From Alcanivorax sp. S71-1-4 (lineage in GTDB: Bacteria > Pseudomonadota > Gammaproteobacteria > Pseudomonadales > Alcanivoracaceae): a DNA stretch of 64,000 nucleotides. The notes under the pieces are model-generated. The model searched no databases and had not been told where the DNA came from. It saw only the letters and a list, made by a program, of their open reading frames with translations. The position numbers and the translations under genes are program-made. The DNA is taken from the NCBI RefSeq assembly GCF_009846755.1, contig NZ_AQOR01000006.1:1-64000 (forward strand), given 5' to 3'. Positions 1 to 64,000 of the stretch are shown here, piece by piece (position 1 is the stretch's first letter; the number at the start of each line of letters is the position of its first letter).

Positions 1-56
1 TCCGGTTTTAGTAGACCACTACAGTCCCAGATTTGCCTCCAGCTTTGCCCGGCGCT

Positions 57-740
57 CTACCTGTCCTGTATTGTGTCCATGAATTGGTGAGTGTCCCCGA
101 TTACCTTATTGCCTGACTCAGAGTCAGTTGCCTCATCAAATATTCTTTCCACTATTTCAGGCACTGCCCCCCCTGGATTACTAACGGAAATTCCCTGAAG
201 AATATCTAGATCATCAATCTCCATCTGCTTCAGCTTAAAGTAACGAAAAGTAGCCTCGCCCTTCTTTGTTTTCTTTTTGTAAAAACAAAACTTCTTACCA
301 TCAACTCTTAATGAAACAATATCTATATGCTCGCGCGCAGAATCCAAATTGGGGTGTACTATCGCATAATTTTTCGAATCATAAACTTTGTGACTCCACT
401 TATTTTTTGCACACTCATGTAAATTTTCATCTAGAAAGCTATAATCTCTCCTTTTGATTTCCATGTTACATCTAACACAAGAAACTGCAATATTTGCCAA
501 ATCGAATATGTAAATTCCGAATACGCCCTTAGGAAGAATATGCTCCAGATGCAATGCGAAACCGCCTTCGCCCAGGGTGTCCCTTAGACAATAGCAACAT
601 ACTTCACCTTGAATTAATCTCTTCTCATTTTTCATTTTCCGTTTAATATTCACAACATAACTAGAATCCCACGGATTTTTTTCAAGCTTGGCCTTGGATA
701 TATTTATTCTATCTTCTTTAGTATAGATCACTATCGCCAT
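57..740 (-). CDS. HNH endonuclease, PtuB-like partner of an ATPase
   Basis: A 227-aa protein with an HNH nuclease core. Visible residues are a CxxC pair at about 48-51, the HxEH motif at 64-67 (sequence HLEHILP), an Asn near 83 and a second CxxC at about 88-91, so the fold probably binds a structural zinc. It overlaps the 3' end of the upstream ATPase gene by 23 nt and is read from the same operon. ATPase + HNH pairs of this kind are the Septu (PtuA-PtuB) anti-phage arrangement and also the effector pair of some retrons; no reverse transcriptase is nearby, so Septu-like is the better label. The last ~15 codons lie inside repeat-like DNA (positions 57-106), so the native C-terminus may have been replaced. 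Low GC suggests transfer. Confidence 0.8.
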   Translation of the reverse strand: MAIVIYTKEDRINISKAKLEKNPWDSSYVVNIKRKMKNEKRLIQGEVCCYCLRDTLGEGGFALHLEHILPKGVFGIYIFDLANIAVSCVRCNMEIKRRDYSFLDENLHECAKNKWSHKVYDSKNYAIVHPNLDSAREHIDIVSLRVDGKKFCFYKKKTKKGEATFRYFKLKQMEIDDLDILQGISVSNPGGAVPEIVERIFDEATDSESGNKVIGDTHQFMDTIQDR

Positions 741-1800
741 CGCCTTTTAATTTTCTCGCCGCAAATGCAATTTCTTTTAACATTTTCTTCTGACTGTCCG
801 AATCAACCATCCTTTCCAGTTCTTCAATTTTCTTTAATACATGCTGATAGGATAATTTCCTGTTTCGATAATCCTCTAAAAAATTAACAATATATCTCGA
901 CAGAAAAGCACTTTGCTGAGAAACTATTTCAAACATCTCCATTAGTTTTTCTTCGGTATTATCGCTGCCATGAAAATGATCCACCACTTTAAAGTTTTCT
1001 ATCTTATAAACCATGCTTTTCTTAGAAATAATTAAAGGCGAATGCGTAGCTATTAATATTCTTGGACTATACAAGTAAAAAATGTCCAAAATACTCTCTA
1101 CGAATTTTCTTTGCCACCGCGGGTGCAGACTATTTTCCGGTTCGTCTATAATAACAACCGCCCCGTCTTCAATATATGCAGCTATGAAAAAATAAATTGT
1201 TATCCTGGCAGCTTCTCCTGAGCTAATTAATGATAATGGAATACATCTTTTATCCTTCTTCTTGAAAAAAAATGATACTGGAATAGGGCTAAGATCATCT
1301 TGAAATCTGAAACTTTCTGATAGATTCTTTATAGAATTAATTCCATAACCGTATCCAGTCGATGAGGAAGAAAGATCTATCCAAAAATCCACATCATCCA
1401 GCCCTTTATTTTTAAATTCTTTTACGTAGTATCCCTCTCTTTGCACACCTCTAGAATAATAACTAATGCCGATATCCGGCAGGTATCCAGAATAATCTAA
1501 AGCTCTAGCTAGAATGTGCGAATTACTATCATTTCTTCCCAAGCTCATCAGGGCCTTAAGAATTGCAATCTTAAACATTTCTGAGCCATAACGAGCCCCA
1601 ATAAAATTATGACGCTTACTATTTAGAAAGAACTTATCCTGCACGCAATTTGCTATTGATATAACCGATCGGCCTTTACTAATATAGTATATGGCGAGAT
1701 CGCTCAACATCTGGCTCTTGCCACCTCCATTGTCACCGATAAGAATAGATACCTGATCATTTTCTGCCTCGTCCACTATTCCCGAAACATCACTTTTCAT
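718..1800 (-). CDS. AAA/ABC-type ATPase, PtuA-like
   Basis: A 360-aa SMC/ABC-like ATPase. Walker A is GDNGGGKS at about residues 22-29, an ABC signature-like LISSGEAAR lies near 190, Walker B is VVIIDEPENSLHP, and the H-loop region reads IATHSP. This is the ATPase domain of OLD/RecF/PtuA-type proteins, but no Toprim domain follows, so it is not an OLD nuclease. The start has a good ribosome binding site (GAGGA, 6 nt before ATG). The N-terminus before Walker A is short for the family. Gene order ATPase then HNH, with overlap, is typical of Septu-like defence. By family knowledge the ATPase controls the nuclease partner; the trigger is unknown. Confidence 0.8.
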   Translation of the reverse strand: MKSDVSGIVDEAENDQVSILIGDNGGGKSQMLSDLAIYYISKGRSVISIANCVQDKFFLNSKRHNFIGARYGSEMFKIAILKALMSLGRNDSNSHILARALDYSGYLPDIGISYYSRGVQREGYYVKEFKNKGLDDVDFWIDLSSSSTGYGYGINSIKNLSESFRFQDDLSPIPVSFFFKKKDKRCIPLSLISSGEAARITIYFFIAAYIEDGAVVIIDEPENSLHPRWQRKFVESILDIFYLYSPRILIATHSPLIISKKSMVYKIENFKVVDHFHGSDNTEEKLMEMFEIVSQQSAFLSRYIVNFLEDYRNRKLSYQHVLKKIEELERMVDSDSQKKMLKEIAFAARKLKGDGDSDLY

Positions 1801-2382
1801 TCAAATCCTCTTTGTAGCCGGCCAGCCCCCACCTTAAAACAAAGTCAGCTTGGACAAATATTTATCATGCAATTCATGTCTCTTCCAAACTTGTCGTGTC
1901 CAAACCCGTCAACCTCCTATAACAGTGTAATGGATTAGCTGCTTTCGCCATAAACCTTCATGAAATTAGTTCTTGTCCTAGATTGGTGTCACATCAGCAT
2001 ATGAATTAGTAAAAACAATTAGTACCTGCCCTGCATTTGCTCTCCTCGTCCGTCTCATCTAAACCATACTTTTTGAATGCCAAGATCCGCATCATCTATG
2101 CGCCCTTCATCGAATTTATGATACATATTTAGCCATCCACTCTTATTCCTTTTTCTATTTCCACTTCTGTCTTTGCCTCTTCATTTGGAGAGCACGATTT
2201 TTCATCTTCGGCACGCAACTCTCCATCTTCTTCGTCCCTTTCAGTTGGGTTAGATGCAGTCATACCAACCTGTGAACTTCCATTTTTAAAGGGCAAACTG
2301 GCAACACCCACTGATTCCATAATCGATCAGCCCGTCGCGATGCCTCAAATCAGTATCTGAATTGGTGGATGCCCCGATTACC
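1801..2382. other. Non-coding, repeat-bearing stretch upstream of the ATPase
   Basis: No convincing gene. It holds degenerate copies of the array repeat (ATTAGTTCTTGTCCTAGATT at 1964-1983 and a weaker one near 2017-2037) and a second repeat type, GAATTGGTGGATGCCCCGAT, at about 2359-2378, which also occurs at about 83-102. Short open frames here (for example 2129-2320 minus) have no ribosome binding site and no recognisable product. Confidence 0.5.
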
Positions 2383-2496
2383 TATCTGGCGATACAGTCG
2401 GCGGCGGAGAAATGGACCATGCCGATCCGCAACTGGAAGCCTGCCCTGAACCGCTTTATGATCGACTTCGGTGATCGCCTGGCCGATTATCAGTGA
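2383..2496 (+). pseudogene. IS256-family transposase, C-terminal remnant
   Basis: A 37-codon open stretch ending in TGA translates to a peptide containing KWTMPIRNWKPALNRF, which matches the conserved C-terminus of IS256/Mutator-family transposases. Nothing upstream continues the frame: the remnant begins directly after a GAATTGGTG-type repeat at about 2380. It is the only trace of that element and marks past insertion and deletion in the array. Confidence 0.75.
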
Positions 2497-2535
2497 GCAA
2501 CCGGCACAGGCAGTTACACAGAATTATTTACAGGG

Positions 2536-2673
2536 TCAGGCGCGGCAGTACTCATAGCTTATTCCGGAGACATCGTCCTGGCCGCACAGAAAGGCTCGTC
2601 TTACGCATAGTCCAATGCAGTGGTAGTATGGGGTATCCGACAGTGATATCTGCTGGGATCTTGGGGTTGTCAT
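2536..2673 (-). pseudogene. RAYT (Y1/IS200-like) transposase, 5' fragment 1
   Basis: Starting at an ATG with a strong AAGGAGGA ribosome binding site, 45 codons begin MTTPRSQQISLSDTPYYHC and continue with VRRAFLCG. This is the typical N-terminus of REP-associated tyrosine transposases (HUH family). The frame then breaks and ends, so the catalytic HUH and Tyr are absent. A core repeat lies exactly 91 bp upstream (2764-2784), as in two other fragments here. Confidence 0.75.
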
Positions 2674-2847
2674 GGCGTTCCTCCTTGAGCCATGGCGTAC
2701 CGTAGCAAGCCGAACCGGACAGATTTATAGGCGCTCGGCTTCCCTTCGTGTAAGACATTCCCCAATTAGTGCCTGTCCTAGATTCGTTCCATAGCCACGG
2801 ACAGTCACCGACACAAATCAGGAACGCCCACCAATTCATTGAAACGA

Positions 2848-3341
2848 AATATAGGACAGGCACTTATCAAAGATCTCCGATCTCCTACAACGTTGTAAGA
2901 AATTGGCTATCAGACCTGTAAGCCTATGTGCAATTAGTGCCTTTCCCAGATTTCATACCTTCCAAAATATTACTTTCCATGCTTAGTGCTTACTCGATGC
3001 ATAACAGAGATTAGGGCGCGCGCGCTTATATCGAATAACGACGCACGCGGCGTATCACGGAGACTATTTCGGAACAGGCACTGCAGCCCCAGGATGAGAT
3101 CTACCGTTTATTAGCAACATGCTTACAGAACCTGTAAGAAATTGGCCAACAGCTCTGTAAGCCTATATGCAACTAGTGCCTGTCCTAGATTTTCTGATCA
3201 GCGATCTCTTACAGTACCTGTAAGAAATTGGCTAACAGCCCTGTAAGCCTAGGTGTAATTAGTGCCTGTCCCAGATTTTCTCCCCATCACGAATAGGGGC
3301 GCGCTAGCGCCCCTCCCTGACTGCTTCGACTTGTTATGACT
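2848..3341. repeat. Three long repeat units and a coding-like block, no gene
   Basis: This stretch is built from repeat units: an inverted core at 2848-2866, then units ending near 2952, 3191 and 3277. At 3001-3058 there is a block nearly repeated at 5803-5861; both copies are open on the minus strand and encode similar peptides (RDTPRASLFDIS versus RDMPRESLLDIS), so it is probably a remnant of one lost gene. Confidence 0.6.
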
Positions 3342-3512
3342 TTAGTTCTTGCATCCGTTTTTATCACAGGTAATGCGCTCATGGGATTGGACCCAGTGAC
3401 TGGGATTTTCTCTAGTATTGAAGCCACACCCGGTGGTGCCACCCTTATTGCCTTGATGAACGACTCCTGTTGGACTATGTCTGACCGCCATAATTGACTC
3501 CTCTTGTTTCAT
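3342..3512 (-). CDS. Small Cys/His-containing protein, single-gene cassette
   Basis: A 56-aa ORF starting MKQEESIMAVRHSPTG and ending with ITCDKNGCKN. An AAAAGG ribosome binding site sits ~7 nt before the ATG. The protein has an HQGNKGGTTGCG stretch and a terminal CxxxxC, which looks like a small metal-binding or compact conserved family; I recall similar tails in small cassette proteins but cannot name the family. It is minus-strand like the other array genes and is bordered by core repeats at 3257-3277 and at 3735 (inverted). Function unknown. Confidence 0.5.
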   Translation of the reverse strand: MKQEESIMAVRHSPTGVVHQGNKGGTTGCGFNTRENPSHWVQSHERITCDKNGCKN

Positions 3513-4111
3513 AGAAATGCCTTTTCGCCGGGATTCCACCGGCTCATCAGCAGGCTTTGCCTGGAAGACAGAATGTCGAAGAAACCCACCAATTTCGTAA
3601 GCAATCATCCTGCTCAGATATAAGTGATGTCTCACATCAGAGGCTGAATTGGTGGGCGTCCCATATTTCGCCACCACCTGGTGCGGCAATTGGGAGAACG
3701 AAAGCCTCAGGATTGAACCACCCGAAGATTGATTCATGGGACAGGCACTTATCAAAGGTCGCCTATCTCCTACACGCCTGTAAGAGATTGCCTGCCAGAC
3801 ATGTAAGCCTGCGTCTAATTAGTGTCTGTCCTAGATTCGTCGCGCCACACGGTGCGCCCGGCGAACGCCACCCCCTTCTCCTCGGCTGCCGTCGAAATAT
3901 AGGACAGATACTTATCAAAGATCGCCGATATCCTACAACGTTGTAAGAAATTGGCTATCAGACCTGTAAGCCTGCATGCAATCAGTGCCTGTCCTAGATT
4001 GTGATCGCTAAACTCTTCGCCACTAGTGCCTGTCCCAGATTTCCTTCCAATTAGTGCCTGTCATGGATTTCTGTGTCCTAGATTTATCCTAGATTGTATG
4101 GGAGATGCCCC
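3513..4111. repeat. Repeat-only segment between cassettes
   Basis: Contains inverted cores at about 3735 and 3896 and forward cores at 3817, 3980, 4021 and 4049, some with the CTGTAAG extension, plus a GAATTGGTGGGCGTCCC motif at about 3644-3660. Cores at 4021 and 4049 are only 28 bp apart. I see no credible gene here. Confidence 0.6.
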
Positions 4112-4396
4112 CTATTCACGCTCCCATTTTGCGCAAGAATGGCATTCCAAACCAGCATCGTTGATTGCGGCTTTGATCGCATCCATTAATTCTTCTCTTC
4201 TATAAGGTAATTCTCCATTTTTACGCTTATTTTCAGCAATAGCATAAGCCATTTTTTCCGCCTCAGCATCGCCACAGGTTATGAATGTGCCCGGATGGCT
4301 TTCACACTCTTCAATCGCTTCAGACTCCATCGCAATAGCTTGCGCGGTAGAGTACAGGTCCTCTAACCTAGCCAGTTCCTCTTTCTGTCTACTCAT
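4112..4396 (-). CDS. Hypothetical 94-aa acidic protein, single-gene cassette
   Basis: Begins MSRQKEELARLEDLYS at an ATG 7 nt after a GGAGG site, which favours this start over the ATG five codons upstream. It is acidic and probably helical, with a Cys pair near the C-terminus (ECHSCAKWERE) and another Cys in the middle. No family recognised. It lies between core repeats (4049-4069 and 4635-4655), in the same orientation as the neighbouring cassettes. AT-rich compared with the core chromosome. Confidence 0.6.
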   Translation of the reverse strand: MSRQKEELARLEDLYSTAQAIAMESEAIEECESHPGTFITCGDAEAEKMAYAIAENKRKNGELPYRREELMDAIKAAINDAGLECHSCAKWERE

Positions 4397-4484
4397 CGTT
4401 GCAGCCTCCATTTATTAATGTCAGTTTCGTAAAAAACTTTCAACCTCAGACGATCAGAAATCTGAGAAAGGCATTTAGCGAAGA

Positions 4485-4544
4485 TCACTGATCGCCTAAA
4501 GTACACCAAAAGATTGATATTTTCTGGGGTCTTGGGGTTGTCAT
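4485..4544 (-). pseudogene. RAYT transposase 5' fragment 2
   Basis: The same AAGGAGGA leader and start as the other fragments: MTTPRPQKIS, then unrelated sequence and a stop after 19 codons. The upstream core repeat (4635-4655) is again 91 bp from the ATG. Only the leader and about ten codons survive. Confidence 0.65.
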
Positions 4545-4667
4545 GGCGTTCCTCCTTGAACCACAACGTACCGTAGCAACCCGCACCGGACAGATTTATA
4601 GGAGATCGGCCTCTCTTCGTGTAAGACATTCTCCAATTAGTGCCTGTCCTAGATTTCGTTACTTAGA

Positions 4668-5303
4668 CTAAACTATTGTTGATCTTTTCACGGCACCTCT
4701 GGAAAAACCTGATTGAGAAGCTTTTCCCAGCTTGAAAAATGAGAAAGCCGTCAAAATACTACCAACAACTAAAAAAGCATGGAACCTGCTTATCTCACTT
4801 ACGCAGTCAAAAGACGGGAAGAAGTGAACTACAAGCGCCGCCCAAATAATAGACATGTAAATGCTTAGCATCTGATTTACTTTTGAAACTGATATAGCCG
4901 AGCTACCCGTTAACATCCCAACTATCCCTACAGACTTCCTGTCTAAACTAAATACGACCTTGTATATCGGCCCCGATATTTCATCCTCCAGAAGATCGAC
5001 ATGCTTTTCCCAGTTTTCTTGCCAGAACTTACTTCCTTTGTTAACGCAGACCCACGCACAGGAAAATACAAACCCTAAACAAGATACCAACACAGTAAAA
5101 CTGTCTTTAGCTTCCGCCTCGGATGCTTGAATTGCCACAATTCCGGCAAAAGCTGCGCCGATGAACGTCCAGAAGTAAATTGCTCTCCTCCAATAAAGAT
5201 CTATTTCAAATTTTCTTGTTTCGAGAGCCATCTGGAGCGCCATCTTTTGCATATCTCTGTTCGATTTGAATGTCGCCATGTACTCATCATTACTAATTTC
5301 CAT
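4668..5303 (-). CDS. Hypothetical membrane protein, single-gene cassette
   Basis: A 211-aa protein beginning MEISNDEYMATFKSNRDMQ. I chose this ATG because longer upstream reading would translate through a repeat copy at 5341-5358. Four hydrophobic segments are visible: about 50-65 (FWTFIGAAFAGIVAI), 72-88, 150-165 and 178-195. The pattern is two hairpins of membrane helices around a cytoplasmic charged segment (QENWEKHVDLLEDEISG). This resembles small multi-TM proteins of accessory islands but I cannot assign a family. The stop codon is 12 bp from a core repeat and the start ~40 bp from an inverted one, so the gene is framed by repeats. Confidence 0.65.
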   Translation of the reverse strand: MEISNDEYMATFKSNRDMQKMALQMALETRKFEIDLYWRRAIYFWTFIGAAFAGIVAIQASEAEAKDSFTVLVSCLGFVFSCAWVCVNKGSKFWQENWEKHVDLLEDEISGPIYKVVFSLDRKSVGIVGMLTGSSAISVSKVNQMLSIYMSIIWAALVVHFFPSFDCVSEISRFHAFLVVGSILTAFSFFKLGKASQSGFSRGAVKRSTIV

Positions 5304-5472
5304 AATTTCAATTCCCGATGCGAAACAACAAAAAATAAAAAATATAGGACAGGAACTCGTCAGCAACCGGCTATTTCCTACAGCGCTATAAGAGATTACC
5401 TTCTGGTGGTGTAAGTCTGAGTGCAATTAGCGCCTGTCCTGGATTGATTTGTTGGCTGGCGGCCCTGTAAGC

Positions 5473-5604
5473 CTATGTGCAATTAGTGCCTGTCCCAGAT
5501 TCCCTTTCCTGGCCGCACAGAAAAGCTCGTCTTACGCATCGTCGAATGCAGTGGTAGTACGGGGTATCTGCCAGCAATATCTGCTGGGATCTTGGGGTTG
5601 TCAT
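5473..5604 (-). pseudogene. RAYT transposase 5' fragment 3
   Basis: 43 codons starting MTTPRSQQILLADTPYYHC and continuing VRRAFLCGQE, then the frame runs into a core repeat (encoding SGTGTNCT) and stops. This shows the break point clearly: transposase sequence up to about 5502, repeat sequence after it. Leader and 91-bp spacing match the other two fragments. Confidence 0.75.
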
Positions 5605-5802
5605 GGTGTTCCTCCTTGAACCATGACGTACCGTAGCAAGCCGAACCGGACAGATTTATAGGAGATCGGCTTCCCTTCGTGTAAGACATTCCCCAATTAG
5701 TGCCTGTCCTAAAGATGCAGAGTATTGATGACAGCGACTCTGTCATCTGAAGTTAGCATCTGATTTAGCGACTCAGTCAGCATTGCAACTCTACCTTCAG
5801 AT

Positions 5803-5861
5803 ATAACAGAGATTAGGATGCACGCGCTTATATCCAATAACGACTCACGCGGCATATCACG
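5803..5861 (-). repeat. Second copy of a coding-like block
   Basis: Nearly the same as 3001-3058. On the minus strand it reads RDMPRESLLDISACILISV without a stop. It is probably a remnant of a gene carried by the same element that spread the RAYT fragments. Confidence 0.45.
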
Positions 5862-5902
5862 ACATTCGGATGAAAATCAATCTAGTGCCTGTCCTAGATT
5901 TC

Positions 5903-5937
5903 CTGAGAGACATTGTCCTGGCCTCACAGAAAGGCTC
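5903..5937 (-). pseudogene. RAYT transposase internal fragment 4
   Basis: A short stretch reads RAFL-stop-GQDNVSQ on the minus strand, matching the RAFLCGQDDVSG segment of fragment 1 with Cys changed to TGA. It lies between core repeats at 5880-5900 and 5942-5959. Confidence 0.5.
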
Positions 5938-5967
5938 GTGCAATTAGTGCCGGCCCAGACCTGCCCC

Positions 5968-7020
5968 TTATTTCAAATGCTTTATAAAACTCTTACCTAT
6001 GACTTTTCCTAATTTGACAGGCACCGCGTTTCCAATCATTGTTCCCAATTTTGTAAAGCTAACATCTTCGCCAGGGCTAAGAAATTTATAACCTTTAGGA
6101 AAGGTTTGTAATAGCGCTGCCTCGCGTAAAGAGATAGCTCTATTCTGTTCGGGATGCCCAAATCGCCCATTGCCAAACCCATAACATTGGGTCGTTATAG
6201 TAGGGCTTGGTTCGTCCCATTCCATCCTGGCATAAACACCAAGGTACGTTTTACCACTTTCCTTACGATGGCAATCAGCCCTAAGTTCCGGAGGCCAATC
6301 AAGCCAAGATCCTCCTGGCTTTGATTTTTTAATTCGTGTGATATTTATGTCAGACAGCCCAGCAGCAGCATGCAGCGGATCCAAAATATTTTTTTCACCA
6401 GCTTTCAGCGGTGGCAATTTCTCAATTGTCTCTCGTACCGTCTTATAGCCAGATGTCTTTCTGCTCGGAGCAACTAGTTCTATATGCCCTATTCTAGAAG
6501 CTATAAGGACGTGACGCGTGCGCCTTTGAGGCATGCCATAGTCAGGGCAATACACCTTGTCCGCCCATACTTCGAATCCAGCGCTTTCCAAGTGTGAAAC
6601 AAAGTCATGATACACTTTGTGTTTTGCCACATCAGGAACGTTTTCCATCGTTACCAGCTCAGGCATTACATCATCTATAAGACGAGAGAATTCATACAGC
6701 AACGGCCAGCGCATGTCGCTTTTAGCGTCTCTTCCTTGAGAATATTTGGAGAATGGCTGACATGGAGCACACCCAGCCAAGAGCTTTATATCGTTTTCTG
6801 GATATAGATGAAGCAGATCTTTAGCTTTAATATTTTTAACATCTTGAGTGAAAAATTTTGCGCCATTATTGTTTTTTTCATAAGCAAATCTACAAGAACT
6901 TTGAATATCAAATCCAGCTGTCACATTTATCCCTGACTTTATTAGCCCATGGGTAAGCCCGCCTGCACCACAAAACAAGTCAATAGCGGATATACGATTA
7001 TCTTTCTTCATACAGTTCAT
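5968..7020 (-). CDS. C5-cytosine DNA methyltransferase
   Basis: A 350-aa enzyme with all C5-MTase motifs: motif I AIDLFCGAGGLTHGL (about 12-26), motif IV GCAPCQPFS with the catalytic Cys, motif VI MENVPD, motif VIII QRRTRHVL, motif IX around SLREAALLQTFP and motif X GNAVPV near the C-terminus. It transfers a methyl group from SAM to cytosine C5 in a specific DNA site; the site cannot be read from sequence. It begins 19 nt after the stop of the GHKL-TIR gene and is presumably co-transcribed. No cognate restriction endonuclease is visible, so the GHKL-TIR protein may take that place. AT-rich compared with the core. Its stop is 8 nt from an array repeat. Confidence 0.92.
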   Translation of the reverse strand: MNCMKKDNRISAIDLFCGAGGLTHGLIKSGINVTAGFDIQSSCRFAYEKNNNGAKFFTQDVKNIKAKDLLHLYPENDIKLLAGCAPCQPFSKYSQGRDAKSDMRWPLLYEFSRLIDDVMPELVTMENVPDVAKHKVYHDFVSHLESAGFEVWADKVYCPDYGMPQRRTRHVLIASRIGHIELVAPSRKTSGYKTVRETIEKLPPLKAGEKNILDPLHAAAGLSDINITRIKKSKPGGSWLDWPPELRADCHRKESGKTYLGVYARMEWDEPSPTITTQCYGFGNGRFGHPEQNRAISLREAALLQTFPKGYKFLSPGEDVSFTKLGTMIGNAVPVKLGKVIGKSFIKHLK

Positions 7021-7039
7021 CTATTTTGACGAGATTAGT

Positions 7040-8938
7040 TCACCCAACAACATCTACCAATCTTCTTATCTCCCCCATTATCTCATTTCTTGGCTTCGAC
7101 TTATACCCTATTGATGTCGTTACGCCTTCTATTTTTTCCGCCACTCTATTGGCGTCATGTAGAGAAATTTTTATTCCACCCTCTTCATCACTTTTTATGT
7201 TCGCCCACACGACATCTATATCTAGCGGTTTTTCCGGCCTATGGTCATTAATATTAAAAATGTCATGTTTACTTTTTGCTATCCAACCAGCTCCAACCTC
7301 AGAAACAGCCGCCCAACTATTCTTCATTGATTCACTAGTAACGTATACGACATGTATCTTTTGCGTGGAATAGCTTTCTACAAAAAACTCTCGAAGGTAA
7401 TCAAATATTGGCGCCCCTCTTGGTATTACACAAGCAGGATTATCTGATGACGTGTATATTATATCTTCTGCGGGAAGGCCATTAAAAATCATCATGTGAA
7501 GTATAAAGTCGCACACCCCTTTATCTACACCAGAATGACTAATAAGTATTTTTTTCTTGCTCTCATCTATTGTTCTTTTAATCCCCATATTGGGTAAATT
7601 TTTATTTATGGCCTGAGATATAAATTCCTTCAATGATTCCTTAGTCGCCCCTTCAAAATGAAAATTTTTTGAAAGAACATCTGCTGCGGTTGATGAAGCG
7701 GTGTCCTTAAATAAATCCACTTGCTGTTTGAATTCCTTTTCTCGCGCCGATTCCTTTTCATTTTTATCCTTATCTTTCTGCTGTTTAACATACGACGCGT
7801 ATTTGGTCCTTAAAGCTACAACATTTGGCAAAAGGTCCTTCCTAACGTATTTTATGACCTCCATGTATCTTACATCATCCGACTTGTAGCCCTGCCTATT
7901 ACTAAGAGCCATATCGGGGAGCGTTGTTTCTTCGAACAGATCAACATGCAATTGCCCCACTACGTATACTTCAGCCATTGCATTCTTACCCACAATTGGA
8001 AGAATGTTGTATTCACCCAATTTTTTATTTGATAGCAAGGATATGAAGTTATCTGGAAAATCAGAAGCTTCTTTTTTTCTATCTTTCGTCGAACGATAGA
8101 ACCCTATCCACCCCTTCACTTCCAACTCAAATGAATCTTCTTCCCCATCTTTGCAAGTTAGAATAATATTCTTTTTGAAACTCGGTCTCTTTTTCAAGAG
8201 CTCTTTATCGTGCTCCCTATTTATCAATGAGCTATTGAAGTGCTTTGCCAACCATTCATGCTCTTCCCCAAGAATAATAAGCCCTCCAAGACCTTCGATT
8301 AATTCCCGCTCAAATGAATCAATAACAATTTCATTCTTACCGGTGATAACGTGAATTTTGAAGTCACTATCTACGAGAGGAAATATTTTTAGTATATTAT
8401 TCTTTATGGCGCCAATCGTCTTATGCAAAGTATACTGAGGGCTCTTCATCACGACAGAAGTTCCGTTTCCAGATATTTTCTTGAAGGCTATGTCATCTTC
8501 TGGAATAGGACTTAGCATACGGTCTTCACCAACATGCCTTGAGAGAACAAATCCTGATCTTTCTCCATCTTTAATAGTCTTTATTTCTACGTCCGGTGAC
8601 ACCGATAGTGCGGCAAGCTTTCCAACCCCCTTCCTCCCCATTTTTTTCCTAGACCCATTGCTTCCTTTTACAAACTCTTCTCTTCTTTCTTTCCTAGTTT
8701 CTTGGGCTACATTGAGATATTTTTCAATATCTCCATCTTCGTAAGACATACCATGACCGTCATCTTCAACCGTCAGCTGTCCTTTTTCTTGTATAATGTA
8801 AACATTCTTTGCATTAGCATCATAAGCGTTAGCTATAAGCTCAGCGAGAATAAAGTAGATGTTTGTGTAAAGACTTGGTCCGAGAAGCTCCAGAATTCGC
8901 GGATCAATGGATATCTTATACTCTTTGGAACCGGTCAT
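7040..8938 (-). CDS. GHKL (MORC/Hsp90-like) ATPase with TIR-like C-terminal domain
   Basis: A 632-aa protein. The N-terminus has a GHKL ATPase: N-box ELIANAYDANAK (E33, N37, D40), G1 motif DDGHGM (59-64) and G2 motif GRKGVGKLA (101-109). A transducer-like middle part follows to about 380, then a charged Lys/Glu-rich segment (380-410). The C-terminal part from about 462 reads KKILISHSGVDKGVCDFIL and later VVYVTSESMKNSWAAVSE; this is the layout of a TIR-type domain, with E547 in SEVGAGW as the candidate catalytic Glu. TIR domains often cleave NAD+ in defence systems. First gene of an operon with a C5 methyltransferase. GHKL ATPases are known partners in restriction-modification loci, but I do not know a named system with this fusion. 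Confidence 0.75.
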   Translation of the reverse strand: MTGSKEYKISIDPRILELLGPSLYTNIYFILAELIANAYDANAKNVYIIQEKGQLTVEDDGHGMSYEDGDIEKYLNVAQETRKERREEFVKGSNGSRKKMGRKGVGKLAALSVSPDVEIKTIKDGERSGFVLSRHVGEDRMLSPIPEDDIAFKKISGNGTSVVMKSPQYTLHKTIGAIKNNILKIFPLVDSDFKIHVITGKNEIVIDSFERELIEGLGGLIILGEEHEWLAKHFNSSLINREHDKELLKKRPSFKKNIILTCKDGEEDSFELEVKGWIGFYRSTKDRKKEASDFPDNFISLLSNKKLGEYNILPIVGKNAMAEVYVVGQLHVDLFEETTLPDMALSNRQGYKSDDVRYMEVIKYVRKDLLPNVVALRTKYASYVKQQKDKDKNEKESAREKEFKQQVDLFKDTASSTAADVLSKNFHFEGATKESLKEFISQAINKNLPNMGIKRTIDESKKKILISHSGVDKGVCDFILHMMIFNGLPAEDIIYTSSDNPACVIPRGAPIFDYLREFFVESYSTQKIHVVYVTSESMKNSWAAVSEVGAGWIAKSKHDIFNINDHRPEKPLDIDVVWANIKSDEEGGIKISLHDANRVAEKIEGVTTSIGYKSKPRNEIMGEIRRLVDVVG

Positions 8939-9179
8939 GGACGCACCTTATTTATCACCATTCCTATCATTCCTCCTATTCAAGAGGACTTCTATTATAT
9001 TTCTCAGCTAGCCATTTGAGATTATTCTCTATCTTTAATTTTAATAATTGAAAAAGTATTTTATTGTGCTGTATTATCTATTCCGATTAGTTGGTGCTTG
9101 AACACACCTCCCTATCAGCGGCCCTTCCCACCGCACCCGAAAGCTGCGGTTTCCAACTCAAGCCTTGGAGACCAACCCA

Positions 9180-9437
9180 ATGAAACCCCAACACCCCCAC
9201 TTCAAACCCCGCACCATCAAACTCAGCTACCTCTGCTACCCCAACCCAGACCCGTTCAAACGCACCCCACCCAAAACCGTGCCATTTTTACGCTTCTCCG
9301 GCCTCTGGCTAACCGCCGCCGGCTTCCACCCAGGCCAACACTGCAAAGTCACCGTCGCCAACGGCGCCCTGCTGATCACCGCCGAACCACCCGCGCCCGA
9401 GCCCCCGGCCAAACCCAAACGCAAACGCCGCCACTGA
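9180..9437 (+). CDS. SymE-like toxin family protein
   Basis: An 85-aa protein. The segment PFLRFSGLWLTAAGFHPGQ followed by VTVANGALLIT is the SymE toxin domain (AbrB-like fold). The ATG at 9180 is 9 nt after GGAG; a TTG five codons upstream is less likely. The N-terminus is Pro/Lys-rich and the C-terminus ends in a basic PKPKRKRRH tail. In E. coli SymE is an SOS-induced, antisense-controlled protein encoded beside restriction genes; the neighbouring methyltransferase operon fits that habit. No LexA site was identified. Its GC is like the core, unlike the AT-rich genes to the left. Confidence 0.8.
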   Translation: MKPQHPHFKPRTIKLSYLCYPNPDPFKRTPPKTVPFLRFSGLWLTAAGFHPGQHCKVTVANGALLITAEPPAPEPPAKPKRKRRH

Positions 9438-9448
9438 CAACCCCATCA

Positions 9449-9478
9449 CACAGCCCCGGCACCTCGCCGGGGCCTGTG
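9449..9478 (+). terminator. Hairpin after the SymE-like gene
   Basis: CACAG + CCCCGGC pairs with GCCGGGG + CTGTG around a 5-nt loop, with a single bulged C. It is a strong stem 11 bp past the stop codon but lacks a clear U-tract. Confidence 0.45.
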
Positions 9479-9859
9479 CCACGAATCACCAGGCACGCTA
9501 CCGCCCCGTCAACGCAAACGGTTCTCAAACGAAAACAGTTCGCTCAACGTCAAAAAATCTCGATTTAATAACGGGAAAACCAGAATTAAAAAGGAATCCC
9601 CAGTAACCTATTGTTTTTCAAAACCCCGGGGCAACGCGAGCGCAAAGCCAAAGCGCACGCGCGCCGAAACACAAAGCTGATTAATATCGTTATGCTATTA
9701 TTGGAAACAAATTCAGAGGATATGCTGCAACGCTAACGCAGCCATGATCCTTGGCCTGATGTGTTCCCTTATGAGTGATGGCATTGAGTGTGCACAGTTC
9801 ACATTTTCTGTGCAAGCGTCTGGGGCATGGGCGGGGTGAACGGGATATGAACGAACGCG
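9479..9859. other. No gene seen
   Basis: About 380 bp with mixed base composition and no credible ORF, tRNA or repeat. It is a boundary zone between the accessory region and the toxin-antitoxin-like genes. Confidence 0.4.
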
Positions 9860-10089
9860 TTATTGAAGGGATACCGCAACTTGGTGACCGTGGGCTTCTG
9901 GACTAGTAGATTCTGGAATAGGTTCGCCATCTTGAAGGCGGCATTCAATCGCCAGTTCAATAGCTTCGATAACGTTTTCGAGTGCTTCTGCTTCCGTATT
10001 TGCCGAACACTGACCACTTCGGGGAAGGCCGGGCAGAGCGCTAATACAACACCGTCATCGTTCAGCAGCGTTACATTGTATATCGGCAT
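9860..10089 (-). pseudogene. HicB-like antitoxin, frameshifted
   Basis: Frame 1 reads MPIYNVTLLNDDGVVLALC then PAFPEVV, typical of the HicB N-terminus. The next frame continues the family as NTEAEALENVIEAIELAIE, then CRLQDGEPIPES, and ends at TAA (9860-9862). The switch falls near 10010, so a single indel splits the gene. The 230-bp length, not a multiple of three, agrees with that. No HicA toxin is adjacent; it probably has been lost. The gene sits just downstream of the DUF2442 gene on the same strand. Confidence 0.65.
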
Positions 10090-10100
10090 AATTCCCCTCT

Positions 10101-10346
10101 TCATTGACTAACTTTCTGGCCACGCAGCAGCCCCTCAACCGAAATATCTTCATCCAACTCGGGCCAGTGAATCCCTAGCCCACCGCCCATCAGCACATAA
10201 TTCTCACGCTGCGATGGCGTTGCCGTCTGCAATCGCGGGAACCAGCTCAAAGGAATAGAAAGCCGGCGGCCATCCTGTAAATCGACCAGTAAATCACATT
10301 CCGTGCATTGAATGTTTTGCGCGCAGGCATTTTGATGGGGTGACAT
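10101..10346 (-). CDS. DUF2442 domain protein
   Basis: An 81-aa protein whose C-terminal half reads LSIPLSWFPRLQTATPSQR and IHWPELDEDISVEGLL, the DUF2442 signature. The ATG at 10346 has an AAGGA site 10 nt upstream; longer in-frame reading lacks one. DUF2442 proteins are often the second gene of a pair with DUF4160 and are thought to act as antitoxin-like or regulatory partners. Here the expected first partner is missing. A HicB-like remnant follows 11 bp after the stop codon. Confidence 0.75.
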   Translation of the reverse strand: MSPHQNACAQNIQCTECDLLVDLQDGRRLSIPLSWFPRLQTATPSQRENYVLMGGGLGIHWPELDEDISVEGLLRGQKVSQ

Positions 10347-10455
10347 ATCAGCCGTTCCTTCAGCTTCGGTACAGCCGGCCATGGCTGCGTTGTATGCGTG
10401 GACTGGATAGAAGACTATAACGGTCGGTGGAATGTCGGCAACCAGGGAGGCCGTT

Positions 10456-10641
10456 ATGCAGGACAAGGATAGCGAGACTCAGACCCGTCACGGGTTGGAA
10501 GCTACGAGATACGACGAATATGTGCTTCGGAAGGTTGAGCGGGCGCGTGCTTCGGCGGTGGCTGGGCGGGTGTGGAGTAATGAGGTGGTTGTGGCGTTGT
10601 TTCGAGCGAGGCGGGAGCGGGTATTGACCTCCGGGGAGTGA
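10456..10641 (+). CDS. Small antitoxin-like (stability determinant) protein
   Basis: A 61-aa protein starting MQDKDSETQTRHGLEA. The core RYDEYVLRKVERARAS and later NEVVVALFRARRERV resemble the small 'stability determinant' antitoxins paired with RelE/ParE-type toxins, but the match is by eye. GGGAGG lies 5 nt before the chosen ATG; an in-frame ATG at 10432 is possible. No toxin gene follows, so it would be an orphan. Confidence 0.45.
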   Translation: MQDKDSETQTRHGLEATRYDEYVLRKVERARASAVAGRVWSNEVVVALFRARRERVLTSGE

Positions 10642-10657
10642 GGCGAGTTTCGGCCGC

Positions 10658-10688
10658 GTGGGTTTCGCTTCGCTCTTCCCACCCTACG
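10658..10688. repeat. Palindromic intergenic repeat, copy 1
   Basis: GTGGGTTTCGC ... CCCACCCTACG, a palindromic unit that occurs six times in intergenic spaces of this window (also near 21931, 27317, 27452, 46886 and 47090). Confidence 0.7.
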
Positions 10689-10769
10689 CGAGCAGTGGAG
10701 GCGTTTGGTAGTGAGGCCGGGGAATGACGTTACGACCCCCTCACCGCCCCTATAAAGAAACAAAAACAG

Positions 10770-10802
10770 CCAAAACAAAAACGCCACCCGAAGGTGGCGT
10801 TA
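10770..10802 (-). terminator. Rho-independent terminator of pnp
   Basis: On the minus strand ACGCCACC-TTCG-GGTGGCGT is followed by TTTTGTTTT. It lies 26 bp after the pnp stop codon. Confidence 0.9.
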
Positions 10803-10827
10803 ATGCAGTAGCTGGAGAAGCGTTTAC

Positions 10828-12921
10828 TTACGCCTCAACAGCTTCTTTCATGGACAGTTTGATGCGACCACGTTGGTCTACGTCCAGCACTTTCACCTTG
10901 ATCACGTCACCTTCTTTCACATAGTCGGTAACCTTCTCAACACGCTCTTGCGCGATTTGCGAAATGTGCAGCAGGCCTTCGGTGCCCGGGAAGATTTCGA
11001 CGAAGGCGCCGAAGTCGACGGTGCGGGTCACTTTGCCCTGGTAGATCTCGCCCACTTCCGGCTCGGCGGTGATGCCTTCGATCTTGGCAGCGGCAGCGGC
11101 GGCCAGGTCGCGGGTTTCGGCATATACTTTGACGGAGCCGTCGTCTTCGATATCGATGTTGGCGCTGAACTCTTCGCACAGGGCGCGAATGGTGGCGCCG
11201 CCTTTACCGATGACGTCGCGGATTTTGTCCGGGTTGATTTTCAGGGTGATCAGGGTCGGCGCGTTGGCGGAGAGTTCGGCGCGCGGCGTGCTGATGACCT
11301 TGTTCATTTCGCCAAGAATGTGCAGGCGGCCTTCGCGTGCCTGGTTCAGGGCGGTTTCCATGATTTCTTCGGTGATGCCCTGGATTTTGATGTCCATCTG
11401 CAGGGCGGTCACGCCTTTCTCGGTGCCGGCAACTTTGAAGTCCATGTCGCCGAGGTGGTCTTCGTCACCGAGGATGTCGGAGAGGACGGCGAAGCGGCCG
11501 TCTTCTTCTTTCACCAGGCCCATGGCGATACCGGCAACGGGTGCCTTGATCGGTACGCCGGCGTCCATCAGGGCCAGCGAGGTGCCGCACACGGAGGCCA
11601 TGGAGGAAGAGCCGTTGGATTCGGTGATCTCGGACACCACGCGGATGGCGTAGGGGAATTCCTGTTCGTTCGGCAGCACGGCTTGCACGCCGCGGCGGGC
11701 CAGGCGGCCATGGCCGATTTCACGGCGTTTCGGGGAGCCAACCATGCCGGTTTCGCCCACGCAGTACGGGGGGAAGTTGTAGTGCAGCATGAAGCGGTCC
11801 TGGCGTGAACCTTCCAGGGCGTCGATCAGCTGGGCATCGCGCATGCCGCCGAGGGTGGCGACGACGATGGCCTGGGTTTCGCCACGGGTGAACAGGGCGG
11901 AACCGTGGGCTTTCGGCAGGCCGCCGGCTTCGATGTTGATCGGGCGCACGGTGTTCAGGGCGCGGCCGTCGATACGCGGTTTGCCGGACACAACGGCTTC
12001 GCGAACGGTGGCTTTTTCCAGCTTGCCGAACAGGGCGGACACTTCACCTTTGTCCGGGGCGCCTTCTTCGCCGGTGGCGAAGGCGTCAACGGCTTCGTTT
12101 TTCAGGTCGCCCAGGCGGGTGTAGCGCTGTTGCTTGTCGGTGATGGTGTAGGCTTCGGCCACGGCACCGGCGAAGCGGGCTTTCACCTGCTCATACAGTG
12201 CGGTGTTGGTGGCGGCCGGTTGCCATTCCCACTGCGGTTTGCCGGCTTCGGCGGCGAATTCACCGATGGCCTTGATGGCGGCCTGCATTTCCATGTGACC
12301 GAACAGCACGGCGCCGAGCATTTGGTCTTCAGTCAGCTCTTTGGCTTCGGATTCCACCATCAGCACGGCGGCTTCGGTGCCGGCCACAACCAGATCCAGG
12401 GCGGAGTCTTTCAACTCGGAGTAGCGCGGGTTCAGCACGTACATGTCGTTGATGAAGCCGACACGGGCGGCGCCCAGCGGGCCGGCGAACGGGATGCCGG
12501 AGATGGCCAGTGCGGCGGAGGTGCCGAGCAGGGCTGCGATATCCGGATCGGCGTCTTTGTCAGCGGACATGACGGTGGCGATGATCTGGACTTCGTTCAT
12601 GAAGCCTTTCGGGAACAGCGGACGGATCGGACGATCGATCAGGCGGCAGGTCAGCGTCTCTTTCTCGGACGGACGGCCTTCGCGCTTGAAGAAGCCACCG
12701 GGGATGCGGCCGGCAGCGTAGGTTTTTTCCTGGTAGTTGACGGTCAGCGGGAAGAAGCCTTTGTTCGGGTCGGCTTCTTTCTTGCCCACGGCGGTGACCA
12801 GCACGGCGGTTTCGCCGATGGTGACCATGACGGCGCCGGTGGCCTGGCGGGCGATGCGGCCGGTTTCAAGGACCACGGTGTCGCGGCCATACTGGAATTC
12901 TTTGCGTACAGTATTGAACAT
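10828..12921 (-). CDS. pnp: Polynucleotide phosphorylase
   Basis: A 697-aa enzyme that degrades RNA 3'-5' using phosphate and belongs to the RNA degradosome. It has two RNase PH-like domains (the second with [19 protein letters not shown] and [12 protein letters not shown]), then a KH domain at about 555-612 ([13 protein letters not shown]) and an S1 domain at about 620-690 ([20 protein letters not shown]). Length is normal. It follows rpsO, separated by a terminator-like hairpin, which is the usual arrangement that lowers read-through from the ribosomal operon and allows autoregulation in the leader. Confidence 0.98.
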
Positions 12922-12989
12922 ATCTCTCGTCTCTTCTCTCTTCTCAACAACAGTATCGCGTGATCGCCGGCTGTCTGGCGCCGAAACGC

Positions 12990-13028
12990 CAAAACAACAG
13001 AAGCCCGGTGCTACCGAGCTTCTGTTGC
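12990..13028 (-). terminator. rpsO terminator / pnp leader hairpin
   Basis: CAACAGAAGC (12995-13004) pairs with GCTTCTGTTG (13018-13027), with an inner CGGT/ACCG extension, then TTTT on the minus strand. It lies 31 bp after rpsO and before pnp, so it probably both ends rpsO transcripts and folds in the pnp leader. Confidence 0.8.
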
Positions 13029-13057
13029 GTACAGCATGTTGCGGCGATCCGGCGCGT

Positions 13058-13327
13058 TTAGCGGCGCAGGCCCAGTCGCTCGATCAGCTGTGCATAACGG
13101 CTTTGATCCTTCTTCGCCAGGTAGTCCAGCAGTTTGCGGCGCTGGTTTACCATGCGGATCAGGCCACGACGACCGTGGTGGTCTTTTTTGTGGGCCTTGA
13201 AGTGGTCCTGCAGGCCATTGATGTTGGCGGTCAGCAGGGCTACCTGGACTTCCGGGGAACCGGTATCGCCTTCTTTCTGGCCATAGTCCTTCAGGATCTG
13301 TGCTTTTTCTTGCGGGCTCAGTGCCAT
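13058..13327 (-). CDS. rpsO: 30S ribosomal protein S15
   Basis: An 89-aa protein starting [16 protein letters not shown] and ending LIERLGLRR, the standard S15 length and ends. It binds 16S rRNA at an early step of 30S assembly. It is encoded between truB and pnp, as in most gammaproteobacteria. Confidence 0.98.
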
Positions 13328-13430
13328 GGTCTTTTCTCCAATATGCGCAGTGTGTGATGCGGACAGCCATGCATATTTATAGCTGCCGCCGGTTTCCGTG
13401 TGCCCCAGAGCGCGGTGGCTCGGTGCGACC

Positions 13431-14351
13431 TCAGTGGGTCGCGACCAGGCGACGGGGGGCTATCATACCGTCTTCCTGGACCTCTCCGACACCCAGAAAA
13501 TCGTCGGTGCCGGCGCGGTAGAGGGTGACCCAGCCGTCTTTGGGCCGGTGAGTGGCCATGACGGACTGGCCTTTCAGCAGGTAATAGCTGGCATCTTGCC
13601 CCAGCTCCACGCGCGGCCAGTCTGCCACGGCGGTGTATAAAGGCAAGAGCTTTTTGTCTATCGCCTCGAAGCCGCCCTCGTCTTTCAGGGCGCCCAGCTC
13701 GTCCAGGGTCAGCATCTCGCTGGCCGGGTAAGGGCCGGCGGAGAGGCGGTGCAGCACGGTGACGTGGCCGCCGCAGCCCAGGGCGGCGCCCAGGTCTTCG
13801 ACCAGGGAGCGGACGTAGGTGCCTTTGGTGCAGTCGACTTCGAAGCTGACGTCGTCGCCGTCCACGCTCAGCAGCGCAAGGCGGCGGATGGTCACCTGGC
13901 GCGGCTTGCGCTCGACGGTGATGCCCTGGCGGGCCAGTTTGTACAGCGGCTGGCCTTCATACTTGATGGCCGAGTACATGGACGGGATCTGCTCGATGGG
14001 GCCGAGGAAGCGCATCAGGGCGGCTTCGATCTCGGCCGGGGTGGCGGTCACGGGGCGGGTTTCCACCACGTCGCCGTCGGCGTCTCCGGTCTCGGTGGTC
14101 ACGCCCAGGCGGGCGGTGACGCGGTAGCTCTTGTCGGCATCGAGCAGGAACTGGCTGAATTTGGTCGCTTCACCAAAACAGATCGGCAGCATGCCGGTGG
14201 CCAGCGGATCGAGGCTGCCGGTGTGACCAGCCTTGGCGGCGGCGAACAGGCGCTTGACGGTCTGCAGGGCGCCGTTGCTGGTGATGCCGGCGGGTTTGTT
14301 CAGCAGCAGGATACCGTTGATATCCCGGCCGCGTTGACGGCGCTTGGCCAC
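13431..14351 (-). CDS. truB: tRNA pseudouridine-55 synthase TruB
   Basis: A 306-aa protein using a GTG start ([20 protein letters not shown]) with AGGAG 7 nt upstream; longer reading runs into rbfA and lacks a ribosome binding site. It makes pseudouridine 55 in the T-loop of tRNAs. The catalytic Asp lies in [16 protein letters not shown] short C-terminal domain follows ([19 protein letters not shown]). It starts 20 nt downstream of the rbfA stop, in the nusA-infB operon. Confidence 0.97.
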
Positions 14352-14370
14352 GGTGGTGCTCCTGAATCGG

Positions 14371-14811
14371 TTACGGGCGGGGGTCGCCGTCGCTGTCCGG
14401 GTCGTTGCCCTGCTCAACGTCAGCGTCGTCGATCAGGTCGCGGTCTTCGGCCCGGGCCTGGTCGATCAACGCAGAGAGGCGGCTGGCCTCTTCCGGCAGT
14501 TTGTCGTAATGAAAGCGCAGCCGGGGCGTGGTGCGGGTGTTCAGGTCCTTGGCCAATTGGCTGCGCAGGAAGCCGGCGGCGTTGCTGAGCACGCCTTCGG
14601 CTTCCAGGCCAGCCTCTTCGCCTTCACCCAGCAGGGTGAAGTAGACATCCGCCCAGGACAGATCGCGCGCCACTTTCACCTGCTGGATGGTGACCAGGCC
14701 CAGGCGCGGGTCTTTCATGCCGAAGCGGATCAGGGACGCCAGCTCACGCTGGATGTGATCCCCGATCCGGTCGGTACGCTGGAAGCCCTGTGGGCGACGA
14801 TGTTTTGTCAT
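14371..14811 (-). CDS. rbfA: Ribosome-binding factor A
   Basis: A 146-aa protein starting [20 protein letters not shown]. The KH-like RbfA core includes DPRLGLVTIQQVKVARDLSW and TPRLRFHYDK. It helps mature the 5' end of 16S rRNA and supports cold growth. The start codon overlaps the infB stop by 1 nt. It has an acidic C-terminal tail (DDADVEQGNDPDSDGDPRP), a variable extension in this family. Confidence 0.96.
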   Translation of the reverse strand: MTKHRRPQGFQRTDRIGDHIQRELASLIRFGMKDPRLGLVTIQQVKVARDLSWADVYFTLLGEGEEAGLEAEGVLSNAAGFLRSQLAKDLNTRTTPRLRFHYDKLPEEASRLSALIDQARAEDRDLIDDADVEQGNDPDSDGDPRP

Positions 14812-17537
14812 TACAGCGTCCGCGCCACCACGCGCACTTCAAACACTTCGATCTTGTCGCCGGCCTTGACGTCGTTGTAGCTCTTCACGGCCAGACCACA
14901 CTCCATGCCGTTGCGCACTTCGGCAACGTCTTCCTTGAAGCGGCGCAGGGATTCGAGCTGGCCTTCGAACACCACTACGTCGTCGCGCAGGACGCGGATC
15001 GGCAGGTTCCGGCGCAGGGTGCCTTCGACCACCATACAACCGGCCACGGCACCGAACTTGGAGCTGCGGAACACGTCGCGCACTTCGGCCACACCGACGA
15101 TTTCTTCGCGGCGCTCGGGCTCGAGCTTGCCGCTCATGGCCGCTTTCACGTCGTCGATCAGCTCGTAGATGATGCTGTAGTAGCGCAGGTCGATGCCTTC
15201 ACGCTCGCACAGTTTCTTGGCCGCGGAATCGGCGCGGACGTTGAAGCCGAGGATAACGCCTTGCGAGGTCATCGCCAGGTTCACGTCGGATTCGTTGATG
15301 GCGCCGACACCGGAAGTGACGATGTTCACCTTCACTTCGTCGGTGGACAGATCGTGCAGGGCACCAATAAGGGCCTCCAGCGAACCACGCACATCGGTCT
15401 TGAGGACGATGTTGACCTGGCTGGCTTCTTTCTCGCCCATGGTCTCGAACAGGTTTTCCAGCTTCGAGGCCTGTGCGCGCTTGAGTTTGACGTCGCGGTC
15501 GCGCTGCTGGCGGAATTCGGCCACTTCGCGGGCTTTTTTCTCGTCGGCAACGATCAGGAACTGCTCACCGGATTCCGGTGCGCCGTCGAGGCCGAGAATC
15601 TCGACCGGGATGGACGGGCCGGCTTCGGTGATCGGCTTGCCGTTTTCATCGACCATGGCGCGAGTGCGGCCAAAGTTGGCGCCGGCCAGCATCATGTCGC
15701 CGACTTTCAGGCGGCCTTCCTGGATCAGCACGGAGGTGACCGGGCCACGGCCTTTTTCAACGCGGGATTCGATCACCACGCCACGTGCCGGGCCTTCCGG
15801 TGCTGCGGTCAGTTCAAGCAGTTCCGCTTGCAGCAGGATGGTGTCGAGCAGTTCGTCGATGCCCAGGCCACTGTGGGCAGACACGTAACAGAACTGGTGA
15901 TCACCGCCCCACTCTTCCGAGATGATGCCGCGCTGGGACAGGTCGTTCTTGACGCGGTCCGGGTCGGCGCTTTCCTTGTCCATCTTGTTGACAGCAATGA
16001 TCAGCGGCACGCCAGCGGCTTTCGCGTGGTTGATGGCCTCTTCCGTCTGCGGCATCACGCCGTCGTCGGCCGCCACCACGATCACCACGATATCGGTGGC
16101 CTGGGCACCGCGTGCACGCATGGCGGTAAACGCCGCGTGGCCCGGGGTGTCCAGGAAGGTGATCATGCCCTTGTCGGTTTCGACGTGGTAGGCACCGATG
16201 TGCTGGGTAATGCCGCCTGCTTCGCCTTCGGCCACTTTGGCGCGGCGGATGTAATCCAGCAGCGACGTTTTACCGTGGTCAACGTGGCCCATGATGGTCA
16301 CCACCGGCGCGCGCGGTTGCGGCTCGGCGGTGTACTGCACCAGGTTGGCCAGATCGTCGGCAATGGTCTCTTCCTGGCCTTTGACGGCTTTCGGTTTGTG
16401 GCCCATTTCCTCGACCAGCAGCATCGCCGTTTCCTGGTCGATATGCTGGTTGACGGTGGCCATCTCACCCATTTTCATCAAGGTGCGCATCACTTCGCGC
16501 GACTTGATGTTCATGCGCTGAGCCAGATCACCCACGGTGATGGTCTCAGGCACTTCCACTTCATAGATCATCTTTTCTGTCGGGCTCTTGAAGCCGTGTT
16601 CTTTGTGGAAGGAGCTCTTCATCTGGCCGTGCGCCACGACGTTGCGCACCTGCGCCTGCGGACGGCGACGACGGCGCTTGGTGGTGCGCTCTTCGTCTCG
16701 CCAGCTGGCCTCCATCGCTTCTGACACAATACCGGAACCGGTCTCGATCTCTTCGCTGCCTGCGGCAGCCGGCTGGTCGCCACCACGGCGCTCCAGCTCT
16801 TCGGCAATGCGACGTGCTTCTTCTGCGGTACGCCGTGCAGCTTCTTCCTCGGCCTTCTTGCGGGCTTCAGCTTCCTGTTTGCGGCGCGCTTCGTCGGCTT
16901 CACGCTTGCGGCGCTCTTCCTCTTCGCGCTGGGCACGCTCTTCGGCAGTTTCTTCTCTCGGCGCTGCCTCGGCTTTTTTGCCGGTGCCTTTCGGCACAGA
17001 CAGGCGCTTGCCTTTGTCATCGGCTGCTTTTTTCGTGTCTTCCGGCTCGTCGCCAGCGGCGGCAGCGCGCTCGGCTTCGGCACGGGCGGCCACTTCCGCT
17101 TCACGCTTGCGGATGGCCTCTTCCTCGGCTTTCTTGCGGGCTTCTTCCTCGGCGGCCTTCGCGGCTTCTTCTGCTGCCTTGCGCTCGGCTTCCAGGCGTT
17201 CGGCTTCCAGGCGCTCGCGCTCCTGGTCTTCGATCACGGAGCGTTTGACGTAGGTGCGTTTCTTGCGCACTTCCACCGCCACGGTCTTGGCCTTGCCTGA
17301 AGCGCCGGTGGTCTTGATGGTGCTGGTGCTTTTGCGCTTGAGCGTGATTTTCTGTGGCTCGGCGTCGGCGGTGCCGTGCGAACGGCGCAGGAACGACAGC
17401 AGTTGCTGTTTCTGATCGTCGGACACTGCGTCGTCAGCGCTGCCGTGATCCAGGCCCGCTTCTTTCATCTGCTTGAGCAGGGTATCGACGGGGGTCCCGA
17501 CGATATCCGCGAGTTTCTTTACGGTCGTATCTGCCAT
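14811..17537 (-). CDS. infB: Translation initiation factor IF-2
   Basis: A 908-aa GTPase that places initiator tRNA on the 30S subunit. Start [19 protein letters not shown] is the usual IF-2 N-terminal domain; longer reading upstream has no support. A long Glu/Lys/Arg-rich linker (about 100-290) gives strong codon bias on both strands. A second N-domain ([17 protein letters not shown]) comes before the G domain, with [19 protein letters not shown] and NKMD motifs, then domains II-IV. It is third in the rimP-nusA-infB-rbfA-truB operon. Confidence 0.98.
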
Positions 17538-17741
17538 GTCAGCCAACCTTCTCCTGTCCGCCGTTCGCAAGCCGCGTGATCGACGCTGGCTTGTCAGCAG
17601 GCCTCTCGCCTGCGTGCAGGCCGGTGCCGGGCACCCACCTGCGCTGGGTCGGCACGGCACTGAACTGTGCAAGTGTGCCGGCGCCGGGTACTGAAACAGC
17701 CCCGAAGGGCCGTTCAGCGTATGTGCTTACTGGTGTTGCGG

Positions 17742-19241
17742 TTACTCTGCCTCGTCCGCGAACCAGGGAGCGCGCGCGGTCATGATCAGTTGCGCGGCCC
17801 GCTCTTCGTCGAGGCCTTCGATGTCGAGCAGGTCATCCACGGCCTGCTCGGCCAGATCTTCCATGGTGATCACCCCCATGCCGGCCAGTTTGACGGCCAG
17901 GGCGCGGTCCATGCCTTCCATGTTGAGCAGGTCTTCCGCCGGAGCGGCGTGCTCAAGCTGCTCTTCGGAAGTCAGTGCGCGGGTCAGCAGGGCGTCCTTG
18001 GCACGCTGGCGCAGGGCCTCGACGATGTCTTCGTCGAAACCGTCGATGGCGAGCATTTCTTCCATCGGCACATAGGCCACTTCTTCCAGTGTGCTGAAGC
18101 CTTCTTCCACCAGCACTGCAGCGATATCTTCGTCCACATCCAGGTCGGCGATGAAACGCTCCAGGGTTTCCTGGGTCTCGGCCTGCTGTTTTTCCTGCGC
18201 GGCGTCGAGCGTCATCACGTTCAGCTCCCAGCCGGTCAGTTCCGAGGCCAGGCGGATGTTCTGGCCGCCACGGCCGATGGCCTGGGCCAGGGCGGATTCG
18301 TCTTCCACGGCGATATCCATGGCGTGACGTTCTTCATCGACCACGATGGAGGCGACTTCGGCCGGCTGCATGGCGTTGATCACCAGCTGCGCCGGGTTGT
18401 CGTCCCACAGCACGATGTCGATGCGCTCGCCGGCCAGTTCGTTGGACACGGCCTGCACGCGCGCACCGCGCATGCCGACGCAGGCACCGACCGGGTCGAT
18501 ACGCTGGTCGTTGGTTTTTACGGCAATCTTGGCGCGCGAACCGGGGTCACGGGCTGCGCCCTTGATTTCGATCAGCTCTTCACCGATTTCCGGTACTTCG
18601 ATCTTGAACAGTTCGATCAGCATTTCCGGTGCGGCGCGGCTGGCAAACAGTTGCGGGCCACGGTTTTCCGGGTTCACGCCGGACAGATAGGCGCGGATGC
18701 GGTCGTTCTGGCGCACCGCTTCACGCGGGATCATCTGGTCGCGGGTGATCAGCGCTTCGGCGTTACCGCCCAAGTCCAGGATGATGCTGTCGCGGGTCGC
18801 TTTCTTGACGGTACCGCTGATCAGTTCACCGATGCGGTCACGGTATTCCTCGATGATCTGGGCGCGCTCGGCTTCGCGCACTTTCTGCACGATCACCTGC
18901 TTGGCGGTCTGTGCGGCGATACGGCCGAACGCCACCGACTCGACTTCCTCGGCCCAGGTGTCGCCGATGTTCAGCGACGGATCCTGCTCGCGGGCTTCGT
19001 CCAGGGTCAGCTGGCGGCCGAACTCGTACAGGTCCTCGTCCGGCACCACGTGCCATACGCGGTAGGTGCGGTAGTCACCGGAAACGCGATCGATGTGCAC
19101 GCGCACTTCCACGTCGTCTTCTTTGAAGCGTTTCTTGGTCGCGGCGGCCAGCGCCAGCTCAATCGCTTCAAAAATGACGTCACGGCTGACGCCCTTTTCA
19201 TTGGATACGGTTTCCGCAACCAGCAGGATCTCTTTGTTCAT
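17742..19241 (-). CDS. nusA: Transcription termination/antitermination factor NusA
   Basis: A 499-aa protein starting [19 protein letters not shown]. It has an N-terminal RNAP-binding domain, S1 ([19 protein letters not shown]), KH1 ([19 protein letters not shown]), KH2 ([18 protein letters not shown]) and two C-terminal acidic helical repeats as in E. coli NusA (one at [20 protein letters not shown]). It controls pausing, termination and rRNA antitermination. It lies between rimP and infB. Confidence 0.98.
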
Positions 19242-19313
19242 GGCCAGGCCTTTACAAAGACAACTAAGTCAAACTTTCAGGCTGAACACAGCCGACTGGA
19301 CAACACACAAGGC

Positions 19314-19766
19314 TCAGTCGAACTGCGGCACCACGTTGGCGCGGTCAACCTGCGCGAATGGGACCACCAGTGTCTGACCGTCTACGGTCAGATGCAGGTC
19401 GTCACCCATGACGGCGGTAATTTCCGCCGTAAACTTGCGGCGGTTCGACACCGGCGCGAGCAGGCGGACCTGCGCTTTTTCGCCAATGTAGAGCTGCCAT
19501 TGTTCCAGCGTGAACAGCGGCCGATCCATGCCCGGCGAGGACACTTCCAGCGTGTACTCGCCGGAGATCGGGTCTTCCACGTCCAGCACCCCGCTGACCT
19601 GATGGCTGACGTCAGCGCAATCGTCCACGGTAATGCCGTCTTCATGATCGATATAGATACGCAATACTGCACCCCGGCCCTGGATATATTCCAGGCCCCA
19701 GAGCACGTAACCCATGCTTTCCACCGACGGGGCCAGCAGGGCTTGCAGTTGATCTGCCTTGCGCAT
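19314..19766 (-). CDS. rimP: Ribosome maturation factor RimP
   Basis: A 150-aa protein. The start MRKADQLQALLAPSVESMGY is chosen because AGAGGA lies 6 nt upstream; seven more codons are possible but improbable. The conserved DCADVSHQVSGVLDVEDP and VSSPGMDRPLF segments mark RimP, which supports 30S subunit maturation. It is the first protein gene of the nusA operon, after the initiator tRNA gene. Confidence 0.96.
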   Translation of the reverse strand: MRKADQLQALLAPSVESMGYVLWGLEYIQGRGAVLRIYIDHEDGITVDDCADVSHQVSGVLDVEDPISGEYTLEVSSPGMDRPLFTLEQWQLYIGEKAQVRLLAPVSNRRKFTAEITAVMGDDLHLTVDGQTLVVPFAQVDRANVVPQFD

Positions 19767-19811
19767 CGTTTTCCTCTTCACTGGCACCGCTGCACTGTGC
19801 GCGGCGCACCA

Positions 19812-19840
19812 AACAAAAAGCCCCTGCTAGAGGGGCTTTC
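19812..19840 (-). terminator. Terminator between tRNA-fMet and rimP
   Basis: AGCCCCT-CTAGC-AGGGGCT followed by TTTTTGTTT on the minus strand, about 40 bp past the tRNA 3' end. Confidence 0.8.
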
Positions 19841-19879
19841 TGTTACAAGAATCTGCACGCAGTCGCAAATTCTTCTCTG

Positions 19880-19956
<77 letters not shown>

Positions 19957-19958
19957 TC

Positions 19959-20198
19959 AAAACTTTTGTGCCCGTTGTGCAGCCCGGCACCGGGCTCATA
20001 ACCCGAAGGTCGCAAAACTCCCTTCGGCTTATACGGTTTGGGAGCCCGACGAACTACCAGACTGCTCCACCCCGCATCAAAACTTTTGTGCCCGTTGTGC
20101 AGCCCGGCACCGGGCTCACAACCCGAAGGTCGTATAACTCCCTTCGGCTTATGCGGTTTGGGAGCCCGACGAACTACCAGACTGCTCCACCCCGCATC
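19959..20198 (-). repeat. Two 120-bp tandem units made of partial tRNA-fMet
   Basis: Units 19959-20078 and 20079-20198 differ at a few positions only. Each carries the first ~36 nt of tRNA-fMet (with one D-arm change) and then breaks in the anticodon stem. Each also carries the tRNA anticodon arm in inverted orientation: CGGGCTCATAACCCGAAGG at 19991-20009, the exact reverse complement of part of the real tRNA at 19907-19928. Neither copy can fold into a full tRNA. They arose by local duplication next to the functional gene. Confidence 0.85.
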
Positions 20199-20561
20199 AA
20201 AACTTCGTGCCTTTAAAGCCCGCACCGGGCTATGCGCAGAGGAGCTTTCCTCCGGCCTGCTTGTTGCCTGAACGCTCTGGAAAGTGTTCAGCATCGCCCC
20301 AAAACAGGCCGCAAATCCTACTGATTCCTGCCACTTATGTCAATCTAGTTTTTGACAAAGCCGACATAAACCTACTGCCAGACTCTAAAAAAACTTTGAA
20401 CAGCGCGCAAAGCGCGCTTGCCCTTATTGATGGTGCCGAAGGCGGGGCGAAAAGCACCGCTTTTCGCGCCACCGCAGCACCGGGCTATTTCCCGGTGCGT
20501 CCCGGCGGAGGCCGGCAGGCCCGCCCGAGAAACAAGAGCGGGCGCCAGCCCTTCATGTGTT
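20199..20561. other. Spacer between tRNA-Leu and the tRNA-fMet repeats
   Basis: No credible gene. It contains short GC-rich inverted repeats (for example GCACCGGGCTATTTCCCGGTGC at 20476-20497 and an AAAAGC...GCTTTT stem near 20450) that may be processing or termination structures for the secG-tRNA-Leu transcript. Confidence 0.4.
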
Positions 20562-20646
20562 GGTGCCGAAGGCGGGACTTGAACCCGCACGAGCTAGGCT
20601 CACTACCCCCTCAAGATAGCGTGTCTACCAATTCCACCACTTCGGC
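20562..20646 (-). tRNA. tRNA-Leu (GAG)
   Basis: An 85-nt class II tRNA with long variable arm and encoded CCA. Acceptor GCCGAAG pairs with CTTCGGC; the anticodon loop reads TCTTGAGGG, giving GAG. It begins 6 bp after the secG stop codon and is probably processed from the secG transcript, a common arrangement. Confidence 0.95.
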
Positions 20647-20652
20647 TGAAAC

Positions 20653-21114
20653 TTACTGCCCGGCCGGGACGTCGCCGCCGGGCGCGGGGGCCGGGGATTC
20701 TACCCCAGCCTGCGGTACCTCAGAAGTGTTTTCTTCCTGCGGCACAGGGAAGTCCGACTCGGCAGCCGGGACATCTTCTGCCTGCGGCACGGTCTGGATT
20801 TCGCTGGACCAGTCCGGCACTTCGGATTCTTCCAGCTGCAGACGCTCCAGCACCGGCAGGCTGCCGATGTTGTCCACCGCCTGACGGGCATACCAGGCCA
20901 GGCCCAGGCTGGTGAGCATGAAGACGGTGGCCAGGATCGCGGTGGCGCGGGTCAGAAAGCTGCCCGAACCGCTGCTGCCGAATACGCTCTGCGACGCAGA
21001 GGCACCACCCCCGAACGACGCGCCGGCATCGGCGCCCTTGCCGTGCTGAATCAACACCAGACCAATCAGGGCCAGGGCCGTCAACACGTGAACAACATGT
21101 AGAACAATATCCAT
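20653..21114 (-). CDS. secG: Preprotein translocase subunit SecG
   Basis: A 153-aa inner-membrane protein starting MDIVLHVVHVLTALALIG. It has two membrane helices (about 3-22 and 56-74) separated by the conserved LIQHGKGADAGASFGGG loop and SVFGSSGSGSFL. The C-terminal tail (90-153) is Pro/Glu-rich and longer than in E. coli SecG. It assists SecYE in protein export. It follows tpiA closely and precedes tRNA-Leu. Confidence 0.95.
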   Translation of the reverse strand: MDIVLHVVHVLTALALIGLVLIQHGKGADAGASFGGGASASQSVFGSSGSGSFLTRATAILATVFMLTSLGLAWYARQAVDNIGSLPVLERLQLEESEVPDWSSEIQTVPQAEDVPAAESDFPVPQEENTSEVPQAGVESPAPAPGGDVPAGQ

Positions 21115-21123
21115 AACGTCCGC

Positions 21124-21894
<771 letters not shown>

Positions 21895-21930
21895 GGGAAT
21901 GCTCTGTTTTGTTTGTTGTAGTGGGGAGGG

Positions 21931-21963
21931 GGTGGGTTTCGCTGCGCTCTACCCACCCTGCCG
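21931..21963. repeat. Palindromic intergenic repeat, copy 2
   Basis: GGTGGGTTTCGC-TGCGCTCT-ACCCACCCTGC in the 77-bp gap between glmM and tpiA, the same family as the copy at 10658. Confidence 0.7.
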
Positions 21964-21971
21964 CAAAGTGG

Positions 21972-23309
21972 TCAGGCGATGGCGCTCTGGACGGTCTCGG
22001 CGAGGTCGCCGCAGACCTGGGCCACCAGTGCCTCGTCTTCCCCTTCCACCATCACCCGGATCAGCGGTTCGGTGCCGGACGGGCGCAACAGCACGCGGCC
22101 CTTGCCGGCCAGCCGGGTCTCGGCGGCGTTGATGGCCCGTTTGACATCGTCACGCTCGGTGACGCCGTCGCGCCGCGCGCCACGCACGTTGATCATGGTC
22201 TGCGGCAGTTTCTGCACGCCGGCGCAGGCCTCGCGCAGGGAGCAGCCGCGCTGTTGCAGGGCCGCCAGCACCTGCAGGGCAGACACCACGCCATCGCCGG
22301 TGGACGTGCAGTCCAGGCAGACGATGTGCCCGGAGGCTTCGCCGCCGAGCAGCCAGTCGTTGCGGTCGAGCATGTCGATCACATACCGGTCGCCAACGTT
22401 GGCGCGGGCGAACGGAATGCCTTCGCGCTGCAAGGCCAGCTCCAGGCCGAAGTTGGACATCAGCGTCCCCACCGCCCCGCCTTCCAGCGCGCCGCGCAGC
22501 TTGCGATCCAGTGCCAGGATATAGAGCAGCTGGTCGCCATCGACCAGATTGCCCTGGTCATCCACCATCAGCACGCGGTCAGCATCGCCATCGAGGGCAA
22601 TGCCGAGATCGGCGCCGGTGTCGACGACGGTTTTCTGCAACCGTTCGGGATGCGTGCTGCCGCAATCGAGGTTGATATTCAGGCCGTCCGGCTGGGTGGC
22701 CAGCTCGATCACTTCCGCACCCAGTTCTTCGAGCACGTCCGGGGCGATGTGGTAGGCGGCACCGTTGGCGCAATCGACCACGATTTTCATGCCTTTCAGG
22801 CTCAGGCGACCGAGCACGGTGCTTTTGCAGAACTCGATGTAACGGCCACGGGCGTCGACGATACGGCGCACTTTGCCGAGGGAGTCCGCGCTGGCCATTT
22901 CCATTTTTTCGTCCAGGCGGGCCTCGATATCCCGTTCGACGCTGTCGGGCAGTTTGCGGCCGTTGGCACCGAAGAACTTGATGCCGTTGTCCGTGTAGGG
23001 ATTGTGCGAGGCGGAGATGACGATGCCGGCCTGCGCATGGAAGGTGTGGGTCAGGTAGGCAATGGCCGGGGTCGGCATCGGGCCGAGCAGCAGCACATCC
23101 ACGCCGGCGGCGGAGATGCCGGCTTCGAGGGCGGATTCAAACATGTAGCCGGATATGCGGGTGTCCTTGCCGATCAGGATTTTGCTCTGGCCCCGCTCGG
23201 CCAGCACGCTGCCGGCGGCCCAGCCCAGTTTGAGCACGAAGTCCGGGGTGATCGGGAATTGCCCGACGGTACCGCGCACGCCATCGGTGCCGAAGTATTT
23301 GCGTGTCAT
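21972..23309 (-). CDS. glmM: Phosphoglucosamine mutase
   Basis: A 445-aa enzyme converting glucosamine-6-phosphate to glucosamine-1-phosphate for peptidoglycan and LPS precursors. The start [16 protein letters not shown] is the conserved N-terminus; longer reading is unsupported. The phosphoserine loop is [18 protein letters not shown], the metal loop DGDADR and the sugar-phosphate loop [12 protein letters not shown]. Confidence 0.97.
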
Positions 23310-23354
23310 CCTTTTCGATGCCTCCTGTAGAGCGGCCTTGTCTCGACGGCGGGG

Positions 23355-23378
23355 AAGAAAAAGCCCGGCGCCGGGTTG
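23355..23378 (-). terminator. Possible terminator after folP
   Basis: AACCCGGCGCCGGGCTT followed by TTTCTT on the minus strand, 50-70 bp past the folP stop. The stem is fully palindromic so its loop must open the centre. Confidence 0.5.
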
Positions 23379-23424
23379 TCTGTCTGCTTCAGGGGCGGGT
23401 GCTGCCACACCCGGCCCGTTTGTG

Positions 23425-24273
23425 TCATCCGTTCAGAACCGCCCACGCCATGTTCAAGGCGTCCACGGTGTCGCGCACGTCGTGGGCGCGAATAATATGC
23501 GCTCCGCGCTCGAGCGCCATGACGTGCAGCGCAAGCCCAGCCGGCAAACGCTGGTCCACGGGCCGGCCGAGGGCATGCCCGATCATGGATTTGCGCGACA
23601 TGCCCGCCAGCAGGGGCAGTTCGAGCGCCGCCAGCACGTCCATCTCGCGCAGCAGGCGCAGGTTGTGCGCCAGCGTCTTGCCGAAACCGAAGCCGGGATC
23701 AATCAGCAATCGCTCGCGGGCGATGCCGGCGGCCAGGCAGGCGTCGACGCGCTCGCGCAGAAAGCGCTGCACGTCCGCCACCACGTCATCGTCGGGATAG
23801 CTCGGGCTTTGCTGCATGACGCCCGGCTCGCCGTTCATGTGCATCACGCACACGGCCAGGCCGGTCGCTGCCGCCGCCTCGAGCGCGCCGGGGCGCCGCA
23901 GTGAGCGTACGTCGTTGATCAGGCCAGCCCCCGCGCGCGCGCCTTCGCGCATCACAGCGGGTGTGCTGGTATCCAGGGAGATGATCACATCAAGTTCGCG
24001 GGCGATGGCCTCGACCACGGGCACCACGCGCGCCAGCTCTTCCGTCTCGCTGACCGGCGCCGCGCCGGGACGGGTGGATTCGCCGCCCACGTCGATGATG
24101 CCCGCGCCCTCTTCGACCATGCGGCGCGCCTGCGCCAGCGCCGCGTCGCGGGTAACGAAGCGGCCACCGTCAGAGAAGGAATCGGGGGTGACATTGAGCA
24201 CCCCCATAACGACAGGCGCGGACAGTGTCAGTGTCCGCGCCCCGCATGCCAGCTGATAAACAGAACGAGTCAT
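23425..24273 (-). CDS. folP: Dihydropteroate synthase
   Basis: A 282-aa TIM-barrel enzyme joining p-aminobenzoate to dihydropterin pyrophosphate in folate synthesis; it is the sulfonamide target. Signatures are [27 protein letters not shown] and DPGFGFGKT. It starts 3 nt after the ftsH stop codon, so both are one transcript. Confidence 0.97.
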
Positions 24274-24276
24274 GCG

Positions 24277-26202
24277 TCAGTGCGTATTGGCCGGCCCGCC
24301 GATCGGGCCTTCGCCCTTGGGTGTCGGCTCGCCCTCCGGGGCCGCGCCCGCAGAGGGGCTGCCGGTACCGGGACCAGGGTCCTGCCAGTCTTTCGGCGGG
24401 CGCACCTGACGGCCGTTCATGATGTCTTCGATCTGGTCGGCGTCGATGGTCTCGTACTGCATCAGCGCCTGGGCCATGGTCTCCAGCTTGTCGCGGTTGT
24501 CTTCCAGAATTTGCTTGGCGCGGCCGTAGCAGCCATCAATGATGGCGCGCACTTCACGGTCGATTTCCTGGGCGATCTCCTCGGACACATGCTTGGTCTG
24601 GGACATGGTCTTGCCCAGGAACACTTCGCCTTCTTCTTCCTCGTAGGCCAGCGGACCGAGTTTTTCCGACAGCCCCCATTTGGTGACCATCGCCCGCGCC
24701 AGTTTGGTGGCACGCTCGATATCGTTGGACGCACCGGTGGTCACACCGTCGAAGCCGTTGATCATTTCTTCTGCAATGCGGCCGCCGAACAGGGAGCAGA
24801 TCATGCTTTCCAGGGCGCGCTTGGACTGGCTGTATTTGTCCTCGGTGGGCAGATACATGGTCACGCCGAGCGCACGGCCACGGGGAATGATCGAGACTTT
24901 GTACACCGGGTCATGCTCCGGCACGATGCGGCCGATGATGGCGTGGCCGGCTTCGTGGTAGGCGGTGTTCAGCTTCTCTTTCTCGTTCATGACCATGGAG
25001 CGGCGTTCGGCGCCCATCAGAATTTTGTCCTTGGCCCGCTCGAATTCCTCCATGCCGACCAGGCGCTTGTTGCCGCGCGCGGCGAACAGTGCCGCCTCGT
25101 TCACCAGGTTGGCCAGGTCCGCACCGGAGAAGCCCGGCGTGCCCCGCGCAATCAGGCTCGGGTTGACGTCGTCCGCCACCGGCACGTTGCGCATGTGCAC
25201 CTTGATGATCTGTTCGCGACCCCGGACATCGGGCAGCGGCACCACCACCTGACGGTCGAAACGGCCCGGGCGGAGCAGCGCCGCGTCGAGCACGTCCGGG
25301 CGGTTGGTGGCGGCGATGACGATGATGCCGTCGTTGGCACCAAAGCCGTCCATCTCCACCAGCAACTGGTTCAGGGTCTGTTCGCGCTCATCGTGGCCAC
25401 CGCCCAGACCGGCGCCACGGCTGCGGCCGACGGCGTCGATTTCATCGATGAAGATGATGCAGGGCGCGTGTTTCTTCGCCTGCTCGAACATGTCACGCAC
25501 CCGGGAGGCGCCCACACCGACAAACATTTCCACAAAGTCGGAACCGGAGATGGAGAAGAACGGCACGCGCGCTTCACCGGCAATCGCTTTCGCCAGCAGC
25601 GTTTTACCGGTCCCCGGCGAGCCGACCATCAGTACGCCGCGCGGAATGCGGCCGCCCAGGCGCTGGAACTTGGCCGGATCACGCAGGAATTCCACCAACT
25701 CCTGCACTTCCTCTTTGGCTTCTTCCACGCCCGCCACGTCGGCGAAGGTGGTCTTGATCTGGTCTTCCGACAGCAGCCGCGCCTTGCTCTTGCCGAAGGT
25801 CATCGGCCCGCCGCCGCCCTTGCCGCCACCCTGCATCTGCCGCATGAAGAAGATGAAGATGGCGAGGATCAGCAGGATCGGCAGCACGGACAGGAACAGC
25901 TGGGTCATGAAGCCCTGCCGCTCCGGCTCTTTGCCTTCAACACGCACGTTGTTCTGGATCAGGGTCGGCAACAGGTTGAGGTCGGGGGCCGCCGGCTTGA
26001 CGGTTTCGAACAGCTTGCCCTGGCGATCTTCGCCACGAATCCGGTAGTCCTGGATTTCGACACGCGCCACGCCGCCGTTTTCGACGCGCTTGATGAATTC
26101 GGAGTAATCCACCGTCTGCACGGTGGGCTCATGGCTGATGCCCTGCGCCACGACGTACAGGACGCCGGCGATTACCAGCCACAGGACGATATTCTTGGTC
26201 AT
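24277..26202 (-). CDS. ftsH: ATP-dependent zinc metalloprotease FtsH
   Basis: A 641-aa inner-membrane protease for damaged membrane proteins and regulators such as LpxC and sigma-32. The chosen start [18 protein letters not shown] places the first membrane helix at the N-terminus; the second helix is [18 protein letters not shown] (about 103-120). The AAA domain has GSPGTGKT and IIFIDEID; the zinc site is HEAGH. The tail is Pro/Gly-rich. It follows rlmE by 73 bp, as in E. coli. Confidence 0.97.
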
Positions 26203-26275
26203 GTCGTTCAAGGGACACCTCTCCCCGTTCACGCGGAATCTGCGTGCATGGCACTCCGCCATACACGATAAGAAC

Positions 26276-26899
26276 TTACACCATTTTCAAACCCGACCCC
26301 AGCACATACACCTCTGGCGAACGGGGGCGGCTGGCGGCCGGTTTGCGCGTCACCAGCCTGTCAAAGCTGTCGTGAAGATCACGGCGGTAGCTGTCCAGCC
26401 CCTCGCCCTGGAACACCTTGACCAGAAAACGGCCATCGGGGGCCAGCACCCGGCGGGCCATGTCCAGCGCCAGTTCGGCCAGGTACATGGCCCGTGGCTG
26501 ATCCACGGCCCGCGTTCCACTCATATTGGGGGCCATGTCGGACATTACAAGGTCGACTTTCTTGCCGCCCAGGGCGGCCAGCAGCTGCTCGAACACGCTC
26601 TCTTCGCGGAAATCGCCCTGGATGAAGGTCACGTCGGGGATCGGGTCCATGGCCAGGATATCGCTGGCGATGATCTGGCCCTGCCCGCCGATGAGCCGTG
26701 CGGCCACCTGGGACCAGCCGCCGGGGGCTGCGCCGAGGTCCAGCACCCGCATGCCAGGGCGGAACAGGCGGTCTTTTTCGTGGATTTCCAGCAACTTGAA
26801 GCTGGCCCGGGAGCGGTAGCCCTCGGCCTGGGCGCGCGCCACCCACTGGTCATTGAAGTGTTCCTGCAACCAGCGGCTGCTGCTTTTTGATCGTGCCAT
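26276..26899 (-). CDS. rlmE: 23S rRNA 2'-O-methyltransferase RlmE
   Basis: A 207-aa SAM enzyme that methylates U2552 in the 50S A-loop. Motif I is [15 protein letters not shown]; the catalytic tetrad region includes [16 protein letters not shown] and LVKVFQGEG. It is divergent from yhbY, from which it is separated by 85 bp. Confidence 0.96.
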
Positions 26900-26984
26900 G
26901 CTGTGCCGGCCCTGTGTTTCCGCGTCCGCTCGCGTGCTGTGCGGACATCATTGTAGAATGTGCGCCCTTTTCCGGAGACCCGCC

Positions 26985-27299
26985 ATGCCACTTTCAGCGC
27001 AGGACATTCGCCGCTTTCGCGCCATCGGCCACCATCTCAAGCCGATCCTGATCTTCGGGGGCAACGGCCTGAGCGAGTCGTTTCTGGGCGAACTCGATGC
27101 CCGGCTGGAAGATCATGAGCTGATCAAGGTACGGGTCAACGCCGAGACCCGTGACGACCGCGCCGCCGTGGTCGAGGCGCTGCTGAAGGCGTCCCGCGCC
27201 GAGCTGGTACAGCGCATCGGTAATATCGCGCTGATCTATCGGGGCGCCAAAAAGCCGAATCCGAAACTCTCCAACATCCTGCGCGCCCAGCAAGGCTGA
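26985..27299 (+). CDS. yhbY: YhbY-type RNA-binding protein (CRM domain)
   Basis: A 104-aa protein starting MPLSAQDIRRFRAIGHHLKP with CGGAGA upstream. The CRM domain contains IFGGNGLSESFLGELDARL and ends KPNPKLSNIL. YhbY binds pre-50S particles. A TAGAAT box at 26954-26959 could be its -10 element. Divergent from rlmE, the usual arrangement. Confidence 0.94.
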   Translation: MPLSAQDIRRFRAIGHHLKPILIFGGNGLSESFLGELDARLEDHELIKVRVNAETRDDRAAVVEALLKASRAELVQRIGNIALIYRGAKKPNPKLSNILRAQQG

Positions 27300-27316
27300 T
27301 TTCCCACCGGAGTGCG

Positions 27317-27486
27317 GTAGGGTGGGTAGAGCGAATGGGAAACCCACCACGTCCAGGCCCGTTATTCACTCCCGCAAAATCATCGAAACTGACCTGCTTC
27401 GGAGGTAGGTAGTTCCGCTGGTTTTGTGCGAGCAGTGCGTGACATGGACCCGGTGGGTTTCGCCGTTGGCTCTACCCACCCTACGG
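27317..27486. repeat. Inverted pair of palindromic repeats (copies 3 and 4)
   Basis: GTAGGGTGGGTAGAGC at 27317 and its inverted partner GCTCTACCCACCCTAC near 27469-27484 enclose ~100 bp that includes GCAAAATCATCGAAAC and TGCGAGCAGTGCGTGACATG. Both inner motifs recur in the pair at 46886-47124, so the whole ~170-bp unit looks like a small non-autonomous element. It fills the yhbY-greA gap. Confidence 0.75.
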
Positions 27487-27498
27487 GCCAAGATAAGA

Positions 27499-27974
27499 TC
27501 AGAGGTGTTCCACCTTGTCGATCTCGAACTCCACCACGCCGCCCGGGGTTTCGATCTGCACCACATCGCCTTCCACTTTGCCAATCAGGCCGCGGGCAAT
27601 CGGTGAGTTCACCGAGATCTTGTTCTGTTTGATGTTGGCTTCGTCGTCGCCCACGATCTTGTAGACCTTCTGCTCGTCGGTATCGACATTGAGGATGGTC
27701 ACGGTGGTGCCGAACAGCACCTTGCCGGTGTGCGCGATGTCGCGCACATCGATGATCTGCGCCGCACCCAGCTTGCTCTCGATCTCGTTGATCCGCCCTT
27801 CGCAGAAACCCTGTTCCTCGCGCGCAGCGTGGTACTCGGCGTTTTCTTTCAGGTCACCGTGCTCGCGGGCTTCGGCGATGGACTGGACGATGCGCGGACG
27901 CTCCACCATCTTCAGGCGCTGCAACTCCGCGCGCAGCGCTTCGGCGCCCTCAACGGTCATGGGGAATCGTTGCA

Positions 27975-27975
<1 letters not shown>
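27499..27975 (-). CDS. greA: Transcription elongation factor GreA
   Basis: A 158-aa protein starting [20 protein letters not shown]. It has an N-terminal coiled coil with [20 protein letters not shown] at its tip and a C-terminal FKBP-like domain ([21 protein letters not shown]). It rescues backtracked RNA polymerase. Its start overlaps the carB stop by 1 nt; carAB-greA is a common gammaproteobacterial operon. Confidence 0.97.
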
Positions 27976-31217
<3,242 letters not shown>

Positions 31218-31270
31218 GTCTTGCTAACCGTCGAAGTCGGGTTGATTGGCCGGCCGGAGCCGGACGCTCA

Positions 31271-32401
31271 TCAGGCGCGCTGCGCCGCCATCAGTTCGAT
31301 GAAGTGATCGAACAGTGACGCGGCATCATGCGGGCCAGGGCTTGCCTCCGGGTGCCCCTGGAAGCTGAAGGCCGGCTTGTCGGTGCGATGGATGCCCTGC
31401 TGCGTGCCGTCGAACAGCGACACGTGGGTGGAACGCAGGGTCGCCGGCAGCGTGTCGGCGTCCACTTCAAAGCCGTGGTTCTGGCTGGTGATCATCACCG
31501 TGTTGTTGTCCAGATCCTTGACCGGGTGGTTGGCGCCGTGGTGGCCGAATTTCATCTTGCGGGTCTTGGCGCCGCTGGCCAGTGCCAGCAACTGGTGACC
31601 CAGGCAGATGCCGAACACCGGCAGGCCGGTGTCGACGATCTCGCGGATGGCCTCGATGGCGTAGTCGCAGGGCTCCGGGTCACCCGGGCCGTTGGACAGG
31701 AACACGCCGTCCGGTTTCATCGCCAGCACCTCGCTGGCCGGGGTCTGCGCCGGCACCACGGTGAGTTTGCAGCCACGCTCGGCCAGCATGCGCAGGATGT
31801 TGCGCTTGGCACCGAAATCGTAGGCGACCACGTGGAAGCCGGCCTCGGCCTGCTCGCGGTGACCCGCGCCCAGTTGCCAGACGCCCTCGGTCCAGGTGTA
31901 GGTTTCCTTGACGCTGACTTCTTTGGCCAGGTCCATGCCCTTGAGGCCAGGGAAGGCGCGGGCAGCGGCCAGGGCGTCGTCGTCGGAAATGTTGTCGCCG
32001 GCCAGGATACAGCCGTTCTGGGCGCCTTTTTCACGCAGGATGCGGGTCAGGCGGCGGGTATCAATGTCGGCAATGGCGACGATGTTGTTGGCACGCAGGT
32101 ACTCCGGCAGCGTCTGCTCGGAGCGCCAGTTGCTGACCGTCTGCGCCAGGTCCCGGATCACCAGGCCTGCGGCCCAGACTTTCCAGGATTCCTCGTCTTC
32201 CGCATTGGTGCCGGTGTTGCCGATATGCGGATAGGTCAGGGTGACAATCTGCTGGGCGTAGGAAGGATCAGTCAGGATCTCCTGATAGCCGGTGAGCGCC
32301 GTATTAAACACCACCTCGCCAACGGTCTTGCCGGACGCGCCGATTGAGACGCCCCGGAAGATGCTGCCGTCTTCCAGCGCCAGTATGGCCGGTACCGTCA
32401 A
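31271..32401 (-). CDS. carA: Carbamoyl-phosphate synthase small subunit
   Basis: A 376-aa glutamine amidotransferase supplying ammonia to CarB. The N-terminal CPSase domain ([20 protein letters not shown]) is followed by a class I GATase with nucleophile Cys in [14 protein letters not shown] and His/Glu in [14 protein letters not shown]. The 237-bp leader before it includes a hairpin with a U-run. Confidence 0.98.
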
Positions 32402-32465
32402 CGCAACCTCCAGAAATTAAAGCCAAATCTTGGGGGGAAGGGCCTGAACCACAGTGCTTCGCGTG

Positions 32466-32500
32466 CGCAAAAAAGCGAGATGGACTGATCCACCTCGCTC
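32466..32500 (-). terminator. Intrinsic terminator between dapB and carA
   Basis: On the minus strand AGCGAG-G-TGGA-TCAG-TCCA-T-CTCGCT is followed by TTTTT. It lies 65 bp before carA and 140 bp after dapB, so it either ends dapB transcripts or acts as an attenuator in the carA leader. Confidence 0.7.
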
Positions 32501-32638
32501 GAATTCAGCTCATTTTTGCTGCCAGCCGCAAAGCCGGCCCTTCGGGATCGCGCCATTTTAGGGGTTATCGTCGCCGGGCGCCAGCGCAAGGGGACCACCT
32601 CGGCGAAAAGGCAGCCCGCCCCGGCGAACTTGCTGTGA

Positions 32639-33523
<885 letters not shown>

Positions 33524-33910
33524 TTATTCCTTGCGGCTGCCGGTATGCACTTCGCCTTCGGCCTGGCCAGGGTGCGGCGGCACACCCGGACGGTGGCTGC
33601 GCCGGTCGCGGGACACCGCCGCACGCGCCAGCATCATGGTGGTGGCCGGGGCGGTCAGCAGCACCGCCACGGTGATCAGCAGTTCATGGATCACCGGGCG
33701 TGATTGCGACACCGTGAAGAACAGCATCGAGGCAATCAGGAAGCAGCCGGCGCCAAGCGTGTTGATCAGCGCCGGGCCGTGGATGCGCTGATAGAAATTG
33801 GACAACCGGAGCAGCCCCAGCGCACCGGTCACGCACAGCAAGCCGCCGATAATCAGCAGCAGCGAAACGGGAATCGCTGCCCACAGCGGCACCTGCTCCA
33901 TCGGGCTCAT
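33524..33910 (-). CDS. mnhG: Mrp Na+/H+ antiporter subunit G
   Basis: A 128-aa membrane protein with three helices; GALGLLRLSNFYQRIHGPA is the MnhG/PhaG signature. Its ATG overlaps the mnhF stop by 4 nt. The C-terminal tail after 100 is hydrophilic and His/Arg-rich, longer than usual. Last gene of the antiporter operon. Confidence 0.93.
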   Translation of the reverse strand: MSPMEQVPLWAAIPVSLLLIIGGLLCVTGALGLLRLSNFYQRIHGPALINTLGAGCFLIASMLFFTVSQSRPVIHELLITVAVLLTAPATTMMLARAAVSRDRRSHRPGVPPHPGQAEGEVHTGSRKE

Positions 33911-34188
33911 TCGATCACCTCGCCGCGCAGCAGGAATTTCGCCATGGCGATGGAACCGACGCAGCCGAGCAGGGCAATCAGCAGTGCGATGTCGAAATAC
34001 AGCGTGTTGCCAAAGCGCATGCCCTGCACCAGCAGCAGCAACATGGCGGAGACATAGATCATGTCCAGCGCGATCACGCGGTCCTGCGCGGTGGGGCCAC
34101 GCAGCAGGCGAATCAGCGCCAGCAGCATGCCGAGGCTGATGCAGATCAGCGCGAAGGTGAGCACGGGCGCAATGGAGACGGTCATCAT
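33907..34188 (-). CDS. mnhF: Mrp Na+/H+ antiporter subunit F
   Basis: A 93-aa protein with three membrane helices; RLLRGPTAQDRVIALDM is the MnhF/PhaF hallmark. The start (MMTVSIAPVLTFALI) overlaps the mnhE stop, favouring it over a longer frame. Confidence 0.93.
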   Translation of the reverse strand: MMTVSIAPVLTFALICISLGMLLALIRLLRGPTAQDRVIALDMIYVSAMLLLLVQGMRFGNTLYFDIALLIALLGCVGSIAMAKFLLRGEVIE

Positions 34189-34676
34189 TCGAATATCATC
34201 CTCAGCGGTGTTTCGTAGCGCTGTTTGATGGTGTGCGTCCACCATTCCTCGTCGTGCAGATCCAGAATGTGCAACATCAGCTGACGCCGGTCAGCACTGA
34301 GCTCCACCCAGACCGTGCCCGGCGTACAACAGAGAATGCAGGCCAGCATCGCCAGGCCGTGCGGCGCTTGCATGTCCAGCGGCACCGTCATGAAGCCCGA
34401 GTTCTGGCGGCGCTTTGCCGGACCGAGAATCACCATGCTGACCGCGAGACAGGAACGGCAGATATCGAACAGCACAACGAAAAACAACTGCACCATCACC
34501 ACCAGACGGCGCACCTTTTGTGCACGCACCGGTTGCATCTGCCGGGTGAAGAAAGGCACGGCCCAGGCGAACAACGCACCCAGCAGCCAGTGGCCCGGCG
34601 CCACGGTTTCGTTCAGCAGCAACCACATCGCCAGCAGGAACGCCGAGATCAACGGGAACGGCAACCAGCGCTTCAT
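34185..34676 (-). CDS. mnhE: Mrp Na+/H+ antiporter subunit E
   Basis: A 163-aa membrane protein starting MKRWLPFPLISAFLLAMWLL. Family marks are ISAFLLAMWLLLNE in the first helices and ILCCTPGTVWVELS in the C-terminal part. The start codon overlaps the mnhD stop (TGATG). Confidence 0.93.
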   Translation of the reverse strand: MKRWLPFPLISAFLLAMWLLLNETVAPGHWLLGALFAWAVPFFTRQMQPVRAQKVRRLVVMVQLFFVVLFDICRSCLAVSMVILGPAKRRQNSGFMTVPLDMQAPHGLAMLACILCCTPGTVWVELSADRRQLMLHILDLHDEEWWTHTIKQRYETPLRMIFE

Positions 34677-36298
34677 CAGTTCACCTCCCCGCCCACCGGC
34701 GCACTGTTCATGACACCCTCGGCAAAGGCCCGGCCGTCGTGCAGGGCTTCCGCGGTGCGCTGCAAAAAGCCCATGACCGGGCCGGCCTGGACTGTGATCA
34801 GCACACACCCCAACAACAGCCCGGCAATCGGCGCCGCCTCGATCAGCCGCAACCGCGGCACCTTGTGGCTGGCCGGTACCCAGAACAGACGAATGCCAAG
34901 CCGCATCAGTGTGATGATGCCGGCCAGGCCGGACACCACCAGCAGCACCAGCAGCAGCCAGGTCACCACCGGCACTTGGGCCAGTTGCGTCAGATCGTGA
35001 TGGGCCAGGGCCGTCGCCATCAGCGCGAATTTGCCGATGAACCCGGACAACGGCGGCATGCCGGTGAGCATCAGCGTGCAGAGCACAAAACTCATGCCGA
35101 GAAAGGCCAGAGCCGCCGGAATGGCCACCCCGACTTCATCCTGGTCGGGCAGTACCATGCCCTCCGCCTCGAAGGCTTCCACCGTGACCGCCAGCAGGTT
35201 GGCGCCAAAATCACGGATGCGCTCAAGCAGATCGGTCAGCAGGAAAAACGCGGCCAGGGCGAGCGTCGAGCCAAGCATGTAATACAGCGCGGCCGCCGTG
35301 GCGCCGACCCCCTCGATGGCGATGCCCGCCAATAAGGTGCCGGAGGAGGCAATCACGCTGTAGCCGGCCAGCCGCTTGAAATCCTGGGCAGCCAGCATGC
35401 CGAGGCTGGCCACGGCCAGCGTGGCGAGGCCGCCGTAGAGCAGCCATTCGCCACCGAAGCCGGCGGAGTCACCCGCTTCATCAGAGAACAGCAGCAGCCA
35501 CAGCCGCAGCAGCACATAAATACCCACCTTGGTCATGATGGCGAACATCGCCGCCACCGGCGGCGTGGCGGCGGCATAGCTGCCGGGCAACCAGAAATTC
35601 AGCGGCCAGATGGCGCTCTTGACCAGAAAGGCCACCGCCAGGATGGCGGCGCCGGTTTCCAGCAGGTGCGTATCCGCCGGCGACATCGGCGGAATCCGCA
35701 GCGCGATATCGGCCATGTTCAGTGAACCGGCAGCGGCGTAGATCAGCGCCACGCCAATCAGAAACACCGAGGAAGCCGCCAGATTGACCGCCACATAGTG
35801 CAGCCCGGCGCGAACGCGCTGCTTGCCGGAGCCGTGCAGCAGCAGGCCATAGGACGCCGCCAGCATCACTTCGAAAAACACGAACAGATTGAACAGGTCG
35901 TTGGTCAGGAAGGCGCCGTTAACGCCCACCAGCATGAACTGGAACAGCGCATGGAAATGCACGCCGACACGATCCCAGCGCGCCGCGGCAAACATCAGGG
36001 TCGCGCAGGCCAGCACGGCCGTCAGCGCCAGCATCAGCGCGGTGAGCCGGTCCGCTGCCAGCGCAATGCCAAACGGCAACGACCAGTTGCCGAGCAGATA
36101 CGTGGCGCTCGGCGCGGCACCAGACACCTGATCGGCCTGCCACAATAAAGCCAGTGCCGTGGCCAGCAAACCAAAGGTGCTGCACAGCCCCACGGTCACT
36201 TTCAGGCGCCGGCGGTGTTCATCCACCGGCACCAGCGCCGCGCCCACCAGCAGCGGCAGCAGGATCGGCACGATGATCAGATGATCGAGCAGGTTCAT
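34676..36298 (-). CDS. mnhD: Mrp Na+/H+ antiporter subunit D
   Basis: A 540-aa polytopic protein of the complex I NuoL/M/N-related family, with about 14 helices. Typical segments are VMLAASYGLLLHGSGKQR, ILAVAFLVKSAIWPLNFWLP (transmembrane Lys) and LPGSYAAATPPVAAMF. It forms part of the ion translocation core. ATGA overlap with mnhC. Confidence 0.95.
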   Translation of the reverse strand: MNLLDHLIIVPILLPLLVGAALVPVDEHRRRLKVTVGLCSTFGLLATALALLWQADQVSGAAPSATYLLGNWSLPFGIALAADRLTALMLALTAVLACATLMFAAARWDRVGVHFHALFQFMLVGVNGAFLTNDLFNLFVFFEVMLAASYGLLLHGSGKQRVRAGLHYVAVNLAASSVFLIGVALIYAAAGSLNMADIALRIPPMSPADTHLLETGAAILAVAFLVKSAIWPLNFWLPGSYAAATPPVAAMFAIMTKVGIYVLLRLWLLLFSDEAGDSAGFGGEWLLYGGLATLAVASLGMLAAQDFKRLAGYSVIASSGTLLAGIAIEGVGATAAALYYMLGSTLALAAFFLLTDLLERIRDFGANLLAVTVEAFEAEGMVLPDQDEVGVAIPAALAFLGMSFVLCTLMLTGMPPLSGFIGKFALMATALAHHDLTQLAQVPVVTWLLLVLLVVSGLAGIITLMRLGIRLFWVPASHKVPRLRLIEAAPIAGLLLGCVLITVQAGPVMGFLQRTAEALHDGRAFAEGVMNSAPVGGEVN

Positions 36299-36642
36299 GC
36301 GCTGCCGTCCTCTTTGCCGTCCACGTGGTCAGTGCCGGTGAGACCGCGCGAGGCAAGCAGCAGCACCAGGAACAGGGCCGTCATGGCGAAGCCGATCACG
36401 ATGGCGGTCAGCACCAGTGCCTGCGGCAACGGGTCTGCGTATTCGGTCAGTGGCAGCAGTTCGCCGTCGATGATCACCGGCGCCTTGTTCTGTGTCAGCC
36501 GGCCCATCGAAAAAATAAACAGGTTCACCGCGTAGGAAATCAGCGACAGCCCCATGATCACCTGGAAGGTCCGCGGGCGCAGCAGCAGCCAGATGCCAGC
36601 GCCCGACAGCACGCCGATGGCCAGGGCAAGAATCAACTCCAT
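36295..36642 (-). CDS. mnhC: Mrp Na+/H+ antiporter subunit C
   Basis: A 115-aa three-helix protein related to NuoK. The segments LRPRTFQVIMGLSLISYAVN and DPLPQALVLTAIVIGFAMTA identify MnhC/PhaC. Its start overlaps the end of the fused A/B gene by 10 nt. Confidence 0.95.
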   Translation of the reverse strand: MELILALAIGVLSGAGIWLLLRPRTFQVIMGLSLISYAVNLFIFSMGRLTQNKAPVIIDGELLPLTEYADPLPQALVLTAIVIGFAMTALFLVLLLASRGLTGTDHVDGKEDGSA

Positions 36643-39542
36643 CGTATGGCTCCCCGTTGGCGGTTTTCGTCGGGCGTGTCGCCCGCCTTGGCGGAACTGC
36701 GGTGACTGCGCACCGACTGGTGCCCCAGTGCAATCAGCACCAGCACAGTGGCTCCCACCACCAGCGAGAACACGCCGAGATCAAACAGGAAGGCGCTCGG
36801 CAACGGCACTTCGCCCACCAGCGGCAGCACTGGATGTGGCGAATGGGTGGTAAGGAACGGGTAGCCGAACACCCAGGCCCCGAGGCCGGTCAACAGCGCC
36901 AGCAGCAGGCCGCTGCTGATCCACACGTGCGGACGGATCGGCAGTTTTTCCTCGACCCATTCGGTACCGCCCACCATGTACTGCAGAATGATGGCCACCG
37001 ACATCACCAGCCCGGCCACAAAGCCGCCGCCAGGCATGTTATGGCCGCGCATGAACAGGTAGATGGACACCACCATCAATACCGGCATCAGTGCGCGCAT
37101 GAAAAGGCCCGGCACCAGCAGGCTGCCCTCTTCCGCGTCTTTCGATGGTGTGTAGCCTTCCGGGTCGTCCTGCTGCTGGGACAGGTGGATGCTTTCCGGT
37201 GCCGGACGGAAGCGGCGCAGCAGCGCATAGACTGTCAGCGCCACAATGCCCAGCACGGCGATCTCGCCAAAGGTATCGAAGCCGCGGAAGTCCACCAGGA
37301 TGACATTCACCACATTGGTGCCGCCGCCTTCGGGCAGCGCTTTTTCAAGGAAGAAATCGGCAATGCTTTCGCTCTGGTCGCGGGTCAGCACCAGGTACGC
37401 CAGCAGCGCCATGCCTCCTCCACCGAGCGTGGCGATCAGAAAATCGCGGCTACGGCGCACGCGGTCACGCAGCGACGCCTGGATGCCCAGCTCTTTCGGT
37501 TCCAGACGACGCGGCAGCCAGCGAAGGCCGAGCAGGATCAGCACGGTGGTCACTACCTCCACCGCCAGCTGCGTCAGCGCCAGGTCCGGCGCGGAAAACC
37601 AGGCGAAGGTGAGGCACACCACCAGCCCGGTGCCACCCACCAGCGCCAGCGCGGCGAGCCGGTGATACTTCGCCTGGTACGCGGCCGCCACGGCACAGAT
37701 ACCGCCGATCAGCCACATCATGGCGAACGCCGGATCAAGCGCCATCGGCAGTTCGCGCAAATCCGTGACACCCCGCAGCGACGGCAACAGCCCGGCAATC
37801 AGCGTCACCAGCACCAGCCACATCAACTGCGGCTGCAGCCGCTGGCTGGTCAGACGGTGCTGCACGCGCCCGGCAAAACCGGTGACCGCCATCAGCACGC
37901 GCTCAAACTCACGCTGGCCATCGAAGCGATGCAACAGCGGCACTTTGTCGAGTGAACGCACCGGCAGGCATTTTTCCAGCACCAGGTACAGCAACACGCC
38001 ACCGCCCAGCGCGGCGACACTCATCAGCAGCGGCAGGTTGAAACCGTGCCAGACAGAAAGACTGTATTCCGGCGTGGCGCCGCCCAGCACGGACACCACA
38101 GCCAGGTGCAGGTACGGGCCGATGGTCAGCCCCGGGACCACACCCACCACCAGGCAGGCCAGCACCAGGGCCTCGATCGGGAAGCGCATCCAGTACGGTG
38201 GCTCATGCGGTACACGCGGCAGGTCTCTGGCCGGCGGGCCGAAGAACACTTCGTGAATGAAACGCAGTGAATAGGTCACGCTGAACAGGCCGGCCAGCGT
38301 GGCCGCCAGCGGCAGCCCCCAGTTCATGCTGCCGCTCACGTCGATGGTTTCGGCGAAGAACATTTCTTTCGACAGGAAGCCGTTCAACAGTGGCACACCG
38401 GCCATGGCTGCGGCAGCCACCATCGCCAGCGTGGTGGTAATCGGCATCAGGTGGCGCAGCCCGCCAAGCTGGCGCAGATCACGGGTGCCGGTTTCGTGGT
38501 CAATGATCCCGGCCGCCATGAACAGCGACGCCTTGAAGGTGGCGTGGTTAATGGTGTGGAAAATCGCGGCCACCGCTGCCAGCGGTGTGCCAATACCCAG
38601 CAACAGGGTAATCAGCCCGAGGTGGCTGATGGTGGAGTACGCCAGCAGGCCTTTCAGGTCATGCTGGAAGATGGCGAGGAAGGCGCCGATCACCAGGGTC
38701 GCAAGCCCGGCGCCTCCGATGATCAGTGACCAGGCTTCGGTGCCGGCCAGCACCGGCCAGAAGCGGATCAGTAAAAACACGCCGGCTTTCACCATGGTGG
38801 CCGAATGCAGGAAGGCGGACACCGGCGTCGGCGCCGCCATGGCGCGCGGCAACCAGAAATGGAACGGGAACTGCGCGCTCTTGGTCAGCGCGCCGAGCGC
38901 CACCAGGCCCAGCACCCAGAGGTAACCGTCGTGCGCGCGCACCAGGTCGCCGGCCACCAGCACATCGTCGAGGTCATAACTGCCAACGATCTGGCCGAGA
39001 ATCACCATGCCGGCAAACAGCGCCAGCCCGCCGGTGGCGGTCACGGTAAAGGCCATGCGCGCGCCACGGCGGGCGTCGGCGCGATGGTGCCAATAACCGA
39101 TCAGCATAAAGGAGGTGAGGCTGGTCAGTTCCCAGAACAGCACCAGCTGGATCAGGTTGCCGGAGAGCACCACGCCGAGCATGGCGCCCATGAAAGCGAG
39201 CAGGAAGGAGAAGAAGCGCGGCACCGGGTCTTCCGGTGACATGTAATAGCGCGCATACAGCACCACCAGAAAGCCGATCACCGATACCAGCAAGGTGAAC
39301 AACCAGGCAAAGCCGTCCATGCGGAAGATCAGGTTCAGGCCGTATTGCGGCAGCCACGAGACCGTGGTCCGCAGCACGTCGCCCCCCGCCACGGCCCCGT
39401 ATTGCAGCAGTGCCAGCACCGCGCACCCGAGTGTCACGCTGCCCGCCAGCCAGGCCTCCCAGTTACGCGCGTTCGCGGGCAGCAGCGCGGCAAGGCAGCT
39501 TCCCAGGAACGGCAGTAACACGATCAGGACCAGCGACGACAT
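36633..39542 (-). CDS. mnhA: Mrp Na+/H+ antiporter, fused subunits A and B
   Basis: A 969-aa membrane protein. The N-terminal ~750 residues are the NuoL-like MnhA (FLLIGYWHHRADARRGARMA, SHLGLITLLLGIGTPLAA), and the last ~170 the MnhB domain (RGHNMPGGGFVAGLVMSVA). Such A-B fusions define the six-gene (group 2, Pha-type) Mrp systems of rhizobia and marine gammaproteobacteria. The complex exports Na+ in exchange for protons and fits a halophilic or marine life. First gene of the operon. Confidence 0.95.
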   Translation of the reverse strand: MSSLVLIVLLPFLGSCLAALLPANARNWEAWLAGSVTLGCAVLALLQYGAVAGGDVLRTTVSWLPQYGLNLIFRMDGFAWLFTLLVSVIGFLVVLYARYYMSPEDPVPRFFSFLLAFMGAMLGVVLSGNLIQLVLFWELTSLTSFMLIGYWHHRADARRGARMAFTVTATGGLALFAGMVILGQIVGSYDLDDVLVAGDLVRAHDGYLWVLGLVALGALTKSAQFPFHFWLPRAMAAPTPVSAFLHSATMVKAGVFLLIRFWPVLAGTEAWSLIIGGAGLATLVIGAFLAIFQHDLKGLLAYSTISHLGLITLLLGIGTPLAAVAAIFHTINHATFKASLFMAAGIIDHETGTRDLRQLGGLRHLMPITTTLAMVAAAAMAGVPLLNGFLSKEMFFAETIDVSGSMNWGLPLAATLAGLFSVTYSLRFIHEVFFGPPARDLPRVPHEPPYWMRFPIEALVLACLVVGVVPGLTIGPYLHLAVVSVLGGATPEYSLSVWHGFNLPLLMSVAALGGGVLLYLVLEKCLPVRSLDKVPLLHRFDGQREFERVLMAVTGFAGRVQHRLTSQRLQPQLMWLVLVTLIAGLLPSLRGVTDLRELPMALDPAFAMMWLIGGICAVAAAYQAKYHRLAALALVGGTGLVVCLTFAWFSAPDLALTQLAVEVVTTVLILLGLRWLPRRLEPKELGIQASLRDRVRRSRDFLIATLGGGGMALLAYLVLTRDQSESIADFFLEKALPEGGGTNVVNVILVDFRGFDTFGEIAVLGIVALTVYALLRRFRPAPESIHLSQQQDDPEGYTPSKDAEEGSLLVPGLFMRALMPVLMVVSIYLFMRGHNMPGGGFVAGLVMSVAIILQYMVGGTEWVEEKLPIRPHVWISSGLLLALLTGLGAWVFGYPFLTTHSPHPVLPLVGEVPLPSAFLFDLGVFSLVVGATVLVLIALGHQSVRSHRSSAKAGDTPDENRQRGAIRWS

Positions 39543-39927
39543 TCAGGCTCTCTCTGCTCTGGTCGCGCAACAGCGGTGCGCGCGTAACGGATATGGGCGT
39601 TTCCGCAGCCACCCGGCACCGGCAAACCTCGCCGGGCGGCGGGCCTGGTTGATGCGCTGATCAATACCGGATGATGGCGGCCTGTGCGACCGTTATTCAG
39701 CGGGCAGCCCTGAAGATCATGTCCGGATTCAGACATGCTGGCGCGCGGTTGCGCAACGCTGAAACAAATAAGGGCGAGCCCGTTTTCACGCCGGGCGGCC
39801 CCTGCCTCGATGGCATCCAGGATAGCCCAACCGCGAAACACGATTCCCCAGCACTGTAACGTATATAACCTAATCGAACAAAGGGGAATTTCTTAATAAA
39901 AATTAAATATGTATGACGACGCCCCCA
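39543..39927. other. Upstream region of the Mrp operon
   Basis: About 390 bp with no credible gene. It becomes AT-rich between 39855 and 39920 (TATATAACCTAATCG, then TTTCTTAATAAAAATTAAAT), where a promoter for the mnh operon could lie, though no clear -35/-10 pair could be fixed. Confidence 0.4.
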
Positions 39928-39954
39928 CGCAAAACGGCGCCTTGCGGCGCCGTC
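39928..39954 (-). terminator. Rho-independent terminator of dnaJ
   Basis: ACGGCGCC-GCAA-GGCGCCGT followed by TTTTGCG on the minus strand, 18 bp after the dnaJ stop. Confidence 0.85.
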
Positions 39955-39971
39955 AGCGGGTGTGCCGGGGC

Positions 39972-41099
39972 TTACAATCCGTCGAAGAAGCGCTTCACAC
40001 CCTCGAACCAGGAGGTGTTACGCGGATTGTGGCGCTTGCCGCCTTTCTCCAGCGAACTCTGGAACTGGCGCAGCAGCTCCTTCTGTTCGCCGGTCAGGCT
40101 GACCGGGGTTTCCAGCACCACGCGGCACAGCAGATCGCCCGGTGGGCCACCGCGCACGGAGGTGACACCTTTGCCGCGCAGGCGGAACAACTTGCCGGTC
40201 TGGGTCTCGGCCGGGACTTTCAGTTTCACCTTGCCCCCCAGGGTCGGGACTTCCAGCTCGCCCCCCAGCGCGGCATCGACGAACGACACCGGCACTTCGC
40301 AATAGAGGTCATTGCCATCCCGCTTGAAGATCTCGTGCTCGCGTACGCTCACCTGCACATACAGGTCGCCCGGCGGCGCCCCGTTGGCACCGGCCTCGCC
40401 TTCGCCAGCCAGACGGATGCGGTCACCCGTGTCGACACCGGCCGGAATTTTCACCGACAGTGTCTTGGTGGACTGCACCCGGCCCTGGCCGTGGCAATTG
40501 TTGCACGGGTTCTTGATCACCTTGCCGCTGCCACCACAGGTGGGGCAGGTCTGCTGCACGGTGAAGAAGCCCTGCTGCATGCGCACCTGGCCCATGCCAC
40601 CGCAGGTGGAACAGGTCACCGGCGCTTCGCCGTTTTTCGCACCGCTGCCGTCACACACTTCACAGGTGGCCCAGGTGGGCACGCGGATTTTTTCCTCGGT
40701 GCCACGCACGGCCTGTTCCAGCGTCAGCTCCAGCGTGTAACGCAGGTCTGCGCCGCGCGCCGGGCCGCGACGACGGCCACCGCTGCCACCAAAAATATCG
40801 CCAAAGATGTCGCCGAAAATATCCGAGAAACCGGCCCCGGCCGCGCCGGCACCGCCACCGAAACCGCCCTGGTTATTGACGCCGGCGTGGCCGAACTGGT
40901 CGTAAGCAGCGCGCTTCTCGTCGTCGGACAACACCTCGTAGGCTTCTTTCGCCTCTTTGAATTTGTCCTCGGCCACGGTATCGCCCGGGTTACGGTCCGG
41001 GTGATATTTCATGGCCAGGCGGCGATAGGCTTTCTTGATGTCCTGGGCATCGGCTCCCCGCTCGATACCCAGCACTTCGTAGTAATCCCGCTTTGACAT
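39972..41099 (-). CDS. dnaJ: Chaperone DnaJ
   Basis: A 375-aa co-chaperone of DnaK. It has a J-domain with HPD ([10 protein letters not shown]), a Gly/Phe linker ([20 protein letters not shown]) and four zinc-binding repeats ([32 protein letters not shown]), then the C-terminal substrate domain. Normal length. It follows dnaK by 145 bp. Confidence 0.98.
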
Positions 41100-41193
41100 G
41101 GTCTAGCCTTCGTATTCCAGTGAAACCGCACCTTCCGGCAAGCATGTCCCGGCACGGTGTCCATGTGCCCGACGTTGCCGGGCCCGACACGCT

Positions 41194-41216
41194 GACGCCG
41201 GGCATTGCCCGGCGTC
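41194..41216 (-). terminator. Hairpin between dnaK and dnaJ
   Basis: GACGCCGGGC-AAT-GCCCGGCGTC, a perfect 10-bp stem without a U-tract. It may stabilise the dnaK mRNA end or cause partial termination. Confidence 0.5.
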
Positions 41217-41244
41217 TCGCGTGTGACTGCCGACTCGGACGCCG

Positions 41245-43164
<1,920 letters not shown>

Positions 43165-43235
43165 TGTCTCTTTCTCCTCACACACCGTGGCAGGCCCCCT
43201 CAGGCAACCGGCCACGACTGAACTGTTTGATGGGC

Positions 43236-43263
43236 TATATAGTGGTCATTGACCCCGTTTCAA
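43236..43263 (-). promoter_or_regulatory. Promoter of dnaK
   Basis: On the minus strand TTGAAA (43258-43263), 16 bp, then TATATA (43236-43241), 72 bp before the dnaK ATG. The -35 is part of CTTGAAA, which also fits the sigma-32 -35 element, but no CCCCAT-type -10 follows at the right distance. No CIRCE element was seen. Confidence 0.55.
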
Positions 43264-43272
43264 GAGGGGCCT

Positions 43273-43878
43273 TCAGCCTTTTGCCACCACGACGCGCGCC
43301 GGGCGCAGCAGGCGGCCATTGAGGGCATAACCCTTTTCCAGCACGTCGATGACACTGTTCGGCGCAGCCTCCGGGTGCGGCACCATGGCCATTGCCTCGT
43401 GCTGCTCCGGGTTGAAACTGTCACCACGCGGGTCGATCTGCTCGATATTGAAACGGCCGAACACGTCCAGCAGCACTTTCAATGTGAGCTGAGTGCCTTC
43501 GCGGGCGGGCGTCAGCACCTCGTTGTCGGCGTCCAGCGCAGCCAGACCACGCTCCAGCGAATCCGCCACGGTGATCACCTCGCCAGCGAACTTCTCGACG
43601 GCGAATTTGTGCGCGTTAGCCACTTCGCGTTCCACACGGCGGCGCATGTTCTGGATCTCGGCCTGGGCGCGCAGGTCAGCTTCCGCGAGCGCCTTGCGGG
43701 TCTGCTCCAGCTCAGCGCGCAGCGCCTCAAGCTCTGCCTCTGGGGACGCCTGACCGGCCGCCTGCTCCACCGCCGCCTCGACCACGGCCTCGGCATCACG
43801 CTGCGCCTGGCTCACGGCATCTTCCGGCGGGGTCTGTTCACTGCCCGGATTGTCGTGTGATTTGTCCTGCTCACTCAT
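43273..43878 (-). CDS. grpE: Nucleotide exchange factor GrpE
   Basis: A 201-aa protein. An acidic, Glu/Ala-rich N-terminal coiled coil (to about 95) is followed by IQNMRRRVEREVANAHKFAV and the C-terminal beta domain NPEQHEAMAMVPHPEAAPN. It releases ADP from DnaK. It lies between hrcA and dnaK. Confidence 0.97.
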   Translation of the reverse strand: MSEQDKSHDNPGSEQTPPEDAVSQAQRDAEAVVEAAVEQAAGQASPEAELEALRAELEQTRKALAEADLRAQAEIQNMRRRVEREVANAHKFAVEKFAGEVITVADSLERGLAALDADNEVLTPAREGTQLTLKVLLDVFGRFNIEQIDPRGDSFNPEQHEAMAMVPHPEAAPNSVIDVLEKGYALNGRLLRPARVVVAKG

Positions 43879-43977
43879 GGGTCACTCCGCGGTTCAAGCG
43901 GGCACCAGGCGGCCCGCCATTGGAAAGGTGGCAACAATATGGGAACGGGCCCAGAGGATTCAAGGCCGAAAGGCCGC

Positions 43978-45030
43978 TCAGAGCTTGCCGAGCGTGGCCG
44001 AGAGGATGCGCGCGGTGATATCCACGGTCGGGATCACCTTCTCGTAGTCCATGCGCGTGGGGCCGACCACCGCCAGCACACCGACGGTGCCGGCGTTGGC
44101 CTGATAGGGCGCGGACACCAGTGAGCATTCATCGAACACCTGATAGCCCGCCTCGCGGCCAATGAATATCTGCACGCCGTCGGCATGCACGCTGCGCTCC
44201 AACAGATGCAGGATGTCGCGCTTGCGGTTGAAGGCATCGAACAGGTCACGCATGCGGTCGAGGTTGTCGGCCTGGGCCATGCCCAGCAGATTGGCCTCGC
44301 CGGACACCACGTAATCCCCGCTGCCTTCGCCCTCCTGCTGCAGCGCCTTGGCCGCCACGTCCATGGTGGTCTGCATCAGCGCGTCCATCTGGTCCTTGTC
44401 GCTGCGCATGGTCGAGAGCAGCCCGTCGCAGATCGCATCCAGGTTGCAGCCACCGTAAGTCCGGTTGATGTAGTTGGCGGCCTGTTTCAGCTCGGTATCG
44501 CTGTAATCGCGGTCAGTGTGGATCACCCGGTTCTGCACTTCGGCACGGTTCACCACCAGCACCACCAGCACACGGCGCTCGGACAGCGGCAAGAATTCCA
44601 CCTGACGCAGCGTCGTCACCTCGCGCCGCGGCACCACCACCACGCCGGCCATGCGGGTCAGCTCCGCCAGCGCCCTGGAGGCCCGCGTGACCAGTTCCTG
44701 CGGCGACTGGTCCACGTCCAGCAGATGCTCCAGCTCCTTTTTCAGGGCCCCGGCACGCGGCTGGTTCATCGGCGCCGAGCGCAGCAGGGCATCCACATAC
44801 ATGCGGTAACCCAGCTCGGTCGGGACGCGGCCGGCGGAGGTGTGCGGGCTGTACAGCACGCCAATGTCCTCCAGCTCCGCCATCACGTTGCGAATGGTGG
44901 CCGGGCTGACCGGGAGCGAACCGGACGACGCCAGCGTCTTGGAGCCCACCGGCTGCCCGTCACGAATATGACGCTCCACGAGCGCCATCAGCAGGCGTTG
45001 TTTGCGTTCGTTCAGTTCAAGTTCAGGCAT
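43978..45030 (-). CDS. hrcA: Heat-inducible transcription repressor HrcA
   Basis: A 350-aa repressor with an N-terminal winged helix (GSLPVSPATIRNVMAELEDI) and a GAF-like body. HrcA binds CIRCE operators of groE/dnaK operons. It is upstream of grpE-dnaK-dnaJ in the same direction, the order seen in marine gammaproteobacteria. I found no CIRCE in this cluster, so its target may be groESL elsewhere. Confidence 0.95.
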   Translation of the reverse strand: MPELELNERKQRLLMALVERHIRDGQPVGSKTLASSGSLPVSPATIRNVMAELEDIGVLYSPHTSAGRVPTELGYRMYVDALLRSAPMNQPRAGALKKELEHLLDVDQSPQELVTRASRALAELTRMAGVVVVPRREVTTLRQVEFLPLSERRVLVVLVVNRAEVQNRVIHTDRDYSDTELKQAANYINRTYGGCNLDAICDGLLSTMRSDKDQMDALMQTTMDVAAKALQQEGEGSGDYVVSGEANLLGMAQADNLDRMRDLFDAFNRKRDILHLLERSVHADGVQIFIGREAGYQVFDECSLVSAPYQANAGTVGVLAVVGPTRMDYEKVIPTVDITARILSATLGKL

Positions 45031-45151
45031 GGCTTGAGTATGGGGGTGGCCACAATATCTTCAAAGAGCCGTGTTATAGCCAAGCCGGCGGCTGTCGACA
45101 ACGCCGGTGAGGACTTATCAAGCGCCGGCGAATTGCCTATCATCGGCACAA

Positions 45152-45167
45152 CTGGCCTTACGGACAG
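45152..45167. promoter_or_regulatory. Candidate LexA box before recN
   Basis: CTG-N10-CAG (ACTGGCCTTACGGACAGT), 40 bp before the recN ATG. The spacing is right but the centre is not the usual alternating AT, so support is moderate. recN is SOS-controlled in relatives. Confidence 0.4.
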
Positions 45168-45206
45168 TAAACATTCACCTCAAGGACAGGCTCAGCCGAG
45201 GCCCCC

Positions 45207-46871
45207 ATGCTCACACATCTCAGCGTGCTCAACTTCGCCACCGTCGACAGCCTGGAGCTGGAACCGGGGCGCGGCCTGACCGTGATCACCGGCGAAACCG
45301 GGGCCGGCAAATCCGTGATCATCGACGCCCTGGGCCTGGCCCTGGGCGAGCGCGCCGACAGCGCCGTGGTGCGGCCTGACAGCGAGCGGGCCGAGGTACA
45401 GGCCACTTTTGATCTGCGCGCCCACCCGGCCGCCCACGCCTGGCTGGCCGAGCGCGAGCTGGACAACGGCGAGGAGTGCATGCTGCGCCGCACCGTGCGC
45501 CCGGATGGCCGCTCCCGCGCCTGGATCAACGGCAGCCCGATGCCGCTGCAGGAGGTGCGCGAACTGGGCGAGATGCTGATCAGCGTGCACAGCCAGCATG
45601 AGCACCAGGCGCTCTTGCGCCGGGAAGTGCACCGCAGCCTGCTGGACAGTTTCGCCGGCGCCGATGACCTGGCCGACACCCTGCGTGAACACTGGCGCAC
45701 GTGGCACAAGGCCCGCCGCGCGCTGGATGAGGCCATGGCCGCCTCGCGCGAACAGCACGAGCGGGAAGCGTTGCTGCGCTTCCAGCTGGAGGAACTGGAC
45801 GCGCTGGCACTGGGCGAAAACGAATTGGATGAACTGGAAGGCGACCAGAAGCGCCTGGGCCACGCCGAAGAACTGATCCGCCTGTGCCAGCAAAGCCTGG
45901 CGCTGCTGTTCGAACACGAGGAAGGCACCGTCAACGACCAGCTCGGGCAGGCACTGAACTGGCTGGGCGACGCCAGCAGCGAGGATCCGGCGCTGGGCAA
46001 CATTTTTTCCACCGTGGAGTCTGCCCGCCTGCAGGTGGAAGCGGCCGCCGACGACCTGCGTCATTATCTGGACCGCCTGGACGTGGACCCGGAGCGGCTG
46101 GCGCAGGTGGACGAGCGCCTGAGCCAGGTCTACACGCTGGCGCGCAAGCACCGTGTGCGCCCGGAAGAGCTGTACCAGCGCCACCAGCAACTGCGCGAGG
46201 AGGCGCACACGCTGGCCCACTATGACGAGCACCTGGCCGGCCTGGAAGCCGACGAAAAGCAGGCCCGCGACACCTATGACCACAGCGCCCGCGCACTCAG
46301 CGAGCGCCGCCGCAGCAAGGCCGGCGAACTCGCCAGCGGCGTGATCAGCCACCTCAAGGCACTGGGCATGCGCGGCGCACGCCTGGACGTCTCACTCACC
46401 GCCGCCGACCCAGGCCCGGATGGCCTGGAAACCGTGGAATTCCTGTTCACCGCCAACCCGGGCCAGCCGCTGCGCCCACTGGCGAAAGTCGCCTCCGGCG
46501 GCGAACTCTCCCGCGTGAGCCTGGCGATCCAGGTGATCTGCGCCAAGGTACTGACCGTGCCCAGCCTGGTGTTCGACGAAGTGGACGTGGGAGTGGGCGG
46601 CGGCGTGGCCGAAATCGTCGGCCGGCTGCTGCGCGAGCTCGGCGAGCATGCTCAAGTGCTGTGCATTACCCACCAGCCACAGGTGGCCGCCCAAGGGCAT
46701 CAGCACTGGCACGTGCACAAGAAGCAAAGCAAGACCAGCACCCATACCCGCATTCAGACGCTGAACATGGAACACCGCACCAGCGAGCTGGCCCGCATGC
46801 TGGGCGGGCTGGAAATGACCGATTCGACGCTGGCACATGCCAGGGAGATGCTGGAAAAAGCGCAAGCGTAA
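45207..46871 (+). CDS. recN: DNA repair protein RecN
   Basis: A 554-aa SMC-like ATPase for double-strand break repair. It starts MLTHLSVLNFATVDSLELEP, with Walker A GETGAGKS, a coiled-coil middle, signature VASGGELSR and Walker B VFDEVDVGVGG. Divergent from hrcA. The forward orientation is rare in this part of the window. Confidence 0.97.
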   Translation: MLTHLSVLNFATVDSLELEPGRGLTVITGETGAGKSVIIDALGLALGERADSAVVRPDSERAEVQATFDLRAHPAAHAWLAERELDNGEECMLRRTVRPDGRSRAWINGSPMPLQEVRELGEMLISVHSQHEHQALLRREVHRSLLDSFAGADDLADTLREHWRTWHKARRALDEAMAASREQHEREALLRFQLEELDALALGENELDELEGDQKRLGHAEELIRLCQQSLALLFEHEEGTVNDQLGQALNWLGDASSEDPALGNIFSTVESARLQVEAAADDLRHYLDRLDVDPERLAQVDERLSQVYTLARKHRVRPEELYQRHQQLREEAHTLAHYDEHLAGLEADEKQARDTYDHSARALSERRRSKAGELASGVISHLKALGMRGARLDVSLTAADPGPDGLETVEFLFTANPGQPLRPLAKVASGGELSRVSLAIQVICAKVLTVPSLVFDEVDVGVGGGVAEIVGRLLRELGEHAQVLCITHQPQVAAQGHQHWHVHKKQSKTSTHTRIQTLNMEHRTSELARMLGGLEMTDSTLAHAREMLEKAQA

Positions 46872-46885
46872 AAGTTGTGCTGGCC

Positions 46886-47124
46886 GGTAGGGTGGGTAGA
46901 GCCAAAGGCGAAACCCACCGGGTCCATGTCGCACACTGCTCGCACAAAATCATCGAAACCACCCACCACCCAGGCCGGGGATTTCGATGGTTTTGCGGGG
47001 AGTGAATACCGGGTGATTTCGATGATTTTGCGGGAGTGATACCGGGTGCTTTCGATGGTTTTGCGGGAGTGAATAACTGGCATGGACCCGGTGGGTTTCG
47101 CCTTTGGCTCTACCCACCCTACCG
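46886..47124. repeat. Inverted pair of palindromic repeats (copies 5 and 6)
   Basis: GTAGGGTGGGTAGAGCC at about 46887 and its inverted partner ending near 47123 enclose ~170 bp. The inside shares GGTCCATGTCGCACACTGCT and GCACAAAATCATCGAAAC with the pair at 27317-27486. This fills the recN-fur gap. Confidence 0.75.
46981..47080. repeat. Three tandem ~33-bp repeats
   Basis: Three units beginning ATTTCGATGGTTTTGCGGG (46981), ATTTCGATGATTTTGCGGG (47016) and CTTTCGATGGTTTTGCGGG (47049), inside the palindromic element. The same motif occurs once, inverted, in the 27317 element. Confidence 0.8.
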
Positions 47125-47181
47125 CCCCTTCAGTCAGTAGCGACATCCAGCACCGTCACTTGCCCGGCCAGAGGCCACAAA

Positions 47182-47206
47182 CGAAAAGGCCCCGATCGGG
47201 GCCCTT
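47182..47206 (-). terminator. Rho-independent terminator of fur
   Basis: GGCCCCGATCGGGGCC followed by TTTTCG on the minus strand, ~20 bp after the fur stop. Confidence 0.8.
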
Positions 47207-47226
47207 TCAGCAGCAAGCAGGCGCGC

Positions 47227-47634
47227 TCACTTTTTCTTTTTGGGCCGTACGTACAGCACCAGCGAGTGCTCTACCAGCTCATAGCCATGCTCTTCCGCGA
47301 TCATCTTCTGGCGTTTCTCGATTTCCGGGTCGAGGAACTCGACCACTTTGCCGGTATCCAGACACACCATGTGGTCGTGGTGGCCTTCGTCCGCCAGCTC
47401 GAATACCGCCGAGCCGCCCTCGAAGTTATGGCGCATGACAATGCCGGCCTGCTCGAACTGGGTCAGCACCCGGTATACGGTCGCCAGCCCCACGTCCTCA
47501 CCAGACTCCATCAGGGCTTTGTAGATGTCCTCAGCACTCATGTGCCGCTCCGACGCGGCTTCCAGTTGCTGCAGAATCTTGACTCGGGGCAGCGTGACCT
47601 TCAGGCCAGCCTTGCGTAGGTCCTGGTTATCCAA
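47227..47634 (-). CDS. fur: Ferric uptake regulator Fur
   Basis: A 135-aa metal-dependent repressor. The winged helix includes HMSAEDIYKALMESGEDVG and LATVYRVLTQFEQAGI; the regulatory metal site is EGHHDHMVCLDTGKVVEF. The C-terminus ends in RPKKKK and lacks the CxxxxC zinc pair of E. coli Fur, as in Pseudomonas-type Fur. Divergent from bamE. Confidence 0.96.
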   Translation of the reverse strand: MDNQDLRKAGLKVTLPRVKILQQLEAASERHMSAEDIYKALMESGEDVGLATVYRVLTQFEQAGIVMRHNFEGGSAVFELADEGHHDHMVCLDTGKVVEFLDPEIEKRQKMIAEEHGYELVEHSLVLYVRPKKKK

Positions 47635-47705
47635 CGTCCTATCTCCTTGCGCGGTGGGCGGGAACCTTGTGTCCCGAGAGCAAGTCTGTATTATCGCCCG
47701 AACTT

Positions 47706-48212
47706 ATGCGAAATCCAAAAGTGATGCCATCCATTCTGCCTATCGCCCGAATCGCACCCGCTGGCGTGCTGATCCTGGCCCTCGTCATCAGCGGCTGTAG
47801 CGCGCTGCGTTTTCCCGGGGTCTACAGGATCGACATCCCGCAGGGCAATTTCGTGACAGAGGACATGCTCGGCCAGCTTGAGCCCGGCATGACGCCGGAT
47901 CAGGTCCGTTATGTGCTGGGCCAGCCGACCCTGATCGACCCTTTCACACCGGACGCCTGGTTCTACCCGATGGTGTACCAGCCCGGCCGTGGCAAGAAGG
48001 TGGAGCAGCGCATCGTGGTGCACTTCGACAATGGCGTCTACGCCTGGCACGAAGGCGAAGTGATCGAGGATTTCCGCAGCAAAGTCACCGGCCAGCAGGA
48101 CCGCGAGTTGCAGGAGCGCCTGCGCCAGCAGGAACGTGACCGTGACAGCGCCCCGAGTGCGCCCCCCAGCGCCGAGCCCGGCATCAACGAGCCGGGCGTA
48201 CCGTCCCTCTGA
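47706..48212 (+). CDS. bamE: Outer membrane assembly lipoprotein BamE
   Basis: A 168-aa lipoprotein: signal peptide with lipobox VISGC, then the SmpA/OmlA domain (LGQLEPGMTPDQVRYVLGQP and DAWFYPM). It is part of the BAM complex that inserts outer-membrane proteins. The C-terminal tail is Gln/Arg and Pro-rich. Start choice is uncertain: ATG 47706 or 47724, neither with a clear ribosome binding site. The fur-bamE divergent pair is conserved in pseudomonad-like bacteria. Confidence 0.93.
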   Translation: MRNPKVMPSILPIARIAPAGVLILALVISGCSALRFPGVYRIDIPQGNFVTEDMLGQLEPGMTPDQVRYVLGQPTLIDPFTPDAWFYPMVYQPGRGKKVEQRIVVHFDNGVYAWHEGEVIEDFRSKVTGQQDRELQERLRQQERDRDSAPSAPPSAEPGINEPGVPSL

Positions 48213-48226
48213 GCCCTCTCATCTGA

Positions 48227-48538
48227 TCAGCCCGCGTCGGCCTGCCGCTGCGCCTTGCGCGCACGGGCCTTGCGGGTTTCCTTGGGGTCGATGATCAACG
48301 GCCGATAGATTTCCACCCGCTCCCCGTCCTGCAGTACGCGCTGTTTCGGGCTGGCTTCAGCCTGACCAAAGATGCCCATTGGCGCACGCGCCAGATCCAG
48401 CCCCTCAAAATGCTCCGCAATGCCGGACTCGCACGCGGCCTCAAACAAGGTGGTCCCGACCGGCACCTGGAGGCTGATCAGCTTCTGCTTGTGTGGCAAC
48501 GCGTAGGCCACCTCCACGCGAATCATGTCGCTGCTCAT
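48227..48538 (-). CDS. rnfH: RnfH family protein
   Basis: A 103-aa beta-grasp protein (UPF0125) starting MSSDMIRVEVAYALPHKQKL, with GTTLFEAACESGIAEHF and GERVEIYRPLIIDPKE. Its biochemical role is unclear. Its ATG overlaps the stop of the upstream transporter gene by 4 nt. The basic C-terminus (RKARARKAQRQ) is typical. Confidence 0.92.
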   Translation of the reverse strand: MSSDMIRVEVAYALPHKQKLISLQVPVGTTLFEAACESGIAEHFEGLDLARAPMGIFGQAEASPKQRVLQDGERVEIYRPLIIDPKETRKARARKAQRQADAG

Positions 48539-50040
48539 TCCGGCACCCCGGCGGCGGCGGGCACATCGCCCTCCACCGGACGTTCTGCCTGCGGTGCGAC
48601 CGGCGCCTCGTCCACCACCGGCTCCGCCGGCACCGCGTCACCGGCCGGCGCCAGCGCCTGCCAGAGCGAGAAGGCGAACACCAGCATCAGCGCCAGCGGC
48701 GCAAACACCCGCACCATCGCGCGCCAGACCATGTACAGGCCGAAGCTTTTCATCGCCAGCTCCTTGCGCGCCTGGGTCTCTTTCATGATCCAGCCCGCGA
48801 AGATCGCGATCAGCAGGCCACCTACCGGCAGCATGATATTGATGGTGAGGAAATCCATCAGCCCGAAGAACGTTTTGCCGAACAGCGTGTAATCCGACAG
48901 CACGTTGAACGACAGCGCCGAGCCGATACCCAGCGTCCAGGCCAGCAGGCCGATCAGGATGGCCGCCTTTGGCCGGCTGAAGCCCTTTTCCACAAGCCAG
49001 GCCACGGGCGGCTCGGCAATGGAAATCGAAGAGGTCCAGGCCGCGCACACCACCAGCACAAAGAACAGCGTGCCGAACAACATGCCCAACGGCATCTCGG
49101 CAAACGCCAGCGGCAACGTCACAAACAGCAGGCCCGGCCCTTCGCCCGGCGCCAGACCGTTGGCGAACACAATCGGGAAAATGATCATGCCGGCCACCAG
49201 CGCCACCAGGGTGTCCAGCGCCGCCACGGCCAGCACGGTGCTGCCAATGGACACCGGCTTGCGCTGGCCGCTGCGGGTCACGACCTCACGCGGCATATAG
49301 GCGCCGTAGGCCATGATGGCCCCCAGGCCGATGCTCAGGGTAAAGAAGGAATGGCCCACGGCGGCCAGCACGGAGGCGCCGCTGAGCTTGGCGATATCAA
49401 AGGCAAACATGTAGCGGACGGCGTCATCGAAACCATCGCTGGTCAGTGCGTACCCGAACAGCACCGCCAGCAGCACGAACAACAGCGGCATCAGAATGCG
49501 CACCGCCCGCTCGATGCCATGGATCACACCACAGCCGACCACGAACATGGTCATGGCCATGAATGCCGTGTGGCCGCCCAGGACCAGCCAGACGTTGGCC
49601 ATCATGCCGTCGAAGGCACCCTGCACTTCCGTGGCAGAGGCATGCACCAGGGCACCGGAGACCATTTCCCAGACGTAAAACAGCGTCCAGCCACCGATCA
49701 CCGTATAGAAGGAGAGCAGCAAAAAGCCGGACAGCGCGCCCAGCGCCCCGACCCCGGCCCAGCGGCTGTTGACGCCATTGTCCCGCGCCAGCCTGAGCAT
49801 GCTGTTCACCGGGCTCATGCCTCCCCGGCGGCCCAGCATCACCTCGGCCACCATGATCGGCACACCCACTGCGACGATGCAGAGCAGGTACATCATTACA
49901 AACGCGGCGCCCCCATTGGCGCCGGTCATATAGGGGAACTTCCAGATATTCCCCAGGCCCACCGCGGAACCCGCCGCCGCCAGGATAAACACCCAGCGGC
50001 TGCCCCAGACGCCGTGGATCGGCTTGTTCTCGTTTGCCAT
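48535..50040 (-). CDS. Sodium-dependent transporter, NSS/SNF family
   Basis: A 501-aa polytopic protein. The first helix has GSAVGLGNIWKFPYMTGANG, the NSS hallmark for Na+ and substrate binding, followed by about 11 more helices. The family imports amino acids or similar solutes with Na+. The C-terminal ~35 residues are Pro/Glu/Ala-rich. It is read before rnfH and overlaps it. The substrate is unknown. Confidence 0.93.
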   Translation of the reverse strand: MANENKPIHGVWGSRWVFILAAAGSAVGLGNIWKFPYMTGANGGAAFVMMYLLCIVAVGVPIMVAEVMLGRRGGMSPVNSMLRLARDNGVNSRWAGVGALGALSGFLLLSFYTVIGGWTLFYVWEMVSGALVHASATEVQGAFDGMMANVWLVLGGHTAFMAMTMFVVGCGVIHGIERAVRILMPLLFVLLAVLFGYALTSDGFDDAVRYMFAFDIAKLSGASVLAAVGHSFFTLSIGLGAIMAYGAYMPREVVTRSGQRKPVSIGSTVLAVAALDTLVALVAGMIIFPIVFANGLAPGEGPGLLFVTLPLAFAEMPLGMLFGTLFFVLVVCAAWTSSISIAEPPVAWLVEKGFSRPKAAILIGLLAWTLGIGSALSFNVLSDYTLFGKTFFGLMDFLTINIMLPVGGLLIAIFAGWIMKETQARKELAMKSFGLYMVWRAMVRVFAPLALMLVFAFSLWQALAPAGDAVPAEPVVDEAPVAPQAERPVEGDVPAAAGVPE

Positions 50041-50126
50041 AACGCTGTCCCCGTTCAGGAAGCGGCCATTCTCGCCACTTTAACCAGCGTGCTCAAGTTA
50101 CGGCCTTGGCCTATAATCGCCGCCCT

Positions 50127-50600
50127 ATGACTAAAGCCAAAGCCAAAACCGGCACCGCCGACATCGCCGTCAACCGCAAGGCACGCCACGACTACCACCT
50201 CGAAGAACGCTTCGAGGCCGGCCTGGTTCTCGAAGGCTGGGAGGTCAAGGCGTTGCGCGCGGGACGCTGCAACCTGTCCGAAGCCTACATCACCCTCAAA
50301 GGTGGTGAGGCCTGGCTGTTCGGTTGCCGTATCGAACCGCTGGGCACCGCCAGCACCCATATCAGCCCCGATCCGCTGCGGCTGCGCAAACTGCTGCTCA
50401 ACCGGCGCGAGCTCGGCCGCATCTTCGGCGGGGTGCAGAAAGAAGGCGCCACCTGCGTCCCCCTGAGCCTGTACTGGAGCAAGGGCCGTGCCAAGCTGGA
50501 AATTGCCCTGGCGAAGGGCAAGCAGAAGTTCGACAAGCGGGCGACAGAGAAAGAACGGGACTGGAACCGCCAGAAACAGCGCCTGATGCGCCGCAACTGA
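50127..50600 (+). CDS. smpB: SsrA-binding protein SmpB
   Basis: A 157-aa protein starting [20 protein letters not shown]. The conserved [20 protein letters not shown] and [10 protein letters not shown] segments and the basic C-terminal helix ([16 protein letters not shown]-like) mark SmpB. It binds tmRNA for trans-translation; ssrA lies 740 bp downstream. Confidence 0.97.
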
Positions 50601-50618
50601 TTTTCACCTGCCCGAAAA

Positions 50619-50654
50619 GAAAAATGCGGAGCCAGGCTACCCTGCTCCGCATCA
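50619..50654. terminator. Bidirectional terminator between smpB and a small membrane gene
   Basis: ATGCGGAGC (50624-50632) pairs with GCTCCGCAT (50644-50652). On the minus strand TTTTCTTTTC follows, ending the small membrane gene; the smpB side has no U-run. Confidence 0.75.
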
Positions 50655-50709
50655 ACAGATGCTGCCAGACCAGGCCATGTGCCCGGCCGGCCGTTTGACG
50701 GCCATCAAG

Positions 50710-50985
50710 TCAGATGACCTTTTCGTTCGCCGCGCCGGTCTCGGCGCGCGGGTCCTTGCGAACCAGCCAGTACACCATCAACCAGGCGCGCAGCACTGCG
50801 GGCAGGAAGAACACCGCAAACAGCACTACCGGCAGGCGGGCATCGCCAGCGAGGGCATTGACCCCCAGCAGGCCGCCGAAATAGGCACCCAGGGCAACCA
50901 GCAGGATCAGGCTGCGGTACATCAGCGGCCAACGACCCAGGGTACGGTCCATACGATTTGTCATTTCAGCTACGTTTGCTTTCAT
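50710..50985 (-). CDS. Small hypothetical membrane protein
   Basis: A 91-aa protein starting MKANVAEMTNRMDRTLGRW after AGGAGGAAAGTAGAG. It has two membrane helices (about 23-45 and 50-73) and a hydrophilic tail. No family recognised. It is convergent with smpB. Confidence 0.75.
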   Translation of the reverse strand: MKANVAEMTNRMDRTLGRWPLMYRSLILLVALGAYFGGLLGVNALAGDARLPVVLFAVFFLPAVLRAWLMVYWLVRKDPRAETGAANEKVI

Positions 50986-51339
50986 CTCTACTTTCCTCCT
51001 CGATGAGGACACCGCTCTGACCGGCGGCCGCCATGGCGACACGCCGCAGGCCTTGTGTTGTACACGTTGGAAACAGACTCTTTGCTGATCAGGCCCCGCG
51101 CTTTTGGCACCGTGCCTGCCGACAACTGTTCCCGTTGGGTTCAGGTCGCGTGTTACGAAAAGTATCATCCACCATCTGTCAATACGGAAAAGCCATTATT
51201 GCCGGATTGTCCGACAGGGATTCCGGGAACTTTACATTCTGTGATGACATCGTCAGACCACCCCCTGCACGCCAACCTGCCGATACAGGCTTGAAAAGCC
51301 GGTGCAGCGGCTCCATTTCCTGTACACTACGCAAGTTCA

Positions 51340-51694
51340 GGGGCCGACAAGGTTTCGACGTTGGTTTTGAATCCTGTGGTGCATGTCGAGAAGGTTACGG
51401 TTCTCGTAAATCCATCGTGACAACTAAGTAATCGCAAACGACGATTCTTACGCACTGGCGGCCTAATACCCCGCCTACGGTCAAGCGACCCAGCCTGTGG
51501 GGAAGCGCGACCGGCTAAGCTACACAGGCTCGCATTGAGGCTCGTCCCGGGCTGATTTGCTAAAACTTCAGGGAATCGGCGCTGACATCCTGCCCTTCGG
51601 GCCGTAAGCGCTTAAATCAATAGAACGGGCTAAACATGTAGATCTGCAGGTGGATTGCTGACGGACGCGGGTTCGATTCCCGCCGGCTCCACCA
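51340..51694 (+). ncRNA. ssrA: tmRNA
   Basis: A 355-nt gene beginning GGGGCCGACAAGGTTTCGAC and ending with a tRNA-like GGTTCGATTCCCGCCGGCTC + CACCA. The acceptor ends pair (GGGGCCG with CGGCTCC). The tag frame (51434-51466) encodes ANDDSYALAA then TAA, close to the E. coli tag. It rescues stalled ribosomes with SmpB. Confidence 0.96.
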
Positions 51695-51701
51695 ATCAAG
51701 A

Positions 51702-51730
51702 GGGCCTGGATAGTCTCCAGGCCCTTTTTC
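51702..51730 (+). terminator. Terminator of ssrA
   Basis: GGGCCTGGA-TAGTC-TCCAGGCCC followed by TTTTTCTTT, 8 bp after the tmRNA end. Confidence 0.9.
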
Positions 51731-51991
51731 TTTGCGCGAATCCCCGCGTGGCGCAGGGTTCCGAGGGTTTGCCCTGCGGGTGGCACCTCGGCCAGAGGTG
51801 CCGAAACGCCCCAGTTCCCGGCCAGCCCAGTCTCTTTTCTCTGTTTGCCCTGCGGGTAGTCGCGAGGCCGAGCCCTGGAATTACAGGGGTTTGGCGCGGC
51901 CTTTTTGCGGTCAACCACGCCCACCGAAATACGGGCTACGCCCATGCGATTACCCTCGTCGGCACGGAAAGCGATGATGCCGAGGACGAGC
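51731..51991. other. Island edge after ssrA, no gene
   Basis: Contains a GGCACCTC-GGCCA-GAGGTGCC hairpin near 51782-51802 and two GTTTGCCCTGCGGGT repeats (about 51768 and 51843). No integrase gene lies here. Confidence 0.4.
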
Positions 51992-53338
51992 GTGATTACC
52001 AGAGAAGATCTGTACGAGTTGGTTTGGTCGGCGCCAATGATCAAGGTCGCTGAAAAGTTCGACGTATCGGGAAGTTACCTGGCGCGGGTATGTACCGCGC
52101 TGCGAGTGCCCCGTCCGGAGCGTGGCTACTGGGCGAAGCTCGCGGTCGGCAAGGCGCCGAAACGGCCGGCACTTCCCGAGCCGCAGCCGGGCGATCCGAT
52201 CGTGTGGTCTCGGACCGATGAGTTTCCCTCTCCATCTGTGCTCAAGCCCCGACCGACACCCAGACCCCGCGTCCCACGACTGACCCGGCACGTCACTGGC
52301 ACCCACGGTCTGATTCGCGGCGCGAAGGAACACTTCCTCGCAGGCCGCAAGGTCGACGAGGGCGAACACTTGAAGCCGTACAAGAAGCTGCTGGTCGACA
52401 TCACCGCGTCCCGCTCCGGCCTCGACAAGGCCTTGGAGTTCGCTAACGACCTGTTCAATGCCCTGGAGTCTGCTGGCCACCGCGTGGTGATCGCGCCGCC
52501 GGATGCCCAGTTCTGGAGGGAGCGCATCGACGAGAAGGAAGTGCCGCCGAAGAAGGACCCCCGACACGATCCATACGGGTATGACCGACGCTGGTCACCC
52601 TATCGGCCGACGGTCGCCTATGTCGACTCGATTGCCTTCGGACTGGCAGTGATCGAGATGACCGAGTCGGTCGAGATGCGGTACGTCCATGGCAAATACA
52701 TCCGTGAATCGGAGTACGTGCCGCCCAAGAACAAGCGCTACCACGATCACACCTGGACTTCGACTCGGGACCTTCCGTCCGGTCGATTGCGGTTGATCGT
52801 GTACGCGCCGTACCGCAGCGTGTCCTGGTCGACATCGTTCCAGGAGACGAAGGCTCGATCCCTGACGCAAGACATTCCCCAGATCGTGAAATCGATCGAG
52901 GCTGAAGTCGCTCCCATCATCGAGAAGCTTCAAGAAGCCGACCGGCAGGCCGAGCTCCAGAGGCTAGAACGGCTTGCAGAGGAAGAACGGCGACGGCACG
53001 AGGAAGACCGTCGCCGCGAATCGCAGTCTATCAAAGATAGCCACGACCAGCTTGAGCAAGTCATTCAAGCATGGTCGAAGGTCGTCAGCCTGGAGCGGTT
53101 CTTCCAGGGCGTTGAAGATCGGGCACAGACACTTCCCGAGATGGAACGTCAGGGTGTACTTGACCGACTACGGCTCGCCCGAGAGTTCGTCGGCACGCAG
53201 AACCCCTTGGACTTCTTTCGGGAGTGGAAGACGCCCATAGAACGATACGTGCCCCTGTCGCAGCGCGATCCCAGTGCAGGAGATGTCGATACACAAGAGC
53301 ACGATGAAGACGAAGATGAAGACGCCGGGGCTTGGTGA
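51992..53338 (+). CDS. Unknown island protein with N-terminal HTH and C-terminal coiled coil
   Basis: About 448 aa using a GTG start (VITREDLYELVWSAPM) 6 nt after GAGG; ATG 51974 is an alternative. Residues 1-50 look like a helix-turn-helix (MIKVAEKFDVSGSYLARVCTAL then GYWAKLAVGK). A long charged coiled coil occupies about 320-400 (RQAELQRLERLAEEERRR). The C-terminus is acidic (DEDEDEDAGAW). I recall similar proteins of unknown function in genomic islands. It is first in the island after ssrA. Confidence 0.7.
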   Translation: MITREDLYELVWSAPMIKVAEKFDVSGSYLARVCTALRVPRPERGYWAKLAVGKAPKRPALPEPQPGDPIVWSRTDEFPSPSVLKPRPTPRPRVPRLTRHVTGTHGLIRGAKEHFLAGRKVDEGEHLKPYKKLLVDITASRSGLDKALEFANDLFNALESAGHRVVIAPPDAQFWRERIDEKEVPPKKDPRHDPYGYDRRWSPYRPTVAYVDSIAFGLAVIEMTESVEMRYVHGKYIRESEYVPPKNKRYHDHTWTSTRDLPSGRLRLIVYAPYRSVSWSTSFQETKARSLTQDIPQIVKSIEAEVAPIIEKLQEADRQAELQRLERLAEEERRRHEEDRRRESQSIKDSHDQLEQVIQAWSKVVSLERFFQGVEDRAQTLPEMERQGVLDRLRLAREFVGTQNPLDFFREWKTPIERYVPLSQRDPSAGDVDTQEHDEDEDEDAGAW

Positions 53339-53351
53339 GATCTCTACGGCA

Positions 53352-53798
53352 TCAGCGATCGAACGCTACGACGACTTCCCGTTGCGCTACCCAGTCGGTC
53401 GGCAGCGGATTCCTTTGAAACCAGATCAGGCTCATGCAGCGCGGCTGCGTGCCCGCCAGGATGGCCTGGATGATGGCAGGCTCCAGTAGGGTCAGGCGCA
53501 GCAGTTCGTTCACCGTCGAGTGATGCAGGCCTTCGCGCTGGGCGATGTCGGTGCCGCTGGCCACCACGCCCTCGTCGAGCAGTTGTTGCCAGTAGAAGGC
53601 CCGCGCAAGTGCGACCAGCATGGGGCTGTCGAACTGGCCGCGTGCGGTCGGACTGCTGCTCTCCCCGTCCGGTCGGATCACCACCTTGCGCACGCCGCGC
53701 TTGCGGATCTGCAGCGGGATGAAGGTCGAGAGTTTCACGGCGCCGCCGTCCATGCGCTGTTGCACCGTGGCCTCGCCCGATTGCAGTATCCGCGTCAT
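53352..53798 (-). CDS. HTH protein coupled to the serine recombinase
   Basis: A 148-aa protein starting MTRILQSGEATVQQRMDGGA. The C-terminal half has GTDIAQREGLHHSTVNELLR, a helix-turn-helix. Its ATG overlaps the recombinase stop (ATGACAGTATGA arrangement), so it is translated with the recombinase. It may be a directionality or regulatory factor, which is an inference from position. Confidence 0.7.
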   Translation of the reverse strand: MTRILQSGEATVQQRMDGGAVKLSTFIPLQIRKRGVRKVVIRPDGESSSPTARGQFDSPMLVALARAFYWQQLLDEGVVASGTDIAQREGLHHSTVNELLRLTLLEPAIIQAILAGTQPRCMSLIWFQRNPLPTDWVAQREVVVAFDR

Positions 53799-55135
53799 AC
53801 TGTCATCTCCACTGCCGCCAGTTCCGCGCCGATGCTGCCGGGGCGCAGTTCGTCGATGAGTTCCACCCAGCCGGCGTCGCGCCAAAGGATCTCCAGCCCG
53901 TCGTCGCCGATCAGTACGCGCTCGATCAGCAGCTGTGCCAGGCGCCGTTGCTCGGCAGGAAACAGCGAGGGCCAGACGGCGGCAAGCTGGCGCATCGGCA
54001 TCACCACCCGCGCCTCGTCGAGATCGATGGCGCTCGCACGTACCCGGTCCCAAACTGCCTGCACGCTTTCCGGTGCGCGCAGCACCTGGCAGACTTGCTC
54101 GACCACCAGCGCCTCGATGGATTCGGCCGGCAGGCTGCCGAAGTTGGAGGCGCCCGCCCCGTAGTGCCGGTCCTTGGCCGGCGTGTAGTAGCGGTAGCAG
54201 CGGCCTTTCCTGACCGTGTGAGTCGGTATCAGCCGCTCCCCGCTGGTCGTGAACAGTAGGCCGCGCAGCAGCGGAAGCCCTCGACCGTCGGTGGCGACCG
54301 CCGCACGCCGTTCCTCGGCGGTCTGGGCCAGCACGTCGTGGGCGGCCTGCCACTGTGCCCTTGTCAGGATCGGCGGATGCTGCCCCGGGTAGTAGCGCCC
54401 CTTGTGGACGATCTCACCGAGGTACATGCGGTTGTGCAGCAGCTTGTAGATCGACTGCTTGCAGAAGGTGCGGCCCGTCTTGGTGCGGATGCCTTCAGCC
54501 GCGTAGTTGCGCACCATGTGGGTGGTCGAGCGATCGCGGGCGAAGTCCGCAAAGATCCGCCGCACCACGGCAGCCTCGGCCTCGTTGACGACGAGCAGTC
54601 GGTTCTGCACGTCGTAACCGAGTGGCAGCGGTCCGCCCATCCACATGCCCTTGGCCTTGCTGGCAGCGATCTTGTCGCGGATGCGCTCGCCGGTGACTTC
54701 ACGCTCGAATTGGGCGAAGGACAGCAACACGTTCAGCATCAGCCGCCCCATCGAGGTGGCCGAGTTGATCTGCTGGGTGACGGCGCTGAAGCTCACGCCG
54801 CAGCGGTCGAACACCTCCACCATGCGTGCGAAGTCGGCCAGCGAACGGCTGAGCCGGTCGATCTTGTAGACCACCACGATGTCGATGCGGCCGGCTTCGA
54901 TATCGGCCAGCAGGCGCCTGAGCGCGGGCCGCTCCATGTTGCCGCCGGAGAAGCCGCCGTCATCGTAGTCGTCCGCCACCGCGATCCAGCCCTCGTGGGT
55001 CTGGCTCTTAATGAAGGCGTGGCCGGCTTCCTTCTGCGCATCGATGGAGTTGAAGGACTGGTCGAGGCGTTCGTCGCTGGAGACGCGGCAGTAGACCGCG
55101 CAGCGCTTGGGCGAGGCCAGGATGGCTGCGTTCAT
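53795..55135 (-). CDS. Large serine recombinase
   Basis: A 446-aa site-specific recombinase. The start MNAAILASPKRCAVYCRVSS has GGGAGG upstream. The resolvase domain holds the catalytic Ser in VSSDERL, VVYKIDRLSRSLADF and GRLMLNVLLSFAQFEREV; the recombinase domain follows (GPLPLGYDV, RRIFADFARDRST), then a basic zinc-less domain. It probably integrates or excises the island. Its ATG overlaps the true end of the DUF2924 gene. Confidence 0.93.
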   Translation of the reverse strand: MNAAILASPKRCAVYCRVSSDERLDQSFNSIDAQKEAGHAFIKSQTHEGWIAVADDYDDGGFSGGNMERPALRRLLADIEAGRIDIVVVYKIDRLSRSLADFARMVEVFDRCGVSFSAVTQQINSATSMGRLMLNVLLSFAQFEREVTGERIRDKIAASKAKGMWMGGPLPLGYDVQNRLLVVNEAEAAVVRRIFADFARDRSTTHMVRNYAAEGIRTKTGRTFCKQSIYKLLHNRMYLGEIVHKGRYYPGQHPPILTRAQWQAAHDVLAQTAEERRAAVATDGRGLPLLRGLLFTTSGERLIPTHTVRKGRCYRYYTPAKDRHYGAGASNFGSLPAESIEALVVEQVCQVLRAPESVQAVWDRVRASAIDLDEARVVMPMRQLAAVWPSLFPAEQRRLAQLLIERVLIGDDGLEILWRDAGWVELIDELRPGSIGAELAAVEMTV

Positions 55136-55593
55136 CGTTTGCCTCCCTTGCCCGGTTTGAGCCCGAAGAACTTCGGCCCCGACCACTGCGTGCCGGTGAT
55201 GTGGCGCGCCGCCGCCGACAGGCTCTTGAAGCGCTAGCCGTTCAATTCGTAGAGGCCATCGGCCGTGACGGTGACCCGGTACTCGCGCTCGTCCCATTCC
55301 CGCACTAGCACCGTGCCGGGCATCAGGTGGCATTCCGTGCCGCGCCCAGGCTGATGGATCTTCGAGAACTGGGCGCCGCGCTCGACCAGATAGCGGCGCA
55401 CGCCCGCCGGCAATGGACCATAGGCCTGTTCCTGCAGCCGGTAGGCTAGGCGCGATTCCACGTAGTGGCGGTTGGTGTGGGCTGGGCGGCGCGGGAAATG
55501 CGCGTCCCAGAGTGCCCAGAGGTCTTTCATAGGCATGCCAGGCAGCGCCGCCACCTGCGCGCTGATGCTGTCGTTCATTGCGGTATCGGTCAT
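55132..55593 (-). pseudogene. DUF2924 protein with in-frame amber codon
   Basis: The frame MTDTAMNDSISAQVAALPGM reads the DUF2924 family to GLYELNG, then TAG (55234-55236), then goes on in frame with RFKSLSAAARHITGTQWSGP and FFGLKPGKGGKR. That second part is the conserved DUF2924 C-terminus, ending at TGA that overlaps the recombinase ATG. So one nonsense base splits a 153-aa gene. DUF2924 genes usually precede such recombinases. Either inactive or rescued by amber suppression. Confidence 0.85.
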
Positions 55594-55664
55594 CGTTTTA
55601 CTCCTGTGGTTGAGACAGGTCGATGAACGCGCTGTGGCGGGCAGAAGCCAAGGTGAAACCCCTC

Positions 55665-56507
55665 TCAGCGGGCCGAAAGATCGGCGTCCAGCGCGGTACT
55701 GGCCGCCTCCAGGGCCTCTACAGGGATTTCGATCTCGTACCGCCCCTGCTCCCGCGAGAATCCCGCCCGATGCCGCGCCACCGCCGCCTGGGCAATCACG
55801 CCGATGAAGGCCGGCAACTGTTCCTGCAGTTCGATCTCGGCGACGATGGCCTGCGCGCCTCGATAGCTGTCCCGCGCCAGACGGATCTGCTCCGGCAAGG
55901 CGTCATGCTCGGCCTGCAGGCTCTGGATGCGTCGTGCCACTTCGTCGCGGGTGTGGCGGGTGGCGCTCAGTTCCGCGTGCAGTGACGCAAGCGCCGCCGG
56001 GAGCGCAGTCAACTCACCGGCATTGATCAGACGGTTGGCGGTGGACTGGGTGTCGCTGGCGATCTGCTGCTCGACAGACTCGATGCGGGCATCGAGCTGT
56101 GTCTGCAGCGTCTTGGCCTTGCTGATCTCCTGGGCCAGCGCCGCGCGCCGATCCGTCAGCGCCGCCATTTCGATGCGCGCTGTCTCCAACTGGGCGGGCG
56201 CCTGGACTTTCCATTTCAGCCGAGCGTGTTCTTCACGCAGCGGCACCAGATCCTGCTGCAATTGTCGGGCGACGGCTTCAAGCTGGTTCTTCTCGCGGAA
56301 AAGGCGCTGCTCGGTCACCGACCAGTGCGTCGAGTTCGAGCGCTGTTCGAGTTCGTGATAGGCACGGCGTTTCGCATCAGCTTCCTGCTGTGCAGTGTTG
56401 GCAGCGGTTTCTGCTTCTTGCAGCTGCTGGGTGAGCGCATCGAATTCACTGCGCAGGGTGTCGAGATAGCTGGCGGATGCTTGGCGGCGTGAGGGGTTCT
56501 GTTTCAT
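55665..56507 (-). CDS. Coiled-coil protein of unknown function
   Basis: A 280-aa protein starting MKQNPSRRQASASYLDTLRS after AGGAG. Nearly the whole length (20-235) is Gln/Glu/Ala-rich coiled coil. A short conserved-looking C-terminus includes FIGVIAQAAVARHRAGFSRE. No family assigned. It lies between the recombinase operon and the replication genes. Confidence 0.7.
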   Translation of the reverse strand: MKQNPSRRQASASYLDTLRSEFDALTQQLQEAETAANTAQQEADAKRRAYHELEQRSNSTHWSVTEQRLFREKNQLEAVARQLQQDLVPLREEHARLKWKVQAPAQLETARIEMAALTDRRAALAQEISKAKTLQTQLDARIESVEQQIASDTQSTANRLINAGELTALPAALASLHAELSATRHTRDEVARRIQSLQAEHDALPEQIRLARDSYRGAQAIVAEIELQEQLPAFIGVIAQAAVARHRAGFSREQGRYEIEIPVEALEAASTALDADLSAR

Positions 56508-56845
56508 GGCGGGCTCCTGGGGTTGGCATCGCCACGACACCACGTCGCAGCTACCGTTTCGCACTGACGAAATGGTCGCTGTCAGAGACTGGTTTGGTCG
56601 ATCAGGGCGCAGCGGGCGGACGCGATGTGTCGATGACGGATGCCGGTTGATGCGTATGCCCGCGGGCTTGGGAATGAAATTGCATGGAAGCTCGAAGCGC
56701 TTCGAACGCATGCGCACTGCTGCGGATTTCAGTGCCTCGCGTCATTGCCGCGCCGTCGAACACCACGAAGAATCCCGCTCATCAGGTGTCAACGAGCCCC
56801 AGTGAGGGCCGCCGCGGGCACCGTCCACCGAACGGGAGTCACACC
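56508..56845. other. Divergent intergenic region with a palindrome
   Basis: Separates the coiled-coil gene (minus) from the AlpA-like gene (plus), so it should hold both promoters. TCGAAGCGCTTCGA at 56692-56705 is a perfect 14-bp palindrome and a possible operator. No gene seen. Confidence 0.4.
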
Positions 56846-57073
56846 ATGAACGTCACCCTGCCACCCACCGAACTACTCAGCCCACGCCAGCTCGCCGCGC
56901 GCTGGGACTTGTCTGAAAAAACCCTCGAACGCTGGCGGATGCTCGGCACCGGACCGGCGTTCCTCAAACTCGGCAGCCGCGTGCTCTATAGCCCCGCCGA
57001 GATCGAAGCGCACGAACGCCAACGCACCCGCCGCTGCACCGCTGGCGATCGACCGAGTGAGGCTTGGGCATGA
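56846..57073 (+). CDS. AlpA/excisionase-like HTH protein
   Basis: A 75-aa protein starting MNVTLPPTELLSPRQLAARW after GGGAG. The winged MerR-type HTH (LSPRQLAARWDLSEKTLERW, then GSRVLYSPAEIEAHE) is that of AlpA/Xis-like small DNA-binding proteins. Such proteins control excision or replication genes of islands. The stop overlaps the next ATG. Confidence 0.85.
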   Translation: MNVTLPPTELLSPRQLAARWDLSEKTLERWRMLGTGPAFLKLGSRVLYSPAEIEAHERQRTRRCTAGDRPSEAWA

Positions 57074-57318
57074 TGAACCGCCAGCAGCGCCGGGAGCGCG
57101 AACGCATGACGCGGCAACTGCGTGCCCACATCGCCCGGCATGGCATCGAGCCCGTGCTCGACAAGATGTTCGGCCCCGGCAGCTGGCGCTATGACGCCGA
57201 CGAGGATCTCTGGATCGTGCCCGACACCCAGCACACCGGGCCGGGGCGTTCGTACTACTGCGTGCGCGCCAACGGCGACTGGTTCAAGGCGCGGCTCGAC
57301 GGGGAGCACACTCAATGA
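57070..57318 (+). CDS. Small unknown protein
   Basis: An 82-aa protein starting MMNRQQRRERERMTRQLRAH (ATGA overlap with the AlpA-like gene). It has a basic N-terminus and a WRYDADEDLWIVPDTQHTGP segment. It is followed with ATGA overlap by the replication protein, so the three are co-translated. No family assigned. Confidence 0.7.
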   Translation: MMNRQQRRERERMTRQLRAHIARHGIEPVLDKMFGPGSWRYDADEDLWIVPDTQHTGPGRSYYCVRANGDWFKARLDGEHTQ

Positions 57319-59456
57319 GGACCGCTGCCATCGACACGGTCACCGTACCGCCTCATCCCTTCTTTGACTTCAACGACGCGCCCGACCGCATCGAGCGGCG
57401 CCACGACAAGGACGAGCTGCGCGCCCGCCTGCTCGATCAGCTCGAAGCCGTGCTGATGTACCTGTTTCCTCGCGGCAAACGCCAGGGCGCGCGTTTCGTC
57501 GTCGGCAATGTGCAGGGCGACGCCGGCGACAGCCTGGTGATCGAACTGGAAGGCCCGAAACGCGGGGTGTGGATCGACTTCGCCACCGGCGAATCCGGGG
57601 ACGTGCTGGCGCTGTGGGCGGCGGTGCGGGGTTTTGCGGTGCCACGCGACTTCGGGGAACTGCTCGATGACGTGGGTGATTGGCTGGTGGTGCCGATCGC
57701 ATACATTCCGGCGCCGGCCAAGTCGTCCGCCGCCCATGACACGCTCGGACCGCACACCGCGAAGTGGGACTACCGCAGCGCCGCCGGCGAACTGCTGGCG
57801 TGTGTGTACCGCTACGACACGCCGGACGGGAAGCAATACCGGCCGTGGGATGTGGCCTCCCGCGCGATGCGCATGCCGGACCCGCGCCCGCTCTACCACC
57901 TGCCTGCGGTGGCAAAGGCCGATACCGTCGTGCTGGTGGAGGGCGAGAAATGCGCCGACGCGTTGATGCACATCGGAATCGTTGCCACGACTGCCATGGG
58001 TGGCGCCGCGACTGCCATCGCCAAGACCGACTGGTCGCCGCTTGCCGGTAAGACCGTGGTCGTCTGGCCGGATCACGACGAGGCCGGTGCCAGGTACGCC
58101 AATGTGGTTGTCCCGAAACTGCTCGGTATCGGCGCGCGGGTGCGACGCATCCACGTTCCCGGGAACAAGCCGCAGAAGTGGGATGCCGCCGATGCTGTGG
58201 CCGAAGGCGTCGATGTACCCGCCTTGCTGGCCGAGGCGATGCCGGTCGCCAACACGCAGCCACGCCAACCGTTCGAGATCACCCAGTGGCGAGCCCGCGA
58301 ACGTTTTACAGGCGAGCCGCGACCCCGGCGCTGGCTGATCGAAGGCGTGTTCCCGCTCGCCCAGGCAGCACTGGTGGCGGCCGGCGGCGGTGTCGGTAAA
58401 TCGTTCCTGCTACTGGCGCTGGCCCGCGAGGTCGCTGCCTTCGATGGCGTCTGGGCCAATGCGCCGATGCTGTTCGGTGGTGTGCTCGCCGGCCAAGGCG
58501 TCGCGATCTACGTTACCGCCGAGGACGACGCCATCGAGGTGCACAACCGCCTGAATGCGCTGGGTCCGATACCCGACCGGCTCTACGTGCTGCCCTTGCC
58601 CGATACCGGCGGCGCCGTGCCGCTGTTCGCGCCCGATCCGGCGACGCGAGGCCCATCGACCACCCCGGCGTGGCTGGCGCTCGAACAGCAATTGACCGCG
58701 CTGGCCGGTCTGCGACTGATCATCCTCGATCCGCTGCAGCCGCTGTGCGCGCTGGATCTGAACGTGCCGGAGAACGCGCAGTTCGTCTGCTCGCGTCTTG
58801 CGGCGCTCGCGGCCAGCACCGGTGCCTCGGTGATCGTCTCCCACCACTTCGCCAAGCGCGAAGCCTCGACACCCGAGCAGGCCCGCGAAGCGATCCGGGG
58901 CACCGACGGCCTGGTCGATGGCGTGCGCTCGGTCTACGCGCTGTGGAACCCGAAGGAGGATCAAGCCAAGGCGATCTGCAAAGCACTGGCCGAGCCCTTC
59001 GAGCGCGGTCGTGTGGTGATGGGCGGCGTGGTCAAGGCCAATGGCCACGCCAACCTGCGGGTGACCACCTTCCTACGCGACAGCCGTGGCCTGCTGGTGG
59101 ACCGCAGCGACGCCCTGGTTCGCGCCCGCCAGACCGACGTGGATCTGCTGCCAGACCTCAAGGCCGCCATTGCGCGGGCCGCCGCCGAGGGCAAGCCCTA
59201 CACCAAGACCGGCGGCAACGGCGTCTACGAGCGCCGTCACGAACTGCCCGAAGCCTTCCACACCATCGGCAAGCACCGGCTGGCCGAGTGGGTCGGCACG
59301 CTGCTCGACCGGGAAGAGCTGGTCATGGCCATGGTCGATGGCTCGAAGCTGGTGAAGTGGCTGGATGTGCCGGATGGCCCCATGGCCAGCGGCGAGGCGG
59401 CCTTCGTCACTGGGCACCTGAAGCGCTCGACAGCGGGCCAGCGGGATCAGGCATGA
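57315..59456 (+). CDS. Toprim primase / RepA-like helicase
   Basis: A 713-aa protein. The first half has a Toprim-like domain (VVLVEGEKCADALMHIG and WPDHDEAG, about 215-260) and the second a RecA-like ATPase of the RepA type (AAGGGVGKSFLLLAL near 355-370; YVTAEDDAIEVHNRL; LIILDPLQPLC; VIVSHHFAKRE). This matches replication primase-helicases of integrative plasmids and phage-like elements. It suggests the island replicates when excised. Confidence 0.9.
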   Translation: MRTAAIDTVTVPPHPFFDFNDAPDRIERRHDKDELRARLLDQLEAVLMYLFPRGKRQGARFVVGNVQGDAGDSLVIELEGPKRGVWIDFATGESGDVLALWAAVRGFAVPRDFGELLDDVGDWLVVPIAYIPAPAKSSAAHDTLGPHTAKWDYRSAAGELLACVYRYDTPDGKQYRPWDVASRAMRMPDPRPLYHLPAVAKADTVVLVEGEKCADALMHIGIVATTAMGGAATAIAKTDWSPLAGKTVVVWPDHDEAGARYANVVVPKLLGIGARVRRIHVPGNKPQKWDAADAVAEGVDVPALLAEAMPVANTQPRQPFEITQWRARERFTGEPRPRRWLIEGVFPLAQAALVAAGGGVGKSFLLLALAREVAAFDGVWANAPMLFGGVLAGQGVAIYVTAEDDAIEVHNRLNALGPIPDRLYVLPLPDTGGAVPLFAPDPATRGPSTTPAWLALEQQLTALAGLRLIILDPLQPLCALDLNVPENAQFVCSRLAALAASTGASVIVSHHFAKREASTPEQAREAIRGTDGLVDGVRSVYALWNPKEDQAKAICKALAEPFERGRVVMGGVVKANGHANLRVTTFLRDSRGLLVDRSDALVRARQTDVDLLPDLKAAIARAAAEGKPYTKTGGNGVYERRHELPEAFHTIGKHRLAEWVGTLLDREELVMAMVDGSKLVKWLDVPDGPMASGEAAFVTGHLKRSTAGQRDQA

Positions 59457-59640
59457 GCATTCCCGGGGCCGACCTCCGTTCCCGGCTTCCCGGTTCCCGA
59501 CCGGGAATGCAGGGCCGGGCGGGAACGCCAAACCCGAGCCTGGCACGGGTTTCCAGCGTTCCCGGGCAGAATCGTTCCCGGATGGGGGTGGGAACGCGCA
59601 AACCCAGCAACGACGCCACTTTCCCAGTTCCCGGGGTTTC
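59457..59640. repeat. Cluster of GTTCCCGG-type repeats after the replication gene
   Basis: At least eight copies of TTCCCGG or its complement lie within ~180 bp (near 59459, 59479, 59488, 59493, 59500, 59550, 59573 and 59628). They have no fixed period. Iteron-like clusters next to a Rep gene are typical of replication origins. An ORF across it (59453-59863, 136 aa, ATGA overlap) is possible but Pro/Arg/Ser-rich and probably not real. Confidence 0.5.
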
Positions 59641-59656
59641 CTCTCTAAAGAGAGAG

Positions 59657-59679
59657 GGTGAGCATCGGAAATGCTCACC
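59657..59679. other. Inverted repeat near the iteron-like cluster
   Basis: GGTGAGCAT-CGGAA-ATGCTCACC, perfect 9-bp arms, 15 bp after the cluster. It could be part of an origin or a terminator for the replication operon. Confidence 0.4.
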
Positions 59680-59795
59680 TCCCTCGATTCCAATGGCTGG
59701 CCGGACACGGGACGATGCCCCGGCGAGACAGCACGGGTCCTTCCTGGCCGGATTCGTATACGGGGGGCGCGAGCGCGCTACTCGTCTACCGTCAG

Positions 59796-59833
59796 GGTGC
59801 AAACCGAGGTTTGCAGGGTTTGCGGTTTGCACC
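59796..59833. promoter_or_regulatory. Inverted repeat, putative operator
   Basis: GGTGCAAACC ... GGTTTGCACC, perfect 10-bp arms, with extra GGTTTGCA copies between them. It is ~75 bp before the HTH regulator gene, where an autoregulatory operator would be expected. Confidence 0.5.
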
Positions 59834-59909
59834 TCGAAATCCGACAGTAACGGTGACGGATAATATGCTTGCGTGATAGCATCTCGGCACCACAACGGGG
59901 AACCCAAGC

Positions 59910-60242
59910 ATGCGCACAGTGATTGGCATCCGTCCGGCCAGATCCGACCGTCAGGCAGTCGATGACGCCACCGGCCCCAAGCCCACCGTCTGGTTCGATT
60001 CCTGGCGACAGTTGGCCGGTCTGCTGTCGGACGAAAACCGCGCGCTGCTGCGCCTGATGCAGGAGAAGCAACCGCGCACTGTGCTGGAGCTGGCCGAGTG
60101 GTCTGGCCGCGCGGCCAGCAACCTGTCGCGCACCCTGCGTCACCTGGAACGCCACGGTCTGGTCAAGATGCACCGCAGCCCGGACACCCGCGCCGTGCGC
60201 CCGGAGGCGCTGGCCACCGAGTTTCTGATCGTGCTGGATTGA
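59910..60242 (+). CDS. Winged-helix transcriptional regulator
   Basis: A 110-aa protein starting MRTVIGIRPARSDRQAVDDA with GGGGAA 7 nt upstream. The wHTH reads TVLELAEWSGRAASNLSRTL and RHLERHGLVKMHRS, as in MarR/ArsR-like and HVO_A0114-type regulators. First gene of a forward operon. Confidence 0.8.
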   Translation: MRTVIGIRPARSDRQAVDDATGPKPTVWFDSWRQLAGLLSDENRALLRLMQEKQPRTVLELAEWSGRAASNLSRTLRHLERHGLVKMHRSPDTRAVRPEALATEFLIVLD

Positions 60243-60258
60243 CCTGAGAGGATTAGCG

Positions 60259-60957
60259 ATGAAGTTCGAGGTGTATTGCGACGAAGCCAATCCGGATGTC
60301 CTGACATCCGCGAATCCGCGTACGCGACACCTCATGATCGGCAGCCTCTGGCTACCCGAGGAATTGCGCAACGAAATCAAATCGCGCGTCGGCGCGCTGC
60401 GGGAACGTCACCAAGCCTGGGGCGAGATCAAGTGGAGCAAGGTGTCGCCCAACCGACGCGACTTTTACGTCGAACTGATCGATCTGTTCTTCGCCTATGG
60501 CGACAATCTGCGCTTCCGCTGCATTGCCGTTGATCGAACCCAGCTCAACCTTGCTCTGCACGACAACGATGGCGAGCTGGGCTTCTACAAGTTCTATTAC
60601 CAGCTGCTGCATCACTGGATTCTGGACTTCAACGCCTACCGGATCTTCTGCGACGTCAAGAGCAACCGCGACCCGAAGCGGCTGCCTGTACTGGCCAGAT
60701 GTCTTGCACGCGCGAACCTCACATCGAGTATCGACGGCATCCAGTCGCTGCCGTCTCATGAAGTGGTACTGATCCAGTTGTGCGACTTGTTGCTGGGCGC
60801 GGCCAGCAGCCGCATCAACGACACCTTGCGTGACGGCACGGCCAAGGCCGCCGTGGTCCAACGGCTCGAATCAGCGCTGGGTCGGCCGCTCGCCCCGACC
60901 CACAAGGGCGAAGAGAAGTTCAACATCTTCAAGATCCGCCTGCAGGGAGGCTGGTAA
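60259..60957 (+). CDS. DUF3800 protein
   Basis: A 232-aa protein. MKFEVYCDEANPD at the N-terminus and the later YRIFCDVKSNRD and QLCDLLLGAASSRI place acidic residues as in DUF3800, an RNase H-like fold with predicted nuclease activity. It has GAGAGGATT before its ATG. Its stop overlaps the next start codon (TAATGG). DUF3800 genes are common in defence islands. Confidence 0.8.
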   Translation: MKFEVYCDEANPDVLTSANPRTRHLMIGSLWLPEELRNEIKSRVGALRERHQAWGEIKWSKVSPNRRDFYVELIDLFFAYGDNLRFRCIAVDRTQLNLALHDNDGELGFYKFYYQLLHHWILDFNAYRIFCDVKSNRDPKRLPVLARCLARANLTSSIDGIQSLPSHEVVLIQLCDLLLGAASSRINDTLRDGTAKAAVVQRLESALGRPLAPTHKGEEKFNIFKIRLQGGW

Positions 60958-61427
60958 TGGCGTTACCGCCTCTCGTTCACTACGCCACGGTCGCGGAATA
61001 CCGTTCGCATTACGAGCAGGTCTACTGCCGGGGCAACATCCAGACCTTCGACGGAATCCGGGTGTACTTCGGTGCAGGCAAGTTCGGCCACATGTTTTAC
61101 GAGAGCACGGCGCGGGATGGCCGCAAAGATGTTTTTTCCCCGGTGCGCGCACAGCGCATCGATTGGATCAAAGCGACGCTGGAGCACCCCACGGCCGCCC
61201 TGTTCGAAGGCTGGGACAAAACTTCCCGCCAATACGACGCAACGCGCCGCGTGGCCGTCGTCTACGAGGATTTCGTCGTTGTGGTAGCGATGAGGCTGAA
61301 GCAGGATGGTTCGCTGAAAGCCAACTTCGTGACCTGTTATCAGGCCGACAACAGCATCGGAAAGATCAGAAGTTCGCCGGCTTGGTCCCGGGCTGCATGC
61401 CTCCGCTTGCTGGGAGGTAGCCCGTGA
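60957..61427 (+). CDS. Possible BECR-fold RNase (PBECR-like)
   Basis: A 156-aa protein. The order HMFYESTARDGRKDVFSPVR, RAQRIDWIKATLEHP, RRVAVVYEDFVVVV and NFVTCYQAD resembles barnase/EndoU/colicin/RelE-like nucleases (phage PBECR families): His, Arg, a central beta hairpin and a final Thr/Tyr strand. The match is by eye. Translationally coupled to DUF3800. Confidence 0.5.
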   Translation: MALPPLVHYATVAEYRSHYEQVYCRGNIQTFDGIRVYFGAGKFGHMFYESTARDGRKDVFSPVRAQRIDWIKATLEHPTAALFEGWDKTSRQYDATRRVAVVYEDFVVVVAMRLKQDGSLKANFVTCYQADNSIGKIRSSPAWSRAACLRLLGGSP

Positions 61428-61657
61428 CGGCAGCCCAGAAAAAACAAAGGCCGCTGATTCACTACGCGGGTTCAGCGGCCGAGACCTCGATAGGTTCAAA
61501 GCCGATAGGCAGTGAACTCAACGCGAGAGTCTATCCCAAGCGGCATTTTTGTCAAGTCGGCTGGGCTTTGGCTCACACCAGATGCCTGACGCCAAACACC
61601 TCCCCCCACCAAACCGTAGTGGGGGTGACCCATGACCAGATGAGGTGGCCTCGATGA
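61424..61657 (+). CDS. Small ORF coupling the RNase-like gene to hsdR
   Basis: A 77-aa GTG-start frame (GTGA overlap with the gene before) whose TGA overlaps the hsdR ATG (ATGA). The double coupling is the main evidence. The segment PLIHYAGSAAETSIGSKPIG echoes the start of the upstream protein (PLVHYATVAEY). No family assigned. Confidence 0.4.
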   Translation: MTAAQKKQRPLIHYAGSAAETSIGSKPIGSELNARVYPKRHFCQVGWALAHTRCLTPNTSPHQTVVGVTHDQMRWPR

Positions 61658-64000
61658 CGGCAACGACCCAAATCATGACCGAGGCCGACACCTGCCGGGA
61701 ACTGGTCACACCCAAGCTCGTCGAGGCCGGATGGGGCAATGCGCCGCACGTGATCGGCGAGCAGCGCACCTTCACCAATGGCCGCATTATCGTTACCGGC
61801 GGCCGTGTGCGCCGTGGCAAGCAGAAACGTGCGGACTACCTACTGTATTACCGGCGCGACTATCCGTTGGCCGTCGTCGAAGCGAAAGAACTGGGGCTGC
61901 CGGCGGAAACCGGGGTGCAGCAGGCCAAAGAATACGCCGAGATTCTCGGCCTGAAGTTCGCCTATGCCACCAACGGCCATCGCATCATCGAGATCGACTA
62001 CACCACCGGCACCGAGCGTGAGGTGGATCGCTTCGCCACACCCGCCGAACTCTGGCAGCGACTGACCGCCGCCACCGCGCTGCCCGATCCGGCCACACCC
62101 CATCTGCTCGAACCCTTCAACCTGCTTTCGGGCAAGGTGCCGCGCTACTACCAGCAGATCGCGATCAACCGCGTGATCGAGGCCATCCTGCTTGGTCAGA
62201 AGCGCGTGCTCGCCACGCTGGCCACCGGCACCGGCAAGACCTGCGTGGCGTTTCAGTTGTGCTGGAAGTTGTGGAACAGCCGCTGGAACCGCACCGGCGA
62301 ATACCGGCGACCAAAGATCCTGTTCCTGGCCGACCGCAACATCCTGGTCGATGATCCTATGGCCAAGATGTTCGCGCCCTTTGGCGACGCCCGCCACAAG
62401 ATCGCCGGTGGCGACGTGAGCCAGAGCCGGGACATGTACTTCGGCATCTATCAGGCGCTGTCCACCGCCAATGAAGACGTGTTCCGCCAGTACCGGCCGG
62501 ACTTTTTCGATCTGATCATCATCGACGAATGCCATCGCGGCTCCAGCCGCAACGACAGCAACTGGCGTGCGGTACTCGATTACTTCGCACCCGCCGTGCA
62601 GTTCGGCATGACGGCCACGCCGCTGCGTGAGGAATCGCGCGACAGCTACGAATACTTCGGCAACCCGGTCTACACCTACAGCCTGCGCCAGGGCATCGAG
62701 GATGGCTTTCTCGCGCCGTATCGTGTGCATCGCGTCATCACCACGGTGGATGCCGCCGGCTGGCGTCCGTCCAAGGACGAACTCGACCGCTTCGGCCGCC
62801 CGGTGCCGGACGACGAGTACCAGACCAAGGATTTCGAGCGCGTCATCGCGCTGCGTGCGCGCACCCAGGCCATTGCCAAGCACCTGACCGACTTCCTCAA
62901 GGGCACAGATCGCTTCGCCAAGACCATCGTGTTCTGCGTGGACCAGGAGCATGCCGCCGAAATGCGCCAGCAACTGGTCAACCTCAACAGCGATCTGGTC
63001 CAGCAGTACCCCGATTACGTCTGCCGCGTCACCGCCGACGAAGGCGCCATTGGCCTGACCCACCTCGCGCACTTTCAGGACGTGGACAAACCCACGCCGG
63101 TGATCCTGACCACCTCGCAATTGCTGACCACCGGCGTCGACGCCGAAATGGTCAAGAACGTGGTGCTGGCGCGCGTGGTCGGCTCCCGCGCCGAGTTCAA
63201 GCAGATCATCGGGCGCGGCACACGGCTGAAGGTCGACTACGGCAAGGAATACTTCAACATCATCGACTTCACCGGCACCGCCACCCGGCACTTTGCCGAT
63301 CCGGATTTCGATGGCGATCCCGCGCGCATCGAGGAAGTAACTATCGATGATGCTGGCGAAACCGTCGAGTCGATCATCGAAACGCCACCCGGCGTCGAAG
63401 AGCCGCCGGCCGACTACACCGTAGACTCCACGGAAGCCGACGCAGGCCAGGGCGAGATCATCACCGAACCGCCGGAGGAGCCGCGCAAGTTCTACGTGGA
63501 TGGCGGCGACGTCGAGGTAATCGGCCATCTGGTCTACGACCTCGACACCGACGGCAAGAAGCTACAGGTGGTCAAGTACACCGAATACTCGGGCCGCACC
63601 GTTCGGACCCTGTACCCGACCCGCGATGCGCTGCAATCGGCCTGGGCCAACCCCGACACCCGTGCCGAGGTGCTGCGCGAGCTGACCGAGCGCGGCATCA
63701 GCTTCGAGGAGCTGGCGGCCAGCGCCGACCAGCCCGACGCCGACCCGTTCGATCTGCTGTGTCATCTGGCCTGGAACGCGCCGCTGCTCACCCGCCGCCA
63801 ACGCGCGGAACAGGCCAGAAAGGCAGCGCAGGATCTGTTCGGCCAGTACGGCGATTCGGCCCGCGAAATCCTCGCGCTGCTGCTCGACAAGTACATCGAG
63901 CGCGGCATCGTCCAGTTCAATGCCCTGTCCGAGCTAATGAAGGTGCAACCCTTCGACCGCTTCGGCAGCCCCTCCGAAATCGCCACCCGGCATTTCGGCG
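61654..64000 (+). CDS. hsdR: Type I restriction enzyme R subunit (partial, runs off the window)
   Basis: At least 782 codons open to the window end. The N-terminal nuclease domain includes ADYLLYYRRDYPLAVVEAKE (PD-(D/E)xK core), then a helicase with Walker A ATLATGTGKTCVAFQL, DEAD-like IIIDECHRGS, GMTATPLREE and motif VI IIGRGTRLK. The C-terminal part resembles the EcoEI-type R family. It translocates DNA and cuts unmodified DNA with HsdM and HsdS, which should follow. RBS GAGGTGG precedes the ATG. Confidence 0.93.
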   Translation, partial: MTATTQIMTEADTCRELVTPKLVEAGWGNAPHVIGEQRTFTNGRIIVTGGRVRRGKQKRADYLLYYRRDYPLAVVEAKELGLPAETGVQQAKEYAEILGLKFAYATNGHRIIEIDYTTGTEREVDRFATPAELWQRLTAATALPDPATPHLLEPFNLLSGKVPRYYQQIAINRVIEAILLGQKRVLATLATGTGKTCVAFQLCWKLWNSRWNRTGEYRRPKILFLADRNILVDDPMAKMFAPFGDARHKIAGGDVSQSRDMYFGIYQALSTANEDVFRQYRPDFFDLIIIDECHRGSSRNDSNWRAVLDYFAPAVQFGMTATPLREESRDSYEYFGNPVYTYSLRQGIEDGFLAPYRVHRVITTVDAAGWRPSKDELDRFGRPVPDDEYQTKDFERVIALRARTQAIAKHLTDFLKGTDRFAKTIVFCVDQEHAAEMRQQLVNLNSDLVQQYPDYVCRVTADEGAIGLTHLAHFQDVDKPTPVILTTSQLLTTGVDAEMVKNVVLARVVGSRAEFKQIIGRGTRLKVDYGKEYFNIIDFTGTATRHFADPDFDGDPARIEEVTIDDAGETVESIIETPPGVEEPPADYTVDSTEADAGQGEIITEPPEEPRKFYVDGGDVEVIGHLVYDLDTDGKKLQVVKYTEYSGRTVRTLYPTRDALQSAWANPDTRAEVLRELTERGISFEELAASADQPDADPFDLLCHLAWNAPLLTRRQRAEQARKAAQDLFGQYGDSAREILALLLDKYIERGIVQFNALSELMKVQPFDRFGSPSEIATRHFG

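Follow-up and report, generated by a model that had tools for sequence, protein, structure and literature searches.

Two adjacent genes of Alcanivorax sp. S71-1-4 probably constitute a unit resembling a restriction-modification system in which a TIR NADase has taken the place of the nuclease, giving a suicide output restrained by methylation. The pair lies in the first part of the window (the whole 64,000-nucleotide stretch that was analysed) and comprises the following features:

7040..8938, minus strand: gene of the GHKL-TIR protein (632 aa), with a restriction-enzyme-like sensor and a putative TIR effector
7679..8938, minus strand: GHKL ATPase and following domain (residues 1-420), homologous by profile to BbrUII/HgiDII restriction enzymes (NF050001 model positions 1-399), with E33/N37, DxGxG and GRKGxGK
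7241..7561, minus strand: SpbK-like TIR core (residues 460-566), assigned from sequence profiles
7298..7300, minus strand: codon of E547, candidate catalytic Glu of a predicted NADase, aligned with SpbK E192 and invariant in 36/36 rows
7021..7039, minus strand: 19-bp intergenic gap between the two genes
5968..7020, minus strand: gene of a 350-aa C5 cytosine DNA methyltransferase that has the key motifs

The earlier note described two same-strand genes separated by 19 bp, which is confirmed by the open reading frames of 632 and 350 aa. Its domain calls (GHKL, TIR-like and C5 methyltransferase) are borne out by matches to PF13589 (residues 29-143, E=5.5e-19), to SpbK profiles and to PF00145 (E=2.8e-53), respectively. 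We also agree that the pair has no endonuclease gene; the C-terminal part of the GHKL-TIR protein does not match restriction enzymes. Both genes are located in a low G+C island, and a Septu-like pair (57-1800) lies nearby. As a further component we considered the adjacent 8xMP membrane gene and rejected it, as phmmer matched it in no other tagged locus. An Rfam scan of positions 1-10500 gave no match, and promoter and terminator matches were not more numerous than in shuffled sequences.

Profile comparison indicates homology between residues 2-418 of the GHKL-TIR protein and the sensor half of the BbrUII/HgiDII restriction enzymes: an alignment of 32 GHKL-TIR proteins against 10 GHKL-restriction enzymes covers exactly these window residues with a probability of 100 (E=3.3e-57). 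This includes the region between GHKL and TIR, where an S5 domain is described for the paraMORC4 family. The restriction-enzyme model NF050001 matches the window protein over model positions 1-399 only, with 200.5 bits against an equivalog cut-off of 550 bits for 659 positions. The TIR alignment and the restriction-enzyme alignment do not match each other (hhalign probability 0.1), and the C-terminal nuclease half is by sequence absent. Active-site residues of the ATPase are strongly conserved in a 36-row GHKL-TIR alignment (including two near-copies of other rows): E33, N37, D40, D59, G61 and G63 are invariant in all 34 rows covering them, and GRKGxGK in all 36.

The C-terminal domain appears from its profile matches to be a TIR domain related to the NADase SpbK and carries a candidate catalytic Glu. 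No Pfam TIR model matches this domain in the window protein, and PF13676 reaches only one of 32 members. Nonetheless, the PADLOC spbK model matches residues 381-563 (6.9e-24), and a profile of the 32 members matches SpbK of PDB 9phb (4.4e-19). E547, G549 and W552 align with E192, G194 and W197 of SpbK, a proven NADase (PMC12847820, available part). The Glu and its flanking G and W are invariant in 36/36 rows; the candidate proposed earlier, E547, is upheld as such. In the window protein residues 468-472 read HSGVD and thus depart from the Hx[ST]xD motif given for paraMORC4 in the available part of PMC2292703; of the 36 rows, 14 have H and 22 have Q at position 468.

In the partner protein the motifs PCQ, ENV and QxRxR are present, and DrmMII is its best PADLOC model (2.5e-96). 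It is one of two C5 genes in the whole 4.18-Mb genome, the background against which its co-occurrence with GHKL-TIR (below) is to be set. In a methyltransferase tree (L057 left out as too short) the labels TIR, TIR-in-DISARM, non-TIR and HEPN are intermixed with 14 changes, where the non-TIR label (RE) includes 6 of 31 rows (L014, L085, L094, L096, L097, L099) without a match to the nuclease profile, itself based on 22 of its 39 matching loci. Therefore no methyltransferase lineage is tied to one effector. Between systems the recognition region, with bounds set in this analysis, has a median identity of 45-59% (comparisons with more than one pair); it thus differs by about half, and a shared target is not established. 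By analogy with the family member M.HgiDII, which forms 5mC at GTCGAC, our guess is that the target lies at or near this sequence.

The earlier note had named failure of the two genes to co-occur in other genomes as a refutation. We ran this test, and the genes do co-occur: 32 of 37 GHKL-TIR loci (mutual identity under 92%) share their contig with an intact C5 frame of the window type, bearing in mind that sampling with a GHKL query favours loci with GHKL. The five exceptions comprise three cut contigs, one broken C5 frame and one C5 gene of another type. Among the 24 directly C5-linked GHKL-TIR loci of the GHKL tree, 20 have the two genes less than 100 bp apart or overlapping, with varying order and orientation. 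C5-linked records are named Pseudomonadota, Bacteroidota, Bacillota, Actinomycetota, Spirochaetota and an archaeal MAG, among others; many are metagenome-assembled, and the GHKL-TIR frame is split in two loci (L027, L044). Apart from the methyltransferase, Vsr and Drm genes, no further gene recurs in the neighbourhoods listed or tagged, which represent part of the loci.

Any match is seen in 17 of 369 genomes of the class, and a match running from GHKL into TIR only in the own genome and one other (G046). In the sample of relatives the pair occurs in 3/28 genomes, counting the own genome and one weak partial match, and it was not found in a congener (G752). The plasmid collection yields 28 matching records, with a coverage of at least 80% only for a Listeria locus (L020). 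Neither of two matching phage records extends into the TIR, and one of the 80 viral-contig loci kept is a GHKL-TIR locus. E. coli, examined as a possible laboratory source, gives matches in 152 of 5426 genomes, with no match spanning more than 80% of the query; in the four loci fetched the neighbour of the methyltransferase is a GHKL-nuclease in L114 and L116 and a HEPN/DUF262 pair in L115 and L117, with no GHKL-TIR.

A connection with DISARM was missed by the earlier note. Nine of the 37 GHKL-TIR loci (8/35 tree loci plus G749) lie inside operons that we take to be class 1 DISARM from the presence of drmD and drmMI, 3' of DrmMI and 5' of DrmA, in the order C5-(Vsr)-DrmD-DrmMI-GHKL-TIR. The window locus, in contrast, has no visible drmD, drmMI, drmA or drmB besides its DrmMII-like methyltransferase, and the DrmA model has no match in the own genome. 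GHKL occupies the slot in 0/9 sampled DrmA genomes where this is visible, and the DISARM link is therefore limited to a subset. We also considered whether the C5 gene is merely DISARM-linked, yet the window type (E<=1e-20) occurs in only 1/10 DrmA genomes (G698, upstream of DrmD, slot without GHKL); in another (G629) the C5 gene is a more remote match (6e-19).

Relatives carry a nuclease or HEPN-like domain at the position of the TIR. In an NF050001 scan of ten relatives, six (L056, L058, L062, L066, L087, L100) score above the cut-off over nearly the full model, whereas the GHKL-TIR proteins L020, L028 and L052 and the short L085 match the first 370-408 positions only, like the window protein. 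In the GHKL tree the effector label changes four times; the GHKL half of L052 groups with the HEPN-type L096, and yet its TIR is of the window type. These trees are of a quick kind, with long-branch warnings naming L052, L096, L002, L048 and L054, and the non-TIR label of L055, cut at a contig end, carries no meaning. The GHKL tree excludes L001 (identical to the window), L025 and L053 (duplicates of L024 and L052), L009 (a TIR with no GHKL), L018 (from the genome of L004) and, with distant GHKL or no match, L005-L008, L010-L013, L015-L017 and L019; alignments A3 and A4 are without L020 and L002. Chances seem about even that these systems represent a modular immune chassis, in which one methylation-sensing GHKL module and one C5 methyltransferase family would be combined with exchangeable outputs (DNA nuclease, TIR NADase or HEPN RNase), nuclease and TIR versions both being built into class 1 DISARM after DrmMI and the latter adding a suicide arm there.

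Given that the cutting domain has apparently been replaced by a TIR, unmethylated invading DNA would therefore probably trigger suicide of the cell, not cleavage. In the mechanism proposed here the C5 methyltransferase would methylate its own target sites in the host genome, and the GHKL module, which BbrUII/HgiDII enzymes share and which probably forms an ATP-driven clamp as a dimer, would inspect DNA. Unmethylated target DNA of a phage or plasmid would change the state of this module and bring the TIR domains together; once clustered, these would hydrolyse NAD+, and the infected cell would stop or die. The earlier idea that methylation marks self and that GHKL fires the TIR gains strength from a point which that note had not noticed, the homology of the N-terminal half to BbrUII/HgiDII-type restriction enzymes, whose partners belong to the same C5 methyltransferase family; its alternative that GHKL senses damaged DNA gains no support from these results. 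For a GHKL module that governs an effector fused to it there is an experimental precedent: in VcSduA, E27A (GHKL) and K557A (nuclease) each abolish defence, and both active sites are needed (PMC12137116, available part).

It might be argued that the GHKL-TIR protein senses another trigger (a protein of the phage, DNA ends, superhelicity or DNA damage) and that the methyltransferase does no more than keep background activation down, or acts as an epigenetic regulator. This we consider rather unlikely, though it has its precedents: SpbK, the closest solved TIR relative, is fired by a phage portal protein and not by DNA (PMC12847820, available part), and VcSduA defends with no methyltransferase mentioned in the available part of PMC12137116. 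Against it stand the C5 frame on the contig in 32/37 loci, with four of the five exceptions being cut contigs or a broken frame, and a sensor half of the kind found in restriction enzymes whose partner comes from the same family. Clearly less probable is a TIR acting as scaffold or nuclease, with direct DNA restriction retained: TIR NADases were discovered later than 2008, when such a role was suggested, and the catalytic Glu with its flanking G and W is fully invariant and aligned with a proven NADase. It was from the analogy to other fusion proteins with GHKL that Iyer et al. 2008 proposed a nuclease or ligand-binding role (PMC2292703, available part).

We give a similarly small, marginally lower, weight to a mainly selfish addiction module, where loss of the methyltransferase would fire the TIR and kill cells losing the island, phage defence being a side effect. 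The low G+C island, the occurrence in 3/28 genomes of the relatives sample and not in the congener, and the nearly constant methyltransferase agree with this reading, whereas the nearby Septu-like pair and the copies inside DISARM operons argue for defence; it is, moreover, compatible with suicide restriction. Bacterial TIR domains can also make a signal molecule for a separate effector (PMC12847820, available part), but a Thoeris-like arrangement with an unlinked effector is very improbable here, considering that, in the part of the loci listed or tagged, no gene beyond those named above recurs and the 8xMP gene is matched in no other tagged locus.

Restriction-modification is usually viewed as cut-or-spare. 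If the suicide-restriction reading is true, the same methylation-based logic of self and non-self would have an NADase output, tying the oldest known immune mechanism to TIR-driven suicide. The DISARM variants suggest a joint defence by DNA attack and suicide, the TIR adding, if this is true, a suicide arm to a system whose attack on DNA is regarded as direct. The two-gene unit would offer a simple way to study DNA reading by GHKL/MORC-type ATPases, and with the natural matched sets (same sensor and methyltransferase families, the output being nuclease, TIR or HEPN-like) the sensor can be tested even when no phage trigger is known.

The earlier note knew of no named system with such a pair; as stated, this novelty is not supported. 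GHKL-S5-TIR proteins in restriction-modification operons have been known since 2008 from in silico work as paraMORC4 (Iyer, Abhiman and Aravind; PMC2292703, available part). The window protein has the GHKL, the C-terminal TIR and the restriction-modification neighbourhood in common with this family; it differs in the motif given above, and the available part of that paper makes no NADase or DISARM claim for paraMORC4. A second GHKL family near C5 methyltransferases was reported in 2021: the HEF_HK / Response_reg_2 elements of Bellieny-Rabelo, with HATPase_c_3 GHKL genes near C5 methyltransferase and Vsr genes, have different C-terminal domains, and the words 'TIR' and 'DISARM' are absent from the available text (PMC8011034).

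As far as the available parts of these sources extend, other known systems compare as follows. SpbK of Bacillus subtilis has the equivalent TIR residues, but at its N-terminus a 4-helix bundle, which serves to bind the phage portal, stands in place of GHKL (PMC12847820). VcSduA (paraMORC3) likewise combines a GHKL N-terminus with a C-terminal effector, which is a Shedu nuclease (PMC12137116). The paraMORC-HEPN (Ymh) proteins, represented here by L096, have GHKL and a suicide-type effector in restriction-modification loci, the effector being a HEPN RNase (PMC3710099). The BbrUII/HgiDII restriction-modification systems (NF050001) share the N-terminal ~400 residues and a C5 methyltransferase partner of the same family, both their version and the TIR version occur in DISARM operons, and it is their C-terminal nuclease half that is replaced by TIR in the window protein.

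The features that concern us here, all on the minus strand of the window, are the following:

57-740, minus strand, Septu-like PtuB (HNH; PADLOC E = 1.1e-49)
718-1800, minus strand, Septu-like PtuA (ATPase; PADLOC E = 6.2e-73)
4668-5426, minus strand, 8xMP membrane protein (PF24838, 2e-38), downstream of the methyltransferase
5968-7020, minus strand, C5 methyltransferase of 350 aa (open reading frame)
7040-8938, minus strand, GHKL-TIR protein of 632 aa (open reading frame)

The last two genes are separated by 19 bp. Pfam finds a GHKL ATPase in the 632-aa protein (PF13589, E = 5.5e-19) and identifies the 350-aa protein as a C5 methyltransferase (PF00145, E = 2.8e-53), in which the PCQ, ENV and QxRxR motifs are all found and for which DrmMII is the best PADLOC model (2.5e-96).

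Sequence comparison indicates that the effector half of the window protein is an SpbK-like TIR domain. The PADLOC spbK model matches residues 381-563 (6.9e-24), and a 32-member TIR profile retrieves SpbK from the PDB (9phb, 4.4e-19). In the alignment, the counterparts of E547, G549 and W552 are the E, G and W in the SpbK motif NEMGATW, placed at 192, 194 and 197 by the mutants N191, E192, G194 and W197 in the sections consulted of the SpbK paper (PMC12847820); there SpbK is described as an NADase, with E192 among the residues possibly contacting NAD+. None of the three residues varies across the alignment of 36 GHKL-TIR rows, which includes two near-copies of other rows. Pfam TIR models give no match to the window's C-terminal domain and match one of the 32 profile members.

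The sensor half, judged from profile matches, is that of a restriction enzyme. Residues 7-426 match the NCBIfam BbrUII/HgiDII restriction-enzyme model (4.7e-59), below its cut-off (200.5 vs 550 bits) and over model positions 1-399 of 659 only. Among ten relatives scanned, six (L056, L058, L062, L066, L087, L100; L-numbers denote loci from other genomes or contigs) score above the cut-off over almost the full model, and the GHKL-TIR proteins of L020, L028 and L052, together with L085, match only its initial 370-408 positions. When a profile of 32 GHKL-TIR proteins is compared with one of 10 GHKL-restriction enzymes, window residues 2-418 align (E = 3.3e-57) and the C-terminal part has no match. 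M.HgiDII, a methyltransferase of the BbrUII/HgiDII family, is reported to methylate GTCGAC in the part consulted of PMC5867850; as a target of the window's methyltransferase this sequence would be a guess. The methyltransferase's target-recognition region (residues 185-262, bounds set by us) has diverged about as much as the remaining protein.

The genome-collection pattern scan gave at least 407 relatives, of which 80 were kept; a TIR is present in 34 of these (L021-L054) and absent from 46. A nuclease C-terminus profile matches 39 of the 46, and 22 of those 39 had been used to build it. Once copies are removed from the TIR relatives and the window, L002 and L020 are included, 35 GHKL-TIR loci remain: in 24 a window-type C5 gene is no more than 6 kb away, 8 lie in DISARM operons and 3 carry neither label. 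Within the 24 C5-linked loci, the two genes overlap or lie less than 100 bp apart in 20 (exceptions L002, L021, L022, L044), and 17 have the methyltransferase as the leading gene of a same-strand pair; in the window it is second.

With congener G749 and the IMG/VR contig L150 (GHKL-TIR, Vsr, C5) the set grows to 37 loci, the highest identities being 91.7% (L037/G749) and 90.5% (L022/L023). A window-type C5 frame, unbroken as far as seen, is found on the same contig in 32 of the 37, counting frames cut by the contig start (L032, L035) or by the stretch end (L002). The contig of L040 begins within DrmMI and its genome has no C5 match; that of L042 begins within GHKL, with a partial C5 elsewhere; that of L046 ends near DrmMI, with C5 adjoining Vsr and DrmD on another contig. 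The C5 frame of L048 is split into three pieces, and L054 has Vsr together with a C5 gene that is not of the window type. As background, any C5 gene occurs in 13 of 28 genomes of the relatives sample, including the window's own 4.18-Mb genome, which has two. Vsr-type mismatch endonuclease genes are seen near or adjoining C5 in the GHKL-TIR loci L143 (L028), L144 (L047), L145 (L037) and L150 (Pfam-checked in L145 and L150). The pair is also carried by NZ_CP030101.1 (L020) of Listeria monocytogenes, filed as a plasmid; its size (2.9 Mb, 12 annotated features) looks chromosomal.

In L037 the GHKL-TIR gene is surrounded by genes that PADLOC calls DrmD, DrmMI, DrmA and DrmB; PADLOC further finds a DrmMI fragment and mREase_II in L036 and a DrmD in L028. 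The remaining DISARM loci were labelled from similarity to these three. Operons with drmD and drmMI are those named class 1. The longer stretches (L028, L035, L037, L047, L051) have the order C5-(Vsr)-DrmD-DrmMI-GHKL-TIR, some with one or two extra genes, and G749 has C5-DrmD-DrmMI-GHKL-TIR-DrmA. L036 has a convergent C5 gene past DrmB, and a second DrmD-like helicase separates GHKL-TIR from DrmA in L028 and L046. An mREase_II-like gene (a methyl-directed restriction enzyme type) stands between GHKL and DrmA in L036 (7881-9080, PADLOC 6.4e-153) and L074, following GHKL-TIR and GHKL-nuclease alike.

All 12 genomes with the GHKL-nuclease version in DISARM contain a window-type C5. Judged from coordinates alone, with contig identity assumed, 11 of them would have it on the same strand, 7-14 kb upstream; in L061 the coordinates require a different contig. 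DrmA is found at E<=1e-50 in 10 of 398 genomes of the phylum: the stretch upstream of it has no GHKL match in the nine visible genomes (the tenth, G536, is cut by the contig end), and one, G698, has a window-type C5, upstream of DrmD and without GHKL. On the basis of these two controls, only some DISARM operons have GHKL, as an accessory, and the C5 gene mostly accompanies GHKL, G698 being the exception.

A quick tree built on 84 GHKL halves, which carries long-branch warnings, has four changes of the TIR/non-TIR label (a count possibly too high owing to L055, which a contig end truncates) and six of the C5/DISARM context. All 12 DISARM rows of the nuclease type cluster together (support 82); the 8 DISARM TIR rows require five changes. 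L052 and L096, 36.5% identical in the GHKL half, pair up there at support 100 on long branches; their methyltransferases group likewise. The L052 TIR is 44% identical to that of the window; the L096 C-terminus is PF09509 (Hypoth_Ymh, 4.1e-12), which the part consulted of PMC3710099 counts among the HEPN families. A short C-terminal domain with an RxxxxH pattern in L085, L094, L097, L099 and L014 looks HEPN-like by eye; Pfam makes no HEPN call for the C-termini of L014, L085, L094 and L099. In the methyltransferase tree the four labels are intermixed, with 14 changes. The same C5 family adjoins MAE_28990 HEPN and DUF262/GmrSD_N genes in E. coli L115 and L117 and in L021 (8676-11632), which is another partner kind. 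In E. coli L114 and L116, C5 and GHKL-nuclease lie near a portal gene in prophages with P2-like gene sets (annotation reading).

G+C is 39-44% in 2-kb windows over the pair vs 59-68% from 10 kb onward, so the region was probably acquired. The pair sits in a variable island adjoining pnp: colinearity with G752, a congener 93.9% identical across 2.6 kb, stops around window 9210, beyond which G752 has other genes. This boundary next to pnp is noted at window ~9210 and for L141. Because the window starts at the contig's first base, the island is visible only in part. Between the island genes (window 2576-5861) lie dispersed repeats of four families (59-205 nt, at most 7 copies). Comparable sequences are found again in the G752 island, and the repeats may represent a mobile or recombination element that the genus carries. 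A stretch of ~30 bases downstream of pnp (window ~10657-10690) is repeated at several further positions in the own genome and in G752 (90-97% identity). The 8xMP gene has no match in the related loci tagged.

With its parts, homologies, conserved active-site residues and co-occurrence established, the pair may be pictured at work. The methyltransferase would act as antidote and the GHKL module would read DNA; TIR domains would cluster on unmethylated sites, and their activity would cause NAD+ loss, with abortive infection as the outcome. Precedents support this scheme, since in the sections consulted VcSduA needs the Glu of its GHKL as well as the Lys of its nuclease (PMC12137116) and SpbK TIRs work via clustering (PMC12847820).

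Compared with known systems, the BbrUII/HgiDII enzymes have the N-terminal part of their model in common with the window protein, whereas their C-terminal part has no match there. The 2008 paper by Iyer and co-workers presents GHKL-S5-TIR proteins from restriction-modification operons (PMC2292703), and paraMORC-HEPN fusions followed in 2013 (PMC3710099). A 2021 paper reported a GHKL family whose genes lie near those for C5 methyltransferase and Vsr, TIR and DISARM being absent from its text (PMC8011034); the consulted text of a 2023 shared-domain review has an RmuC protein as DISARM accessory, without GHKL, MORC or HATPase (PMC10952713). Neither GHKL-TIR/C5 as a defence system nor a placement of GHKL-TIR in DISARM was found among the listed titles and abstract openings of the open-access literature (subscription journals and preprints lie outside this scope). 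Given these precedents and this search result, we regard the GHKL-TIR/C5 unit as a variant of an already described kind.
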